64,000 nucleotides of DNA, from assembly GCF_017315945.1 (NCBI RefSeq), contig NZ_JAFLWI010000004.1, forward strand, positions 62,001 to 126,000. The letters run 5' to 3'. The stretch comes from Candidatus Enterococcus courvalinii (GTDB taxonomy: Bacteria; Bacillota; Bacilli; Lactobacillales; Enterococcaceae). The position numbers were made by a program, and so were the translations under genes. A model generated the notes under the pieces. That model made no database searches. It was not told the origin of the DNA and saw only the letters and a program-made list of their open reading frames with translations. Shown piece by piece: positions 1-64,000 of the stretch (position 1 is the stretch's first letter; each line of letters begins with the position of its first letter).

Positions 1-60
1 CGCTGGATGATTGAAGATTTTATTGCGACATTGTCATCTAAAAAAGGTTTGGATAAATGA
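1..60 (+). CDS. 3' end of an unidentified gene (partial)
   Basis: The first 60 bases read as an open frame of 19 codons ending in TGA, giving a C-terminus that finishes KKGLDK. The start lies outside the window. Nothing in this short tail identifies a family. It is co-directional with the DUF1033 gene downstream, after about 130 bases in which I see no clear terminator. Confidence 0.5.
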   Translation, partial: RWMIEDFIATLSSKKGLDK

Positions 61-189
61 AAAAGAAATTCGCTAGATTTTTGTAAGAGTGATTTCTTGC
101 AACTTTTTTGAAAAGTGACTAAGATGTAGCTATTGTGAAACGAGCAGAACAAAATGCTTACGTCTAAGTTGAAAAGAGGGAACGCAAAT

Positions 190-567
190 ATGTATCAAGT
201 AATAACCATGTTTGGTGATAATGAGCCATGGTGGTTTTTCGAAAATTGGGAAGAAGATATTCAAGATGAGAAAATCTTCGATTCTTTTGAAGAAGCCAAA
301 GCTGAGTATGAAAAACAATGGATCGCAATCCATCAAAAATATGAATATATCAATGCGAAGAGCAACTTTCTAAGTGCCTTTTGGAATGAAGGAGAAGAGC
401 GCTGGTGTGAAGAATGTGATGATGATCTCCAACAATATAAAGGGTTAGCTTTATTAAAAGAGAATCAACCACTCAGCGTAGAAAGTGGAAAGGAATTTTA
501 TGAAACAACTAATTCTAGCGGAAAAACCAAGCGTTGCCAAAGACCTAAGCAAGGTGCTTGGAGCTAA
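190..567 (+). CDS. DUF1033 family protein
   Basis: Protein of 125 aa. The N-terminus MYQVITMFGDNEPWWFFENW, rich in acidic and aromatic residues, matches the DUF1033 family of small soluble Firmicutes proteins as I know it; no biochemical role is known to me. I chose the ATG at 190 because a GAGGG-type ribosome site lies about ten bases upstream; an ATG at 154 has none and would add only a non-conserved tail. The 3' end overlaps the start of topB by 68 bases in another frame, which suggests translational coupling. The last 20 or so residues lie inside the overlap and look non-conserved. Confidence 0.75.
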   Translation: MYQVITMFGDNEPWWFFENWEEDIQDEKIFDSFEEAKAEYEKQWIAIHQKYEYINAKSNFLSAFWNEGEERWCEECDDDLQQYKGLALLKENQPLSVESGKEFYETTNSSGKTKRCQRPKQGAWS

Positions 568-2572
568 TCAAAAACATAAAAACTATTACGAAGGACCCAA
601 GGTGATCGTGACTTGGGCCCTTGGTCATTTATTGAGTTTAAAAATGCCAGAAGACTTGAACAAAGAATGGCAGAGCTGGCAGATGGAAACATTGCCAATG
701 ATTCCTAAAAATCTAGGAATCAAACCCCTACCAAAAACTGGGCATCAATTAAAGGCAATTAAACAATTAGCAACCCGAAAAGATGTGGGGGAAGTTGTCA
801 TTGCGACCGATGCTGGAAGAGAAGGCGAGTTAGTTGCGCGCTGGATTTTAGAATATGTACATTTTAGTAAACCAGTGAAACGTTTATGGATTTCTTCTCA
901 AACAGACAAAGCAATCAAAGAAGGATTTAAGCACCTCAAGCCAGCCAAAGAATACGATGCACTCTATGCTTCTGCTTTGGCAAGGGCAAAAGCAGACTGG
1001 TTAGTCGGATTAAATGTAACACGTGCATTGACAGTTAAATATCAAGATAATTTATCTGCGGGCCGGGTGCAAACACCGACTTTAGCTTTAGTGCGTGATC
1101 AAGAAAAGAAAATCGAACAATTTCGACCACAAACTTATTTTACGATTCATTTAACTGTGGCCCACGAACAGGCGAAAATGCTTCAAAAGAATCAATTTGC
1201 ATTGAAAAAAATAGAAGAAGCGCAAGCATTGGTGAAAACATTCAGTCAGTCGAATGGAACGGTAACAGAGATTCAAGAGAAGCTAAAAACCGAGCCTGCT
1301 CCGCTTCCTTATGATTTGACAGAAATCCAGCGTGAAGCCAACCAACGATATGGTTATTCAGCTAAAAAAACATTAAGCCTAGTTCAAAGTTTATATGAAA
1401 CACACAAAATCGTAACTTATCCGCGTACAGATAGTAAGTATTTGACAAATGATATGAAAAGCACGATGAAAGAGCGTCTACAAGCTGTTAGTGATTTTGC
1501 ACCAGAAGTAAAACTTTACTTGAAAAACGGCGCAGTAGTGAAACAAACAAAAGTATTTCAAGACAACAAAGTAACGGATCACCATGCGTTGCTGCCAACG
1601 GAAAACCGTCCGCGTTATGAAAAATTGAGTAACGAAGAACAGAAAATTTATCAAATGATCGTCACACGTTTCCTAATGTTATTTGCGGAACCACATAAAG
1701 TGAGCCAGACAAAAATTACCGTAAGTTTTGGAACAGAAATCTTTGTTTTTCGTCAAAATCGAGTAGTTCAATCTGGGTGGAAACAATCAACGGCAGAAGC
1801 GGCTAACGAAGTTGAGTGGAAAAAAGGACAGCGCATTGCGCCAAACTTTACAGTGAAAAAAGAACTGTCAGCACCACCAAAACCATTGACTGAAGCAAGT
1901 TTACTCGGATTTATGGAGAAATATAGCTTGGGTACACCAGCGACTCGCGCAGAAATTATCGAGAAATTGATCAAATCAGAATTGATGGAGCGAACACCAG
2001 TGGGGTTACAAGTTTCGCCAAAAGGCAAGCAATTACTTGAATTAGTCAATCCTTCATTAGTTACACCGGAATTGACTGAAAGTTGGGAAAAAGATTTAGA
2101 AGCCATTGCTGCTGGAAAGAAACAGTCCAATCAATTTCTTCAAGGAATTGAAAAGGAAACGAAACGTTTAGTGCAAGAAATCAAAACAAGCAAGCAATCT
2201 TATCAAGATTTTTCAATTACGCAAAAGAAATGCCCTGAATGTGGGTCAAATTTACGAGAAAAGAATACACGTGATGGTAAAATCTATGTCTGTACGAATG
2301 CGGACTGTAGTTACCGTCGACGAAAAGATCCTAAGGTGTCTAACCATCGCTGTCCACAATGCCATCGAAAAATGGAAATCATTGAAGGAAAAAATGGTGC
2401 TTATTTCCGTTGTAAGTATGATGGAACGACAGAAAAAATGTTAGGGAAAAAAGAGCAAAAGAAAAAGATGACGAAGCACGAGGAACGTCGTTTGATGAAA
2501 AAATATTCGCAGGCAGAAGAGCCAGAAGAAAGTCCGTTAGCAGCTGCTTTAAGAGCTGCGATGAAAGAGTAG
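500..2572 (+). CDS. topB: DNA topoisomerase III
   Basis: Type IA topoisomerase of 690 aa that passes single strands through a transient 5'-phosphotyrosine break. The N-terminal Toprim domain carries the metal-site glutamate in ILAEKPS (E8) and the acidic ATDAGREGE motif (around D104). The catalytic tyrosine is Y307 in TYPRTDSKY. Two C-terminal zinc ribbons start near C578 (CPEC) and C618 (CPQC) and are followed by a lysine-rich tail. I chose ATG 500, which follows an AAAGGA site, over the upstream start at 485. The gene overlaps the DUF1033 gene. Length and domain order are normal for the chromosomal Firmicutes enzyme, and no conjugative-element genes are adjacent. Confidence 0.96.
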   Translation: MKQLILAEKPSVAKDLSKVLGANQKHKNYYEGPKVIVTWALGHLLSLKMPEDLNKEWQSWQMETLPMIPKNLGIKPLPKTGHQLKAIKQLATRKDVGEVVIATDAGREGELVARWILEYVHFSKPVKRLWISSQTDKAIKEGFKHLKPAKEYDALYASALARAKADWLVGLNVTRALTVKYQDNLSAGRVQTPTLALVRDQEKKIEQFRPQTYFTIHLTVAHEQAKMLQKNQFALKKIEEAQALVKTFSQSNGTVTEIQEKLKTEPAPLPYDLTEIQREANQRYGYSAKKTLSLVQSLYETHKIVTYPRTDSKYLTNDMKSTMKERLQAVSDFAPEVKLYLKNGAVVKQTKVFQDNKVTDHHALLPTENRPRYEKLSNEEQKIYQMIVTRFLMLFAEPHKVSQTKITVSFGTEIFVFRQNRVVQSGWKQSTAEAANEVEWKKGQRIAPNFTVKKELSAPPKPLTEASLLGFMEKYSLGTPATRAEIIEKLIKSELMERTPVGLQVSPKGKQLLELVNPSLVTPELTESWEKDLEAIAAGKKQSNQFLQGIEKETKRLVQEIKTSKQSYQDFSITQKKCPECGSNLREKNTRDGKIYVCTNADCSYRRRKDPKVSNHRCPQCHRKMEIIEGKNGAYFRCKYDGTTEKMLGKKEQKKKMTKHEERRLMKKYSQAEEPEESPLAAALRAAMKE

Positions 2573-2812
2573 TAGAAAAAGGTTGTGAAAGAAGTGCCCA
2601 GCTCCAACAAATAAGAAAAAATTATCAGAAATTGCTTCCCAAATTTTTGAATAATTTAGGCTTATTTGGAAGGAGTTACTTCTTGAACACCGTAGAAAAA
2701 GGTTGTGGCGCAAAGCGTTGTAGCACAAAACATCCCGCTTCAAACAAGTAAGAACACTTTTCTAAAAATAATTGCTCAAAAGTATTTAAACAGCTGAAGA
2801 ACAAAAGAAAAA
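2570..2812 (+). repeat. Diverged tandem repeat, about 120 bp per unit
   Basis: Two related units follow topB. Each opens with GTAGAAAAAGGTTGTG (2571 and about 2693) and continues with a similar block: CC-GCT-CAA-CAA-TAAGAA in both, then a similar AT-rich stretch. Between those anchors they have drifted. Short open frames on either strand look random. The function is unknown; it could be a decayed short intergenic repeat. Confidence 0.6.
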
Positions 2813-2814
2813 CA

Positions 2815-2858
2815 AAAAAGCCACGCAACCTCTCATGTAGAAAGTTGTGTGGCTTTTT
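2815..2858 (+). terminator. Rho-independent terminator after topB
   Basis: The arms AAAAAGCCACGCAAC and GTTGTGTGGCTTTTT pair almost perfectly around a short loop. With A-runs and T-runs on both sides it can also serve the convergent deacylase gene. Confidence 0.85.
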
Positions 2859-2943
2859 ATGAAGGTTTCTGTTAGTTTTTAGCAGATCGTTTAGTAGGGA
2901 TAAAGAAAATTTGAACCAGACTTATTTACTTAACTTCAGATTT

Positions 2944-3429
2944 CTATAAATTTTCAAAAATCGGCGGATGATTTAAATACTTCAAAATTTTCTGAAAATC
3001 TACAAAGTCAATGATTAGTGTCGTTGTATTCACATTTGGGTGAAAGCCAACGGTGTCTTTTTGGTCGATTGCTACATCAATCACTACTTGAATCTGATTT
3101 TTGGTATCATGCATGAGCGCTAAAGGAGTGAGTGTACCGGCAGGAACCCCTAATAATTGAGTCATTTGTTCTTCCGATAAAAAAGAAAGTCGTTTTTCAG
3201 ATAATTCATCGGCTAATTTTTTTAAATCAGCCTGTTTTTCATCGGGCAAGATAACAAGATAAATTTGCTTTCCTTTTTTTGATTTCAGTAATAGATTTTT
3301 GACTTGAGGACCAGGTAAATCAAATGTCAAATTTTTGACAGATGTAATTGCTGGATGATCAACTTTTTGATAAGAAATTTTGAGGTGAGAAAGTAAATCA
3401 TATGCTTCTTGTTCAGTTGCTTGGGACAT
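2944..3429 (-). CDS. Prolyl-tRNA deacylase (PrdX / YbaK-EbsC fold)
   Basis: A 161-aa single-domain protein of the YbaK/ProXp family. These free-standing editing enzymes hydrolyse mischarged tRNA-Pro in trans. Supporting motifs are the N-terminal DHPAITSV, then KNLLLKSKKG, LGVPAGTLTPLAL and the GFHPNVNTTTL block near the C-terminus. These fit the PrdX subgroup, which is about 160-170 aa. The ATG is preceded by a GAGG-type site on the minus strand. It is transcribed away from the T-box leader, so the two promoters lie back to back around 3430-3515. Confidence 0.87.
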   Translation of the reverse strand: MSQATEQEAYDLLSHLKISYQKVDHPAITSVKNLTFDLPGPQVKNLLLKSKKGKQIYLVILPDEKQADLKKLADELSEKRLSFLSEEQMTQLLGVPAGTLTPLALMHDTKNQIQVVIDVAIDQKDTVGFHPNVNTTTLIIDFVDFQKILKYLNHPPIFENL

Positions 3430-3479
3430 GGCTCATTCGACCTCCTTCATTTCTTTTTATTTTAACAGGTAAAAAAAAT

Positions 3480-3508
3480 TTGACAAATGAAAATTAATCC
3501 TGTAAATT
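3480..3508 (+). promoter_or_regulatory. Candidate promoter of the T-box transcript
   Basis: TTGACA (3480-3485), a 17-base spacer and TAAATT (3503-3508) fit a vegetative promoter just upstream of the T-box stem I. Confidence 0.55.
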
Positions 3509-3514
3509 ACAACG

Positions 3515-3785
3515 TAAGTAAATGAAATGACATCGAAAAGAAGAGTAGCCATTAGCAGTTTTTAGAGAGTCTCTGGTTGGTGCGAAGAGATAGCGACTAA
3601 TTGTGAAACACATCTTGGAGTCGGTTTTCTGAAATCGAGAAGTAGGAGAACCCGGGTAGCCCGTTATAGCTGCGGTCATTGTTTGATGACCAGATGAGGT
3701 TGGCTGACTGTGAAGCGCCGACAAAAAAAGGTGGAACCACGTTTATTCGTCCTTTGGTCATAACGACCGAAGGCTTTTTTTTTCA
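3515..3785 (+). promoter_or_regulatory. T-box riboswitch leader, first antiterminator/terminator unit
   Basis: Visible T-box parts are the distal stem-loop (TCTCT-GGTTGGTGCGA-AGAGA), the specifier side GTGAAACACATCTTGGAG, and the T-box GGTGGAACCACG at 3730-3741. A terminator with a T-run follows at about 3748-3785. Uncharged tRNA would favour the antiterminator and read-through into the ABC operon. The specifier may be CAC (His) or, one base earlier, ACA (Thr). The base after UGG in the T-box is A, which would pair with a U discriminator and does not fit tRNA-His well. I therefore leave the amino acid open. Confidence 0.88.
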
Positions 3786-3829
3786 CTATTTTCTGGGAAC
3801 ATGACCGCTGGAGGTTTTTTCTGCAAGGA

Positions 3830-3897
3830 AAAAGCAAACAGAGGTGGAATCACGTGTGAACGTCCTCTTGGCATTAAGCCAAGAGGGCTTTTTTTAT
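3830..3897 (+). promoter_or_regulatory. Second T-box antiterminator/terminator unit
   Basis: A second T-box-like sequence, GGTGGAATCACG (3842-3853), is followed by a strong hairpin (CCTCTTGGC/GCCAAGAGG) and a T-run ending at about 3897, just before the operon ribosome site. Only about 70 bases separate it from the first terminator, too few for its own stem I and specifier loop. It looks like a duplicated antitermination module read with the first leader. Confidence 0.75.
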
Positions 3898-3914
3898 TTA
3901 AAGGAGGAAAAACA

Positions 3915-4556
3915 ATGAAAGATTTAATTGAAGTTATGCCGCAATTATTAGTTGGCGCACTGACAACCTTGAAATTATTTTGTTTGACATTGGTCGGTTC
4001 GCTACCACTCGGATTGATTTTAGCGTTGGGGTTATCGCTCAACTTTAAGCCAATTCGTTATCTTCTTCAAACGTATGTCTGGGTTATGCGAGGAACACCA
4101 TTACTTTTACAATTGATTTTTGTATTTTATGGATTACCAACGATAGGAATTGTTTTTGATCGTTTTGAAGCAGCTTTACTAGCTTTTGTATTGAATTATG
4201 CGGCGTACTTTGCCGAAATCTTTCGCGGTGGGATCCAATCTATTCCACAAGGACAGTATGAAGCAGCGCAAGTTTTACAATTTAGTCCTTTTCAAACAGT
4301 AACGAAAATCGTTATCCCACAGGTAATAAAAATTGTTCTTCCTTCAGTAGGAAATGAAGTTATCAACTTGGTGAAAGATTCTTCGTTAGTCTATATTCTA
4401 GGCTTGGGAGATGTTATGCGTGCAGGGAAGATTGCTATGGAACGTGATGCTAGTTTATTACCATTGATTGGGGTAGCAGGAATTTATCTTGCGCTAACAG
4501 GAATCTTGACTTTGGTGATGAAACAAGTAGAAGAGAAGTTGAACTATTATCGCTAG
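3915..4556 (+). CDS. Polar amino-acid ABC transporter, permease
   Basis: Membrane subunit of 213 aa with about five hydrophobic helices. It has the HisM/GlnP-type EAA loop (GQYEAAQVLQFSPFQ, then IVIPQVIKIVLPS), which contacts the ATPase. I chose ATG 3915, which follows AAGGAGG at the end of the T-box terminator; longer readings would run back into the leader RNA. It is the first gene of a permease-ATPase-binding protein operon. The upstream T-box says the imported substrate is probably an amino acid or its precursor; histidine is one candidate. The protein family alone does not settle the substrate. Confidence 0.9.
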   Translation: MKDLIEVMPQLLVGALTTLKLFCLTLVGSLPLGLILALGLSLNFKPIRYLLQTYVWVMRGTPLLLQLIFVFYGLPTIGIVFDRFEAALLAFVLNYAAYFAEIFRGGIQSIPQGQYEAAQVLQFSPFQTVTKIVIPQVIKIVLPSVGNEVINLVKDSSLVYILGLGDVMRAGKIAMERDASLLPLIGVAGIYLALTGILTLVMKQVEEKLNYYR

Positions 4557-4568
4557 GAGGAAAAAAAG

Positions 4569-5204
4569 ATGATTGAGTTAAAAAAAGTAAGTAAAACATT
4601 TGGTAAAAAGCAAGTAATCAAAGAATTAGATTTAGTCATTCCTGATGGTAAAACACTCGCTATCGTTGGTCCTTCAGGTGGTGGGAAGACAACGCTCCTT
4701 CGCGTATTAGCTGGACTTGAAAAAGCAGATAGTGGCGAGTTTTATTTAGATCAAGAACCATTTAATCCAGCAGAACTAAAAAATCGAGAACAAGTAGTGG
4801 GTGTTGTGTTCCAAGACTTTCAATTATTTCCACACTTAAGTATTTTTGATAACATCACTTTAGCACCTAAGAATGTATTAAAGCAGTCGAAAGAAGTGTA
4901 TACCCAAAAGGCAAAAGAGCTAGCAGAATCTTTAGGTATCAGTGATTTATTAGACAGCTATCCTTTCCAATTATCAGGTGGACAAAAACAACGTGTGGCA
5001 ATTGCCCGTGCGTTAGCTATGAATCCAAGAGTGTTGGCTTATGATGAGCCAACAAGTGCACTTGATCCCGAGTTACGTCAACAAGTTGAGAAGTTAATTG
5101 TATCTTTGAAAGAAGAAGGCGTAACTCAGATTATCGTGACCCATGATTTAGTTTTTGCAGAAAATGTGAGTGATCAGTTATTAAAAGTAACACCAAACCA
5201 GTAA
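4569..5204 (+). CDS. Polar amino-acid ABC transporter, ATPase
   Basis: A 211-aa nucleotide-binding subunit. Walker A is GPSGGGKTT near residue 36, the Q-loop is VFQDFQLFPH, the signature is LSGGQKQRVAIARAL, Walker B ends in AYDEPTSALD, and the switch histidine is in IVTHD. It is slightly shorter than typical GlnQ/HisP proteins (about 240 aa) and ends soon after the switch region. It starts 12 bases after the permease stop with an AGGAGG site, and energises uptake by the permease and lipoprotein encoded beside it. Confidence 0.92.
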   Translation: MIELKKVSKTFGKKQVIKELDLVIPDGKTLAIVGPSGGGKTTLLRVLAGLEKADSGEFYLDQEPFNPAELKNREQVVGVVFQDFQLFPHLSIFDNITLAPKNVLKQSKEVYTQKAKELAESLGISDLLDSYPFQLSGGQKQRVAIARALAMNPRVLAYDEPTSALDPELRQQVEKLIVSLKEEGVTQIIVTHDLVFAENVSDQLLKVTPNQ

Positions 5205-5224
5205 AAGAAAGGAAGAAAAAATAG

Positions 5225-6037
5225 ATGAAAAAATTTACTCGGGCATTATTTTTAGTTCTTTTTATTTTACTCGGACTTTCTGGTTGTGGACGAAAGCCAA
5301 CAGAAGACAGTTGGTCAACAATCAATCAAGAAAAAGAAATAACAATTGGTTTAGATGATACGTTTGTCCCTATGGGGTTTCGTGATAAAGAAGGCAAGTT
5401 AACTGGCTTTGATATCGAGTTAGCTAAAGCTGTGTTCAAAGAATATGGAATCAAAGTCAACTTTCAACCAATTGATTGGTCAATGAAGGAATTTGAGTTG
5501 ACCAATGGAACGATCGATCTGATTTGGAACGGCTATTCGAAGACACCTGCACGTGAAAAAAAAGTGCAGTTCACGCAGCCATACATGGAGAATGCGCAAG
5601 TCTTGATAACCCCTAAAAGTTCTGAAATAGCAAACTTTGCAGACATGAAGGGGAAAATTTTAGGCGCTCAGAATGGTTCATCCGGTTATGATGTCTTTAC
5701 GAAACAACCAGAAGTTTTAAAAGATTATGTAAAAGATCAGGAAGCTGTGTTATATGATAGCTTTAATGAAGCATTGATTGATTTAAGAAGTGGTCGAATT
5801 GATGGATTATTGATGGACCGTGTGTATGCAAATTATTATTTGAAACAAAAAAATCAATTGCAAGATTATCACATTTTAACTGGGGAATATGCAAGTGAGG
5901 ACTTTGCTGTAGGTGCGAGAAAGTCAGATCGGACATTAGTGACCAAAATCAATCAGGCCTTTGACCAGTTGGAAGCGTCAGGTGAATTTCAAAAACTGTC
6001 GAAGCGATGGTTTGGGGAAAATGTGACGCCAAAATGA
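5225..6037 (+). CDS. Polar amino-acid ABC transporter, substrate-binding lipoprotein
   Basis: A 270-aa family 3 solute-binding protein. The N-terminus is a lipoprotein signal peptide ending in LSGC, so the mature protein is tethered to the outer membrane face. The mature part opens with the typical EITIGLDDTFVPMGF ligand-pocket strand and contains GFDIELAKA and SKTPAREKKVQFTQPY, all usual for HisJ/GlnH-type proteins. It is the last gene of the T-box operon and is followed by a strong terminator. Substrate is not determined from sequence. Confidence 0.92.
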   Translation: MKKFTRALFLVLFILLGLSGCGRKPTEDSWSTINQEKEITIGLDDTFVPMGFRDKEGKLTGFDIELAKAVFKEYGIKVNFQPIDWSMKEFELTNGTIDLIWNGYSKTPAREKKVQFTQPYMENAQVLITPKSSEIANFADMKGKILGAQNGSSGYDVFTKQPEVLKDYVKDQEAVLYDSFNEALIDLRSGRIDGLLMDRVYANYYLKQKNQLQDYHILTGEYASEDFAVGARKSDRTLVTKINQAFDQLEASGEFQKLSKRWFGENVTPK

Positions 6038-6044
6038 CTAAATG

Positions 6045-6090
6045 AAAAATAGCTTAAGAAATCAGTGAGGGGTTTCTTAAGCTATTTTTA
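6045..6090 (+). terminator. Terminator of the amino-acid ABC operon
   Basis: A perfect hairpin, AAAAATAGCTTAAGAAA paired with TTTCTTAAGCTATTTTT, lies just after the lipoprotein stop codon. Confidence 0.9.
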
Positions 6091-6269
6091 TATTTAAGTA
6101 AATAAATAGAAAGAGAGGGAAGTTTACGCTATATAAAGTGACCAGAGTATTTGAACCTAGGGAGATGAGGACAGATAGGCGCTCATTTGAATTACTTGTG
6201 TCTTTTTTTATAAATATAAAAAAGAATGTTATCATTAATGAAACATATCTTTTACGGAGGAACGGTTTA

Positions 6270-7580
6270 ATGAAAAAGGGTGTAGGGTATTTCGCCTGTG
6301 TGACGTTATTGTCGACAATGATGTTAGCAACGACAAGTGTTTTTGCTGAAGAAACAATGGATACAACAACGTATACAGGAACGGATGAGCAGACGGTAAT
6401 GTCTACTTATGGGGAGAAACAGACGACAAGTAGTACAGTTACAGAGAATGACCTAATGAATGAAGAAGTGCAGACAGCTATTGTCAATGGGGAGCAAGTA
6501 ACTGTTGAACAACCAGCCAAAGAAGGGCAAGCTGAAGCAGAGGCAACGGAGGCGCCAAAAGAAGAGCTACAAGAAGGTGGACCAAGTCTTTATGCACGTA
6601 GTTCAGTTAAAACATTCCCAATGTATCGTTTGTTCAATCCTTATAGTGGGGAACATTTTTACACAAGAGATACTGGTGAGCGTGATAAACTGAGAAAAAT
6701 TGGTTGGAATTATGAAGGAATCGGTTGGCAAGCACCAACAACGGGTGCGCCTGTCTATCGTTTGTACAACCGTTACAATGGGGAACATTTTTACACGTTA
6801 AATGCGAAAGAGCGCGACAACATCACGAAATATGGTTGGAAATATGAAGGTATTGGTTGGTACTCGTACACTGGCTCAAATGGAATCCCTGTTAGTCGTC
6901 TGTATAGTAAACGAGTCAATTGGCATCACTACACGCTAGACGAAAACGAGAAAAATGTGATTAGTAAACAAGGCTGGGCATATGAAGGTGTAGGCTGGTA
7001 CGCAGTAGGAAATGGTCAACAAACGAATGATGACTATAAGCTTCTTGGTGTAAAAAATTACAACCAATATGCTTTGGGCGCACCAAGTGGTTGTGAAGGT
7101 GCTTCACTATTACAAGCTTTACAATACAAAGGAAAAATCACCAACTGGGGCTTAACCCAATTTTTAAATACGATTCCTAAATCCACAAATGGAAATCCAA
7201 ATACAGGTTTTGTTGGTAGCCCCTTTGTGGAAAATTCTTGGACCTATTCCGCAATCTATCCTGCACCACTAACAACTTGGGGACAAAAGTATGGTAATGT
7301 GCAAAATATTTCTGGAAGTTCGATGAATACTCTTTTAAATGAAGTGAAAAGCGGTAACCCAGTAGTTGCTTGGGTAACGATTAATTTCCAACCGATACGT
7401 TGGGGCAATTGGAATTTTGGTATAGCTGCCAATAATAACCATGCAGTAACACTTGATGGCTACAATAAAGGCAGTAATCAAGTTCATGTTTCTGATCCAA
7501 TCAGCGGGTCATATTGGTTAAGCCGAACAACATTTGAGAATATTTACAATGCAAGAAAATATGCAGTAGTTGTAAAATAA
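6270..7580 (+). CDS. Secreted protein with DUF5648 repeats and a C39-like peptidase domain
   Basis: Protein of 436 aa. An N-terminal signal peptide ends near VFAEE and is followed by an acidic, Thr/Glu-rich linker (about 30-110). Three DUF5648-type repeats follow (about 110-250), each with a Y/SRLY-N-GEHFYT core and a GW-YEGIGW end; the third is divergent. The C-terminal domain (about 260-436) is a Peptidase_C39_2-like papain fold with candidate catalytic C275 (SGCEGAS), H391 (NNHAVTLDGY) and D409 (VSDPISG). I start at ATG 6270, behind an ACGGAGG site; a longer reading from 6138 lacks one. It probably acts on peptide or cell-wall material outside the cell, but the substrate is unknown. Confidence 0.85.
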   Translation: MKKGVGYFACVTLLSTMMLATTSVFAEETMDTTTYTGTDEQTVMSTYGEKQTTSSTVTENDLMNEEVQTAIVNGEQVTVEQPAKEGQAEAEATEAPKEELQEGGPSLYARSSVKTFPMYRLFNPYSGEHFYTRDTGERDKLRKIGWNYEGIGWQAPTTGAPVYRLYNRYNGEHFYTLNAKERDNITKYGWKYEGIGWYSYTGSNGIPVSRLYSKRVNWHHYTLDENEKNVISKQGWAYEGVGWYAVGNGQQTNDDYKLLGVKNYNQYALGAPSGCEGASLLQALQYKGKITNWGLTQFLNTIPKSTNGNPNTGFVGSPFVENSWTYSAIYPAPLTTWGQKYGNVQNISGSSMNTLLNEVKSGNPVVAWVTINFQPIRWGNWNFGIAANNNHAVTLDGYNKGSNQVHVSDPISGSYWLSRTTFENIYNARKYAVVVK

Positions 7581-7947
7581 GTAAAAGACGAGACAGGGAC
7601 AAAATTAAAATCCAGCCGTTCTTAACATATTTTCCAATTTAAAAAACGCCTAAAATTATCGTTTTCAAAACGAATTTTGGGCGTTTTTCTATTTAGGTTA
7701 CTTTTTGTTCCAGTCCAATTCTTTTATGAATTAGCCACCTGATTGAAAATAAAAAAATGAAAGTTAAAAGGCAATCGCTTGAAAATGAGCAGGAGAATGG
7801 TTATAGTTTGTGGATCTATTTCCAGAAGGGGATAGGAAAGTAACGCATTTGAAGCGACTAATATATGATAATTAGCTACTTTTCTAAAGAAAAACAAGGA
7901 TTGACTTTGAAGGCTTTTTTTCTATTATAAAGAGAAGGGGGGAGTAC
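7581..7947. other. Intergenic region before the PTS activator
   Basis: It contains a terminator (listed separately) and a possible promoter for the activator gene, TTGACT at 7901-7906 with TATTAT at 7923-7928. I see no RNA gene or conserved coding sequence in the remainder. Confidence 0.5.
7641..7688 (+). terminator. Terminator after the DUF5648/C39 gene
   Basis: AAAAACGCCTAAAATT pairs with AATTTTGGGCGTTTTT, followed by a T-run. Confidence 0.85.
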
Positions 7948-10719
7948 ATGAAAGAAGAATTGTTGAATTATTTGAAGAACCAAACGGCATTTCTCAATTT
8001 GAATGATTTAAGTGATATCTTCACTGCTTCAAAGTTGGCTGAAATATTTAAAGTGAAACGAAATACAGTTAGTCAATATTTAAATCTTATGACAGAAACT
8101 GGTGAGTTAGTGAAGATAAATTCACGTCCAGTTTATTATTTTCACAAAGAAGCATTCGAAAAACAGTTTTTTACGTTGCGCGCAAACTATTATGAAAACG
8201 CTAAACAAGTTTTATCTGAGCAACCCTTGTTTGGTAAAAAACAAGATTTATTTTCTCTTCTAATCGGTCACGATAAGAGTTTGCATCAAGTAATTGAACA
8301 AATCAAGGCAGCACTTAACTATCCTGATGGTGGATTACCTGTCCTGATTAATGGAGAAAGTGGTACAGGAAAAAGCTATTTGGTTAAATTGATTCATCAT
8401 TACTGTATCCAAAATGATCTTATAGCAGAAGACGCACCTTTTGTGACATTGAATTGTGCACAATATGCGAATAATCCTGAACTTCTGACTAGTAATCTTT
8501 TTGGACATGTGAGAGGAGCTTATACTGGGGCGGATGACGATCGCAAAGGCGCATTTGAATTAGCAAATGGCGGGATTTTATTTTTAGATGAAGTGCATCG
8601 CTTGACTGCTGAAGGTCAAGAAAAATTATTTACTTATTTAGATCAGCATTTAATTTATCGAATGGGAGATACAAGTAATCCAATTAATGTTCAAACAAGG
8701 TTATTTTTTGCAACAACAGAAGAGCTAACTAGTAATTTCTTAAATACATTTATTCGGCGAATCCCGATCCAAGTGACAATTCCTTCACTACAACAGCGAG
8801 AGAAGAATGAACGAGTCGAGTTAATTTATTCTTTTCTGATTAATGAACAAACAAAAATCAAACGCGATCTTTTGATTAGTGGTCAAACACTTGAATTACT
8901 GGCTAATGGAAAATTTAAAGGGAATATTGGGGAATTAAAAAATATTATTAAGGTCATGGTGGCTAAAGCTTTCTCTGAATCGATGAAAGAACAGCCACTC
9001 AAATTGACCATTTATCAGCTACCAGAAAGATTGTTTTCGCAACATAGTTACAACTTACAAACATCATTTCCAGAAGAAATAGACATTCATAGTGAATCTA
9101 AAGTAGAAAATTTAATGATGCCAAATACGCACAATCAAGAAAAAGTGGATGACTTTTTATCAACTATCATTTTAGAATATCAAAAAGCTCATGGGCATTT
9201 GAACGAGTGCCATTTAAAATTAAAAGAAATAGTTGATCGGTTATTTGACTATTTGCTATTTAAAACAGACCGTAACCAAAAACATGAGACATTGCTATAC
9301 CTAACGCAATATATTCGTGAAACTTTTCAACAAATGGAAAATGCTTATCAGATAAAGTTTAATGGGAATAGCGTATACGCAGTTGGGTATTATTTATTTC
9401 AACGTGGTGCTAGTCGTTGGATACCTGAGGATCGACAGATTATGGGGTTAGTCTATCAACTGGAAGCACAGCTCTTGGAAGCCTATCCAGCAAGCTATCA
9501 TTATGTTGAAAGAATCCTTGAGTTATGCAAACCAAAGGTTGATATTGAAGTATCAGTAATGGATCGAATCGTTCTGACCCTATATTTAAAAAAAGCAGAT
9601 TGGATCAAAAAACAGGGAATACCGAAAGCAATTATTGTCGCCCATGGTTATGCGACAGCTAGTAGTATTGCAAATGTTGCGAACCGTTTTTTAGAACATA
9701 ATATTTTTGAATCATTTGATATGTCTTTAGATGTAACACCACAGCAAATTGCAGAAGAAATCCTAGTATACAGTGAAAACAATGATATTTCTAATGGACT
9801 AGTCATTTTAGTGGATATGGGCAGCCTCAAAGAGATCTATCAGTATTTTCCGAAGCAAATCAATGTACCAATTGTCATTATGAACAATGTGACAACGCCA
9901 CTAGCGATTTTAGTAGGTGAAAACATTAAGAACCAACGAACTTTAAATGAAATAGCAAGTGAGTCTGTTGATAAAGTACATTTTGATTGGGAAATCATCT
10001 ATCCAGAGGAAAATCGACCAAAAGCCTTGTTAACCACTTGTCAAACAGGTATCGGAACGGCAACTAAGATTAGTCAGTTATTAGAAAAAAGTTTACCTAA
10101 TTCCTGCAAACTAAAAATTTTGCCACAAGAATATCGGATTTTAAATGAAAGAAAAGTAAATGAGATTGTTTTTTCTGTTTATGACGTCTTAGGGATTATT
10201 GGTACAGATGATCCAGCAATTGAAGGTGTAGCATACCTATCTTTAGAAGAACTGATCTCAGGAGATGAGCATCAGAAATTGAATGAATGGCTAAGTCAAG
10301 TGATGACACCAGAAGAAAAGCAGATTTTTAATACAAACATCGTCCGAAATTTTTCATTAGAAAGAGTGATTGATTCAGTCACAATTCTTGATACGGATAA
10401 AGTGATGAGTGAAATTGATTTATTTATACGTGACCTGGAATTAGTTAACTTGATTCAGTTATCAAATGCAAAAAAATTAGCACTATATGTCCATGTTAGC
10501 TGTCTGATTGAGCGTTTGATTCGAAATATCCCAATCGAAACTTATGAGGGGCCCTTGATATTTGATCAGTGTCAAAAGGAACACTTGAAGAGCCTTAAAA
10601 AAGCTTTTAGTGTCATTGAACGTGATTATAGTGTCGTGATTCCAGATTCTGAAGTTGCTTATATTTTTGATATTGTCTATAGAAACACTGACACCTCAAT
10701 GAAAACTAAAGAATTTTAG
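7948..10719 (+). CDS. gfrR: LevR-type sigma-54-dependent PTS operon activator
   Basis: A 923-aa regulator with the full LevR layout. The parts are a winged HTH (about 20-70), an AAA+ activator domain (about 105-330) with Walker A GESGTGKS (G136) and the sigma-54 contact loop GAYTGA (G190), PRD1 (about 400-500), an EIIA-Man-like domain with H566, an EIIB-Gat-like domain with C698, and PRD2 (about 800-920). GAYTGA replaces the usual GAFTGA by a conservative change. Such proteins activate adjacent PTS operons with RpoN and are tuned by PTS phosphorylation. A perfect -24/-12 promoter starts 27 bases after its stop codon. The symbol gfrR rests on the gfr-like operon downstream. Confidence 0.9.
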   Translation: MKEELLNYLKNQTAFLNLNDLSDIFTASKLAEIFKVKRNTVSQYLNLMTETGELVKINSRPVYYFHKEAFEKQFFTLRANYYENAKQVLSEQPLFGKKQDLFSLLIGHDKSLHQVIEQIKAALNYPDGGLPVLINGESGTGKSYLVKLIHHYCIQNDLIAEDAPFVTLNCAQYANNPELLTSNLFGHVRGAYTGADDDRKGAFELANGGILFLDEVHRLTAEGQEKLFTYLDQHLIYRMGDTSNPINVQTRLFFATTEELTSNFLNTFIRRIPIQVTIPSLQQREKNERVELIYSFLINEQTKIKRDLLISGQTLELLANGKFKGNIGELKNIIKVMVAKAFSESMKEQPLKLTIYQLPERLFSQHSYNLQTSFPEEIDIHSESKVENLMMPNTHNQEKVDDFLSTIILEYQKAHGHLNECHLKLKEIVDRLFDYLLFKTDRNQKHETLLYLTQYIRETFQQMENAYQIKFNGNSVYAVGYYLFQRGASRWIPEDRQIMGLVYQLEAQLLEAYPASYHYVERILELCKPKVDIEVSVMDRIVLTLYLKKADWIKKQGIPKAIIVAHGYATASSIANVANRFLEHNIFESFDMSLDVTPQQIAEEILVYSENNDISNGLVILVDMGSLKEIYQYFPKQINVPIVIMNNVTTPLAILVGENIKNQRTLNEIASESVDKVHFDWEIIYPEENRPKALLTTCQTGIGTATKISQLLEKSLPNSCKLKILPQEYRILNERKVNEIVFSVYDVLGIIGTDDPAIEGVAYLSLEELISGDEHQKLNEWLSQVMTPEEKQIFNTNIVRNFSLERVIDSVTILDTDKVMSEIDLFIRDLELVNLIQLSNAKKLALYVHVSCLIERLIRNIPIETYEGPLIFDQCQKEHLKSLKKAFSVIERDYSVVIPDSEVAYIFDIVYRNTDTSMKTKEF

Positions 10720-10720
10720 A

Positions 10721-10764
10721 AAAGCAAGCAGTACGCCACTAAAAGTTGGCACACTGCTTGCTTT
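10721..10764 (+). terminator. Hairpin after the activator, overlapping the PTS promoter
   Basis: AAAGCAAGCAGT (10721-10732) and ACTGCTTGCTTT (10753-10764) form a perfect 12-bp inverted repeat around a 20-base loop, followed by more T residues. The right arm contains the -12 element of the sigma-54 promoter. Confidence 0.8.
10746..10762 (+). promoter_or_regulatory. Sigma-54 (-24/-12) promoter of the PTS operon
   Basis: TTGGCAC, five bases, then TTGCT matches the RpoN consensus (YTGGCAC-N5-TTGCW) at every defined position. It sits 36 bases before the EIIA start and directly behind a LevR-type activator gene. Confidence 0.93.
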
Positions 10765-10798
10765 TATTTAACTGTAAAGGACGGAGAGGTGAAAACTA

Positions 10799-11215
10799 TT
10801 GAAAAGAAAGCTGATTTTAGCATCACATGGAAAGTTAGCATCTGGGATAAAATCTTCTTTGGATTTGATTTGTGGAGAAAAAGAAATTGAAACACTAGAT
10901 TGCTACTTGAGTGAAGATTTTAATTTAGAAAAGGAAGTCAAAAAAATAATGGAACGCCACCAAGATCATCAGTTAGTAGTTGTGACGGATTTATTTGGTG
11001 GGAGTGTGAACAATGAATTTTTAACGTATATTCAACAAGATAATTTTTATTTAGTTACAGGAATGAATTTACCTTTTTTAATTGAGTTAACTATGCAGTT
11101 TCAAATAACAGAATCACTCCCAAGTTTAATTAAAGAAACTTTAGAGAAAACGAAACAAACGATTCTGTTTTGTAATTCATTAATCAGCAACGAAGTAGAG
11201 GAAGAAGAGTTTTAA
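10799..11215 (+). CDS. gfrA: PTS mannose-family EIIA component
   Basis: A 138-aa cytoplasmic phosphocarrier of the EIIA-Man fold. The phosphorylated histidine is H10 in ILASHGKLASG, and VVTDLFGGSVNNE is the second conserved block. The start codon is TTG at 10799, placed by a GGAGAGG site about ten bases upstream and by the family N-terminus, which would otherwise be lost. First gene of the sigma-54-dependent operon. It passes phosphate from HPr to the EIIB protein encoded next. Confidence 0.9.
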   Translation: MKRKLILASHGKLASGIKSSLDLICGEKEIETLDCYLSEDFNLEKEVKKIMERHQDHQLVVVTDLFGGSVNNEFLTYIQQDNFYLVTGMNLPFLIELTMQFQITESLPSLIKETLEKTKQTILFCNSLISNEVEEEEF

Positions 11216-11241
11216 ATCATGAAATAAATGGAGGAAAAATA

Positions 11242-11712
11242 ATGATTTTATTAACAAGAGTGGATCATCGTTTATTACATGGACAAGTGGCATTTTCTTG
11301 GACACAAGGGTTGGGGGCAGATTGTATTTTGATCGCAAATGATGATGTACCAACAAATGAAATTCGGAAAACGACAATCAAGTTAGCTAAACCACAAGGA
11401 GTAAAGTTGGTTATCAAAAATATCGAAGATTCAATTTCAGCATTACAAAGTGGTGTGACAGATAAGTACAAACTTTTTATTGTAGTGGAGTCAATTGCTG
11501 ATGCCAAGAAATTAGCAGACGGCTATCCAGAAATCAAAAAAATCAATTTGGGTGGAATCAAAGCAAAAGAAGGAACACGAAGTCTGGGTAAAGCAGTCAA
11601 TGTTTTACCGGAAGAAGAAGATCTATTAGCAGAAATGGTCGATAAAGAAATCGAAGTAGAAATACGACAAGTACCCTCTGATAAAAAAGTTATTGTTACT
11701 GAAGTTCTTTAA
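11242..11712 (+). CDS. gfrB: PTS mannose/sorbose-family EIIB component
   Basis: A 156-aa protein of the PTSIIB_sorb family. The phospho-accepting histidine is H13 in RVDHRLLHGQV, and NDDVPTNEIRK and NLGGIKAKEG are conserved family blocks. It receives phosphate from EIIA and transfers it to the sugar as it is carried through IIC/IID. A GGAGG site precedes ATG 11242. Same operon as its neighbours, 26 bases after EIIA. Confidence 0.92.
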   Translation: MILLTRVDHRLLHGQVAFSWTQGLGADCILIANDDVPTNEIRKTTIKLAKPQGVKLVIKNIEDSISALQSGVTDKYKLFIVVESIADAKKLADGYPEIKKINLGGIKAKEGTRSLGKAVNVLPEEEDLLAEMVDKEIEVEIRQVPSDKKVIVTEVL

Positions 11713-11730
11713 AAGAAAGGTTGAAGAAAA

Positions 11731-12516
11731 ATGTTCATTCAAGCAATTTTACTCGGACTTGTTGCATTTATTGCCCAGTCGGAATATGCATTAGGAACAT
11801 CGTTACTGTCACGGCCAATCGTTACAGGTTTATTTACTGGACTAGTATTAGGTGATTTGAAGACTGGAATCGTTATGGGAGCTACGCTAGAATTAGCATT
11901 TATCGGTTCATTTTCTGTTGGTGCAGCGATTCCACCAGATGTCGTTACTGGTGGTGTGTTAGGAACAGCTTTCGCCATTACTGCTGATGCGGGACCAGAA
12001 ACAGCTTTGCTATTGGGCTTACCTATTGCGACATTGACTTTGATTTTAAAGAACGTCTATCTTGGTCTTTTGATTCCAATCATGAACCAAAAAGCGGACA
12101 AATACGCTCTAGAAGGAAACTATAAAGGTGTTGAGCGAATGCATTTGACTGCAGGGTTTGGTCTATCATTGATGCTAGGTTTAGTGGTCATGGTTTCATT
12201 TGTGGTGGGTAGTAAAACAATCGGTGATTTATTAAACATGATTCCTGATTTCATTCAGCATGGATTATCTGTAGCAACGGGATTGATTCCAGCACTTGGA
12301 TTTGCTATGCTAGCACGACTTTTAATCAATAAAGAAGTAGCACCGTATTTTTTCCTAGGTTTTGCTTTAGCTGCTTATCTAGAAATTCCAGTTACTGGAA
12401 TCGCAATTTTTGGCGCTATCGTAGCGGTCGTAGTTGTTAACATTATGAATGTACGTGGTAATCAAGAAAACAGCGCCCAAACTTCAACAGGAGGGATAGT
12501 TGATGAGGACTTCTAA
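11731..12516 (+). CDS. gfrC: PTS mannose-family EIIC component
   Basis: A 261-aa membrane protein with about seven to eight hydrophobic segments. It has the EIIC-Man motifs GLVLGDLKTGIVMGATLELA and FSVGAAIPPDVVTGG, so it forms part of the sugar-translocating channel together with IID. Its 3' end overlaps the IID start by 14 bases, indicating coupled translation. Confidence 0.92.
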   Translation: MFIQAILLGLVAFIAQSEYALGTSLLSRPIVTGLFTGLVLGDLKTGIVMGATLELAFIGSFSVGAAIPPDVVTGGVLGTAFAITADAGPETALLLGLPIATLTLILKNVYLGLLIPIMNQKADKYALEGNYKGVERMHLTAGFGLSLMLGLVVMVSFVVGSKTIGDLLNMIPDFIQHGLSVATGLIPALGFAMLARLLINKEVAPYFFLGFALAAYLEIPVTGIAIFGAIVAVVVVNIMNVRGNQENSAQTSTGGIVDEDF

Positions 12517-13327
12517 TGAGAATAATGAGTTGAAAATCACTAAGAAAGAACTGAGCAAAGTATTTTGGCGTTCATTTCAGATGGAATTTTCTTGGAATTA
12601 TGAGCGACAAATGAATCTTGCTTATTGTTATGCAATGATTCCTATTTTGAAAAAACTTTACAAAACTAAGAATGAAATGGCCAATGCTTTGAGACGCCAT
12701 TTGGAGTTTTTCAATACAACACCACACATTGTTACGCTGATTTTAGGAATCAATGCAGCGATGGAAGAAGAAAATGCCAATGATCCCAATTTTGATGTGT
12801 CCACGATTGATAATATCAAAACCTCACTTATGGGCCCATTGGCAGGCATCGGCGATTCTTTCTTTTGGGGAACACTACGTTTAATTGCTACTGGTGTAGG
12901 TACTTCGTTAGCAATGCAAGGAAATATATTAGGACCTATTCTATTTATACTTATTTTCAACATACCTCATTTACTATTTCGTTATTTTGCAACATCTTGG
13001 GGATATAAGTTGGGAACAGGGTTCTTAAAGAAAATTCAAGAAAATGGCATGATGGGAAGTTTGACATTGGGAGCCTCGATCATTGGTTTGATGGTAGTGG
13101 GAGGAATGACAGCTTCAATGATTGATATCAATATTCCATTAAAAATTGGCACAGGAGAAAATGCAGTAACAGTTCAAAGTATTTTTGACGATATTGTTCC
13201 TCAAATTTTATCGCTTGGCGCTTTCGGTGTGGTCTTTTACTTACTTAAAAAGGAAGTCAAAGCATTAACGATTTTATTAGGCTTAGCTATCTTTGGGATT
13301 TTTGGTTCATGGGTCGGCTTTTTTTAG
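12503..13327 (+). CDS. gfrD: PTS mannose-family EIID component
   Basis: A 274-aa membrane subunit of the EIID-Man family. The cytoplasmic N-terminal part has the typical FWRSFQMEFSWNYERQMNLA and a PHIV block; the PLAGIGDSFFWGTLR motif follows, then C-terminal membrane helices. I prefer ATG 12503, preceded by AGGAGGG, over the adjacent TTG at 12500. It completes the IIABCD transporter, and two SIS-domain enzymes follow at once, which tells what the sugar may be. Confidence 0.92.
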   Translation: MRTSNENNELKITKKELSKVFWRSFQMEFSWNYERQMNLAYCYAMIPILKKLYKTKNEMANALRRHLEFFNTTPHIVTLILGINAAMEEENANDPNFDVSTIDNIKTSLMGPLAGIGDSFFWGTLRLIATGVGTSLAMQGNILGPILFILIFNIPHLLFRYFATSWGYKLGTGFLKKIQENGMMGSLTLGASIIGLMVVGGMTASMIDINIPLKIGTGENAVTVQSIFDDIVPQILSLGAFGVVFYLLKKEVKALTILLGLAIFGIFGSWVGFF

Positions 13328-13342
13328 AATGGGGGAAATAAA

Positions 13343-14416
13343 ATGGAACCAATGACAATGCTTCACTATATCAATGAGGAACAAAAAGCACTGTCTAAAA
13401 TTTTAGATGAGTATGATTTTACGTTAGATCCCAGATTGACAAAGCTGAAAACAGTGACAATTTTGGCTACAGGATCTTCGTATAATGCGTGTTTATCCGC
13501 TAAAATGGCATTTGAAAAAATAGCTGATGCTACGATTGTGATTGAAGAGCCGTATCATTTTAATCATTATGGACGACTAATAGCGGGAACAGATACGATT
13601 ATCGGTGTTTCACAAAGCGGGAAAAGTGCTTCTACTGTGGATGCTATCAAAAACTTAAAAAGTAGTGAGATACAACAAATTATTTTAACAAGTGATTTAA
13701 CAAGTCCCATTGCACAAATAGCTGATTATGTAATTGATTTGAATATGGGAGTTGAGACAGTAGGGTTTGTGACAAAAGGTTTTTCAGCAACGGTGCTACA
13801 TCTTATGCTACTTGCCATTCGTGTTGGCGTTTCTAAAAAACAGATTGATAGTCACCGACTAAACGAATTAAAAAAAGAATTATATGAGCTAATCAGTCAT
13901 TTTCAAGGAGTGATTGACCAGTCGAATGCTTTTTTTGAACAACACGAGAAAATATTGAAACTTGGTGGAAGATTCGTTGCATTAGGTTATGGACCGAATT
14001 GGGGAACGGTAAAAGAATTTGAAACGAAATTCACTGAAACAGTTCGTCGTCCTAGCCAAGGATTTGAGCTAGAGTCATACATGCACGGTCCTTATTTGGA
14101 GGCAAACTGGGAACATACGCTGTTTTTTGTTGAAACGCCAAGTTGTAACAAAAGTCGGTCATACGCATTAGCAAATTATATGGCTAATTATGTTGGTAAA
14201 TTGTTCAAGATTACAACAGAGGACAGCCCTGATAGTGATACTTTGGCATTGAATATTGCTGTTTCTGAGGAGTTTTCTCCACTACTACTAGTTATTCCGT
14301 TTCAAGTATTAGCTTATCGTATAGCCACAACCAAAGGGATAGATTTAAGCAAACGAATTTTTAATGATTTTGATTCAATATTAAAAAGTAAAATAGAAAA
14401 AGTTGAGGAGAGTTAA
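13343..14416 (+). CDS. gfrE: SIS-domain deglycase, probably glucoselysine-6-phosphate deglycase
   Basis: A 357-aa protein with two SIS sugar-phosphate isomerase folds, visible in ATGSSYNACLSAKMAFE and GVSQSGKSASTVDAIKN. It belongs with the AgaS/GlmS-isomerase-like proteins. Established knowledge: in Salmonella the gfrABCDEF operon encodes a mannose-family PTS and two SIS deglycases that split glucoselysine-6-P and fructoselysine-6-P, and a glucoselysine-6-P deglycase has been characterised from Enterococcus faecium. Gene order here (IIA, IIB, IIC, IID, SIS, FrlB-like SIS) matches. The exact amine substrate is inferred. Confidence 0.78.
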   Translation: MEPMTMLHYINEEQKALSKILDEYDFTLDPRLTKLKTVTILATGSSYNACLSAKMAFEKIADATIVIEEPYHFNHYGRLIAGTDTIIGVSQSGKSASTVDAIKNLKSSEIQQIILTSDLTSPIAQIADYVIDLNMGVETVGFVTKGFSATVLHLMLLAIRVGVSKKQIDSHRLNELKKELYELISHFQGVIDQSNAFFEQHEKILKLGGRFVALGYGPNWGTVKEFETKFTETVRRPSQGFELESYMHGPYLEANWEHTLFFVETPSCNKSRSYALANYMANYVGKLFKITTEDSPDSDTLALNIAVSEEFSPLLLVIPFQVLAYRIATTKGIDLSKRIFNDFDSILKSKIEKVEES

Positions 14417-14418
14417 AA

Positions 14419-15423
14419 ATGTTGAAATTTAATGAACAAAAACAAGTTGATGATATTCAAGGTGCATTAAACTTACGTCCACACGTAGAGCACATCGTAG
14501 ATAAGATTTGCAAAAAAGGATATGATAACATTTTTTATTTAGGAATTGGAGGAACATACGCTTCAGCACTACAAGCGGAAACGTACATTAAGGGACATAG
14601 TAATTTACCAGTTTACGTTCAACACGCTGCCGAATATTATACGACAGGAAATCGGAGATTAACGAAAGATTCACTTGTGATTTTGTCATCTGTTACTGGA
14701 ACAACGGAAGAAGTCGTTAAAGCAGTTAATGAAATCGAAAAAGTTGGGGCAACATTAGTAGGATTTATTGATACAAAAGATACACCACTTGCTGAAAGCT
14801 GTGACTATGTAATCACTTATCCTGCACCTGGTACAGAACAAATCAAATTCTTTATGGTAGCTGATCGACTAATGAATAACAATGGTGATTTTCCTGACTA
14901 TGAAGAATATTACGCGGAACTAGAAGGTCATTTAGCCAAAGGATTAGTTGAGGCAGAAAAGCAGGCAGATACTTTTGGTCAAGCATTCGCGGAAAAACAT
15001 CGCCACGATACAATGCATTATTTCATTGGTGCTGGTAATCAATGGGGAGGTGTATATTCGTATGCAATGTGTTATTGGGAAGAACAAAGTTGGTTGCGAT
15101 CCAAGTCAATTCATGCAGCTGAATTTTTACATGGCACATTAGAAATCGTTGATGAAACAACACCAGTAACTTTATTCCTAGGCGAAGATGAGCAACGGCC
15201 GCTAGCTGAACGCGTAAAAAAACTATTACCACGTATCTGTGGAAATTATACGTTTATTGATTCAAAAGACTATCCTATCGAAGGAATTAGTGAAAAAAAT
15301 AGAGGGAGAGTATTATCTCATTTATTGATGCACTGCGTGACGCAACGAATAGATGCTCACGTTGAAAAACTAAATTGTCATCCACTAGATATTCGTCGTT
15401 ATTATCGTCAATTTGAATATTAA
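14419..15423 (+). CDS. gfrF: FrlB-like fructosamine-6-phosphate deglycase
   Basis: A 334-aa double-SIS protein that starts two bases after gfrE. Motifs include LGIGGTYASALQAE in the first fold, SSVTGTTEEVVKAV in its phosphate loop, and the family block SIHAAEFLHGTLEIVDE, close to the region around the catalytic Glu/His of FrlB, then a C-terminal IRRYYRQFEY tail like that of FrlB. It should cleave fructoselysine-6-P or a related Amadori product into glucose-6-P and the free amine. Last gene of the operon; a perfect hairpin follows. Confidence 0.82.
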   Translation: MLKFNEQKQVDDIQGALNLRPHVEHIVDKICKKGYDNIFYLGIGGTYASALQAETYIKGHSNLPVYVQHAAEYYTTGNRRLTKDSLVILSSVTGTTEEVVKAVNEIEKVGATLVGFIDTKDTPLAESCDYVITYPAPGTEQIKFFMVADRLMNNNGDFPDYEEYYAELEGHLAKGLVEAEKQADTFGQAFAEKHRHDTMHYFIGAGNQWGGVYSYAMCYWEEQSWLRSKSIHAAEFLHGTLEIVDETTPVTLFLGEDEQRPLAERVKKLLPRICGNYTFIDSKDYPIEGISEKNRGRVLSHLLMHCVTQRIDAHVEKLNCHPLDIRRYYRQFEY

Positions 15424-15435
15424 TTAAGAAAAGAA

Positions 15436-15467
15436 TGAATCTCTTTTGTGTGAGCAAAAGAGATTCA
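15436..15467. terminator. Hairpin after the deglycase operon
   Basis: TGAATCTCTTTTG and CAAAAGAGATTCA form a perfect 13-bp stem with a TGTGAG loop. There is no T-run after it. The same core stem and loop recur at 17622-17649, so this may belong to a dispersed repeat rather than being a plain terminator. Confidence 0.6.
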
Positions 15468-15617
15468 GACTGTAGACAAACACGCTCAACACGCTATTAT
15501 TTTAATGATGTATTTTGTATCTAAGATTAATAGTTAGTGATATAGCAGACGAAAATAGCAATACAGCTAGAATTGGAATGTAGAATCGCGAGAAACAATC
15601 GGACAATTTTTGAGGTG

Positions 15618-15852
15618 ATTAAATGATGTAGATCCTGAAAAAACGAACTGGGAAAATTGGCTTAGCCAATTCGATTACAGGGTTTGAAATTTTGATTCTA
15701 AATGCCGAAGTTAGTGATGGAAAACTTCATTTTATTTAAAAGATGTTTCTTTGCAAAATTATGTAGATTTAAGGACAACTATCGCTGGTGATGAAGGTGT
15801 AAAATCACCAGCTAAGATTAGCAGTTTACCGCAATATATAATGAGAAAATGA
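15618..15852 (+). pseudogene. Frameshifted gene remnant of unknown family
   Basis: Two adjacent frames read like one protein broken by a single-base shift near 15730. The first reads LNDVDPEKNELGKIGLANS and onward to DGKLHF. The second continues YLKDVSLQNYVDLRTTIAGD and ends at a TGA at 15850-15852, just inside the following terminator hairpin. I do not recognise the family. No start or ribosome site is visible. Confidence 0.4.
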
Positions 15853-15894
15853 GTATGGTTGAATTACGCAACAGTTAATTCAACCATACTCATT
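15848..15894 (+). terminator. Strong terminator
   Basis: AATGAGTATGGTTGAATT and AATTCAACCATACTCATT form a perfect 18-bp stem followed by TTATTTA. Confidence 0.8.
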
Positions 15895-16166
15895 TATTTA
15901 ATAGAATAATCAGTTAGGAGAGGAGGAAACTTCAAGTGAAAAGCTTTTTTTAGTTGAAATCACTATACCGACAAGCTTGCAACAATTCATTGACAATTTA
16001 GTCAGTTAAAGCACTAATTAGCGATAGTTATGAGTGAGTCGTTTATTCAACTTGGACTGCTAAAATTATACTCATTTGAAAATTCAAAAATACTTGCATT
16101 TTCTTTCGTTTATATGTATAATTTCGATAATTTAGGGTTATTTTTCAGGAAAAGGGGTAAGGTGAA

Positions 16167-17210
16167 ATGTCAAAGTATCAACGGAAAGTTTTATTGTCAA
16201 CATCAGCGGGAATCGCATTAGAAAATATGGATATCATGTTTTTAGCTTTTTCTTTATCTTCAATGATTGCAACTTTTCATATTAGTGGCACACAGGCGGG
16301 AATGATCGCTACAATCACTAATTTGGGGATGCTCGTTGGAGGTATTTTTTTTGGGCTCATGGCAGATAAATATGGACGAGTAAAAGTATTCTCACAAACA
16401 GTCATTTTATTCTCAATTGCTTCATTATTGATGTTTTTTGCTTCAAATATCTATCTCGTTTATCTTTTTCGTTTTATCGCAGGGATTGGTGCAGGGGGAG
16501 AATATGGCGCATGTATGTCCTTAATTTCTGAAAGCTTTTCGAAAAAACAAATTGGAAGAGCTTCTTCGATTGCAGGAATTGGCGCTCAGGTAGGGGCTGC
16601 TTTAGCAGCTATTTTAGCAGCTCTCGTTATTCCTTTGTTCGGTTGGAAAATGTTGTATGTTATTGGGGTACTGCCAGTGCAAATTGCTGGTTACTTTGGT
16701 TTGATGAATTGGTTACCTTCCATTATGCAGAAACAATTAGGTTTATCTGTCTCAGGTTCTTCCATATGGATGGTTAGTACGATTGCAGGGATGTCACTAG
16801 GAATGTTGACTTTTGGTATCATTATGGACAAATTAGGACCTAGAACTGCATTTACGTTATTTTTGATTTGTTCTTCATTGTCAGTCTTCCTACTGGTAAT
16901 GGCTCACAGTCAATGGAGTTTAATCGCAGCTGCAGTTGTCGTTGGCTATTTTATCAACGGCATGTATGGCGGGTACGGTGCAATTATTAGTAGTTTATAT
17001 CCAACTGAAATTAGAGCAACTGCGAATAATTTCATTATGAACTTAGGACGTGCAGTTGGTGGTTTTTCTTCTATTATTATTGGTTTTTTGATGGATCATT
17101 ATGATTTGACCGCAGTTATCATTTTTTTAAGTAGTATTTATCTAGTTAGTTTGCTAGTTTTGATGACACTTACTGAGGTTAAAGCTTTAAAGGTAAGTTT
17201 GCAAGAATAG
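16167..17210 (+). CDS. MFS transporter with an internal in-frame deletion
   Basis: A 347-aa membrane protein with MFS motif A (GLMADKYGRVKVF) after helix 2 and the R-x-G-x-G-ACMSLISESF region typical of organic-acid/sugar-type MFS proteins. Relatives are usually near 400 aa. Here the end of the N-terminal half (YVIGVLP) runs straight into VQIAGYFGLMNWLP, which normally belongs to helix 7; the usual central cytoplasmic loop of roughly 50 residues is absent. The frame stays open, so it may be a stable but altered protein or a recent deletion derivative. ATG 16167 has an AAGG-type site. It lies between IS remnants. Confidence 0.75.
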   Translation: MSKYQRKVLLSTSAGIALENMDIMFLAFSLSSMIATFHISGTQAGMIATITNLGMLVGGIFFGLMADKYGRVKVFSQTVILFSIASLLMFFASNIYLVYLFRFIAGIGAGGEYGACMSLISESFSKKQIGRASSIAGIGAQVGAALAAILAALVIPLFGWKMLYVIGVLPVQIAGYFGLMNWLPSIMQKQLGLSVSGSSIWMVSTIAGMSLGMLTFGIIMDKLGPRTAFTLFLICSSLSVFLLVMAHSQWSLIAAAVVVGYFINGMYGGYGAIISSLYPTEIRATANNFIMNLGRAVGGFSSIIIGFLMDHYDLTAVIIFLSSIYLVSLLVLMTLTEVKALKVSLQE

Positions 17211-17311
17211 ATGGTATTGAAAGAGTTTAGCTGATTTAGATGCTAAGGTCTTTATGTATTACGTGATAAAAGGAACTACCTTCAATAGATAGTCCCTCAG
17301 ACTGTAGACAA

Positions 17312-17357
17312 ATATGTTCAACATTTAGAAAATAGAGTGTTGAACGTATTTTTTTGT
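17312..17357 (+). terminator. Terminator-like hairpin after the MFS gene
   Basis: GTTCAACA pairs with TGTTGAAC, followed by GTATTTTTTTG. It lies just inside the left end of the IS remnant. Confidence 0.6.
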
Positions 17358-17398
17358 CTTAGTATCAAAGTAAAAAAAGAAAAGTGAAAGCTTTTCTT

Positions 17399-17575
17399 TT
17401 AGCCCCATAGGGCCAACTTCTTTAAATTCATGGCAGCAAAAATTAGCCTCGTATGCACTGCGACTTTTTCCAACAAGGAAACCATCATGTATTGATTTAT
17501 TTCATTCATTGCGTGTTTTGACATGTTTCTTTCGCGTTTCTTTAAAGCACTTTCGTATATTAAGCGTAAAATAAA
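17399..17575 (-). pseudogene. C-terminal fragment of an IS1182-family-like transposase
   Basis: The minus strand reads without a stop for about 58 codons to a TAA at 17399-17401. It includes LIYESALKKRERNMSKHAMN, then VSLLEKVAVHTRLIFAAMNL and KKLALWG. The HTRLIFAAMNLKKLA ending is characteristic of DDE transposases of the IS1182 type. The first several hundred residues are absent. Confidence 0.65.
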
Positions 17576-17626
17576 AAACTGTAGACGTCATCCCTTTTTT
17601 GGGACTTTGTTTACAGTCTGGAACCT

Positions 17627-17904
17627 CTTTTGTGTGAGCAAAAGAGGTTTTTGTTTTGTAGAAAAAAATGGATTATCTTACTAGTCCTTACTGAAGAAAT
17701 TCCATTTAAAATCATTTGGCCATCTATTTAGGAATAAATGGCTGGTTTTGGTCGTTAAAAAAGCAAATTTCCTGCTTTCTACAGAAAAAGGGACAATTTA
17801 GGACAAAAGAAAAATGCGGGTATTTCCAGAGCTTGTTAACATAAATTCTAGAGTTAAGATGCTTGATTTGTCAACCATCCATAAAGTGAAAGGGGGAAAG
17901 CAAC
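17627..17904. other. Intergenic region upstream of the WxL locus
   Basis: It contains the repeated palindrome at 17622-17649 and otherwise AT-rich sequence ending in an AAAGGGGG ribosome site for the next gene. I looked for paired LytTR boxes here and found only weak candidates. Confidence 0.4.
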
Positions 17905-18114
17905 ATGGGAATGGAAATGAAAAATATTAACGTCTATCGTGTGGGATTTTGTAGTCAAAGAAAAGGTGGTGGGTTGTTACATTTAGAACGAGCTTTTGCA
18001 TTTGAGCCAGAGATGACTGAGTTAGAAATCAAAACGGTTTTGCTTACTCGTATGGGGAGAATCTTAGCCATTGAATATATTGATGAAATCGAGCGAGATG
18101 TCATATATTGGTAA
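17905..18114 (+). CDS. Small hypothetical protein of the WxL locus
   Basis: A 69-aa soluble protein with no signal peptide or membrane segment. It begins MGMEMKNINVYRVGFCSQRK, and its C-terminal half is acidic and ends VIYW. I do not recognise the family. Support for a real gene is the strong AAGGGGG site before ATG 17905 and its position as the first frame of the surface-protein cluster, 44 bases before the LPXTG gene. It could be a cytoplasmic adaptor or regulator; that is speculation. Confidence 0.55.
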   Translation: MGMEMKNINVYRVGFCSQRKGGGLLHLERAFAFEPEMTELEIKTVLLTRMGRILAIEYIDEIERDVIYW

Positions 18115-18158
18115 CTTAATTTCACTAAGGTGTTAAAAAAGAAGACAGGAGGAAAACA

Positions 18159-18431
18159 GTGTGTAAATTTATTCGTACATGTTTTCTAGTATTTCTTTGT
18201 ACGCTGACCTTGGGTTATGCCATAGAAGCAGACGCCGGAACAGCTGTCCAAAAAGAATCCGAAGTGCGTGTGAGAATCGTCAACCCACAGGATAGCGAGT
18301 TGGTCAATAATGAGAACAACTTGCTTCCCAAAACAGGAAGCGTTGCAAATAACAAGCTTTTCTTTGGTGGTATTTTACTACTGCTAAGCGGAGCATATTT
18401 AATCAAAAATAGAAAAAGAAAGAAGGAATAA
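18159..18431 (+). CDS. Small LPXTG-anchored surface protein
   Basis: A 90-aa sortase substrate. The N-terminal signal peptide (about 1-28) leads to a mature part of only about 35 residues, followed by LLPKTG, a hydrophobic helix (LFFGGILLLLSGAYLI) and a basic tail KNRKRKKE. The start is GTG 18159, placed by an AGGAGG site six bases upstream. Small LPXTG proteins of this kind regularly accompany WxL and DUF916 genes in enterococci. The WxL gene starts five bases after its stop codon. Confidence 0.88.
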   Translation: MCKFIRTCFLVFLCTLTLGYAIEADAGTAVQKESEVRVRIVNPQDSELVNNENNLLPKTGSVANNKLFFGGILLLLSGAYLIKNRKRKKE

Positions 18432-18436
18432 AATTG

Positions 18437-19114
18437 ATGAAAAAAGTAGGATTAACAGCAGTCGGTATTTTAGCTATTACAGGTGGTAATGTTGTTGTAC
18501 AAGCCACAACAGAATTTCCAGATGCAGGAAAAGCAGAAAGTTCAGTACGCGTATTGATTGAAGATGATGGCGAAGTAATCATTCCTCCGGTTGATCCAGG
18601 AGACCCAGAACCACCGATTGATCCAGGTAACCCAAATCTAGAGCCGGGTTTATTAGATATTTTATACGTATCTCCTTTAGACTTTGGCACAGTTGTGATT
18701 AATGGGGAAGAACAAGTGATTGCTGCAGCAGATGACGTAGACACAGCGGGGCAATCATTTTCGCCAATGGTCACAATTCAAGATCGTCGAGCAGATGCTC
18801 AACGTCAGGGTTGGACTTTAACGGTTCGGTATGAAGATGATTTTTTAGATGGTGCAGAAATCAAAATGAATCCATATATTCATAGTGGCAATCAGGAAGA
18901 TTTTGGTATTGATCCTGGTGGAGAAATTGCATTAAGTACCAACGCAACAATATTTGCGGAAGCTGGTCAAGTACCGTACGCCCGTCACACTGTTTCTATG
19001 GGAATGGCGCAACCAGATCAAGCTGTTCAATTAGTTATTCCTGGTGAAGATTATGCTTCAGGAGAGTATACAACGACGATTGTCTGGGAATTAACGGATG
19101 GTCCATTGGGCTAA
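18437..19114 (+). CDS. WxL domain surface protein
   Basis: A 225-aa secreted protein. After a signal peptide (cleavage near VVQATT) comes a proline-rich spacer with repeated PPVDPG/PEPPIDPG units. A C-terminal WxL domain follows (about 70-225), with its two signature tryptophan motifs, GWTLTVR and TIVWELTDGP. The WxL domain is known to bind peptidoglycan non-covalently. I use ATG 18437 over the TTG at 18434. The gene follows the LPXTG gene directly, and the product probably joins the complex formed by this locus at the cell wall. Confidence 0.9.
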   Translation: MKKVGLTAVGILAITGGNVVVQATTEFPDAGKAESSVRVLIEDDGEVIIPPVDPGDPEPPIDPGNPNLEPGLLDILYVSPLDFGTVVINGEEQVIAAADDVDTAGQSFSPMVTIQDRRADAQRQGWTLTVRYEDDFLDGAEIKMNPYIHSGNQEDFGIDPGGEIALSTNATIFAEAGQVPYARHTVSMGMAQPDQAVQLVIPGEDYASGEYTTTIVWELTDGPLG

Positions 19115-19217
19115 ATACTTGATCACTCACATTAAAACTCCTTATGAAAGAACTGTTTAGGAAAAGACTAATACTGAAATTAGAAAAATAAAGATCAGAA
19201 AGCAGGAAGAAAATAAG

Positions 19218-19895
19218 ATGAAATCAATCAAATTATTCAGTACGTTCACTTTAATAGCAACATTCGTAGGCATTGGTGTCCAAGTGTCAGCTGCAACTTA
19301 TGATGGTCCTCTTGATGCCAATTCTTCTGTCACAGCAGAAATTACCATTCCGCCAGTTGATCCGGGAAATCCAGAAATTCCTCCCGTTGACCCGGGAGAA
19401 CCAGAACCACCAATTGATCCGGGGGAGATGAATCCGGATCGTGGAGATGGATTATCGATTCGATATGTTTCCTCACTTGATTTTGGAAGCGCAGAATTTT
19501 CAACGCAAGCACAACGTCTAACTGCAAAACCTGATTCTGGAATCGATGAAGAGTTGGAAGAACAAGAATTTGAAAACATGGTCACGGTAGAAGACATTCG
19601 TGGTGAACGAGATGGCTGGACATTGACGGTTCGTCAAGCAACGGAATTCATGAACGGGTCTGTGATGTCGATAAATCCTCATGTGGTAGAAAATGACTTT
19701 GGTGTAACGACTGCCTCAGGTTCATTAATCGTAAATACAGAAGATGAAGTTTTTGCACAAGCAGATAATCAAGAGGCAGATGCAGGTGTGATTTCGATGG
19801 GGATGGGGAATGTCACATTAGATGTGCCTGCACGTGCAGGTGTTGGTGCATACGAAACAACCTTGATGTGGAATTTGACAAACGGACCAGAGTAA
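19218..19895 (+). CDS. WxL domain surface protein, second copy
   Basis: A 225-aa paralogue of the preceding gene. The architecture is the same: a signal peptide (to about VSAATY), a PPVDPG-PEIPPVDPG-EPPIDPG spacer, and a WxL domain with GWTLTVRQ and LMWNLTNGP. The two copies differ mainly in the domain interior, as expected of old duplicates. A GCAGGAAG-type ribosome site precedes ATG 19218. A GGGA-rich hairpin (about 19905-19931) with a short T-run follows and may lower transcription of the DUF916 gene downstream. Confidence 0.9.
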   Translation: MKSIKLFSTFTLIATFVGIGVQVSAATYDGPLDANSSVTAEITIPPVDPGNPEIPPVDPGEPEPPIDPGEMNPDRGDGLSIRYVSSLDFGSAEFSTQAQRLTAKPDSGIDEELEEQEFENMVTVEDIRGERDGWTLTVRQATEFMNGSVMSINPHVVENDFGVTTASGSLIVNTEDEVFAQADNQEADAGVISMGMGNVTLDVPARAGVGAYETTLMWNLTNGPE

Positions 19896-19976
19896 GACAA
19901 AAAACAGGGAAAGAGAGCTGTCCCTGTTCTGTTCATCAGTAAAAAACACAGCTAAAAAAGAAAGGAAGATGCATAC

Positions 19977-20975
19977 GTGCGACGAGTAGTAGTGGGATTG
20001 ATTTGTTTAGCCTCTGTAGTAGGTTTGTTTTTGACTAGAGGCAATTTAGTAGAAGCAAGTTCACCTGATTTTAGTGTACAAGCAGTGTTGCCCGAAAGCC
20101 AAACAAATGAAGACGTTTCGTATTTTGATCTCACCTTAGAGCCAAAACAAGAAGAGACTTTGGCAGTTCAAGTGACAAACAATTCAGAAGAAGAAATGGC
20201 ACTGGACATCGGTGTGAATACCGCAACAACCAATAGCAATGGCGTAATCAATTATGGATTTAATGAAGCAGAACCAGATGCTACCTTGCCAATCAATTTT
20301 GCTGAAATCGTTGAACTTGAAGAACAATCAATCACACTAGATGCAAAGGAGACACGTACGATTGAAGCGAAAGTGATAATGCCAGAACAATCTTTTGATG
20401 GTATCTTGCTGGGTGGAATCACAGTTTCTGAACAAGTGCCAGAAAGTGAAAGCCAAATCACAAATCGCTTTTCCTATTCCTTAGCGGTGGTTATTAACCA
20501 AACAGACCAAGACGTCTCGCCGACAGTGGACTTAACACAAGTAACCGTTGACCAACGAAATCGACGAAGTTTTGTCGTTGGTTCGATTCAAAATCAAGCG
20601 CCGATGATTTTGAATGACGTGCAGGTGGAAGCACAAGTGTTTGAAGAAGGAAATGAGACACCCATTTATGTAGAAACACGAGGAGATATGCGCATGGCTC
20701 CTAATTCGACCTTACCTTTTGGGATTAGCACAGGCACGAAACCATTACAGGCCGGTAATTATCGATTAAAAATGGTGGTTGCTTCTGGCGAAGAAGAATG
20801 GGAATTTGAAAAGGATTTTACCATCACCGCACAAAAAGCGAGAGAATTAAATGAGCAAGCGGTGAATTTAGAAACGAATCAAACCAGTCTTTACTTGGCA
20901 ATAGCCAGTGGTGTGGTTGTGTTGTTGTTATTGGTGATTGCTTGGTTAGTGTATTCAAAACGAAAAACGAAGTAG
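19977..20975 (+). CDS. DUF916/DUF3324 cell-surface protein (WxL partner)
   Basis: A 332-aa exported protein. After a signal peptide (end near VEASS) comes a DUF916 beta-sandwich (about 30-150, beginning FSVQAVLPESQTNEDVSYFD) and a DUF3324 domain (about 160-285). A membrane helix near the C-terminus (LYLAIASGVVVLLLLVIAWL) and a short basic tail complete it. Such proteins anchor WxL complexes to the membrane and can bind host ligands. The start is GTG 19977 behind AAAGGAAG. The next gene begins eight bases after the stop codon. Confidence 0.9.
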   Translation: MRRVVVGLICLASVVGLFLTRGNLVEASSPDFSVQAVLPESQTNEDVSYFDLTLEPKQEETLAVQVTNNSEEEMALDIGVNTATTNSNGVINYGFNEAEPDATLPINFAEIVELEEQSITLDAKETRTIEAKVIMPEQSFDGILLGGITVSEQVPESESQITNRFSYSLAVVINQTDQDVSPTVDLTQVTVDQRNRRSFVVGSIQNQAPMILNDVQVEAQVFEEGNETPIYVETRGDMRMAPNSTLPFGISTGTKPLQAGNYRLKMVVASGEEEWEFEKDFTITAQKARELNEQAVNLETNQTSLYLAIASGVVVLLLLVIAWLVYSKRKTK

Positions 20976-20983
20976 GTGAAAAA

Positions 20984-23467
20984 ATGCAACAGAAAATCTG
21001 GCGGAAAGTCTCCGTCCTATGTATGGTTTTAGCTTTGATGATGCCAAGTATCGTGCAAGCAACAGAAATCGTTACCACAAGTGAAACAGAAGTAAGCACT
21101 GAGAAAATGGCAGAAGAAACTTCTAAGGATGTTCAAGTATCTAATGAGAAACTATCTATCGAAGAGGGGAATCAGCAAATAGAGCCTGTCGTTGAAGAAA
21201 ATGAGCCAGTTGTTTTAGAGGAAGAGAATCCAACCATTGTGGAAGAGCCAACCAACAAGGAAGAAAATAGTGATGTGCCAGAGAAAATGGGGGATGCAGA
21301 ATCACTAGACGAAACGCTAGAAGAGGAACTAAGTGACTCTGATACAGTTGTAGGGGTAACTGCTGTCATAGAGAATGGAATTGAGTTTGAACTAAACCAA
21401 ACAGATGACACAGCAAAGGTCACAGCTTACCACGGCGCGGGTGGACAGGTGGACATTCCAGCAACTGTTTTTTGGAAGAACTGGGACTACGATGTGACAG
21501 AAATCGGTCCGAGTGCTTTTCAATCTACTAATATAAGCGATGTGTTTCTACCATCTAGTCTAAGAATTATAGCTGATAACGCATTTTATAATAACTTTAT
21601 TACGGAGTTAGTAATCCCAGATAACGTAATTACTATAGGGGCTCGAGCGTTCGGGATGAACAATATTACGAGGGTTACAATCCCTCCTTCCTTTAATTCA
21701 GGGGGGGGAGAAATCTTTGACTATAATCCTTTGAAGTATATGGAGACGGAAGTAAACAATGTAGAGGTGCTAGCAGGTGTTGGAATATTGGCTTTGATAG
21801 GAGGAAGTGCTACGGAGAGAACGATTTTGCGCGTAGTAGATTACAAATCGGAAACTGAACGAGAACTAGTGCTAACAAAAGGGGAAGAAGTAAACTACGA
21901 AATCTCTCAACAGTACCGAGTAAGTGCAAATCTTCCCCTTAATTGGGAAGAATATACACCTACAGTCCAGTGGTTCAAGAATGATACTAGTTTATCTGGA
22001 GAAACAAATCCGTTATTACAACTTGAATCAGTTACACCGGGAGATAGTGGCGTGTATCATGCGGTAGTTGATGGAGAACGATTTCCTGATCTTACCTTGG
22101 AAGTAATAGACGAAAGCATAGAGCAAGCTGAATTTGACTTTGAATTTAGTGGAACAGAGGACGAGTCAACTGCAACTCTTATCCGTTATAACGGCGAAGG
22201 TGGAGACGTTATTATTCCATCAGAGGTTCTGAATAATGAAGAAGGTTGGGACAAGCCTTCGCCAGTGACAGAAATCAAAAATGAGGTATTTTATAATAAA
22301 AATCTTGCGAGTGTCGACATCCCGAATAGTATTGAAACTATAGGTGAACAGGCTTTTGCTGGGAATAAACTTTCATCGGTGATTATTCCTAATAGTGTCA
22401 CTCATATGGGGATAGAAGCATTTCAAAACAATGATCTCACAAGTCTAACACTTTCAAATAGTTTACAAACCTTGGAAGAGAGAGTGTTTAGTGGAAATAA
22501 TCTTACAAATATTTTCATTCCGAGTAATATTCTTTTAATGCAGAGTGAAATTTTTGAGGATAATCCATTACATTATGTAGAGACTTCTGCAGGGAATGTA
22601 AATAGCTTAAGAATTAGATTAACCCAACTTGCGATGACAGGAGTTACTGAAAGAACAATCCTTCGAGCCTTAGACTATGAAGTAGGGACAGAAAATGAAA
22701 AATCTGTATTTGTTGGAGAAACAGTTGGTTTTGCGATTGCACCACAATATCAACTTCGCTCAACTGAAAGCCGAGTCTGGGATAGCTACACACCTGACGT
22801 ACAATGGGAAAAAGATGAAACGACTATTGAAGGTGCGTCTTCTACCATTTTAGAACTGGTAAATGTGCAAGAATCAGACAGTGGCGTCTATCGAGCAATC
22901 GTCGATGGAATGATCTTTCCTGATTTACAGCTACAAGTAAAGCCAGAAATGGAACCGGAAATCCCCTCGATTGATCCAAGTGAGCCTCCTGTATTCCCAG
23001 AAGAAGTGAATCCGGATATTGAAGGATTATCGATTCGTTATGCAAGTGACATGCATTTCAATTCTGCACCGTTTAGTTTACTTGATCAAACGCTATTATT
23101 AGCTAATCAAGATCAACGACCAATGGTAACTGTGCAAGACATGCGCCCTATAGCAGAACGTTCGGGTTGGGAATTGTTGGTGAGTCAGGATGCGCTATTT
23201 ATGAATGGGGCAGAAATAGTGATAAATCCATATGTTCATCAAGCCAATCAAGACAATTTGCTCATAGAAGCGTCTTCAGAGTTAGTTTTAAATGATGCGC
23301 CTCAACGCTTCGCAGGAACAACAAACACTGAGCAACCAAATCCAGCGGGAATTGTCTCAATGGGCATGGAAAGCGAAAAAAATCCAATGTCTCTCAGAGT
23401 ACCAGGAAAAACCGGGGTCAATAGTTACGAAACAACTGTTCATTGGCAATTAGTTACGGGCCCATAG
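20984..23467 (+). CDS. Large WxL protein with BspA-type LRR and Ig-like domains
   Basis: An 827-aa secreted protein. A signal peptide (to about VQATE) leads to an acidic Glu/Thr-rich region (about 25-125). Two homologous modules follow, each with BspA/LRR_5-type repeats (for example VTEIGPSAFQ and IETIGEQAFAGNKLSSV), a linker ending TERTILR, and an Ig-like fold with the DSGVY signature (GDSGVYHAVVDG, then SDSGVYRAIVDG). The C-terminal WxL domain has GWELLVS and HWQLVTGP. I start at the ATG behind GTGAAAAA at 20984. It is probably an adhesin displayed through the WxL domain. Confidence 0.88.
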   Translation: MQQKIWRKVSVLCMVLALMMPSIVQATEIVTTSETEVSTEKMAEETSKDVQVSNEKLSIEEGNQQIEPVVEENEPVVLEEENPTIVEEPTNKEENSDVPEKMGDAESLDETLEEELSDSDTVVGVTAVIENGIEFELNQTDDTAKVTAYHGAGGQVDIPATVFWKNWDYDVTEIGPSAFQSTNISDVFLPSSLRIIADNAFYNNFITELVIPDNVITIGARAFGMNNITRVTIPPSFNSGGGEIFDYNPLKYMETEVNNVEVLAGVGILALIGGSATERTILRVVDYKSETERELVLTKGEEVNYEISQQYRVSANLPLNWEEYTPTVQWFKNDTSLSGETNPLLQLESVTPGDSGVYHAVVDGERFPDLTLEVIDESIEQAEFDFEFSGTEDESTATLIRYNGEGGDVIIPSEVLNNEEGWDKPSPVTEIKNEVFYNKNLASVDIPNSIETIGEQAFAGNKLSSVIIPNSVTHMGIEAFQNNDLTSLTLSNSLQTLEERVFSGNNLTNIFIPSNILLMQSEIFEDNPLHYVETSAGNVNSLRIRLTQLAMTGVTERTILRALDYEVGTENEKSVFVGETVGFAIAPQYQLRSTESRVWDSYTPDVQWEKDETTIEGASSTILELVNVQESDSGVYRAIVDGMIFPDLQLQVKPEMEPEIPSIDPSEPPVFPEEVNPDIEGLSIRYASDMHFNSAPFSLLDQTLLLANQDQRPMVTVQDMRPIAERSGWELLVSQDALFMNGAEIVINPYVHQANQDNLLIEASSELVLNDAPQRFAGTTNTEQPNPAGIVSMGMESEKNPMSLRVPGKTGVNSYETTVHWQLVTGP

Positions 23468-23866
23468 ATGTATTCTTTTTTACGACCGATGAATACTTTA
23501 AAAAGTTAAGGAAATGAATCAAATAAACGTGTGGTTTGATTCGTTGAGTAATTTCTTGGAAAGCAACATAAATCCATGCGATAACCATAAATAGATCAAC
23601 TAGCAAGACCATAAAGTAGTATCGAAGAAGCCATAGCTAATGATCGGTTGTTAAAACTTTCATCTAAGATCTTAGCTATGGCTATTTTAGTGTTATCTCT
23701 AATTTGTTAGGAAGTGAGTCACAGAAAGATAGTTACCAACAAGCCTTAATGAAAGAGGGTTATCCTATTTCATGGTATGATAATTTTAGGAGTCGTGTAA
23801 ACGTCTACACAAAATAGAAAGAATTGGTATGGGTTATGGAAAGTAAACAAGTAAGGAGGAAACGAC
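23468..23866. other. Intergenic region between the WxL operon and its putative regulator
   Basis: It contains a terminator (listed) and a strong AAGGAGG ribosome site at its 3' end. The minus strand has an unbroken hydrophobic frame over about 23457-23640, but with no ribosome site and running into the WxL gene, so I do not call it. Confidence 0.45.
23629..23686 (+). terminator. Terminator of the WxL operon
   Basis: AGCCATAGCTAA and TTAGCTATGGCT pair around a loop of about 30 bases, followed by ATTTTAG. The T-run is short, so it is a moderate terminator. Confidence 0.6.
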
Positions 23867-24409
23867 ATGTATAAAATTGGCGGACGTTTAGTGCTGAACA
23901 AGGCGACTAAAAGAAAGATGGCAATGCTGAATTACTTATTAACAGGCCCAAAAACCATACAAGCTACTGCGAAACATATTCATTCCTCAGAGAAAACAGT
24001 GCGACGATTATTAGCTATTTTAGAAGACGAGCTGCCAAGCGAGATAAAATTAGAAGTACTAAGATCCTCTGTCCTTATTTTGCATGTCTCTGACTATTTT
24101 GTTTTTTCAATAGGTTCCCAAACGTTTACTTTAGATTTAGAGGAAGTTTGGTTTATCGAGACCTCAGACATTCCCCATCGCTTAATTCTTTATGTTGCAG
24201 ATGGTCAATATGAATTTTATGGGAAATTGAGTGAATTGTCGGATAAGTATCCAACTTTATTTAAGATAAACCGATCATGTTTAGTTAACTTAAACAACGT
24301 CAAAGAAGTGAACTATAAAAATCGATTTGTTTATTTTAGCCCAGACCTTTTCAGAACGTTTGCAATTGGAAAAGCTAAAAAGATCAAAGAGGCACTCGCA
24401 AGCCTTTAG
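23867..24409 (+). CDS. Transcriptional regulator: N-terminal HTH plus LytTR DNA-binding domain
   Basis: A 180-aa protein. Residues about 15-75 form an Mga/HTH_11-like helix-turn-helix (TIQATAKHIHSSEKTVRRLL). Residues about 80-180 form a LytTR domain, seen in the VWFIETSDI strand, FYGKLSELSDKYPTLFKINR, SCLVNLNNVKEV and the final FAIGKAKKIKEAL. Having two DNA-binding modules and no receiver or sensor domain is unusual. The start has a strong AAGGAGG site. It directly follows the WxL operon and probably controls it; that role is inferred from position. Confidence 0.8.
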   Translation: MYKIGGRLVLNKATKRKMAMLNYLLTGPKTIQATAKHIHSSEKTVRRLLAILEDELPSEIKLEVLRSSVLILHVSDYFVFSIGSQTFTLDLEEVWFIETSDIPHRLILYVADGQYEFYGKLSELSDKYPTLFKINRSCLVNLNNVKEVNYKNRFVYFSPDLFRTFAIGKAKKIKEALASL

Positions 24410-24464
24410 AACATAAAAAAATTTCGATTTAATCAATTTAGCCGAGAGAATAAGTAGATCAAAA

Positions 24465-24513
24465 AAGAAGAAACCGACCGGGGATTCAGTTTGCCAGTCG
24501 GTTTCTTCTTTTT
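24465..24513 (+). terminator. Terminator after the LytTR regulator
   Basis: AAGAAGAAACCGAC pairs with GTCGGTTTCTTCTT, followed by TTT. The A/T flanks allow function in both directions. Confidence 0.85.
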
Positions 24514-25155
24514 GTGTCATCTTTCTTTTTTAAAAGAGGATACAGCAAGGAAATTTGCAAATTACTTGAGTTGTTCCATTCTTTTATCGGCACTCATCAC
24601 ATGGTGACGCTATCAAATAGCTTCACATAATTTGCCTCATGAATGTCCAAAAGTGAAAGAGCTTCAAATGATTCTTTTTAAGAGGATTTTGATTAGCCAT
24701 AGATATTTTTGCCAGATTCTTTCTATCATTGAGTACACCTCAGATTAATCAGATCGGTTATTTGAAAATTTCCATTTTGTATGCAGTTAACGATGTGCAT
24801 TTGTCTTTTTAAATAGCAGATGCGTTGTTTTTGCATGATTCTATCTCGACCTTTATACAGCGATTTTTACTACGCTGAAAATATAGCACAGAAGTTTCTC
24901 TATCGATAAAAAATGTCTTGAAGTATATGATTTCTAGCTTGAATAAAAGAGAAACCAGCTGTTTTTTTACTCAGGAGTATTTTTCCCATGATTCAAGACA
25001 TAATTGATTATCAGTTTAAGGCAAATGGCATACTAGTGTTAGTTAGTTATGTTAAATGGTAAATGATTTATCGCAGGATTCGATTAATGTGACAAGTTTG
25101 ATAAAACATTCACCTACATAAAAAAAATGTATACTTTTGAGAAAGGAAAAGTCAT
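24514..25155. other. Long AT-rich gap before the C39 exporter
   Basis: About 640 bases without a convincing gene. A 24-codon frame at 24988-25062 (begins MIQDIIDYQF) has an AGGAG site ten bases upstream but no double-glycine leader. The minus strand around 24600-24750 holds short frames with plausible composition (ESFEALSLLDIHEANYVKLF) broken by stops, which suggests a decayed gene. I searched both strands for a GG-leader bacteriocin and found none. Confidence 0.45.
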
Positions 25156-27306
25156 ATGAGGCGTTTTTCTTGGATTCAACAGCAAGACGAAAAAGATTGT
25201 GGCGTTGCCTGTGTGGCAATGATTTTAAACTTTTATAAATCAGAAGTTCCTATTTATAAATTACGTGAATTTTCTGGAACAGATTTAGAAGGAACTTCAG
25301 CTTTTGGCTTGAAAATGGCTTTGGAAAAAGTGGAATTTGATTGCTTAGCTGTTCAAGCAGATAGTGAAGTTTGGAAGGAAACAGAGTTGCCCACGCCACT
25401 AATTGCACACATTTGTGTCAATAACAGCTATATGCATTATGTAGTTGTATATGGTGTGAAAAATGATTTCTTATTGATTGCCGATCCAGCAAAAGGAAAA
25501 ATAAAGAAAACGATAATAGAATTTTCAAAAGAATGGACAGGTGTTTTACTTTTACCAACACCAAAGGATTCCTATCAGCCAAGTAAAGAAAAAGTTGCTG
25601 GGCTAAGTTCTTTTTTCCCAATTATTTGGCAACAAAAAAATTTAGTTGCACATATCATACTTGCTTCATTATTTATTACGCTATTTGGAATAGGAAGCTC
25701 CTATTATTTTCAAGGAATCTTAGATTATTTCATCCCAAATCAAGCGCGATCGACATTAACGATTGTTTCCATTGGTCTGATTTTTGTCTACTTATTTCGC
25801 GTTCTTTTTGAGTATAGTAGGAACTATTTATTAGTTGTTTTGGGTCAGCGCTTAAGTATAGCTATCATGTTACACTATTTTAAACATGTTCTTTCACTAC
25901 CAATGAATTTTTTTGCTACCAGAAAGTCAGGGGAAATTATTTCTCGATTTCTTGATGCAAATAAGATTATTGATGCTTTAGCAAGTGCGACACTTTCAAT
26001 CTTTTTAGATATCGGAATGGTTTTGCTTGTTGGCGTTACACTAGCTATTCAAAACAGTATGCTTTTCGTGATTACTTTGGGAACGTTACCGTTTTATGTT
26101 CTGACGATTTTTACTTTTGTCAAAAGTTATGAACGCGCAAATCAAGAGGAAATGATGGCAGGTGCAGCATTAAATTCAAGTATAATAGAGAGTCTAAAAG
26201 GAATTGAGACAATCAAGGCATATAACAGTGAAGAAAAAGTTTATCATCGAGTTGATCATGAATTCGTTAAGTTGATGAAAAAATCTTTTCGCACAGTGAC
26301 TTTGAATAATCTACAGCAAGGAATCAAACATAGCATTCAATTGATTAGTAGTGCGCTTATTCTCTGGTTAGGTTCATTTTATGTGATGGATGAAACAATT
26401 AGTTTGGGTCAGTTAATTACCTATAACGCATTATTGATTTTTTTTACAGATCCTTTGCAGAATATTATTAATTTACAGGTCAAAATGCAAACGGCTCAGG
26501 TAGCAAATAAACGATTGAACGAAATACTAGCAATTGAGCCTGAAAAAAAGGAAAGCTCAACGAAACAAACAATCACTAAAGAAATATTTCAAAATGGGAT
26601 TCATTTGGAGAACGTAGCTTTTTCCTATACTATGAAAACTCCAGTATTAAAAAATATTTCCTGTCACATTGTTGCACGCAGTAAAGTCGCTTTAGTAGGC
26701 GTAAGCGGCTCAGGAAAATCCACGTTGGCAAAGTTACTTGTGAATTTTTACACGCTTACTGATGGAGCAATTAGTTATGGCAAAATCAATCATTTAGATA
26801 TTGACTACGCACAATTACGAGAGAATGTGACCTATGTTCCACAAGAGTCATTTTTTTTCAGTGGTACTATTCTTGAAAATTTGACATTTGGGTTAGTGAA
26901 TATACCGAACTTTGAACGGATTTCAGAAGTATGTGAGGTTGTTCAACTAAATGACTATATTAATCAACAACCTTTACGATTTGAAATGATGATAGAAGAA
27001 GGGGGCGCGAATCTTTCAGGTGGGCAACGTCAACGACTAGCAATTGCTCGAGCATTATTGAAAAATTCAGATATTTTAATATTAGATGAAGCAACCAGTG
27101 GACTAGACACATTATTAGAGCATGCTATTTTAGAATATCTGCTGGGTTTAAAAGAAAAGACAATCCTCTTTATCGCTCATCATTTGCCAATTGCGAAAGC
27201 TTGTGACCAGATTCTTGTACTTCACGAAGGTAAACTTGTTGAAGAAGGGACGCATGAGGAGCTAAGATCAAATCGTGGTATGTATCAAAAACTATGGGAG
27301 ATTTAA
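25156..27306 (+). CDS. Bacteriocin/peptide ABC exporter with N-terminal C39 protease
   Basis: A 716-aa PCAT-type transporter that cleaves double-glycine leaders and exports the peptide. The C39 peptidase (about 1-135) has catalytic C15 (EKDCGVAC), H94 (MHYVVVYG) and D110 (IADPAKG). A six-helix transmembrane domain spans about 155-440. The ATPase (about 480-716) has Walker A GVSGSGKST near residue 516, signature LSGGQRQRLAIARAL, and Walker B ILILDEATSGLD. All key residues are intact. An AGAAAGGA site precedes the ATG. It is coupled to the accessory gene downstream, but no precursor peptide gene is visible nearby. Confidence 0.93.
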   Translation: MRRFSWIQQQDEKDCGVACVAMILNFYKSEVPIYKLREFSGTDLEGTSAFGLKMALEKVEFDCLAVQADSEVWKETELPTPLIAHICVNNSYMHYVVVYGVKNDFLLIADPAKGKIKKTIIEFSKEWTGVLLLPTPKDSYQPSKEKVAGLSSFFPIIWQQKNLVAHIILASLFITLFGIGSSYYFQGILDYFIPNQARSTLTIVSIGLIFVYLFRVLFEYSRNYLLVVLGQRLSIAIMLHYFKHVLSLPMNFFATRKSGEIISRFLDANKIIDALASATLSIFLDIGMVLLVGVTLAIQNSMLFVITLGTLPFYVLTIFTFVKSYERANQEEMMAGAALNSSIIESLKGIETIKAYNSEEKVYHRVDHEFVKLMKKSFRTVTLNNLQQGIKHSIQLISSALILWLGSFYVMDETISLGQLITYNALLIFFTDPLQNIINLQVKMQTAQVANKRLNEILAIEPEKKESSTKQTITKEIFQNGIHLENVAFSYTMKTPVLKNISCHIVARSKVALVGVSGSGKSTLAKLLVNFYTLTDGAISYGKINHLDIDYAQLRENVTYVPQESFFFSGTILENLTFGLVNIPNFERISEVCEVVQLNDYINQQPLRFEMMIEEGGANLSGGQRQRLAIARALLKNSDILILDEATSGLDTLLEHAILEYLLGLKEKTILFIAHHLPIAKACDQILVLHEGKLVEEGTHEELRSNRGMYQKLWEI

Positions 27307-27323
27307 CAATGGTGGGGGAAGTA

Positions 27324-28688
27324 ATGAAAAATAAAGATTGGCTTGAGCACTCAAATGTATATCGACAACAACATCAAACTTTTTATCGTTGGATCCTCTA
27401 TCCTATTATGATTTTTTTTCTGTTCGCTGGCTTGTTCTTAGCATTTGCTAAACATGAAATCGTTGTACGAGCACAAGGACAAATAACTCCTTTATCCACA
27501 GAAAAGATTCAAGTACCGATAGAAGCAGAGATTAAAGAAAATAGATTACAAGAGAACTTAACAGTGAAAAGTGGAGAATCTCTAGTTATTTTTAATACGA
27601 AGGAATTAGCTAATGAGAAAGCCCAATTGGAAACAGAAATTGAGAACTTTATAAAACAAAAAGAAGCAGCGCAGCTTTTTCTTGATAGCTTAGCTGAAGG
27701 AAAAAATTTTTTTAAAGTAGAGGATGCTTTTGGTTATAGCAACCAATTAAAAAGTTTCTTTGCAGAAAAAGAAGCTAGTGAGTCTTTATCAAAACAAATG
27801 CTGGTAGCAAATCAGAAAGAGCAAGAAACATATCGGAAAAATATGGACCAGCATAGTCAGGAGATTATTATACGAAAAAATGAACAATCTGAGTGGGAAA
27901 AAGTAAGAACAGCATGGAAAGATCAAAAAACAATTAGAGATGTTTCAGAAGCAATCGAAGCTAAATATCAAGTATGGCAAATGGAACTAAAAAATGATTC
28001 AGAAGATAAAAAAGAGCAAATCCAAGCAACTACTTTGACAGCCATTGATGAGCAAATCAGCCACTTAAAAAAAGAAGTTAAACAACTACAAATGGAACAA
28101 GAAACGCTTGTCAAACCTGTTACACCGGAGGATGAAATCAACTCACAACGTGAAAGGTTGGCACAAAGTAAGGAAGAAATTTTGGCGAAAACGAAGCAAA
28201 AGATACTTGAATTAGATGAGTTTGAAAAGAAAAAGAAAATACTTTTAGAGAATGTAAACGAACAAATCGATTTAGGAACAGTACGAGCCAAAAAAGACGG
28301 TATTCTCCATTTGAATGATGTAGTAAATGAACAAACCTTCCTACCAAAAGGAACACTTTTAGCAGAAATTTATCCACCCATGCAAGACAATGAAATACCA
28401 TTTACTGCTAGGATACCAGCAAATGAAATGACACATATCAAAACAGGAATGCTCGTTCACTTCAAATTAGATAGAAAAGCTGTAGCAACAACACTTGATG
28501 GAGAGATAACAGAAATACCTGAAACTAGTACTACAAACGAACAAGGCGTTTTTTACTTGATCAAAGGGCGATTACAATCAAATAAAAAAATAGTGGATCG
28601 TTATGGTCTGACGGGGGAGTTATCGCTGATTATCGGAAAGAACACTTACTGGGAACAAATCAAAAAAATTTTATTGAATCACGAATGA
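27324..28688 (+). CDS. Bacteriocin secretion accessory protein (HlyD/LcnD family)
   Basis: A 454-aa membrane-fusion-like protein. It has a cytoplasmic N-terminus, one membrane helix (about 22-45, WILYPIMIFFLFAGLFLAFA), a biotinyl-lipoyl-like strand (VVRAQGQITPLSTEKIQVPI), then a long charged coiled coil (about 110-310) and a C-terminal beta domain that repeats the half-motif (GTVRAKKDGILHLNDVV). I prefer ATG 27324 behind GGGGGAAG; earlier ATGs at 27294 and 27309 overlap the exporter gene. It works with the C39 ABC exporter as a dedicated secretion pair. Confidence 0.88.
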   Translation: MKNKDWLEHSNVYRQQHQTFYRWILYPIMIFFLFAGLFLAFAKHEIVVRAQGQITPLSTEKIQVPIEAEIKENRLQENLTVKSGESLVIFNTKELANEKAQLETEIENFIKQKEAAQLFLDSLAEGKNFFKVEDAFGYSNQLKSFFAEKEASESLSKQMLVANQKEQETYRKNMDQHSQEIIIRKNEQSEWEKVRTAWKDQKTIRDVSEAIEAKYQVWQMELKNDSEDKKEQIQATTLTAIDEQISHLKKEVKQLQMEQETLVKPVTPEDEINSQRERLAQSKEEILAKTKQKILELDEFEKKKKILLENVNEQIDLGTVRAKKDGILHLNDVVNEQTFLPKGTLLAEIYPPMQDNEIPFTARIPANEMTHIKTGMLVHFKLDRKAVATTLDGEITEIPETSTTNEQGVFYLIKGRLQSNKKIVDRYGLTGELSLIIGKNTYWEQIKKILLNHE

Positions 28689-28835
28689 ACGATTAGTAAA
28701 ATAATTCCAATTTATTGACTAAAACGAAAAGAACCTCTTAAAAAATAATAGAACATACGAACATAAAAGGATTGTTTCAGCAGAACAAAGGGAATAGCTG
28801 TGATAGAAATAAAAAATAAAAAATAAAAAAACAAC

Positions 28836-28868
28836 AACGAAGGACTAAACTATGTGCCTTCGTTTTTA
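28836..28868 (+). terminator. Terminator after the exporter operon
   Basis: AACGAAGG pairs with CCTTCGTT around a 13-base loop and is followed by TTTACTTTTT. Confidence 0.75.
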
Positions 28869-28898
28869 CTTTTTCACGAAAAAAGTTAGTATAATTAG

Positions 28899-28927
28899 TT
28901 TACAAAGCGAACATACGTTTGTATAAT
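28899..28927 (+). promoter_or_regulatory. Promoter with embedded LexA/SOS box
   Basis: TTTACA (28899-28904), a 17-base spacer and TATAAT (28922-28927). The spacer contains CGAACATACGTTTG (28908-28921), one base off the Gram-positive LexA consensus CGAAC-N4-GTTCG. LexA bound here would block the polymerase-Y gene until DNA damage. Confidence 0.88.
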
Positions 28928-28951
28928 GAGCATGAAGTGAGGTGTAACGAC

Positions 28952-30280
28952 ATGCTAGATTATTCAAATGAACCTGTGAATGATTACTTCATGATCGACA
29001 TGAAAAGTTTTTATGCTTCAGTTGAATGTATCGAACGTGGATTGAATCCTTTGACAACAGAACTGGTTGTTATGAGTCAAGCTGATAATACTGGTTCAGG
29101 TCTGATTCTAGCGTCTTCGCCAATGGCTAAACAACAGTATGGAATCTCTAATGTTAGCCGACCAAGAGATTTGCCTTCCCCTTTTCCTGACAGTTTGATT
29201 ATTGCTGCGCCTAGAATGAATTTGTACATCAAAAGAAATATGGAAGTAAATGATATTTTTAGAAAGTATGTAGCAGATGAGGACTTACTGATTTATTCAA
29301 TTGATGAATCGATTTTGAAAGTCACTAGCTCAATGAAATTATTTACGACGGAAGGGAAAAGTCGTAGCGACCAACGGAAACAATTGGCTCGAAAAATTCA
29401 GCGACATGTTTATCGAGAAATGGGATTGATTGCCACTGTAGGAATAGGGGATAATCCTTTACTTGCTAAACTAGCATTAGATAATGAAGCAAAAAGAAAT
29501 GAAGGATTCATCGCTGAGTGGACATATCAAGATGTTCCTAACAAAGTATGGCGTATCAGAGAAATGACTGATTTTTGGGGGATTGGTTCACGCACCAAAA
29601 AACGATTGAATCAAATGGGGATCATGTCGATTGAAGGGTTAGCAAATTGGAAACCTTATTCACTTAAAAACAAATTTGGTGTGATGGGATTACAATTATA
29701 TTTCCATGCTAATGGGATTGATCGTACAGACATCGCAGTCGTCCCACCTCAAACAAAAGAAAAGAGCTATGGAAACTCTCAAGTTTTGCCAAGAGATTAT
29801 ACTAGAAAAGAAGAGATTGAGATTGTCGTGAAAGAAATGGCTGAACAAGTGGCAATCAGAATTAGAAAACAGGGTTGTAAAACCAGTTGTATCCATGTAG
29901 GGATTGGTACGTCTATTTTAGAAGAAAAAGAGGGATTTTCGCGCCAAATGAAAATACCTTTGACAAATAACACAAAAGAACTTCAAATGTATTGTATGTA
30001 TTTATTTCATAAATTTTATGATGGACAAGAAGTCCGACATGTTTCTATAGCTTATAGCAAGTTGGTGTACACCGATTCCATGCAACTAGATTTATTTAGT
30101 GATCCAGAAAAACAAATGAGAGAAGAAAATTTAGATCGAATCATTGATAAAATTCGTGGGAAATATGGATTTAGTTCAATTGTTCATGCATCTTCTTATC
30201 TTGAAGGTGCAAGAAGTATTGACCGAAGTCATTTGGTTGGTGGGCATGCTGGGGGAAATGGAGGAATCGACCATGTTTGA
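28952..30280 (+). CDS. Y-family DNA polymerase (UmuC/UvrX-like)
   Basis: A 442-aa translesion polymerase of the Gram-positive UmuC-like group. The palm carries D16 in MIDMKSFYASVE and D118-E119 in YSIDES, the metal-binding residues. IATVGIGDNPLLAKLA and the helix-hairpin-helix FWGIGSRTKKRLNQMGI follow, then a little-finger domain and a QLDLF motif near the C-terminus, like a beta-clamp-binding site. ATG 28952 has a GAGGTG site. It is SOS-controlled and overlaps a YolD-like partner by eight bases, a pairing common on Firmicutes plasmids, phages and integrative elements. Confidence 0.92.
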   Translation: MLDYSNEPVNDYFMIDMKSFYASVECIERGLNPLTTELVVMSQADNTGSGLILASSPMAKQQYGISNVSRPRDLPSPFPDSLIIAAPRMNLYIKRNMEVNDIFRKYVADEDLLIYSIDESILKVTSSMKLFTTEGKSRSDQRKQLARKIQRHVYREMGLIATVGIGDNPLLAKLALDNEAKRNEGFIAEWTYQDVPNKVWRIREMTDFWGIGSRTKKRLNQMGIMSIEGLANWKPYSLKNKFGVMGLQLYFHANGIDRTDIAVVPPQTKEKSYGNSQVLPRDYTRKEEIEIVVKEMAEQVAIRIRKQGCKTSCIHVGIGTSILEEKEGFSRQMKIPLTNNTKELQMYCMYLFHKFYDGQEVRHVSIAYSKLVYTDSMQLDLFSDPEKQMREENLDRIIDKIRGKYGFSSIVHASSYLEGARSIDRSHLVGGHAGGNGGIDHV

Positions 30281-30623
30281 TTATGAAGATCGGGGGATTA
30301 TCAAATGGCAAGGAATGTATTTATCTGACCATACTGAAAAAATTGCTAGTAAGACGAAAGAAACTGCTCAGGTCAATGTGGCAAAAACACAAATGACAAC
30401 TGAAGCAATCTCAGAAGTGTTGAATACTGCTATCATTAAACAAGAATCTGTTGCTATACAAATCGAAGAACGGGATTCTGAAGGCTATTATCCTAACGAT
30501 ATTGTTGGTCTTGTTTTAGGACATGATGAGTTAGGAATCTATGTAGGTTCTAGCAAAGTGAATTATGATGAAATTAGGCATGTGGAATTTTATCATCCAG
30601 TTAAGTGGAGCTTAATAGAGTAA
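30273..30623 (+). CDS. YolD-like protein
   Basis: A 116-aa protein with the YolD signature near its start (YEDRGIIKWQGMYLSDH) and the C-terminal EFYHPVKWSLIE end. YolD proteins are usually encoded directly after UmuC/UvrX-like polymerases and are thought to act as a UmuD-like partner. It begins within the 3' end of the polymerase gene, behind a GGAGG site, so translation is coupled. Same SOS transcript. Confidence 0.88.
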   Translation: MFDYEDRGIIKWQGMYLSDHTEKIASKTKETAQVNVAKTQMTTEAISEVLNTAIIKQESVAIQIEERDSEGYYPNDIVGLVLGHDELGIYVGSSKVNYDEIRHVEFYHPVKWSLIE

Positions 30624-30640
30624 TTTATTATGCTGAAAGT

Positions 30641-30748
30641 TATCATAATCGAGGTTTACTGAAATGGCGTGGCATTTATTTGATACGGTGGATAGGAAAA
30701 CGACTCAAGGAATCTAAAACAAATGAAAAAGAGGGATCCTTTCAATAA
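30641..30748 (+). pseudogene. Truncated second YolD-like N-terminus
   Basis: The frame reads YHNRGLLKWRGIYL and onward to a TAA at 30746-30748. The first part aligns by eye with YEDRGIIKWQGMYL of the intact YolD gene. No start codon is in frame, and the rest of the domain is missing. Confidence 0.65.
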
Positions 30749-30768
30749 GGATTCCTCTTTTTCATTTG
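30719..30768 (+). terminator. Terminator after the polymerase/YolD operon
   Basis: AAATGAAAAAGAGGGATCCT and AGGATTCCTCTTTTTCATTT form a long stem with one mismatch. It can act on both strands. Confidence 0.85.
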
Positions 30769-30786
30769 TTACTTGCTTTTGTTAAG

Positions 30787-30996
30787 CTAATTTTTCCGTT
30801 TTTTATTGTTTTGTTCAAGCCATGCTTTTAGTAAATAAATGATCATTAAAAATAAAGCTGTGTAGAATCCCGAACCAATGAAATCTCCATTGATGATATA
30901 TTCGATCAAAATACCTAGTAAACTAGCTACAATAAAAATGATTATCAGGTTGAGATACGGGTGGCGTTTTTTGAATTTATTATATGCAATTGACAT
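30787..30996 (-). CDS. Small membrane protein
   Basis: A 69-aa protein with two predicted membrane helices (LNLIIIFIVASLLGILIEYI and GFYTALFLMIIYLLKAWL), flanked by basic ends (N-terminal KFKKRHPY and C-terminal NNKKRKN). ATG 30996 follows GAGGTC on the minus strand. I do not recognise a family. It lies among decayed polymerase/YolD fragments, so it may be cargo of a former mobile element. Transcription converges on the terminator at 30719-30768. Confidence 0.55.
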   Translation of the reverse strand: MSIAYNKFKKRHPYLNLIIIFIVASLLGILIEYIINGDFIGSGFYTALFLMIIYLLKAWLEQNNKKRKN

Positions 30997-31004
30997 TTTA
31001 GACC

Positions 31005-31145
31005 TCAATCCAGTTCTTCTGTTTTAGCTTTTGTTGTTATGACTTTTCTTCCAGTATCATAACCTTTTTGATAATAAAATCCAACCCAACCATTGCCATT
31101 TTTAACCCATTGTTTAGCTATTGGTGTGGAAGTATTAGCTAAAAT
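31005..31145 (-). pseudogene. C-terminal fragment of an unidentified protein
   Basis: The minus strand reads STPIAKQWVKNGNGWVGFYY followed by QKGYDTGRKVITTKAKTEEL and ends in TGA at 31005-31007. The upstream side is cut by a stop. Its 3' end lies nine bases before the small membrane gene ATG. Family unknown; composition looks like real coding sequence. Confidence 0.4.
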
Positions 31146-31150
31146 GATTC

Positions 31151-31261
31151 AGTGATCTAGAAAAAGAAATGGGCGAATAAAATCTGGCTCGAATCATTAA
31201 TAAAATTCGTAGAAAACACAAAGTTAATTCAGTAGTAATTGTTGACGGTCAGAGAGAGTGA
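31151..31261 (+). pseudogene. C-terminal remnant of a second Y-family polymerase
   Basis: The frame reads SDLEKEMGE, a stop, then NLARIINKIRRKHKVNSVVI before TGA at 31259-31261. It aligns by eye with SDPEKQMREENLDRIIDKIR in the C-terminus of the intact polymerase. The rest of the gene is missing. With the truncated YolD copy it shows that a second polymerase/YolD cassette once lay here. Confidence 0.65.
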
Positions 31262-31282
31262 TTGAGGGAGAGTTGTTCAAAC

Positions 31283-32101
31283 TTATTTAGGAAATAGTTT
31301 ATCAAGTGTGACTAAGACACCATCCTCGTCATTTGAAGGACAGACGTGGCTAGCTGATTTTTTAATTTCATCAGGCGCGTTAGCCATCGCGTAACTAAGC
31401 CCACAATAATTTAACATTTCAAGATCATTTCCACCATCGCCAAAAGCGACGCATTGGTCAGGTGTGATACCCCAACGTTGTACCAATTTTTGCAAACCAG
31501 CTGCTTTATGACAACCAGGAAGAATCAAATCAATTGAACCATGACCACTACTGGTAGGAACTAACATTCCCTGTAAGTTTTCACCAAATAATTCACAGTA
31601 ATAGGTAGTTTTTTCTACGGGAACAGTGGGTGCAAATTTTAGAATACGATCATCAACTTGTGAAAAATCATCGACCCACTTTAATTTGTGGTAGTAAATA
31701 TTTGTTAAGTTGAAAAAATCTTCGCTGACTTTTCCACGTTCACAATACGCACTGTTAAATCCACACATCACGTTTTTTATTTCGGGATATTTTTTACATA
31801 AGGAGAGCACTTTCGTGATTGCTTCTTCCTTAATATCTGCTGCAAAGAGAAGTTCTTCTTGATCCATTACTAAGGCACCATTTTCTGCGACAAAACTCAA
31901 CTCGTGAGCATCGTCAGGAAATAGTGAACGTAGTTGATGATACTGGTTGCCACTAGCAACAACAAATCGACAACCTACAGCAGCCATTCTAGCTAAAATA
32001 TCTTTAAATCTTGAAATATCATACGTATAGTCACTTCGTGCAAAAGTTCCGTCCATATCAACAGCAACTAGCTGGATATTATGAGGATTAGGATTCATCA
32101 T
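31283..32101 (-). CDS. HAD-superfamily Cof-type phosphatase
   Basis: A 272-aa hydrolase of the Cof/YbjI class. Motif I is VAVDMDGTF with the nucleophile/acid aspartate pair, motif II includes VASGNQYHQ, and motifs III-IV are the lysine region (CHKAAGLQKLVQRWG) and GDGGNDLEML. A C2B cap lies between. These enzymes dephosphorylate small sugar phosphates or FMN-like compounds; the substrate is not clear from sequence. ATG 32101 follows a GGAG site on the minus strand. It stands alone, divergent from the GH1 gene. Confidence 0.9.
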   Translation of the reverse strand: MMNPNPHNIQLVAVDMDGTFARSDYTYDISRFKDILARMAAVGCRFVVASGNQYHQLRSLFPDDAHELSFVAENGALVMDQEELLFAADIKEEAITKVLSLCKKYPEIKNVMCGFNSAYCERGKVSEDFFNLTNIYYHKLKWVDDFSQVDDRILKFAPTVPVEKTTYYCELFGENLQGMLVPTSSGHGSIDLILPGCHKAAGLQKLVQRWGITPDQCVAFGDGGNDLEMLNYCGLSYAMANAPDEIKKSASHVCPSNDEDGVLVTLDKLFPK

Positions 32102-32328
32102 GGTAACTCCATTCTATTTTATAGTGAAAGAAAACGGTAACATTGTTACTTGAAACCATTGTATCATGTATATACAACTATCAGGAAGCTTTTTTAAGTT
32201 AGTAGTAAAGAAATAGGAAGTTGATTATTTTTTAATGTCTAGACTTTTAAGGGGAAATTCTTTGAAGCGAAAGGGGTTTCGTGTTATTCTAAGGTTGTAA
32301 GGATTGAATGAAGGAAGAGAGGAAGTAG

Positions 32329-33771
<1,443 letters not shown>

Positions 33772-33788
33772 GAAAAAACGAAATCAAG

Positions 33789-33830
33789 AAGTTGAAACGA
33801 TAGCTGTTTAGCTGTTGTTTCAACTTTTTT
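33789..33830 (+). terminator. Terminator after the GH1 gene
   Basis: AAGTTGAAAC pairs with GTTTCAACTT, followed by a T-run. Confidence 0.85.
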
Positions 33831-34034
33831 AGTGAACATAAGTTTAAACAGATGATCTATTTTTGATAATCAAAAAGTAGCAGAATATTCCCTTTGCTCT
33901 TCGGTATGATCAAATTTCTTTCACGTTTTTATGAAAACATGACGAAATGAAAAGAAAGAAACGAGTTCTTTGAAACAAAACTTTAGTTCCCTCCCTTTTT
34001 TTTGTATAATGGGGAATGAAATGAGGGATAAATA

Positions 34035-36479
34035 ATGGCGCAGAAAAAACGTCCTGCAAAGAAAAAGAAAAAGACGAAAAAGCAAAAGCAACAACAAGAG
34101 CAACTTTTGACGATCTTTGTCGGGTTTACATTGATTTTATTTGCTGTGTTTGGCTTTTTAAGATTAGGGTTTTTAGGAATCTTAGTTGCCAACGGCTTTC
34201 GAATATTTGCGGGTAACACTTATCCAATTCTTTGTTTGTTATTAGCCATCACAGGATTCTGGATTATTATCAAGAATACGGAGTTAAAGATTGGTAAACC
34301 TCGACGTTTGGTAGGAGGAATTTTCTTTTATCTAGGAATCTTACTTTTCTTCCACGCTCACTTATTTGGAAAACTCCACAGTGGAGAACCAAATATTCTT
34401 GGCACTACTTGGGATTTATTAGCAAGTGATATTAAGCAAAGTCAAGTCAGTCGTAATGTCGGTGGTGGGATGATTGGAGCTATTTTATATCATTTCACTT
34501 ACTTTCTGATTGCTCAGCCAGGCAGTTATCTGGTTGCTGTTTTACTATTGATTGTCGGCGCATTTTTATTTAGCAATCTTGAAGGGTATCAATTACTGGA
34601 AGGCATCCAAACATTAGGGGAGAAACTACAAGGATTGTTGGAAGGCGATCCAGCAAAACAAGCAAAAAAACAAGCCGAAAAAGCAGAGAGAAAAGAACAA
34701 CGAGCACAGGCAAGAGAAGCAAAACGTTTGGCCGCTCAAGAAGCAGCAGAGGCAGAAATAGCCGAAATGGAAAAAAATCGGGAACGTCAACAAACAAGAT
34801 ACGACGAACCAGATGAATTACCAGCGACAGAAACCAACGAAGCAAATTTTGTACCAATCAATAGCTTCCAAGAACAAATGCAGACAAAGCCACCGATTGA
34901 ACATACACCCACACAAACAACGCTACCAATTGATGGGCATGAAGGCCTTGAACAAGAAGTGCCTGAAGATGATGGTTCTGTTTTAGAATTTGAAATTGCC
35001 GCTGAAGAAGAAAATCATGCGTATGAATTACCATCTGTTGATTTGCTAGATTCAATTCCAGCGGTTGACCAAAGTGATGAATATAAGAAAATCGAAAAAA
35101 ACATTGGTGTGCTAGAACAAACTTTCCAAAGTTTTGGCGTAGATGCCAAAGTGGTAAAAGCGAGTCTTGGTCCATCCGTTACGAAATTCGAAGTACAGCC
35201 TGCTGTAGGTGTAAAGGTAAGTAAAATCGTTAACTTAACTGATGATATTGCCTTAGCCTTGGCAGCAAAAGATGTTCGGATGGAGGCACCAATTCCAGGT
35301 AAATCTTTGATTGGGATCGAGGTTCCTAATGGCAAAATCAGTATGGTTTCCTTTAGAGAAGTGATCGAAGCACAACCAAAACATCCAGATAAACTGTTGG
35401 AAGTACCATTAGGTCGTGACGTATCTGGTCGCGTACAGACAGCTGATTTAAGCAAAATGCCTCACTTACTTGTGGCAGGTTCTACAGGGAGTGGGAAGTC
35501 TGTTGCAATCAATGGTATTATCACAAGCATCTTGATGCAGGCAAAACCACATGAAGTCAAATTGATGATGATTGACCCAAAAATGGTTGAATTGAATATG
35601 TACAATGGGATTCCGCATCTTTTAACACCCGTTGTGACAAATCCACGAAAAGCAGCGCAAGCTTTACAAAAAGTGGTTCAAGAAATGGAAGAACGTTATG
35701 AAAAGTTTGCCGCTACAGGAGTTAGAAATATTTCTGGGTACAATGAATTTATTCAACAAAAGAATGTAGAAGATGGCACGAAGCATCCGACCTTACCATT
35801 TATCGTGGTGATCGTTGATGAATTAGCAGACTTGATGATGGTTGCCAGTAATGAAGTGGAAGATGCAATCATTCGTTTGGCACAAATGGCTCGGGCTGCC
35901 GGGATTCATATGATTTTAGCAACACAAAGACCGAGTGTGGATGTTATCACGGGGATTATCAAAGCCAACGTTCCTTCGCGAATGGCTTTTGCAGTTTCTA
36001 GTGGAACTGATTCTCGTACGATCATTGATTCAAATGGGGCAGAAAAATTACTTGGACGTGGCGATATGCTCTTCTTACCGATGGGAGAAAATAAACCAAT
36101 CCGCGTGCAAGGTGCCTTTATTTCGGATCATGAAGTTGAGCGCGTTGTAAGCTTTGTAACATCCCAACAAGAAGCACGTTACGAAGAAAAAATGATGCCA
36201 ACGGATGAAGTGGAGTCAACCGGTACTCCAGAACAACCACAAGATGAATTATATGACGAAGCCAAAGCTTTAGTTGTTGAGATGCAAACGGCAAGTATTT
36301 CTTTATTACAAAGAAGATTCAGAATTGGCTATAATCGTGCAGCACGTCTAGTAGATGAACTAGAAACGCATGGTGTGGTAGGACCATCAGAAGGAAGTAA
36401 GCCAAGAAAAGTCTTTATTGAACAATTGGAAGAGCCTATGAACGATTTACCAGAAGGGCAGCCAGAAGATCGTCTATAA
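34035..36479 (+). CDS. ftsK: DNA translocase FtsK/SpoIIIE
   Basis: An 814-aa septal DNA pump that clears chromosome ends during division. The N-terminus is basic and followed by about four membrane helices (about 28-190). A charged, Gln/Glu-rich linker runs from about 200 to 340. The motor has an alpha domain, then Walker A GSTGSGKS (about 482-489) and Walker [14 protein letters not shown]-terminal gamma winged helix (about 745-800, [20 protein letters not shown]) reads the chromosome orientation motifs. ATG 34035 follows a GAGGGA site and a TATAAT -10 element. Confidence 0.95.
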
Positions 36480-36508
36480 TTAATAGAAACAAAAAGTTAT
36501 ATGTACAC

Positions 36509-36556
36509 AAAAAACCAGTCAACACAGAGAATACTCCTGTGTTGGCTGGTTTTATT
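36509..36556 (+). terminator. Terminator after ftsK
   Basis: AAAACCAG-CAACACAG pairs with CTGTGTTG-CTGGTTTT. Confidence 0.85.
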
Positions 36557-36670
36557 TAGTGAACCTTTATTACAAAAGAACAAGTGAAGGTTCTCGCAAA
36601 CTTCCTTGCATTCCCAGATAGAATCAGTTATAGTATGTAGCGAAACTTTGAGAAAAAGAGGGAAATAATT

Positions 36671-37747
36671 TTGGAAAAAACGTCCATTTATGGCTTGACG
36701 AATGAAGAACTAACAAATTGGTTTATCAACAACGGCGAAAAGAAATTCCGTGCTGCCCAAGTCTGGGAATGGCTTTATCAAAAACGGGTAACTGAGTTTT
36801 CAGAAATGACCAATTTATCAAAAAATCTGATTGCAAAACTAACAGAAAACTTTGTGATTAATCCATTAAAACAAATGGTTGTACAAGAAGCAGCTGACGG
36901 AACAGTCAAATATTTATTTGAATTACCAGATAAGAACATGATTGAGACAGTCTTGATGCGTCAGGAATACGGCTTGTCCGTTTGTGTTACAACTCAAGTT
37001 GGTTGCAATATTGGCTGTACCTTCTGCGCCAGTGGATTATTGAAAAAAAATCGTGATTTGACCGCAGGAGAAATCGTTGCTCAAATCATGATGGTTCAAC
37101 ATTATTTTGATGAACGCGGAGAGGGCGAACGAGTTTCTCACGTTGTTGTCATGGGGATTGGTGAACCGTTTGATAACTATGATAACGTGATGGATTTCTT
37201 GCATATTATCAATGATGCGAAGGGACTAGCAATCGGGGCACGTCACATCACTGTGTCAACGAGTGGTTTGGCAAATAAAATCAAAGAATTTGCCGATAAT
37301 GGGTTGCAAGTAAACTTAGCAATTTCCTTGCATGCACCAAATAATGAAGTTCGGACGTCAATCATGCGAATCAACCGAAGCTTCCCAATTGAAAAATTGA
37401 TGGAAGCAGTTGATGAATATCTTGAGAAAACGAATCGTCGAATCACGTTTGAATACATTATGTTGAACAACGTGAATGATCGACCAGAACATGCACAGCA
37501 ATTAGCTGATTTATTACAAGACAAGAAAAAATTAGCGTATGTCAATTTGATTCCATATAATCCAGTGAGCGAACATGATCAATATTCACGGAGCCCTAAA
37601 GCGGATGTTTTGAAATTTTATGATGTCTTGAAGAAAAATGGCGTCAACTGTGTCGTTCGTAAAGAACACGGGACAGATATTGATGCGGCTTGTGGACAAT
37701 TGCGTAGTAAGCAAATGAAGAAAGAAAAAAAGGTAGTAAGCAAATAA
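36671..37747 (+). CDS. rlmN: 23S rRNA (A2503-C2)/tRNA (A37-C2) methyltransferase RlmN
   Basis: A 358-aa radical-SAM methyltransferase. The iron-sulphur ligands are C112, C116 and C119 in [12 protein letters not shown]. The substrate-methyl cysteine lies in the C-terminal AACGQL segment, and [12 protein letters not shown] is the SAM-side motif. The start is TTG 36671, set by a GAGGGAAA site and by the family N-terminus ([13 protein letters not shown]). It stands alone between terminators. It resembles RlmN rather than the Cfr resistance enzyme, which methylates the same adenine at C8. Confidence 0.93.
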
Positions 37748-37761
37748 CGACTGTTTATTTT

Positions 37762-37793
37762 AGAAGACGTGTCATGTTCACGTCTTCTTTTGT
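37762..37793 (+). terminator. Terminator after rlmN
   Basis: AGAAGACGTG pairs with CACGTCTTCT, followed by TTTGTTT. Confidence 0.85.
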
Positions 37794-37890
37794 TTGATCT
37801 AAAATGAACGATCAGTTCTAACCCTTCAAGAAGAAATCTTTGGTTTTTTTCATAATCATTGCTAAAATGAGCTGGAATGGGGGGAAACAA

Positions 37891-38436
37891 ATGATTATTA
37901 CTGAATTCGATCGTGACAATCTCGATTTGCGGGATCAACTTGCAGATCTCTTAAGATTAACTTGGCCAGAAGAATACGGGACCAATGCGACAAAAGAAGT
38001 TGACCAGTTGATGGAACCAGATCGTATTGCTGTTTCTGCCTTAGATGGAGATATGTTGATTGGCTTCGTTGGAGCGATTCCTCAATACCGATTCACAGGC
38101 TGGGAATTACATCCCTTAGTAGTAGAAAGTACTCGAAGAAGAAATCAAATTGGGACAAGGTTAGTAACCTATTTAGAAAAAGAAGTGACATCAAAAGGTG
38201 GGATCACGATGTATTTAGGTACAGATGACCTGGATCATGGAACAACATTAAGTTATGACAATTTATTTGAGCATACTTTTGATAAAGCACAAGCTATTCA
38301 AAACTTAAAAAGTCACCCTTATGAGTTTTATGAGAAAATGGGTTATCAAATTGTTGGTGTGATCCCAGATGCAAATGGCTGGAATAAACCTGATATTTGG
38401 ATGGCAAAAGGTCTTGTGCCGAGACCAACCACATAA
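37891..38436 (+). CDS. aac(6')-I: AAC(6')-Ii-type aminoglycoside 6'-N-acetyltransferase
   Basis: A 181-aa GNAT enzyme closely following the chromosomal AAC(6')-Ii group of the E. faecium clade. The N-terminus MIITEFDRDN, then RLTWPEEYG, GFVGAIPQY, the acetyl-CoA loop RRRNQIGTRLV, the LGTDDLDHGTTLS block, and the C-terminal GVIPDANGWNKPDIWMAK are all characteristic. I start at ATG 37891 behind GGGGGAAA; an earlier ATG at 37840 has no site. These intrinsic genes give low-level resistance to tobramycin and kanamycin-type drugs. Its presence points to the E. faecium-hirae-durans-mundtii group. No mobile element adjoins it. Confidence 0.93.
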   Translation: MIITEFDRDNLDLRDQLADLLRLTWPEEYGTNATKEVDQLMEPDRIAVSALDGDMLIGFVGAIPQYRFTGWELHPLVVESTRRRNQIGTRLVTYLEKEVTSKGGITMYLGTDDLDHGTTLSYDNLFEHTFDKAQAIQNLKSHPYEFYEKMGYQIVGVIPDANGWNKPDIWMAKGLVPRPTT

Positions 38437-38452
38437 AAAGAAGAAAAATGAG

Positions 38453-38494
38453 AAAGAGCCGTGCAAGAAAATTACTTGTACGACTCTTTTTTTT
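38453..38494 (+). terminator. Terminator after aac(6')
   Basis: AAAGAG-CGT-CAAG pairs with CTTG-ACG-CTCTTT, followed by a T-run of eight. Confidence 0.85.
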
Positions 38495-38597
38495 GTGCAA
38501 AAACCGAACATTAAAGCATTTTTTGAAGAAATCAAATCTTTTTTACGTATTATTTTATTGAAAACAAAAAATTGTTATTTTCTTTATAAATAAAGGG

Positions 38598-38612
38598 AAT
38601 TTTCTGAAAAAT
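38598..38612 (+). promoter_or_regulatory. CodY-like box 1 upstream of oppA
   Basis: AATTTTCTGAAAAAT differs by one base from the CodY consensus AATTTTCWGAAAATT. CodY represses peptide uptake genes when branched-chain amino acids and GTP are plentiful. Confidence 0.75.
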
Positions 38613-38667
38613 ATAACGAAAAATACTGATTAAAGAGATTATTTTTAGAAAAAAGAGAAAAAAGTAG

Positions 38668-38696
38668 TTGCTTTTTTAATAATTATTCATTAAACT
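38668..38696 (+). promoter_or_regulatory. Candidate oppA promoter containing the predicted TldR target
   Basis: TTGCTT (38668-38673), a 17-base spacer and TAAACT (38691-38696) form a moderate sigma-A promoter. The spacer holds TTTAA (38675-38679), and the seven bases after it, TAATTAT (38680-38686), equal the start of the guide predicted downstream of the TnpB-like gene. An RNA-guided protein bound here would cover the -10 element. Confidence 0.55.
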
Positions 38697-38720
38697 CTTA
38701 AACAACTTCAGAAATATTTA

Positions 38721-38735
38721 ATTATTCTGAAAATT
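38721..38735 (+). promoter_or_regulatory. CodY-like box 2 in the oppA leader
   Basis: ATTATTCTGAAAATT matches the CodY consensus at 13 of 15 positions and lies between the candidate promoter and the oppA start, where it could act as a roadblock. With TTCAGAA at 38707-38713 it also forms an inverted repeat. Confidence 0.6.
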
Positions 38736-38756
38736 CCGATAAAAGGGGTACGAAAG

Positions 38757-40421
38757 ATGAAGAAGAAAGTAACTTTTGGTTTTGTTGCGGTTTGTGGCCT
38801 TGTCCTTGCTGGCTGTTATGGTGGTAGTTCAGATACAGGGAGCAGTGATACAAAAAGCAGTGGTTCTGCTAGTGGAGGCGGCGTATTTAATTTAGTTGTA
38901 CCTCAAGAAATGCCAACAGCTGATTTATCTGTTGCGACAGATACAATTAGTTTTACAGCGTTGAATAATGTATATGAAGGAATTTATCGTCTTGATAAAG
39001 ATAGTAAACCACAGCCTGCAGGTGCAAGTGAGTTGGCAGATGTCAGCGAAGATGGTTTAACTTATAAAATCAAATTACGTGAAGATGCAAAATGGTCGAA
39101 CGGTGAACCTGTAACGGCAGCAGATTATGTTTATGGCTGGCAACGTACGGTTGATCCAAAAACAGCATCTGAATATGCGTATCTATTTGAACCAGTTGCT
39201 AATGCAGCAGATATTACCGCTGGTAAAAAAGATAAATCAGAATTAGGCATCAAAGCAAATGGTGATCATGAATTAGAGATCACACTAACAAAACAAACAC
39301 CTTATTTCCAATATTTATTAGCTTTCCCATCTTTCTTCCCACAAAGTCAAGCAGTTGTTGAAGAAAATGGTGATGCTTATGCTTCAGCAAGTGACAAAGC
39401 AGTTTACAATGGTCCATTTACATTAGAAGACTTTGATGGCCCTGGTACTGATACAGAGTGGACATACAAGAAAAATGATAACTATTGGGATAAAGATGAA
39501 GTGAAGCTATCAGAAGTCAAAGTAAGTGTAGTAAAAGAATCTTCTACTTCATTGAATCTCTTTAAAGATGGACAAGCAGATGATGTCATTTTATCAGGTG
39601 AGTTAGCACAACAAAATGCAAATGATCCAGCTTATACATCTGTGAAAGAAGCTCGTACAAGTTATCTCGAGTTTAATCAACGTGAAGAAGACTCTCCTTT
39701 CAATAATGCTGATTTGCGAAAAGCAATTTCGTATTCCATCAATCGCGATGCGTTAGTAAAACAAGTGATGGGGGATGGCTCAGTTGCATCAACTGGACTA
39801 ATTCCAGCAGATATGACAAAAAATCCTGATACAAACGAAGACTTTGCAAAAGAAGCTGGCGATTTAGTTTCTTATGATAAAGACAAAGCAAAAGAACATT
39901 GGGAAAAAGCAAAGAAAGAACTAGGCATTGACTCACTTGAATTTGAATTGATGGCATCAGATGATGACTCAACGAAGAAAGTGATTGAGTATATCCAAAA
40001 CTCCATTCAAGAAAACTTAGATGGCGTGAAAGTCAAACCAGTTCCAGTCCCATTCTCTGTTCGTTTGGATCGTTCATCATCAGGTGATTTCGATACAGTA
40101 TTAGGTGGTTGGGGTGCTGATTACGCAGATCCAAGTAGTTTTACAGATCTATTCGTAACAGGGAACTCTTATAACCGCGGACAATGGAGCAATGAAGAAT
40201 ATGACAAAGTAGTCAAAGCATCTTCTTCAGCTGATGCCGGCGATGAACAAGCGCGTTGGGACGATTTGCAAGAAGCAAACAAAATCATTGCTGACGATAT
40301 GGGTGTTGCACCAGTTTACCAAAAGGCTGAAGGTCATTTAGTTAATGAAAAAGTCAAAGGAATCGTGCATCACGCAGCTGGGGCTTCATGGGATTACAAG
40401 TGGACATATATCGAAGAATAA
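38757..40421 (+). CDS. oppA: Oligopeptide ABC transporter, substrate-binding lipoprotein OppA
   Basis: A 554-aa family 5 solute-binding protein. The lipoprotein signal ends in VLAGC, followed by a Gly/Ser/Asp-rich linker. The body has the family blocks TADYVYGWQRTVDP, NGPFTLEDFDGPGTD and FNNADLRKAISYSINRDALV. It catches oligopeptides outside the membrane for OppBCDF. A strong GGGG-type site precedes the ATG. A terminator and a convergent small gene separate it from oppB, so oppA has its own promoter, which carries two CodY-like boxes and the predicted TldR target. Confidence 0.95.
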   Translation: MKKKVTFGFVAVCGLVLAGCYGGSSDTGSSDTKSSGSASGGGVFNLVVPQEMPTADLSVATDTISFTALNNVYEGIYRLDKDSKPQPAGASELADVSEDGLTYKIKLREDAKWSNGEPVTAADYVYGWQRTVDPKTASEYAYLFEPVANAADITAGKKDKSELGIKANGDHELEITLTKQTPYFQYLLAFPSFFPQSQAVVEENGDAYASASDKAVYNGPFTLEDFDGPGTDTEWTYKKNDNYWDKDEVKLSEVKVSVVKESSTSLNLFKDGQADDVILSGELAQQNANDPAYTSVKEARTSYLEFNQREEDSPFNNADLRKAISYSINRDALVKQVMGDGSVASTGLIPADMTKNPDTNEDFAKEAGDLVSYDKDKAKEHWEKAKKELGIDSLEFELMASDDDSTKKVIEYIQNSIQENLDGVKVKPVPVPFSVRLDRSSSGDFDTVLGGWGADYADPSSFTDLFVTGNSYNRGQWSNEEYDKVVKASSSADAGDEQARWDDLQEANKIIADDMGVAPVYQKAEGHLVNEKVKGIVHHAAGASWDYKWTYIEE

Positions 40422-40454
40422 CCACTTCTATTCGTTAACAATTGAAGATGAGAA

Positions 40455-40494
40455 AAAACAGGGTAGGTCATTGATCCAACGACACACCCTGTTC
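40455..40494 (+). terminator. Terminator after oppA
   Basis: AACAGGGT pairs with ACCCTGTT, with inner pairing of GTC/GAC. The T-run is weak. Confidence 0.7.
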
Positions 40495-40504
40495 TCATCA
40501 ACAA

Positions 40505-40849
40505 TTATAAAAGAGCGAAAAACATGAAGAGAATGGAAAAAATAAGTAATATCCCGGCAATAATCAGCCAAAAGCTGTACATACCATGGCTGGCAGATGA
40601 AAGCAGCGAGAACTCTGGTTTTTTCTTCCGGTTTCTTGTTCTAGCTAGATGAATCGATCGTTGAAAATGATCAAAGAAACCCGAGGAAAAAACCCATAAA
40701 AATCCGCCGATAATCAAAAACGGCAACGCGCATAAGAAAAAATCATTTGATAATTGTAGAAAAGTTAATTGATTGGTTAAAAAATTTTTTATGAAAATGA
40801 GGACCATCAACAAAATGGAAATGGCATAAGGAAGATACTTTTTGTTCAT
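40505..40849 (-). CDS. DUF3899 family membrane protein
   Basis: A 114-aa protein with about three membrane helices (about 5-22, 34-55 and 88-112). A basic loop (RTRNRKKKPEF) sits between the second and third. Layout and length fit the DUF3899 family, whose role is unknown. A GGAGC-type site precedes the ATG on the minus strand. It lies between oppA and oppB in the opposite orientation, which breaks the opp cluster into two transcripts. Confidence 0.75.
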   Translation of the reverse strand: MNKKYLPYAISILLMVLIFIKNFLTNQLTFLQLSNDFFLCALPFLIIGGFLWVFSSGFFDHFQRSIHLARTRNRKKKPEFSLLSSASHGMYSFWLIIAGILLIFSILFMFFALL

Positions 40850-40933
40850 TTTTTTGCTCCTTTATCAGTTGGTTCATTACTTAATAATGTAGCGAAACAT
40901 TTGTCAGAAGTCAAAAGCTAGGGGGAAACATTT

Positions 40934-41875
40934 GTGAATAGTTATATCAAATATGTTTTAAAACGTGTCTTCTTCATGATGATCACGCTGTGGCTGATTG
41001 CCACAATCACTTTTTTCTTAATGCAGTTATTACCAGGAACGCCGTATACCAATCAGGAACGTTTGAGTCCTGAAACGATTGAAATGTTGAATAAACAAGT
41101 AGGTTTAGATAAACCGGTACTTGTTCAATATGGAATTTATCTTTCTAATTTACTTCAGGGTGACTTTGGTATTTCTTTCCAATTTAAAAACCAACCTGTG
41201 GCTAATTTATTAGCAGGCAGAATTGGACCGTCTTTACAATTAGGATTACAAGCAATTATCGTTGGGACGTTTGTTGGAACGATTTTAGGAACGATTTCTG
41301 CAATGAAGCAAAACACGTGGGTGGATAGTTCATCGACCTTAATTGCAATCTTGGGACGTTCGATTCCTAACTTTGTGTTTGCAGTGTTACTCCAATATGT
41401 GTTTGCAATGAAGTTACACATTTTACCAATCGCAAAATGGGATGGTTTCGTCTATACCATTTTACCAACAATTGCTTTAGCGATGTCGCCACTTGCCGAT
41501 TCCGCCCGCTTTATTCGGACCGAAATGGTTGAAGTTCTTCATAGCGATTATGTTGAATTAGCTAGAGCAAAAGGGCTTAGTCGTTGGGAAATTGCCTTCA
41601 AACATGGCTTAAGAAACAGTTTGATTCCATTGATGACTTTATTAGGACCACTGGCTGTTGCGTTAATGACTGGTTCATTAGTAGTTGAAAATATTTTTGC
41701 CATTCCTGGAATCGGGGAACAATTTGTGAAGTCAATTACTACAAATGATTACCCGACAATCATGGCTGTGACTATTCTTTACTCATTTATGTTGATTTTT
41801 GTTATCTTAGTCGTTGACTTATTGTACGGGTTAGTTGACCCAAGAATTCGTGTTTCTGAAGGGAGTCGAGGATAA
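40934..41875 (+). CDS. oppB: Oligopeptide ABC transporter, permease OppB
   Basis: A 313-aa permease with six membrane helices. The N-terminal KYVLKRVFFMMITLWLIATI helix and the EAA loop (ARAKGLSRWEIAFKHGLRNS) are diagnostic of OppB/DppB. The start is GTG 40934 behind AGGGGGAA. The oppC start follows its stop codon with no gap. First gene of the oppBCDF-tldR transcript. Confidence 0.94.
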   Translation: MNSYIKYVLKRVFFMMITLWLIATITFFLMQLLPGTPYTNQERLSPETIEMLNKQVGLDKPVLVQYGIYLSNLLQGDFGISFQFKNQPVANLLAGRIGPSLQLGLQAIIVGTFVGTILGTISAMKQNTWVDSSSTLIAILGRSIPNFVFAVLLQYVFAMKLHILPIAKWDGFVYTILPTIALAMSPLADSARFIRTEMVEVLHSDYVELARAKGLSRWEIAFKHGLRNSLIPLMTLLGPLAVALMTGSLVVENIFAIPGIGEQFVKSITTNDYPTIMAVTILYSFMLIFVILVVDLLYGLVDPRIRVSEGSRG

Positions 41876-42919
41876 ATGGAAATGGTACCGAAACGCTATG
41901 AAACAGTTGCTGAGATTCCTGCAGACGAGTTTCTTCCTTTACAAAAGAATACCGAAGCCGAGCGTGAACAGATTTCTGCTCCTTCGCTGAATTTCTTACA
42001 AGATTCTTGGCGTCGATTGAAGAAAAATAAAGCCGCAGTGATCTCGATGGTCTTATTAACGACAATCATTTTGATTTCAATCGTGACAATCTTTGTTTCA
42101 CCACATAATCCAACTGCACAAAATGTTGATTATATCAACTTACCGCCACGTATTCCTGGTATTAGCATTGATGGTCTAAACGGAAAAGCAATGGTTGGTG
42201 GCGAGTTAGTCGATAAATACGCACAGGCAAATGTCCCAGCAAATGTGAACTTTCTTTTGGGAACAGATGGCCTAGGTCGTGATGTGTTGAGTCGCTTGTT
42301 CATGGGGACGAGAATTTCTCTATTGATTGCATTTATTGCAGCCATTTTAGACGTGACAATTGGTGTTGCTTATGGACTGGTTTCTGGTCTTTTAGGCGGA
42401 CGTGTAGATAATGCAATGCAACGTTTTTTAGAAATTTTATCTGGGATTCCGAACTTAGTTGTAATGATTTTGATGTTGGTTGTATTTGAACCAGGAATTT
42501 TTTCAATCGTAGCGGCGATGGCAATCACGAACTGGATTCCGATGGCACGGATTGTTCGTGCACAGACATTGAAATTAAAAGATCAAGAGTATGTTTTAGC
42601 TGGTTTGACTTTGGGTGAATCAAAGTTGAAAATCGCATTCAAACATATCTTACCGAATATCTCAAGTGTCATTATTATTCAAATGATGTTTAGTATCCCA
42701 TCTGCTATTTTCTTCGAAGCCTTTTTAAGTTTCATCGGGTTAGGTTTAACACCACCGTCTGCTTCATTAGGAACCATGCTAAGTGATGGTTACAAAACAT
42801 TCTTATATCTGCCGTATCTATTATGGATTCCGGCAGCAACTTTATCGGTTATCATGATTGGCTTTAACTTATTAGCTGATGGATTACGTGATGCCTTCGA
42901 TCCTAAAATGAAAGAGTGA
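41876..42919 (+). CDS. oppC: Oligopeptide ABC transporter, permease OppC
   Basis: A 347-aa permease. The N-terminal cytoplasmic tail (about 1-55) ends in the OppC_N motif DSWRRLKKNKAAVISMVLL. LLGTDGLGRDVLSRLFMGTR and the EAA loop LAGLTLGESKLKIAFKHILP follow. It pairs with OppB to form the peptide channel. A GGGAG site lies inside the oppB end. It is coupled to both neighbours. Confidence 0.94.
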   Translation: MEMVPKRYETVAEIPADEFLPLQKNTEAEREQISAPSLNFLQDSWRRLKKNKAAVISMVLLTTIILISIVTIFVSPHNPTAQNVDYINLPPRIPGISIDGLNGKAMVGGELVDKYAQANVPANVNFLLGTDGLGRDVLSRLFMGTRISLLIAFIAAILDVTIGVAYGLVSGLLGGRVDNAMQRFLEILSGIPNLVVMILMLVVFEPGIFSIVAAMAITNWIPMARIVRAQTLKLKDQEYVLAGLTLGESKLKIAFKHILPNISSVIIIQMMFSIPSAIFFEAFLSFIGLGLTPPSASLGTMLSDGYKTFLYLPYLLWIPAATLSVIMIGFNLLADGLRDAFDPKMKE

Positions 42920-42924
42920 GAATT

Positions 42925-44001
42925 ATGACGAAAATTTTAGAAGTGAAAGATTTAGAAATTTCTTTTGACACTTATGCTGGTAAAGTTCGAGCAATTCGCG
43001 GTGTTAATTTTCACTTGAATAAAGGGGAAACTTTGGCAATCGTTGGTGAATCTGGGAGTGGGAAATCTGTTACAACTCGAAGTATCATGCGACTTCTGTC
43101 AAGTAATGCCAACATTGATGCTGGTCAGATCCTATTTAAAGGGGAAGACATTGTGAACAAATCCGAAAAAGAAATGCAAAAAATTCGCGGGAAAGAAATT
43201 GCAATGATTTTCCAAGATCCAATGACATCATTAGATCCAACGATGACAATTGGAAAGCAAGTAGCAGAATCTTTACGTAAACATAATAAAGTATCGAAAA
43301 AAGATGGCGAAAAAGCAGCGCTTGACCTACTAAATTTAGTTGGAATTCCAGAAGCTGAAAAACGAATCAAAAGCTACCCCCATCAGTTTTCAGGTGGACA
43401 GCGTCAGCGGATAGTGATTGCGATTGCTTTGATTTGTTATCCAGAAATCCTAATTGCAGATGAACCAACAACCGCGTTAGATGTAACAATCCAAGCGCAA
43501 ATTTTAGAATTACTAAAAGAAATTCAAACAAAAATTGATACATCAATTATTTTTATTACCCATGACCTTGGTGTAGTGGCAAATGTCGCTGACCGAGTGG
43601 CTGTTATGTATGGTGGGAAAATCATCGAAGTAGGAACTTCGGAAGAAATTTTTTATAATCCACAACATCCTTATACTTGGGGCTTACTTGGTTCAATGCC
43701 GACGTTGGAAAGCGCAAGTAAACAGCTTTATGCAATTCCTGGTTCACCTCCAGATTTGTTGAATCCACCAAAAGGGGACGCATTTTATCCACGTAATGAA
43801 TATGCTTTGCAAATTGATGCAGAGCAAGAACCACCATTTTTTGAATTATCTGCGACACACAAAGCAGCAACTTGGTTGTTAGCACCACAAGCACCAAAAG
43901 TTCTGCCACCAGAAGAAATTCAACGTCGTTGGGCAATTTTTAAAGAAAAACAAGGGAGCCAAGGGGGAATAGTGGATGAAAAACAAGCTACTCGAGGTTA
44001 A
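42925..44001 (+). CDS. oppD: Oligopeptide ABC transporter, ATPase OppD
   Basis: A 358-aa ATPase of the OppD/DppD type. Walker A is GESGSGKSVTTRS, the Q-loop is MIFQDPMTSLDPTMT, the signature is FSGGQRQRIVIAIAL, and Walker B is ILIADEPTTALD. The C-terminal oligo_HPY domain (PHTWG-like HPYTWGLL, then IPGSPPDLLNPPKG) carries the region that in OppD/OppF proteins binds an iron-sulphur cluster or contacts the permease. ATG 42925 is preferred; a GTG at 42916 overlapping the oppC stop is the alternative. Confidence 0.93.
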   Translation: MTKILEVKDLEISFDTYAGKVRAIRGVNFHLNKGETLAIVGESGSGKSVTTRSIMRLLSSNANIDAGQILFKGEDIVNKSEKEMQKIRGKEIAMIFQDPMTSLDPTMTIGKQVAESLRKHNKVSKKDGEKAALDLLNLVGIPEAEKRIKSYPHQFSGGQRQRIVIAIALICYPEILIADEPTTALDVTIQAQILELLKEIQTKIDTSIIFITHDLGVVANVADRVAVMYGGKIIEVGTSEEIFYNPQHPYTWGLLGSMPTLESASKQLYAIPGSPPDLLNPPKGDAFYPRNEYALQIDAEQEPPFFELSATHKAATWLLAPQAPKVLPPEEIQRRWAIFKEKQGSQGGIVDEKQATRG

Positions 44002-44929
44002 AGGTCTAAAACAATATTTCAACATTGGCAAAAAAAATGAAGTGCATGCGGTGAACGATATCAGTTTCCACATTTATGAAGGGGAAACGTTTGGGTTAGT
44101 TGGTGAATCTGGGAGTGGAAAGTCGACGACTGGTCGGACGATCATTCGTTTAAATGAACCAACTGACGGTGAGATTTTATTTGATGGACAAGATGTAACG
44201 AAAATCAAAGGAAAAAAAGAAATGACGAAATTTCGTCATGAAGTCCAAATGATTTTTCAAGATCCTTATGCATCCTTAAATCCGAGAATGAAAGTTCGTG
44301 ACATTATTGCTGAAGGCATTGATGTGAACGGTTTAGCAAAATCACCGCAAGAACGTGCGCAAAAAGTTGATGAGTTGCTAAAAACAGTTGGGTTAAATCC
44401 CAGTCACGGAACACGTTATCCTCATGAATTTTCAGGTGGACAACGGCAACGGATTGGCATTGCTCGAGCGTTAGCAGTCAATCCGCGGTTTGTTATTTGT
44501 GATGAACCTATTTCTGCACTAGATGTGTCGATTCAGGCTCAAGTAGTGAACTTATTACAAGATTTACAAGAAGAACAAAATTTAACTTACTTATTTATCG
44601 CCCATGATTTATCAATGGTGAAACACATTAGTGATCGCATTGGCGTTATGCATAATGGCTTATTGTTGGAAATGGGCACAAGTGATGAAATTTACAACTT
44701 TGGTGTTCATCCTTACACAGAAAGTCTATTGTCTGCTATTCCATTACCAGATCCAGATCATGAGAGACAACGTCGTCGGATCAAATATCAGCCAGAGCCA
44801 GATGATAATCAAGTACGTACGTTAAGAGAGATTGCACCAGAACATTTTGTGTACGCAACAGAACAAGAAGTTGCTTATTACGCGAAAAAATTGCAACGAA
44901 AAAAAGAAAACTTACTCGTAGCAAACTAG
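43976..44929 (+). CDS. oppF: Oligopeptide ABC transporter, ATPase OppF
   Basis: A 317-aa ATPase. Walker A is GESGSGKSTTGR, the signature is FSGGQRQRIGIARAL, Walker B is FVICDEPISALD, and the C-terminal oligo_HPY part begins HPYTESLLSAIPLPDP. It overlaps oppD by 26 bases and is translated from ATG 43976 behind AAGGGGG. Its stop codon is 13 bases before the TnpB-like gene, so the two are almost surely co-transcribed. That neighbour is what makes this opp cluster unusual. Confidence 0.93.
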   Translation: MKNKLLEVKGLKQYFNIGKKNEVHAVNDISFHIYEGETFGLVGESGSGKSTTGRTIIRLNEPTDGEILFDGQDVTKIKGKKEMTKFRHEVQMIFQDPYASLNPRMKVRDIIAEGIDVNGLAKSPQERAQKVDELLKTVGLNPSHGTRYPHEFSGGQRQRIGIARALAVNPRFVICDEPISALDVSIQAQVVNLLQDLQEEQNLTYLFIAHDLSMVKHISDRIGVMHNGLLLEMGTSDEIYNFGVHPYTESLLSAIPLPDPDHERQRRRIKYQPEPDDNQVRTLREIAPEHFVYATEQEVAYYAKKLQRKKENLLVAN

Positions 44930-44942
44930 GGGGTAAGTGCTG

Positions 44943-45953
44943 ATGCTCAAAGCCTTTAAATTCCGGATGTATCCCACCGATGAACAAAAAAAATGGTTGA
45001 TTCAAAATTTTGGTTGTGTTCGTTTCACTTATAATCACTTATTACTTTCACGACAAGAAACCTATAAGCAACTAGGTGTGATTGATTATTCGTTGACGCC
45101 AGCTGCCTTGAAAAAGCGTTATGCGTTTTTAAAAGAGGCAGATAGCTTGGCATTAGCCAACGCTCAGTTGAATTTGGATCGTGCGTTTCGCAATTATTTT
45201 AAAGGACGAGCGAGCTTTCCAAAGTTGAAAAGTAAGAAGAGTATGTGGCAGTCTTATACCACAAATAACCAAGGACACACCATTTATTTAGAAGGAAATC
45301 AATTGAAATTACCAAAACAAAAAAAGTTGTTCAACGTGCATGTCCACCGACCAATCGAAGGTACGATTCGTTCAGCTACGATTTCTTCACGATATAATGA
45401 AGAGTTTTATGTTTCCTTTTTATGTGAAGTTCCGCTGAATAAAAGACAGAAAACCAATGAATGGGTGGGAATCGCGTATTGCCCCAAAGGATTAGTCGAA
45501 ACTTCGCAGAAAATCGAGGTTATTGCACCTAAACTTTTGGTGACAAATCAAAAAATCGCTGTAGCAGAAAGAAAATTGAGTATTCGAGCAAAAGCAGCTC
45601 AACAACGAAAAAAGGCTTTAGAACGAGCAAAAAATTATCAAAAACAAAAAAGAAAAGTGCTGAATCTTTATCAAAAACAAAAATATCAACGGGAAGATTA
45701 CTTAGAACAACTTTCGGCTGTTCTGGTGAATAAATTTGATTATTTGTTTATTGAATCATTGCCAGATGAGAAGCTTGCTTCTGATTTTTCCGTACAAGAT
45801 TGGCACAAACTGTTGACCAAATTGAGGTATAAAGCAGAATGGTATCAGAAAACCTTTATCTTGATTAATACACAGGACATCCACAGTCATTCTGCGCAAG
45901 AAAAGAGTCGGCTGTTGGAACGAATTGGGAAACAATTACTTTTTGATGTCTGA
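44943..45953 (+). CDS. tldR: TnpB-like nuclease-dead RNA-guided repressor (TldR)
   Basis: A 336-aa member of the IS605 OrfB/TnpB family. It starts LKAFKFRMYPTDEQKKWLIQ, followed by the typical FTYNHLL helix and the FPKLKSKKSMWQSYT block. The RuvC domain is disabled. The first catalytic site, GID in TnpB, reads VGIAY (A178); the second glutamate remains (E271, YLFIES); after WHKLLTKLRYKAEWY the protein ends without the CxxC zinc finger or the third RuvC aspartate. No transposase tnpA or IS ends are present. This is how TldR proteins differ from TnpB, and oppF-linked TldRs in enterococci are an established group. AGGGGG lies ten bases before ATG 44943. Confidence 0.92.
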   Translation: MLKAFKFRMYPTDEQKKWLIQNFGCVRFTYNHLLLSRQETYKQLGVIDYSLTPAALKKRYAFLKEADSLALANAQLNLDRAFRNYFKGRASFPKLKSKKSMWQSYTTNNQGHTIYLEGNQLKLPKQKKLFNVHVHRPIEGTIRSATISSRYNEEFYVSFLCEVPLNKRQKTNEWVGIAYCPKGLVETSQKIEVIAPKLLVTNQKIAVAERKLSIRAKAAQQRKKALERAKNYQKQKRKVLNLYQKQKYQREDYLEQLSAVLVNKFDYLFIESLPDEKLASDFSVQDWHKLLTKLRYKAEWYQKTFILINTQDIHSHSAQEKSRLLERIGKQLLFDV

Positions 45954-46060
45954 ACTGGTAGGAGCGCCAGAGTTCGCCTTGTTAATAAAAAGTTTTTAAA
46001 CTTTTGTTTCTAGGAATTTTCTTTTCGCTTAAAGGAAAAGCTCACTAATTATGAGAAACC
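45930..46060 (+). ncRNA. Predicted TldR guide RNA (omega-RNA-like)
   Basis: TnpB-type guide RNAs span the end of the gene and the bases beyond it, with the guide at the 3' end. Here a bulged hairpin (GAACTGG/CCAG-AGTTC, 45952-45976) and a second hairpin (CTTTTC-GCTTAAAG-GAAAAG, 46021-46040) are followed by CTCAC (46041-46045). That is similar to the hairpin plus TTCAA/TTCAC end of known omega RNAs. The predicted guide is TAATTATGAGAAACC (46046-46060), and a strong terminator starts at 46061. The 5' boundary and the exact first guide base are inferred. Confidence 0.6.
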
Positions 46061-46119
46061 AAAAACCAAGGACTGTAACTTAAATCAGTAATGATTTTTG
46101 TTACAGTCCTTGGTTTTTA
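46061..46119. terminator. Bidirectional terminator ending the guide RNA and nrtR
   Basis: AAAAACCAAGGACTGTAAC and GTTACAGTCCTTGGTTTTT form a perfect 19-bp stem. It closes the oppBCDF-tldR-guide transcript and also the convergent Nudix gene. Confidence 0.92.
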
Positions 46120-46123
46120 TCGA

Positions 46124-46957
46124 TTAATCTTCCATTTTTGGATGGTGTTCAGGCTTCAACTGATAGATTTTTGATGGACGACCGATTCCAACGGGGCGTT
46201 CACCAATTTCGTCAAAATATTGCAACATTGCTTTTTTAAAATTTGAGTGGTCAATGGATTTAAAATCAATTCCCAAAAATTTAGCAAACACTTTGCGAGC
46301 TTCAGTAATTGTAAAATCTTTACCTAATACTTGGAGGACTTGTGGTTCGTGTTCCATTTTATTGACGATGCGGTTAAAGGCTTTTAACACGATAAAGCTA
46401 TGGTCAAATGCCAACTTATCTTTTCCAGTTGATTGGCCAGTTGTTAAATCAAGCGCGATTGAGACATCGCCACTGGTCAAATGGATTTGATTCATTTGTC
46501 GTTCTAGAGTGAACCAGCGGACTTCCTTGGCATCATCTCCTGCAATCAAAGGTTCTTCACCAATAAAGGCAAGATAACTGACAGTTACGACCCAGCCACG
46601 TGGATCACGGTCAGGCGTGCTAAATGTGTGAAGTTGTTCAATGTTTTCTTTAGAAATAATGACTCCCGTTTCTTCTTGTGTTTCGCGTAAGACACTTTCA
46701 CCAGTTGACTCATCTCGTTGGACAAAGCCACCAGGTAATGCCCAAGAGTTTCGATAAGGATGTCCTTTTCTTTGGATCAAAAGAATTTTCAACTGATCTT
46801 CTTCTTTGTTGTAACACATCAAAACGATGTCGACAGTCAAAGAAGGCTTGTCGTATTCAGGACGTTCTTGTGCTTGATACCAAGTTAAAAAATCTTCTTC
46901 ACTGGCTTCTTGTTCATAATATAATTTTTCTTCTTCTTTAGAAGTAAATTCTTTCAT
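46124..46957 (-). CDS. NrtR-type Nudix-domain transcriptional regulator
   Basis: A 277-aa protein. The N-terminal Nudix fold (about 35-165) holds a Nudix box (GGFVQRDE, then RETQEETGV) close to consensus. The C-terminal winged helix (about 190-270) has the family end IGERPVGIGRPSKIYQL. NrtR-like proteins sense ADP-ribose derivatives and repress NAD or sugar genes; which genes are controlled here is unclear. A GGAGGTGT site precedes the ATG on the minus strand. The gene stands alone. Confidence 0.85.
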   Translation of the reverse strand: MKEFTSKEEEKLYYEQEASEEDFLTWYQAQERPEYDKPSLTVDIVLMCYNKEEDQLKILLIQRKGHPYRNSWALPGGFVQRDESTGESVLRETQEETGVIISKENIEQLHTFSTPDRDPRGWVVTVSYLAFIGEEPLIAGDDAKEVRWFTLERQMNQIHLTSGDVSIALDLTTGQSTGKDKLAFDHSFIVLKAFNRIVNKMEHEPQVLQVLGKDFTITEARKVFAKFLGIDFKSIDHSNFKKAMLQYFDEIGERPVGIGRPSKIYQLKPEHHPKMED

Positions 46958-47050
46958 TCTGACACCTCCACTGCCGATAAAAGTACATTTTACTTTATTG
47001 TAGCAGACTCTCGGAAAAAACCAAGGACTTCCCGCAAACTTTCGTGGTTA

Positions 47051-47329
47051 TCAAAGATGGAAGAGGAAGGGCAAAACTAAGTTGACTAAAAAGAACAGTA
47101 AATAAAAAGGCAAAAATTTCATTTTTTCTTCACGAAGTGCAAGAAATCCGCAAATGATAATAAATAGATCTAATGCGATGCGGAAGAGATTGGACACAAG
47201 AAGGAAACTATTCAAGTTGCCGTTTAAATTAAAGTAACCATACATCCTTATATAAAAATAACTAAAAAATAAATGAACAATTGTCAGTACTGCGATACTG
47301 ATCATAAAAATCGTGTGTTTTTTCTGCAT
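47051..47329 (-). CDS. Small membrane protein
   Basis: A 92-aa protein with about three hydrophobic helices (about 7-28, 40-62 and 68-90) and no recognised family. I start at ATG 47329, behind TAGGAATGATT; the ATG at 47335 sits too close to the ribosome site. It lies alone between the nrtR-like gene and metG, transcribed on the minus strand. Confidence 0.6.
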   Translation of the reverse strand: MQKKHTIFMISIAVLTIVHLFFSYFYIRMYGYFNLNGNLNSFLLVSNLFRIALDLFIIICGFLALREEKMKFLPFYLLFFLVNLVLPFLFHL

Positions 47330-47574
47330 AATCATTCCTACCTTTGTTCGTTGGTTTTTCAGTTCCTATTATACATGATTCATTTTTAGAAAAATAGCGA
47401 GGAAAAATTTTCCAAAAAAACGTAACTGAATAAACGTACAAAGTGTCCTGAATTTGTCCTCTTTTCCAGCTAGGAAGACAAGCGTTGCTGCCGAATTTCC
47501 TTTTCAAAAATTCGCTAACATTAAGATTATTTTGTGGTATACTAGCAAGGAAACGAATTCGCATCATGCGATAA

Positions 47575-49599
<2,025 letters not shown>

Positions 49600-49601
49600 A
49601 T

Positions 49602-49640
49602 ACAAAAGGAATCCAATCATCATGATTGGATTCCTTTTTG
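49602..49640. terminator. Terminator after metG
   Basis: ACAAAAGGAATCCAATC pairs perfectly with GATTGGATTCCTTTTTGT apart from one extra T. It is bidirectional and serves the convergent membrane gene as well. Confidence 0.9.
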
Positions 49641-49664
49641 TATTTACATAGAGGTTACCTAGTG

Positions 49665-50255
49665 TCATTTTATTGAAGGATATCTTTTCACTCGCTTTTT
49701 CAAGCAAGTTGGTAATAGGGCGCTTAAGACAGCAAAAGGAATCGCAAAGATATACCAAGAAATCGTTCGCCCGATACCATATCGCTGATAGAGATTTGTT
49801 AACATTAAGTGAAGTAAGCACAAGCCAACAATCAATGAACCAGCGAGAAACCACTGATTATCCCATTTGAAATAACGTAAGCTCATGACTAACACCGGAT
49901 AAAGGTAAAAGTAGATTCCAACGAAAGTGATGCGCCAATTTTTAGTAAAGGTTCCAATGTTGAGCAAAAAGAAAATTGCGGATAAAACAATTCCTAATGG
50001 TGGGAAAAGACCGACGAAAAAAGAATAGACGATGCTCCATAGAATCAAGCCTGGACCTCTGAATAACGCAACCAAAATCACTAGACCTGTCAGAAGAAGG
50101 AGTTGTTGACTAAACGAAGCGATAGTCAAAAGACCAAAAAGAATCAACGTAGCCCAGTGCCAACGGGATTGTTGCTGTTCTTTTCGTGTAATCGAAAAAT
50201 GATTTGTGAGAAAATTTGCCAATTTTGGATGTGAATGCTGAAAGTCCAAAAGCAA
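49665..50255 (-). CDS. Multi-spanning membrane protein of unknown function
   Basis: A 196-aa protein with a soluble N-terminus (about 1-33) and about six membrane helices, ending in a basic tail (KKRVKRYPSIK). I do not recognise the family. A GGAGG site precedes the ATG on the minus strand. It is convergent with metG and divergent from the amino-acid permease gene. Confidence 0.65.
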   Translation of the reverse strand: MLLDFQHSHPKLANFLTNHFSITRKEQQQSRWHWATLILFGLLTIASFSQQLLLLTGLVILVALFRGPGLILWSIVYSFFVGLFPPLGIVLSAIFFLLNIGTFTKNWRITFVGIYFYLYPVLVMSLRYFKWDNQWFLAGSLIVGLCLLHLMLTNLYQRYGIGRTISWYIFAIPFAVLSALLPTCLKKRVKRYPSIK

Positions 50256-50427
50256 AACCTCCTTTAAATAAAAACTAGCTAAATTGTAATCAAAAATAAA
50301 AGAAAAAGCATCCGACTTAAGGGGGATTTTTTTGAAAACCCTTTATTGGATTTGTGCATAGCCAAGGGGAAAAAACTCGGTTATACTAGCAATTATATTA
50401 ATAAAAAAATAGGAAAGAGGATGAGGA

Positions 50428-51738
50428 ATGGGAAATAAATTAAAACGTGAAATTAATTTGTTTGGCGCATTAGCAACGGTTATGGGAACTGTTATTGGGG
50501 CAGGAGTTTTCTTTAAGACCGCTTCGGTAACTGCCAGCACACAATCATCGAGTTTGACACTTTTTGTATGGTTATTGGGCGGCTTTTTGACCATTTGTGC
50601 TGGGTTGACTGTTGCAGAATTAGCCACAGCGATTCCAGAAACAGGCGGAGCAGTCAAATACATAGAGGCTGCGTATGGAAAATTACCAAGTTTCTTATTA
50701 GGTTGGGCGCAAAGTCTGATTTATTTTCCAGCAAACATTGCAGCTCTTTCAATTATTTTTGCTACACAGTTGACAAATCTTTTTCAGCTATCCACTGATT
50801 ATCTGGTATTGATTGCAGCTGTAACTGCTTTATCAGTGACAGGATTGAATTTATTGGGGACTAAAGTTGGTGCGACTGTTCAGTCGGCTACCCTTATTAT
50901 TAAATTGATCCCGATTGCAGTTATTGTTGTTTGGGGATTAATGGTTCCTGGTTCCGGTACGGTTCAACTTTTTCCAATTGAAGCAGGGAAAGATGTTTCT
51001 TTTATGGAAGGATTGAGTAGTGCGTTGCTGGCTACTTTGTTCGCATATGATGGATGGTTAGGTGTCGGAGCAATTGCCGGTGAGATGAAAAAGCCCGAAA
51101 AAGATTTGCCTAAAGCAATTATTTTAGGATTAAGTTTTGTGACCGTGGTTTACTTATTGATTAACTTTGTTTTCTTGAAGACTTTACCAATCGAAGGAAT
51201 TGCCGGTAACTTGAACGCTGCATCGGATGCTTCAGCAGTAATTTTTGGTTCATTTGGTGGGAAATTAGTTACGATTGGTATCCTGATTTCTGTTTATGGT
51301 GCGTTGAATGGGTACACATTGACAGGAATTCGTGTTCCTTACGCGATGGCTTTGGAAAACGAATTACCATTTAGTAATCAGTTAACAAAATTATCAAAGA
51401 AATTCACAGTTCCTTACGTGCCGGCAATGTTTCAGTTAGTGATTGCTTGTATCATGATGACGATGGGCTCATTTGATTTTTTGACAGATATGCTGATTTT
51501 TGTAATGTGGTTGTTTAGCTTACTGATATTTATCGCTGTTTTCGTTTTACGAAAGAAAGCACCAGAGATGAATCGCCCATACAAAGTACCACTTTATCCG
51601 GTAATCCCGCTAATTGCGATTATTGGTGCGATTTTTATCTTAGGAATGACGATCTTAACGCAAACAACACTGGCGATGATTGGAATCGGTGTAACGTTAT
51701 TAGGAATTCCAGTTTATTTATATAAAAATAAAAAATAA
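50428..51738 (+). CDS. APC-family amino-acid permease
   Basis: A 436-aa transporter with twelve predicted helices. The N-terminal unwound helix has GTVIGAGVFFKTASV, and PETGGAVKYIEAAYG, AYDGWLGVGAIAGEMKKPEK and MNRPYKVPLYPVIPL follow. The pattern resembles the SteT/LAT-like serine/threonine exchanger group, but substrate is not certain. A GAAAGAGG site precedes ATG 50428, and a TATACT -10 element lies about 45 bases upstream. It is a single-gene unit with its own terminator. Confidence 0.9.
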   Translation: MGNKLKREINLFGALATVMGTVIGAGVFFKTASVTASTQSSSLTLFVWLLGGFLTICAGLTVAELATAIPETGGAVKYIEAAYGKLPSFLLGWAQSLIYFPANIAALSIIFATQLTNLFQLSTDYLVLIAAVTALSVTGLNLLGTKVGATVQSATLIIKLIPIAVIVVWGLMVPGSGTVQLFPIEAGKDVSFMEGLSSALLATLFAYDGWLGVGAIAGEMKKPEKDLPKAIILGLSFVTVVYLLINFVFLKTLPIEGIAGNLNAASDASAVIFGSFGGKLVTIGILISVYGALNGYTLTGIRVPYAMALENELPFSNQLTKLSKKFTVPYVPAMFQLVIACIMMTMGSFDFLTDMLIFVMWLFSLLIFIAVFVLRKKAPEMNRPYKVPLYPVIPLIAIIGAIFILGMTILTQTTLAMIGIGVTLLGIPVYLYKNKK

Positions 51739-51742
51739 TCAT

Positions 51743-51774
51743 GAGAGGTTGAGCTAAGTCTCAATCTCTTTTTC
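51743..51774 (+). terminator. Terminator after the permease
   Basis: AGAGGTTGAG pairs with CTCAATCTCT (one G-T pair), followed by TTTTCATTT. Confidence 0.8.
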
Positions 51775-52041
51775 ATTTGTTCAATGGATGATTAAACCTA
51801 AAGTGGAGGTGTTGGAATTTCCTGTTTTAGCACCCTTTTTTCGTGATCAAAAGTGTTGAAACGGAATGGTGTTCAGTAGGCAGTTACCTGAAAAATAAAA
51901 AAAGGAATGATTTTTAGAAAGAATTTTTGTTTGCTAGAATGAAAAAACTGGAAGTTGCGAAGCTCTTATCATCTTTTTTTCCATCTGACTTCTGTCTCAA
52001 CCGTTTATGTGCTAAAGTAGGAAAGAAAAGGAGCGATTTGA
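51775..52041. other. Intergenic region upstream of tatD
   Basis: AT-rich, with no coding or RNA signal that I can support. A GAAAGAAAAGGAG ribosome site lies at its end. Confidence 0.4.
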
Positions 52042-52818
52042 ATGATATTTGATTCTCATACTCACTTAAATGCGGAACAATTCAATGAAGATATTCCCGA
52101 AACGATTGAGCGTGCTAAGGAGTTGGGCGTGACAAAAATGGCTGTAGTTGGCTTTGATCAACCAACGATTGAAAAATCTTTACAGCTTAGTCAAGACTAC
52201 CAAACTATTTATAGTATCATTGGCTGGCATCCAACTGAGGCTGGCAGTTATACGAAAGAAGTTGAACAACAATTACAAGAACGATTGACGTTACCTAAAG
52301 TTGTGGCATTAGGAGAAATTGGTTTGGATTATTATTGGATGGAAGATCCAAAGGAAGTTCAAGCAAAAATTTTTCGTCGTCAAATTGCGATTGCAAAAGA
52401 AATGAATTTACCGATTAGTATCCATACGCGTGATGCGATAGAAGATACGTACCAAATTTTAAAAGAAGAAAAAGTTCATGATATTGGTGGAATCATGCAT
52501 AGTTTTAGTGGGGATTATGAATGGGCGCAGCGTTTTCTTGATCTTGGTATGCATATTTCTTTTAGTGGTGTTGTGACTTTCAAAAAAGCGTTAGACGTCC
52601 AAGAAGCTGCAATGAATGTTCCTTTAGATCGTATGTTGGTAGAAACGGATGCACCTTATCTTGCACCAGTACCTTATCGTGGTAAACGAAATGAACCTGG
52701 GTATACTCACTATACGGTCGAAAAAATTGCGGAACTTCGTCAAGTACCTTTTGAAGAAATTGCAACACAAACATGGCACAATGCACATCGTTTATTCGGG
52801 ATTTCAGAAAATGAGTAA
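52042..52818 (+). CDS. tatD: TatD-family metal-dependent DNase
   Basis: A 258-aa TIM-barrel hydrolase. The metal-binding DSHTHLN opens the protein, followed by [29 protein letters not shown] and [10 protein letters not shown]-like [15 protein letters not shown] at the ends of barrel strands, in TatD order. Such enzymes have 3'-5' exonuclease and AP-site activity. It is the first of three overlapping genes, tatD-rnmV-rsmA, an arrangement conserved in Firmicutes. Confidence 0.93.
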
Positions 52819-53374
52819 ATTGACTATTGAAGAAATTGTAGTCGTTGAGGGAAAAGACGATACGAGACGATTGCAAGAAGTCGTGAATGTAGATACGATT
52901 GAAACAATTGGTTCCGCAATCAATGAAGCGATTTTGATGCAGATCGAGCATGCACAAGAAACAAGAGGGGTGATTGTTTTTACGGACCCAGATTTTTCAG
53001 GCGAAAAAATCCGTAAAACAATTATGGAAGTCGTGCCCCAAGCGAAACACGCCTTTTTACCTCGGAAGCAAGCTCAGCCAAAGAAAAAGGGCAGTTTAGG
53101 TGTTGAACACGCAAGCAATGAAGCAATTCTTGAAGCATTGAAGAAAGTTGTGACACCTAGCGAGGAAGAGTTTAACGAAATCCCTAGACAGATGCTTTTG
53201 GACTATGGTTTAATAGCGGGAGCACAGGCCAAAGAAAAAAGAGAAATACTTGGAGATGAGCTAAGAATTGGCTACACCAATGGCAAACAATTAGCGAAGC
53301 GTTTGAAGATGTTTCGCATTACCCCAGAAGAATTGATACAAGCAATGAAAAAAGTGGAGGCAAAACATGACTGA
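52811..53374 (+). CDS. rnmV: Ribonuclease M5
   Basis: A 187-aa Toprim nuclease that makes the final cuts of 5S rRNA. The Toprim motifs are [12 protein letters not shown] (Glu) and [14 protein letters not shown] (the DxD pair), and the family block [20 protein letters not shown] follows. I use ATG 52811, which overlaps the tatD stop by eight bases; an upstream start at 52649 lies deep inside tatD. It overlaps rsmA at its 3' end. Confidence 0.94.
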
Positions 53375-54254
53375 ATATCGTGAGATCGCAACACCCTCTC
53401 GAACAAAAGAAATCTTGAAAGAACATGGATTTCAATTTAAAAAAAGTTTAGGACAAAATTTTTTAACAGAACCTAACATTCTACGAAAAATTGTTGAAAC
53501 AGCTGAGATCAACCATGAAACAAATGTGATTGAAGTAGGACCAGGGATTGGTGCATTGACTGAACAATTAGCCATAAATGGTAATCAAGTCGTTGCATTT
53601 GAAATCGATGATCGTTTGATTCCAGTATTAGCAGATACACTTCACCGTTATCCAAATGTTAAGGTTGTTCACCAAGATATTTTAAAAACGGACTTGGTTG
53701 CTGCTGTCGCAGAATATTTTACAGAAGATCTACCATTGAAAGTGGTTGCAAATCTTCCTTATTACATTACAACGCCAATCATGATGCACTTTCTTGAATC
53801 AGACGTACGTGTGGATGAAATGGTTGTGATGATGCAAAAAGAAGTTGCTGATCGAATTTCTGCGAAGCCTGGTACTAAAGCTTACGGCTCACTTTCAATT
53901 GCCGTGCAATATCATATGGATGCGTCTTTAGCGTTTATCGTACCTAAAACAGTTTTTGTACCACAACCAAACGTTGATTCAGCGATTTTAAAATTGACAC
54001 GCAGAGAAAAACCGGCTGTTGAAGTCACGGATGAAAAAGAATTTTTCCGTTTGACGAAAGCCTCATTCCAATTGCGTCGCAAAACATTATGGAACAATTT
54101 GCAACATGCGTATGGAAAAGATGAAGCAACCAAAGCGTGGTTGACTCAAAGTTTAGCTGATGCAGGAATTGATCCAAAACGTCGTGGGGAAACACTGTCA
54201 TTAGAAGAATTTGCTGCATTAAGCAATGCGATGATGGCGAATAAACAAGGGTAA
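53367..54254 (+). CDS. rsmA: 16S rRNA (A1518/A1519-N6) dimethyltransferase RsmA (KsgA)
   Basis: A 295-aa methyltransferase that dimethylates two adenines of 16S rRNA late in 30S assembly. The N-terminal KKSLGQNFL, the SAM loop [12 protein letters not shown], and the catalytic NLPYY motif are present, with the C-terminal helical domain intact. It overlaps rnmV by eight bases behind a TGGAGG site. Loss of this enzyme is known to give kasugamycin resistance. A terminator follows. Confidence 0.95.
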
Positions 54255-54273
54255 GAAGTATAGTTCAAAAAAT

Positions 54274-54327
54274 ATTTATCACAGAAAAGCGGAGCAGAAT
54301 GCTCGCGTTTTTCTGTGATTTTTTTAT
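54274..54327 (+). terminator. Terminator after rsmA
   Basis: ATCACAGAAAAGCG pairs with CG-TTTTTCTGTGAT, followed by a T-run of seven. Confidence 0.88.
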
Positions 54328-54603
54328 CAAGTAGGATAAAATTTGGAGGAAAATGCGTACTTATAATAGGGAGAGGATGAAAAAAAGCAGAACTAAGTCA
54401 CTTTCTAAATCATCTTTCGAATGACGAAAGGATGCTTTTGAAGTAGTTAGTAACACAATTATTTTAATTGGAAAAGAAGAATGACTTGGTGGCTCTATAA
54501 TAAAATTGATGAACTGACAGACATATCCAATGTGAAAAGCATCTATACAATCCAACTAAGTGAGTAAAAAAGAATTTGTCGAAGATTGTTGGTAACTTCT
54601 TTA
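54328..54603. other. Intergenic region with degenerate short frames
   Basis: Two or three short frames read like broken coding sequence: KKAELSHFLNHLSNDERMLL (about 54378-54440), SNTIILIGKEE, and a 28-codon ATG frame at 54481-54567 beginning MTWWLYNKIDELTD. I cannot assign a family. They may be remains of one gene. Confidence 0.35.
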
Positions 54604-54604
54604 A

Positions 54605-54663
54605 GTGTCTTGACAGATACATGGAATATCAGTACAATAAACAACATCAATGTGTCAAGACAC
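54605..54663 (+). promoter_or_regulatory. niaX promoter with two NiaR-type operators
   Basis: A near-consensus promoter, TTGACA (54610-54615) with a 17-base spacer and TACAAT (54633-54638), is flanked by TGTCTTGACA (54606-54615) and its inverted copy TGTCAAGACA (54653-54662). These decamers match the NiaR (YrxA) operator core as I know it. The first covers the -35 element. NiaR with nicotinate would repress the gene. Confidence 0.85.
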
Positions 54664-54678
54664 ATAAGGAGAGTAAAA

Positions 54679-55287
54679 ATGAAAAAAAATTCTGTTCGTC
54701 ACTTAACTATTTCTGCATTGCTGATTGGAATGGGAATCATCATTCCATTAGTTATGCCAAAAATCATGATTCCACCAGCATCTTTTACCTTAGCTTCGCA
54801 TGTGCCATTATTCTTAGCAATGTTTTTTTCACCAGGGGTAGCTGTTGCTGTCGCATTAGGAACAACATTTGGGTTCTTTTTATCGACACCAGTCATTATT
54901 GCCTTAAGAGCATTATCACACATTATTTTTGCAGTGGTTGGTGCTTGGTATTTACAAAAGAAACCTGGAATCGTCTTGAAGGATGGAAAGTTTACGCTAG
55001 CAAACTGGAAATTTCAAGGCTTTAATTTTGTCATTGGGGTTATCCATTCAATTGCAGAAATGTTGGTTGTGAGTGCCTTTTATTTCATGGGAAATATGCC
55101 TGATACGTATTATTCAGAAGGCTATTTCTACACAGTATTTATTTTGATGGGGATCGGTGGGTTGATTCACAGTTTAGTTGACTACAATATTGCTTATTTT
55201 GTTGCGGGCACGTTGAGCAAATATTTTGATATTCCCGTATTTACTGCAGCAAAAGAACAAGCAAGAAACATGGATAAGCTTAGCTAA
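54679..55287 (+). CDS. niaX: Niacin ECF transporter S-component NiaX
   Basis: A 202-aa integral membrane protein with about six helices. The N-terminal SVRHLTISALLIGMGIIIPL and the PPASFTLASHVPLFLAMFFS block are typical of the NiaX group of energy-coupling-factor S-components. It would bind niacin and use the shared EcfAAT module encoded elsewhere. I start at ATG 54679 behind AAGGAGAG; an earlier start at 54586 lies in the operator region. The two NiaR-type boxes at the promoter independently support the substrate call. Confidence 0.87.
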   Translation: MKKNSVRHLTISALLIGMGIIIPLVMPKIMIPPASFTLASHVPLFLAMFFSPGVAVAVALGTTFGFFLSTPVIIALRALSHIIFAVVGAWYLQKKPGIVLKDGKFTLANWKFQGFNFVIGVIHSIAEMLVVSAFYFMGNMPDTYYSEGYFYTVFILMGIGGLIHSLVDYNIAYFVAGTLSKYFDIPVFTAAKEQARNMDKLS

Positions 55288-55349
55288 AAATAATTGGATT
55301 ATAAAAATTGATTAGATTTAGTTATTGTTGAATTTTTCAAATACATTAG

Positions 55350-55397
55350 TAAAAAATAGGTAACTTAAAACAGATGCTGTTTTAAGTTACCTATTTT
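55350..55397. terminator. Bidirectional terminator between niaX and the SDR gene
   Basis: AAAATAGGTAACTTAAAACA and TGTTTTAAGTTACCTATTTT form a perfect stem with a short GATGC-type loop. Confidence 0.92.
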
Positions 55398-55399
55398 GC

Positions 55400-56146
55400 T
55401 TACCATGGTTGATTTGTGGATCCAACCGTAAATTCATTTATATTGACATCTTCGGGTTGATCTATTGCAAAAGCAACAATATTGGCAATTCGTTCAGGAG
55501 ATATCCCGTGTTTTTTGTAAAGAGCTGTCATGCCTTCTAAAGAATCTTTATCTGTGATTGTATCAAGTAGCTCAGTATTAATTGCAGCGGGGTAGATGGT
55601 CGCGGTTCGGATATTTGTCCCTTCTTGAGCTGACTCCATTCGTAAAACTTCCATCAGATCTTTGACTGCCCATTTAGTTGCTCTATAAACAGCGCCACCT
55701 GGATAGGCTTTTATTCCTGCTACGGAAGAAGTTGTGATTACGTGACCACTTTTTTGTCCAATGAATGTGGGAAGGACTGCTGCTAAACCATTTAATACAC
55801 CTTTCAAATTGATATCTATCATTTGATTCCACTCATCGACTTTCAGAGCCGATAGTGGAGAGTTGGGCATGATTCCAGCATTTAAAAAAATGACATCAAT
55901 TTTTCCGTAATTTTCTTTGGTAAATTCGATTAATTTGTGATTTTCATCCAAATTAGTTACGTCCATTACGTGATAAACTGCATTGCCACCAGCATTTTGG
56001 ATATCATGTACGATTTCTTTTAACTTTTCTTCACGTCTGGCAGCCAAGACAACTTTTGCGCCCTTGATGGCAAGTAATTTAGCAGTAGATTCGCCAATAC
56101 CAGAAGAAGCACCTGTAATCACTACAACTTTATTTTTGATAGTCAT
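55400..56146 (-). CDS. Short-chain dehydrogenase/reductase
   Basis: A 248-aa classical SDR. The cofactor loop is TGASSGIG (11-18), NAG is at 89-91, and the catalytic residues are S141, Y154 and K158 (YRATK). AARREEKL after the second strand, with basic residues, suggests NADP(H). Substrate is unknown. It lies on the minus strand next to a hexapeptide acetyltransferase gene and opposite a LysR gene, which may regulate both. Confidence 0.88.
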   Translation of the reverse strand: MTIKNKVVVITGASSGIGESTAKLLAIKGAKVVLAARREEKLKEIVHDIQNAGGNAVYHVMDVTNLDENHKLIEFTKENYGKIDVIFLNAGIMPNSPLSALKVDEWNQMIDINLKGVLNGLAAVLPTFIGQKSGHVITTSSVAGIKAYPGGAVYRATKWAVKDLMEVLRMESAQEGTNIRTATIYPAAINTELLDTITDKDSLEGMTALYKKHGISPERIANIVAFAIDQPEDVNINEFTVGSTNQPW

Positions 56147-56241
56147 ATTAATTCCTCCTATTAAATAAAATTAGTTACTTTTTGAACGTATGGTTTCCAA
56201 TTAATTATTTATTTCATTGAACTTTTTTAATTTGAAGTATC

Positions 56242-56799
56242 TTATTCTATAGATTTGATTATTTTAGCAGGAGTGCCTGCAACGATCACATCATTTGGTA
56301 TATCTTTCGTTACAGTTGAGTTAGCTGCGACAATCACATTTTTTCCAATTGTCACTCCAGGCAGGATTGTCACCCCAGAGCCTAACCACGCATTTTGTTT
56401 AATTACTACCGGTTTGGTTATCAACCCGCGACGATTTTTAGGATCAGTCAAATGATTAACTGTAATGATTTGACTATTTGGTCCAATTAAAACATGATCT
56501 TCTATTGTAATCCCACCTAAGTCAACAAGCGTTACATTCTGATTGATAAAAATATTTTTTCCTAATGAAATGTGGCGCCCAAAATCGCTATAAAATGGTT
56601 GAGAAATAATAACTGAAGAGTCAATTTTTTTACCTAATACAGGCTCTAGCCATGCTAATATTTCTTCGTTTGTTCGGTAGTCGAGATTCAATTCAACTAA
56701 TGGACGTTCATTTTGTTTTTTTATGCTATGAATTTGCTTAAACAGTGGTGAATTAGGCAGAATTTCTATATACTGAATCAACTCAAGTAACCTTTCCAT
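56242..56799 (-). CDS. Hexapeptide-repeat O-acetyltransferase (maltose/galactoside type)
   Basis: A 185-aa left-handed beta-helix acyltransferase. LGKNIFINQNVTLVDLGGI, IEDHVLIGPNSQIITVNHL with the catalytic-type histidine, and the hexapeptide coil LGSGVTILPGVTIGKNVIVA are typical of the LacA/Maa group. The C-terminus ends VAGTPAKIIKSIE. The acceptor is unknown. The gene is divergent from the LysR-type regulator 110 bases away and upstream of the SDR on the same strand. Confidence 0.88.
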   Translation of the reverse strand: MERLLELIQYIEILPNSPLFKQIHSIKKQNERPLVELNLDYRTNEEILAWLEPVLGKKIDSSVIISQPFYSDFGRHISLGKNIFINQNVTLVDLGGITIEDHVLIGPNSQIITVNHLTDPKNRRGLITKPVVIKQNAWLGSGVTILPGVTIGKNVIVAANSTVTKDIPNDVIVAGTPAKIIKSIE

Positions 56800-56908
56800 G
56801 AAAATACCTCCGATATTTTTGCTACATTTAGTGTACTTCGCTATACTGATAATGAAAAATACTTATATAGAATAGGGTAGTATAACTTTTCGTTATAGGA
56901 GGAATTGG

Positions 56909-57766
56909 ATGGAACTACGAGTACTAAATTACTTTTTGACTGTTGCAAGGGAAAAAACAATCAGCAAAGCTGCGAAAACTTTGCATGTCACACAGCCAAC
57001 CTTATCAAAGCAATTAAAGGAATTAGAACAGGAATTAGGTATCAAACTTTTCGAACGTGGGAGTCGTGAAATCACGTTAACTGAGGACGGCATTTACTTG
57101 CAAAACAGAGGACAAGAAATAATGACTCTAGTTGACTTAACGATTTCGAATCTTACAAATCAATCCGTTATCAGTGGGAAAATCACAATTGGCGGAGGAG
57201 AAACGGAAGCATTTGGAGTTATTGCTGGTCTTGTACACAAATTAATTACTGATCATCCAGACATTAAAGTAGAAATATATAGTGGAAATGCTGATGATGT
57301 ATTGGATAAATTAGATAAAGGATTATTAGACTTTGGTCTGGTTATTGATCCGGTGTCCAAACAAAAGTACGAGTATAAGCAATTACCTCCAAAAGATCGC
57401 TGGGGCATACTTCTAAATAATAAAAACCCATTATCGAAACAGGAATTTGTATTAGCCGAGGAGTTAAAAGAAATACCCTTACTGATTTCAAATCAATCAT
57501 CCGTAGACAATCAATTAGCCGAATGGTTTGGAACGAATCTTCATAATTTAAATATTGTGGGTACCTATAACTTACTTTATAATGCATCAGTGATGGTGAA
57601 AGAAGACGTTGCAAGTGCTTTATGTATTGAAGGAATCATTAATACAGAGGGAACAGATCTTCAGTTTGTCCCTCTAAGTCCAAGCTTATATGCCACAATA
57701 AATATTGTTTGGAAAAAAAATCGAGTATTTTCTAATGCGGCAAATCAACTCCTAACTTTACTGTGA
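56909..57766 (+). CDS. LysR-family transcriptional regulator
   Basis: A 285-aa regulator. The N-terminal winged HTH (ISKAAKTLHVTQPTLSKQLK, LEQELGIKLFERGSREITLT) is standard for LysR proteins and is followed by a linker helix and a periplasmic-binding-like effector domain starting near SGKITIGGGETEAFG. It is divergent from the acetyltransferase/SDR genes. The shared 109-base region holds ATAAC-N5-GTTAT (56881-56895), a possible binding palindrome. It probably controls those two genes. Confidence 0.9.
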   Translation: MELRVLNYFLTVAREKTISKAAKTLHVTQPTLSKQLKELEQELGIKLFERGSREITLTEDGIYLQNRGQEIMTLVDLTISNLTNQSVISGKITIGGGETEAFGVIAGLVHKLITDHPDIKVEIYSGNADDVLDKLDKGLLDFGLVIDPVSKQKYEYKQLPPKDRWGILLNNKNPLSKQEFVLAEELKEIPLLISNQSSVDNQLAEWFGTNLHNLNIVGTYNLLYNASVMVKEDVASALCIEGIINTEGTDLQFVPLSPSLYATINIVWKKNRVFSNAANQLLTLL

Positions 57767-58266
57767 AAAGTTGTTTAGCTATTCGTTGCAAGCAAAAAAA
57801 ATCTGATTTGGTCAAATAATATGTACTTTATTATCAATATGCCCTTCCGTCAAATCGAGCGGTTCATTGGTGGGAAAGTTAGTAAAAATATGGTAGAGTG
57901 CTTTTTGAAAATAATTAATAAGTAAAAAAGGTAGAGCAAGCCTTTTACTTTAGAATAAAAGTATCGAAAGGGAATGTAGGAGCACTTCCTTTTTTTTTTA
58001 CATTAGCAATCAATTAGCTTATGGCATCTAGAAAATAGCTGCCAAAAAAAGTGAGAGGTTTAATGGGGAATATTTTGATTGTTCTTTTAAAAGAAAATTT
58101 TAAAAAATATTTTTTCTAAAAAAAACAAATTTTAAAATAGAAAGTCTAAGATGCGTACCCAAAATTAAAAATAATAAAAAACTTATTGAAAGCGTTGTTT
58201 TTTGTGATATAGTGTAACTGAAGGTGCCTGATAAATAAAATCGTACGATTAAATGAAGAGGTGGTT
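57767..58266. other. Intergenic region downstream of the LysR gene
   Basis: It contains weak hairpins with T-runs (about 57924-57945 and 57966-57998), then very AT-rich sequence. TTGAAA and TATAGT spaced 16 bases (about 58187-58214) form a possible promoter reading toward the decayed frame and XRE gene. A 108-aa minus frame here (58100-58426) looks random in composition and is not called. Confidence 0.45.
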
Positions 58267-58497
58267 GGAATAAAAATAACTTTTGTTTGGCGTGATTGGA
58301 GTACATATTGTTTTTTAATTGCGATATAATATTGTTATTTATATGCTCAATTGTCTTCCTGATTAGTAATTTAGTTCGTTTGCTATGTAAAAAAGCTCCA
58401 AATGGCTTCGATATGTTTTGTAGCAAGCCTACTAGCTATGAATTTTGTCTTAACTTGGTTAACAACTTCCGTTAATCTGATTGAGACAATTATTTAA
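58267..58497 (+). pseudogene. Decayed small membrane-protein gene upstream of the XRE regulator
   Basis: A single frame with three internal stops reads IKITFVWRDWSTYCFLIAI, then YCYLYAQLSS, then FVCYVKKLQMASICFVASLL and AMNFVLTWLTTSVNLIETII. It ends in TAA at 58495-58497. A GAGGTGG ribosome site precedes an ATA where a start would be. The hydrophobic pattern suggests a two- or three-helix protein of about 75 aa. Confidence 0.5.
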
Positions 58498-58511
58498 TGG
58501 AGGGAACAAAA

Positions 58512-59252
58512 ATGAGTTTAGGAGACAAACTGAAAGAAGAACGTCTAAAGAATGAGTATACGCAAGAAGATATTGCCAAAATATTGAATGTTGCACGCTC
58601 CACTGTTTCAAGCTGGGAAGTGTCGAGAACATATCCTGATCTTTCTTTCCTGATTACTTTAAGTAAATTATATGGAGTAACAGTCGATTATTTAATTAAA
58701 GATGAAGAAGAGACAATTGACAACAATCAGACAATAAAAACAATGGGTTCTTTGAATCAGAAACAAAAATATTTTGGATTTGGTTTTTTGGTTTGCTTGA
58801 TCTGTGCACTGTTGATTGGTTTGCTTTTTCTGAACACGGCGAATCAGAGTACAAAAAAAGAAAAAGTAAAAAAAGAACCAGTCGAGTATATTATTCCTTT
58901 GACAGATATCATGGATGTTACGGTTAAAGAAATCCCTTATGGTAAAGATAATAAATATCGAGTTCCTGAAATCACCGCAAATGTAAAATTACGTGAAGGT
59001 TGGAAAGAACCGGGATGGGTTTTTCATTTTGATAATAATACGGGAGCTGCGTATATTCATCTTTCACAAAATAAAGTGTATAAAGGGGAACCTTTTCCGA
59101 CCAACTATTTTCCAAAATTGAGTTTTGTCGCTGCACAGTATGTTAGGGATACCGAGTACATGGATATTCCTAAAAAGATTATCTTGATTGACGATAATAC
59201 CGCAGATCCCCCAAGTACAGCAAAAGAGCAACGGGTGATTTGGGAAAAATAA
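58512..59252 (+). CDS. Membrane-anchored XRE-family regulator
   Basis: A 246-aa protein. The N-terminal Cro/CI-type HTH (about 3-62: LKEERLKNEYTQEDIAKIL, then VARSTVSSWEVSRTYPDLSF) is followed by a linker and one membrane helix (about 93-112, FGFGFLVCLICALLIGLLFL). An extracellular domain of about 130 residues follows that I do not recognise. The layout suggests a one-component signal transducer that senses something outside the cell. ATG 58512 follows GGAGGGA. The next gene overlaps or abuts it and encodes a secreted protein. Confidence 0.8.
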   Translation: MSLGDKLKEERLKNEYTQEDIAKILNVARSTVSSWEVSRTYPDLSFLITLSKLYGVTVDYLIKDEEETIDNNQTIKTMGSLNQKQKYFGFGFLVCLICALLIGLLFLNTANQSTKKEKVKKEPVEYIIPLTDIMDVTVKEIPYGKDNKYRVPEITANVKLREGWKEPGWVFHFDNNTGAAYIHLSQNKVYKGEPFPTNYFPKLSFVAAQYVRDTEYMDIPKKIILIDDNTADPPSTAKEQRVIWEK

Positions 59253-59782
59253 AAAAGGAGTGTTTAGAAAGGAAAAAATTTATTTGTCTTGGATTGGTTA
59301 CATTTGGAATGTTACTGTTTGGTCAGCCAGCACAAGCTGCTGAAATTACTAACGATGTGGCGCCAGAACTGGGGAAAATTTACATAGATGAGCGTAAGTC
59401 TGGCTTGACTGACATTCTTTGTACGACTTCTGAAGGGAGATATGTGATCAACGAGAATAAGCTCGTCTTACTAGATAAAGAAATCCCAGGTGTAACACCT
59501 TTTATCTATCATGATGTACAGCTTTTAAGCGGTGATGTAACAGGCTACAGCTTTACGATTGCAGGAAACACTCGATATACTTACCTAACTACTAATCATG
59601 ATAGTGATTGGAGTCCGAGAGCGATGATTGTAAATCAAAATGGTGCGCAAATCCAATATTGGGAAGTGTACGGGACACCAGCTTCAATCGCTGATACAAC
59701 ATCAGCTACTGCAACGTATTATTTCGGTTTAAGAAACTTATCTTCCAGTGCCATGAATTATGGAATGAATATGATGTTTTAA
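59240..59782 (+). CDS. Small secreted protein paired with the XRE regulator
   Basis: A protein of up to 180 aa. The signal peptide (ERKKFICLGLVTFGMLLFGQ, cleaved after PAQAAE) is clear. The mature part is beta-rich, with SLYTY-like strands (TRYTYLTTNHDSDWSPRAMI) and an FGLRNLSSSAMNYGMNMMF end; I know no family. The start is uncertain: TTG 59240 is the longest reading, but the best ribosome site (AAAAAGGAG, 59252-59260) points to a codon near TTA 59264, which is not a start. A strong terminator follows. Confidence 0.65.
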   Translation: MGKIKKECLERKKFICLGLVTFGMLLFGQPAQAAEITNDVAPELGKIYIDERKSGLTDILCTTSEGRYVINENKLVLLDKEIPGVTPFIYHDVQLLSGDVTGYSFTIAGNTRYTYLTTNHDSDWSPRAMIVNQNGAQIQYWEVYGTPASIADTTSATATYYFGLRNLSSSAMNYGMNMMF

Positions 59783-59793
59783 AATAAGCAACG

Positions 59794-59842
59794 AGTGTCT
59801 GGAACATCATCATTTTGATGAATGTTTCAGACACTTTTTTAC
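59794..59842 (+). terminator. Terminator after the secreted-protein gene
   Basis: AGTGTCTGGAACAT pairs with ATGTTTCAGACACT, followed by a T-run. Confidence 0.85.
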
Positions 59843-59998
59843 GAACAAATGATGTTCAAAAAGTAAATTTCTCAAAAAACAAGCCGAATAATTTCAAAAA
59901 TAGACAGAGCTATTTCCAAACTTTTTTTTTCAGAGCTGAACGCGTTTGTCCCAAGCTCTTTTATCTTTTTTTGTAATCGAACAAGTCCCTAGTATGGC

Positions 59999-60040
59999 AA
60001 AAAAAGAACTGCACCGTTGGTTGCGGTACAGCTCTTAAAA
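59999..60040 (-). terminator. Terminator of the msmK-type gene
   Basis: On the minus strand AAGAGCTGTACCG pairs with CGGTGCAGTTCTT, followed by TTTTTT. Confidence 0.8.
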
Positions 60041-60058
60041 AGGGGGCATCAATTAAAA

Positions 60059-61168
60059 TTAAGGTAAAGTGATCACATCTTCTGTTTCTTTATCGAAGAA
60101 ATGTCCTTTATTGATATTGAAAGCAAGGTCAATCATCTCGCCTGGTTTGTGGAAGTCACGTGCATCGACTTTTGAAATAAATTCAGTTGAGCCAGTTTTT
60201 GTGTAAAGCATTGTTTCTGCACCTAATAATTCTGAAACCACAACTTCAGAATGAACGACTGCTTCTGGTGAAGCATCTAAAGCAATTTGTTCACTGTGGA
60301 TGTCTTCAGGACGAATACCAAAGATGACTTCTTTGCCGTTGTAGCCTTTTTCCACTAAGATTTTATTTTTTCCTTCTGGAATACGAAGTCTTAATCCGTG
60401 ACCATCAGTAATCACGCCGTCATTTAGCGTTACATTGAAGAAGTTCATTGCAGGAGAACCGATAAATCCAGCAACGAAAACATTCACTGGTGTGTCATAA
60501 ACTTCTTTTGGTGAACCAATTTGTTGAATAAATCCATCCTTCATAATAACGATTCGATCTGCCATTGTCATCGCTTCTGTTTGGTCATGGGTCACGTAGA
60601 TAGTTGTTGTTTCTAAACGTTGGTGTAATTTAGCAATTTCTGCACGCATCGCTACACGCAATTTAGCATCTAAGTTTGATAAAGGTTCATCCATCAAGAA
60701 GACTTTGGCATCACGAACGATTGCACGACCTAAAGCCACACGTTGCCGTTGTCCACCAGATAATGCAGCTGGTTTACGAGTTAGGTACTCGGTTAGACCT
60801 AAAATTTCTGCCGCATTTTCAACTCGATTTTTGATTTCTGCTTTGTCGTATTTTCTTAATTTCAAACCAAATGCCATATTATCAAAAACAGTCATATGAG
60901 GATAAAGAGCGTAGTTTTGGAAAACCATTGCGATATCACGATCTTTTGGAGCTACATCATTCATGACTTTTTCGCCAATTTTTAATTCGCCTTCCGTAAT
61001 GTCTTCCAAACCAGCAATCATACGTAAAGTAGTTGATTTCCCACAGCCAGATGGTCCAACAAAAACAATAAATTCGCGATCTTGGATATTTAAATTAAAA
61101 TCAGTAACTGAATAATTTTCTGCATTATCGTATTTTTTATAAACATGTGTCAACGCCATTTCTACCAT
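60059..61168 (-). CDS. msmK: Sugar ABC transporter ATPase, MsmK/UgpC type
   Basis: A 369-aa ATPase. Walker A is GPSGCGKSTT, the signature is LSGGQRQRVALGRAI, and Walker B is FLMDEPLSNLD. A C-terminal TOBE/regulatory domain begins near FIGSPAMNFFNV, with GIRPEDIHSEQ. These proteins commonly energise several CUT1 sugar importers encoded elsewhere, and no permease is adjacent here. I start at M61168 (MVEMALTHVYKKYDN), trimming four residues of the longest frame. A TTTAAACGTTTTCC sequence at about 61319-61332, in the shared region with mgsA, resembles a CcpA site. Confidence 0.9.
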   Translation of the reverse strand: MVEMALTHVYKKYDNAENYSVTDFNLNIQDREFIVFVGPSGCGKSTTLRMIAGLEDITEGELKIGEKVMNDVAPKDRDIAMVFQNYALYPHMTVFDNMAFGLKLRKYDKAEIKNRVENAAEILGLTEYLTRKPAALSGGQRQRVALGRAIVRDAKVFLMDEPLSNLDAKLRVAMRAEIAKLHQRLETTTIYVTHDQTEAMTMADRIVIMKDGFIQQIGSPKEVYDTPVNVFVAGFIGSPAMNFFNVTLNDGVITDGHGLRLRIPEGKNKILVEKGYNGKEVIFGIRPEDIHSEQIALDASPEAVVHSEVVVSELLGAETMLYTKTGSTEFISKVDARDFHKPGEMIDLAFNINKGHFFDKETEDVITLP

Positions 61169-61372
61169 AGTAAATTCCACACTTTCTATAAGTTTTATTT
61201 GACTAAAGTATAAATGAAATCGCTAACCTTCTGCAATGGCAGAATGAACAAGAATTTGTCTGTTTTTTGGTCAGAGTGACAAAGGAACAAAGAAAATCAA
61301 AAAAATGGTAACAAAAAATTTAAACGTTTTCCTAAGTTTGTTACACTAAAGAAAAGAAGGGAAGTGTGACTG

Positions 61373-61804
61373 ATGAAAATTGCTTTGATTGCACATGATC
61401 GAAAGAAACCATTAATGATTAAATTAGCGACAGCTTATCAAACGATTTTAGCGAAACACGAGCTTTATGCTACTGGGACAACAGGTTTACGAATTCAAGA
61501 GGCAACGAATTTGCCGGTTCATCGTTTTAAATCAGGTCCGTTGGGAGGCGACCAACAAATTGGGGCAATGATTTCTGAAGACGAAATTGATCTAGTCATT
61601 TTCTTGCGTGATCCACTTGCGGCACAGCCACATGAGCCAGACGTAACAGCATTGATTCGTTTATCAGATGTGTATGAAATACCTTTGGCAACCAATATTG
61701 GCACAGCTGAAGTTTTATTGCGTGGATTAGCAGCGGGATATTTAGATTTTCGGACGGTCGTTCATGAAATGGAAAAAGAAGCGATTTCGACGGAACATGA
61801 ATGA
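61373..61804 (+). CDS. mgsA: Methylglyoxal synthase
   Basis: A 143-aa enzyme that converts dihydroxyacetone phosphate to methylglyoxal and phosphate, a bypass of lower glycolysis. The N-terminal [19 protein letters not shown] and [14 protein letters not shown] phosphate-binding blocks, the catalytic aspartate region FLRDPL, and [13 protein letters not shown] are all present. Length is a little over the usual minimum. ATG 61373 follows GGGAAG. It is divergent from the MsmK-type ATPase gene. Confidence 0.94.
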
Positions 61805-61962
61805 ATTTTCGGCATTTTATCCAATAATATGAATAAATACTAATGGAACTTGTTGAATAGCGAACATAAAAGAAAAAAATCATAGAAACATTCAGTTTTC
61901 CTGTTTGCTAGTCACTGATAATTATGTTATATTTTGTGAGGGAATTGTTTCCCAAAATAAAA

Positions 61963-62064
61963 TCAGAGTAGGAAATAAAGCGTTAAGTGCTGGGAGGATG
62001 GGATGTTGCCGCCCGGACGAAGGACAAGAGAGCTTGTTCGCGGTTTTATTTTCGCATTCGCTGC
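61963..62064 (+). promoter_or_regulatory. Tetrahydrofolate (THF) riboswitch
   Basis: The leader has the THF-I core: AGAGTAG, GCGTTAAGTG, GATGGGATGTTGCCG, then CGAAG-AGAG-CGCGG. The flanks AAATAAA and TTTATTT pair as P2, and CAG with CTG as part of P1. It ends about 25 bases before the ribosome site of folT, so control is probably at translation. Folate binding would lower FolT synthesis. Confidence 0.9.
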
Positions 62065-62101
62065 ATATTATTGTGTAGCAGCTCTTAAAGGAGATGCTAA
62101 A

Positions 62102-62638
62102 ATGAAAAAAAATCGATTAGATGCACGGATGATTGCGATCATGGGGCTATTGATTGCCTTAATGGTTACTTTATCACGACTAATATCTATCGAAACACCT
62201 TTTATCAAAATCAGTGTAACATTTATTCCACAGGTCATCATGGGGATTTTATTTGGTCCTTTTTGGTCTGGTATAGGAGCGGTGTTAGCTGACCTTGTTG
62301 GAATGGCATTATTCTCAAAATCAGCTTTCTTTATTGGATTTACGTTGAATGCTTTCATCGAAGGTGCGATTTATGGTTTCTTTTTCTATCGAAAGGAAAT
62401 CACTTGGAAGAATGCTATCTTAGCAACGCTGAGTGTCACGTTGATTATCAATTTGATTTTGACACCGCTTTGGCTAGCTTTGATGTATCACGTCCCTTTA
62501 TTTAGTTGGGTCGTTTGGGCACCAAGATTGTTGAAAACAGTCATTTGGATCCCACTTCAATCAATTGCAATTTACTATGTTGGGCGGAGTATCCCTTACA
62601 AAAAGATTTTACAAAGTCTAACAGTTCGTACGAAATAA
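62102..62638 (+). CDS. folT: Folate ECF transporter S-component FolT
   Basis: A 178-aa membrane protein with about six helices. The N-terminal LDARMIAIMGLLIALMVTLS, the FIPQVIMGILFGPFWSGIGA block and FFIGFTLNAFIEGAIYGFFF are typical of FolT. It binds folate and uses the shared EcfAAT module encoded elsewhere. I start at ATG 62102 behind AAAGGAG; a longer frame would run through the riboswitch. The THF riboswitch upstream supports the substrate. Confidence 0.92.
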   Translation: MKKNRLDARMIAIMGLLIALMVTLSRLISIETPFIKISVTFIPQVIMGILFGPFWSGIGAVLADLVGMALFSKSAFFIGFTLNAFIEGAIYGFFFYRKEITWKNAILATLSVTLIINLILTPLWLALMYHVPLFSWVVWAPRLLKTVIWIPLQSIAIYYVGRSIPYKKILQSLTVRTK

Positions 62639-62640
62639 AA

Positions 62641-62686
62641 ATAAAAAAAGGCAATCTTCCCATCCCAGAAGATTGCCTTTTTTTAT
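62641..62686. terminator. Bidirectional terminator after folT
   Basis: AAAAAAAGGCAATCTTC and GAAGATTGCCTTTTTTT pair perfectly; it serves both folT and the convergent ABC gene. Confidence 0.92.
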
Positions 62687-64000
62687 TGATGTGTAAATTG
62701 TGCTTGATAAAGCTGATTGTAATAGCCTGCTTTTTTTACTAATTCATCATGCGTCCCCATTTCGACGATGTGTCCTTGATCCATGACTAAAATCTGGTCA
62801 GCATTTTTAATGGTAGAAAGCCGATGGGCAATCACAAAGCTAGTTTTTCCTTCCATCATTGTCAAGAATGCTTGTTGAATCTTCTTTTCAGTCAGCGTAT
62901 CAACAGAACTAGTTGCCTCGTCTAAAATCAACATGGGTGGATTACTGATCATTGTTCGTGCAATGGTCAATAGTTGTCGCTGACCATCGGAAATTTTTAG
63001 TCCTTGCCCGCCGATTTTGGTTGAAAGCTTTTCAGGTAACCGTTCGACAAATTCATACATATAGGCAGCTTTTAATGCTTCATTGATTTCCTCATCGCTA
63101 GCATTTGGATTGCCATAGCGTAGGTTTGCACGTAAGGAACTATCAAATAACCAAGTGTCTTGTAAAACCATCCCGAAGCTTTTACGCAAAGTCGTTCGTT
63201 TGATATCACGAAGATTGTGGCCATCAATCAGGATTTTTCCGCTATTCGTATCATAAAAACGCATTAAAAGATTGACTAGTGTCGATTTTCCAGCTCCTGT
63301 TTTTCCAACAATCGCAATTGTTTGCCCAGGTTTTGCTCTAAAATTGAAGTCTTCAATCAAATGTTGATTTGGATCATATGAAAAGGAAACGTGTTCGAAA
63401 ACAACTTCTCCTTTGATCGTTTGGGGATCTAAAGCAAATGCATCTGGGGCATCAGGTGTCTCTTCAGGTTGATCGATCAACTCAAATGCTCGATCTAATC
63501 CAGCAAAGGCAGTTTGAATTTGCGTAGTGATACCAGATAATTCGATAAAAGGTTTAGAGAATTGACTCGAGTAGATGGTAAAACTTGAGATAACACCAAC
63601 GGTAATTGCTGAACCGCTTCGTAAAGCGAGTAATCCACCAACTAAACCAATTGAGAGATAAGCTAAATGATCAACAAAACGCGAAGAAGGATTTGTCAAA
63701 GAAGAAGAAAATTGAGCACGTTGTCCTTTGACATAAAGTTCCTGATTCAATGTTTCAAATGCCTGTTGACTAGCAGACTCTTGTTGGAAAGCTTTCACGA
63801 TTTTTTGATTACCGATCCGTTCAGTAACAAATCCAGAAATATCTCCAATAATTTTTTGCTGTTGATTAAAGTCGTTTTGAGAAGAACGTGCAACCAGAAA
63901 GCTGACTAAAAAAATAATCGGGGTGGCACACAAGACGACAACAGTTAACAACGGGCTCAAATGAATCATAAAGATAAAGGATAAAATGATGATTGCAACA
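62683..64000 (-). CDS. Multidrug-type ABC exporter subunit (partial, N-terminus outside the window)
   Basis: At least 439 aa of a half-transporter with a fused membrane domain and ATPase. The frame stays open to the window edge through another membrane helix, so the start lies beyond 64000. The ATPase part has Walker A GKTGAGKST, signature LKISDGQRQLLTIARTM (an ISDGQ variant usual in the YfiC/LmrD-type heterodimers), Walker B MLILDEATSSVD, and switch VIAHRLST. It probably pairs with a second half-transporter encoded upstream, outside the window. Confidence 0.9.
   Translation of the reverse strand, partial: VAIIILSFIFMIHLSPLLTVVVLCATPIIFLVSFLVARSSQNDFNQQQKIIGDISGFVTERIGNQKIVKAFQQESASQQAFETLNQELYVKGQRAQFSSSLTNPSSRFVDHLAYLSIGLVGGLLALRSGSAITVGVISSFTIYSSQFSKPFIELSGITTQIQTAFAGLDRAFELIDQPEETPDAPDAFALDPQTIKGEVVFEHVSFSYDPNQHLIEDFNFRAKPGQTIAIVGKTGAGKSTLVNLLMRFYDTNSGKILIDGHNLRDIKRTTLRKSFGMVLQDTWLFDSSLRANLRYGNPNASDEEINEALKAAYMYEFVERLPEKLSTKIGGQGLKISDGQRQLLTIARTMISNPPMLILDEATSSVDTLTEKKIQQAFLTMMEGKTSFVIAHRLSTIKNADQILVMDQGHIVEMGTHDELVKKAGYYNQLYQAQFTHQ

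Follow-up and report, generated by a model that had tools for sequence, protein, structure and literature searches.

Background

Nuclease-dead TnpB proteins encoded beside oppF in Enterococcus, the oppF-associated TldRs, were reportedly described by Wiegand et al. in 2024 (Nature 631:439), so that the kind of gene considered here is already known. The tldR gene of the present window (the whole stretch of DNA analysed, 64,000 nucleotides from Candidatus Enterococcus courvalinii) agrees with them in both respects, being a nuclease-dead TnpB gene and lying beside oppF. The fliC-associated TldR of Enterobacter prophages is, according to PMC13418256, likewise a RuvC-dead TnpB with an adjacent gRNA and a promoter target. 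In that paper 6-nt guides reduced motility and the seed is given as 6 nt, to which the short match of our TldR can be likened. Ours differs from the fliC system in belonging to a transport operon of the chromosome, in its predicted feedback on its own operon, in a predicted second target reached with one guide, and in a match of only 6-8 nt.

The IS200/IS605 TnpB nucleases, for example PDB 8bf8, are homologous to TldR (E 8e-41, profile positions 3-305) and share with it a guide RNA derived from the right end, as judged from IS relatives. Unlike them, the window TldR is without the catalytic Asp and the zinc finger and lies off any mobile element. In the accessible portions of the TldR/TnpB literature on oppF, oligopeptide, Enterococcus and dtpT, we found no oppA or dtpT targets, which carries little weight because the 2024 work of Wiegand et al. 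lay outside the comparison. One paper lists an E. faecium TnpB gene as a mobile element.

The tldR gene and its product

The tldR gene (44943..45953, + strand) encodes 336 aa from the ATG at 44943, or 338 aa if an upstream GTG is taken as the start. The oppF stop at 44929 is followed 13 nt later by the tldR start, AGGGGG stands 5' of the ATG, and the product scores 148.9 bits against NCBIfam guided_TnpB (NF040570, cut-off 100), all of which bears out an earlier note's description of a TnpB-family ORF with a ribosome site behind oppF. In Pfam an N-terminal HTH is above its cut-off, and two more TnpB-type domains fall below theirs. Aligned with nine IS TnpBs, TldR has A178 at the RuvC-I position, retains E271 and is missing both the RuvC-III Asp and the zinc cysteines, just as the earlier note had read from the letters. 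In the same alignment D/E/D and the four zinc cysteines (CCCC) are intact in 9/9 IS TnpBs; TldR does not have the intact RuvC D/E/D and zinc finger of an active IS200/IS605 TnpB nuclease. The nearby ORF list, inspected by eye, holds nothing tnpA-like, again in agreement with that note, and TldR is the sole match in its own genome at E <= 0.001. The window comes from a genome of Enterococcus type; the nearest named proteins, from Enterococcus sp. DIV0660C and E. thailandicus, are 99% identical.

The RuvC-I Asp is absent in all 48 aligned TldR-type homologues. Loci L097-L100 and L169 (E. termitis) have a longer C-terminus with T/E/E and no zinc cysteines, and L101 has C/E/E; judged from the alignment, these opp-linked proteins are of the same kind but less degraded, intermediates between TnpB and the truncated TldR. 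Two loci have short tldR ORFs (L139, 235 aa; L149, 228 aa), reflecting either decay or assembly error.

Conservation and selection

A TldR/TnpB match of any sort, IS copies counted, was found in 52 of the 98 genomes searched for relatives, our own among them. Within the genus, a homologue of 333-338 aa occurs in 13 of 15 genomes (own included) and stands behind oppF in 13/13; the oppF-adjacent position recurs elsewhere in the family, as in Tetragenococcus, and across many genera. Among 42 named loci, oppF lies at most 1.5 kb upstream in 36, at 15-647 nt, and the other 6 are without it. TldR-type genes with no oppF within 1.5 kb upstream include L131, L137, L139 and L141. E. dispar (L134, L138) and Enterococcus sp. 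MJM12 (L133, L144) each have two copies of tldR that share a guide seed, one copy in each genome (L134, L144) lying away from oppF. Two genomes that lack tldR, G002 and G036, have an IS-type TnpB elsewhere.

In four close pairs dN/dS of tldR is 0.048, 0.016, 0.029 and 0.074; in two distant pairs, where dS is high, it is 0.13 and 0.11, and one further pair has no usable dS. These sequence comparisons indicate that tldR is under purifying selection and stably associated with a gene that is not part of a transposon, and the earlier note's picture of an intact gene rather than a decaying transposon agrees with the range of 0.016-0.074. A quickly built tree of 19 IS TnpBs and 46 TldR-type proteins (the short ORFs L139 and L149 omitted) sets the TldR types apart by a branch whose support is only 68, which allows a single origin of the TldR types but does not demonstrate it.

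The predicted guide RNA and its boundary

Directly downstream of tldR lies a conserved block (45953-46060 overall) whose first base is also the last of the tldR stop codon and which reads AACTGG..CCAG..TCGCC..hairpin..TTTCTAGGAA..CTCAC, then TAATTATGANAAACC, then a terminator. We divide it into a predicted gRNA scaffold (45953..46045, + strand; 5' end as predicted), ending GCTCAC, and a guide region TAATTATGAGAAACC (46046..46060, + strand), which starts with TAATTATGA at 46046 and of which the first 7 letters alone match the oppA target. A terminator hairpin (46061..46118, + strand) lies 3' of the guide, ahead of a converging downstream gene. The pattern is complete in 41 of the 43 sequences scanned; the exceptions are L139 and L169, of which L169 still has the core. 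RNAalifold on 39 sequences returned 13 pairs, 2 with compensatory change, and a covariation term of 0; folded singly, 35 of the 39 gRNAs form the variable hairpin and 4 fail (the gRNA alignment, A2, omitted L146 and L148). The 168-nt stretch of the window has a folding z of -6.3, owed mostly to the terminator. Comparative sequence evidence by itself points to an adjacent gRNA with a TnpB-type scaffold, in which covariation is modest.

The boundary between scaffold and guide was taken from IS relatives. All 20 IS-bearing loci end in ..TTCAC and their flanks diverge beyond it, and for this reason we take the letters after TCAC as the guide. The left end is unreadable in 7 of these 20 loci; among the 13 readable ones TTTAA stands at the start in 12 and TTAA in one (L168). 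TTTAA is likely the retained target motif and hence the TAM, an assignment that follows what is established for the IS200/IS605 family. Guide start and TAM both come from IS copies, independently of the target site. The scaffold's final GCTCAC resembles the ..TTCAC with which live IS relatives end on the right. The earlier note was therefore half right in seeing no IS end here: the last bases of an IS right end (..TCAC) persist and now close the gRNA scaffold on its 3' side. That note also passed over the key evidence, namely the guide RNA and its target.

The opp operon and the oppA promoter

The predicted target gene, oppA (38757..40421), encodes a substrate-binding lipoprotein. It is followed by a block spanning 40934..44929 that comprises oppB (40934-41875, an Opp3B equivalog above cut-off), oppC (41876-42919), oppD (42916-44001) and oppF (43976-44929), all on the + strand; on sequence grounds the opp genes are an oligopeptide importer. 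Between oppA and oppB, a 114-aa ORF runs on the opposite strand (40505-40849), with a TTGACT-17-TACATT promoter-like site. Since this ORF separates oppA from oppBCDF, we only infer that tldR is placed on the repressed transcript.

The oppA promoter core (38668..38696, + strand) was read by eye from an alignment, the consensus scanner having omitted it, and consists of -35 TTGCTT (38668-38673), a 17-nt spacer and -10 TAAACT (38691-38696). Inside the spacer sits the predicted target TTTAA|TAATTAT (38675..38686, + strand), that is, the TAM at 38675-38679 followed by a 7-nt guide match at 38680-38686. Downstream of it, AATTATTCTGAAAATT (38720..38735, + strand) is a putative CodY-like box. Elsewhere in the window we noted a T-box leader (3524-3757, + strand) and a THF riboswitch (61962-62065, + strand).

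A site for the locus's own guide, defined as TTTAA plus at least 6 letters no more than 200 bp from an oppA, occurs in 41/41 loci with an opp-linked tldR and a gRNA (41 genomes, own included), on the + strand in 34 and on the - strand in 7. The count left out L057 and L058, which have no oppB, and for L092, L094-L096 and L104 it drew on one oppA start, the other being truncated. The chance level is low: shuffled promoters give 0.0096 sites per locus, and other 200-bp windows 3/2425. Upstream of oppA in eight genomes that lack tldR and have an orthologous opp operon, no guide site was found (0/8; best match 3 letters). TTTAATAATTA is likewise present upstream of oppA in 36/36 named oppF-linked loci, which are largely the same species as the main set. 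The association between tldR and the oppA site has a Fisher p of 2.2e-9, calculated on rows that are related by descent. Mapped onto the Opp tree, the association comes down to few independent events: 3 contrasts are supported (4 if every branch is counted), each pointing the way expected, with a sign test p of 0.25; this test took its site states from the promoter comparison, where site and tldR coincide in 47/47 rows and from which G040, G051 and the second copies in G023, G042 and G051 were left out.

The site does not always occupy the spacer. L097-L101 lack the spacer site and have TTTAA with 7-8 letters on the opposite strand, downstream of the -10. L059 and L060 have a paralogous opp (OppA 25-26%) with a 6-letter site upstream of oppA on the - strand. 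The match between guide and target extends over 6-8 letters only; the conserved AAACC next to the seed mismatches the target, a feature that our model does not account for, and both the seed and the oppA promoter are AT-rich. Targets with a longer guide match were dropped: perfect TTTAATAATTATGA is absent from the genome, and one-mismatch sites number 4 against 6 for the control. A match TTATGAGAAA upstream of oppA was set aside as well, lying within the coding part of a putative acetyltransferase ORF and lacking TTTAA.

A second site upstream of dtpT

The 12-mer TTTAATAATTAT has 4 sites in the window genome, equal to the control count, one of them in the oppA promoter and one upstream of the oligopeptide:H+ symporter gene, which we call dtpT. 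The other two were singletons in cross-species clustering, from which three places in G001 without a locus were left out. Over the 13 genus genomes with tldR there are 51 sites against 34 for controls, 13 of the 51 at oppA and 12 at dtpT. Across all 15 genus genomes these two sites alone are broadly conserved (oppA in 13/13 with tldR, dtpT in 12/13), and others occur in at most 3 genomes. The dtpT site is kept while its flanks diverge; it is absent in one genome with tldR (G005) and in both genus genomes without tldR (0/2), giving a Fisher p of 0.029 for the comparison of the two groups. In G001, which lacks tldR, the opp operon was not found at the cut-off used.

Over the family as a whole, three groups, our genus being one, have sites upstream of dtpT, which differ between groups in position or strand. 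Among evaluable genomes with tldR, 19 of 36 have the site and 17 are without it, against 0.5 expected from shuffles, and it was found in 0/3 genomes without tldR. G058 offered just 195 bp upstream of dtpT, and at E <= 1e-100 dtpT was not found in G023 nor in 7 of a set of 28 genomes. An 11-mer scan of six genomes from two other groups gave 43 sites versus 31 for controls, with oppA represented in 6/6 and dtpT in 3/6; four further sites are each common to 2 genomes, and a third shared site (5 genomes) falls in an apparent coding region and was put down to coding conservation. Where the earlier note had proposed control of peptide uptake from gene position, target-site evidence at oppA and dtpT now points the same way, and we predict a two-transporter peptide-uptake regulon of Opp and dtpT.

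Two side observations concern the E. mundtii group, within three close genomes only (G004, G008, G011). A 9-letter match TTTAA|TAATTATGA lies upstream of a TTGCAA..TATAAT promoter-like stretch (L231, L252, L262) and precedes genes read by eye as encoding a TetR-like regulator and an exporter of the ABC type. In the same genomes a guide site lies directly upstream of what appears by eye to be an APC-like permease gene (L225, L257, L255).

Proposed mechanism and alternatives

The mechanism that we propose is as follows. A gRNA would be read from just downstream of tldR, and the TldR-gRNA complex would find TTTAA with about 6-7 guide letters (TAATTAT), settle between the -35 and -10 of oppA and there block RNA polymerase; RNA binding, DNA binding and repression are, in this scheme, all presumed. 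The same guide would also find the site upstream of dtpT, where the complex may act too. With tldR standing last in the opp locus, peptide import may come under feedback by TldR. A match of 6-7 nt should in principle be enough, since 6-nt guides work for the fliC-type TldR (PMC13418256). The model does not say how a seed of this length keeps off other sites, 12-mer sites numbering about 4 per genome, near the control rate.

In our opinion it is highly likely that tldR is a TnpB that has lost its nuclease, has been taken over by the host as a TldR and represses oppA by RNA-guided binding. This reading, which the earlier note had already proposed, is supported jointly by the dead nuclease site of a TnpB, its place in the operon, the evidence of selection, the gRNA locus and, in the opp promoter, a guide match flanked by a TAM. 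Weighing on the other side are the shortness of the match and its AT-rich setting, the mismatched AAACC, a frequency of 12-mer sites near that of controls, the small number of independent contrasts, the modest covariation, the tldR-bearing genomes without a dtpT site and the six named homologues with no oppF nearby. One might object that the loss of the nuclease site and the C-terminus, together with the two short homologues, betrays a decaying transposon-derived TnpB without present function; we find this hardly credible at all, given the low dN/dS in the four close pairs, the oppF-adjacent place kept in many genera, and the conservation of both gRNA and target. It is also very improbable that the promoter element serves an ordinary DNA-binding protein and resembles the guide by coincidence. 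The element is indeed AT-rich and roughly palindromic, with CodY-like boxes nearby, but guide start and TAM were derived from IS elements, the element is missing in 8/8 opp operons without tldR, and in other clades the match has moved or changed strand and yet keeps TTTAA and the guide letters; moreover, a second conserved site stands at another peptide transporter.

A different objection grants that TldR binds guided sites and doubts that it is mainly an opp repressor, making of it an activator or a roadblock, or placing its main role at dtpT or another gene. The dtpT site, about 160-270 nt upstream of the start and outside any obvious promoter core, lends this some support. We nevertheless judge it unlikely, as the oppA site takes up the spacer between -35 and -10, so that a complex bound there should keep polymerase out, and as the fliC-type TldR is a repressor according to PMC13418256. 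We therefore keep to RNA-guided repression: TldR very probably turns peptide uptake down by guided binding instead of cutting.

Implications

We lean, with less assurance, towards a broader hypothesis. Throughout the Enterococcaceae, a small peptide-uptake regulon made up of Opp (through feedback) and the proton-driven DtpT may be governed by one host-owned guide with a seed of only 6-7 nt. The guide would stay fixed while its target sites evolved anew in other places or on the opposite strand, so that a natural CRISPRi-like regulator would behave like an ordinary transcription factor. The locus may then illustrate what a domesticated RNA-guided repressor can show after long inheritance, namely an unchanging guide that matches through its seed alone, two or more targets within a pathway, and turnover of target sites. 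It would also provide a directly testable regulon for the oppF-linked TldRs and tie RNA-guided control to peptide nutrition in enterococci.
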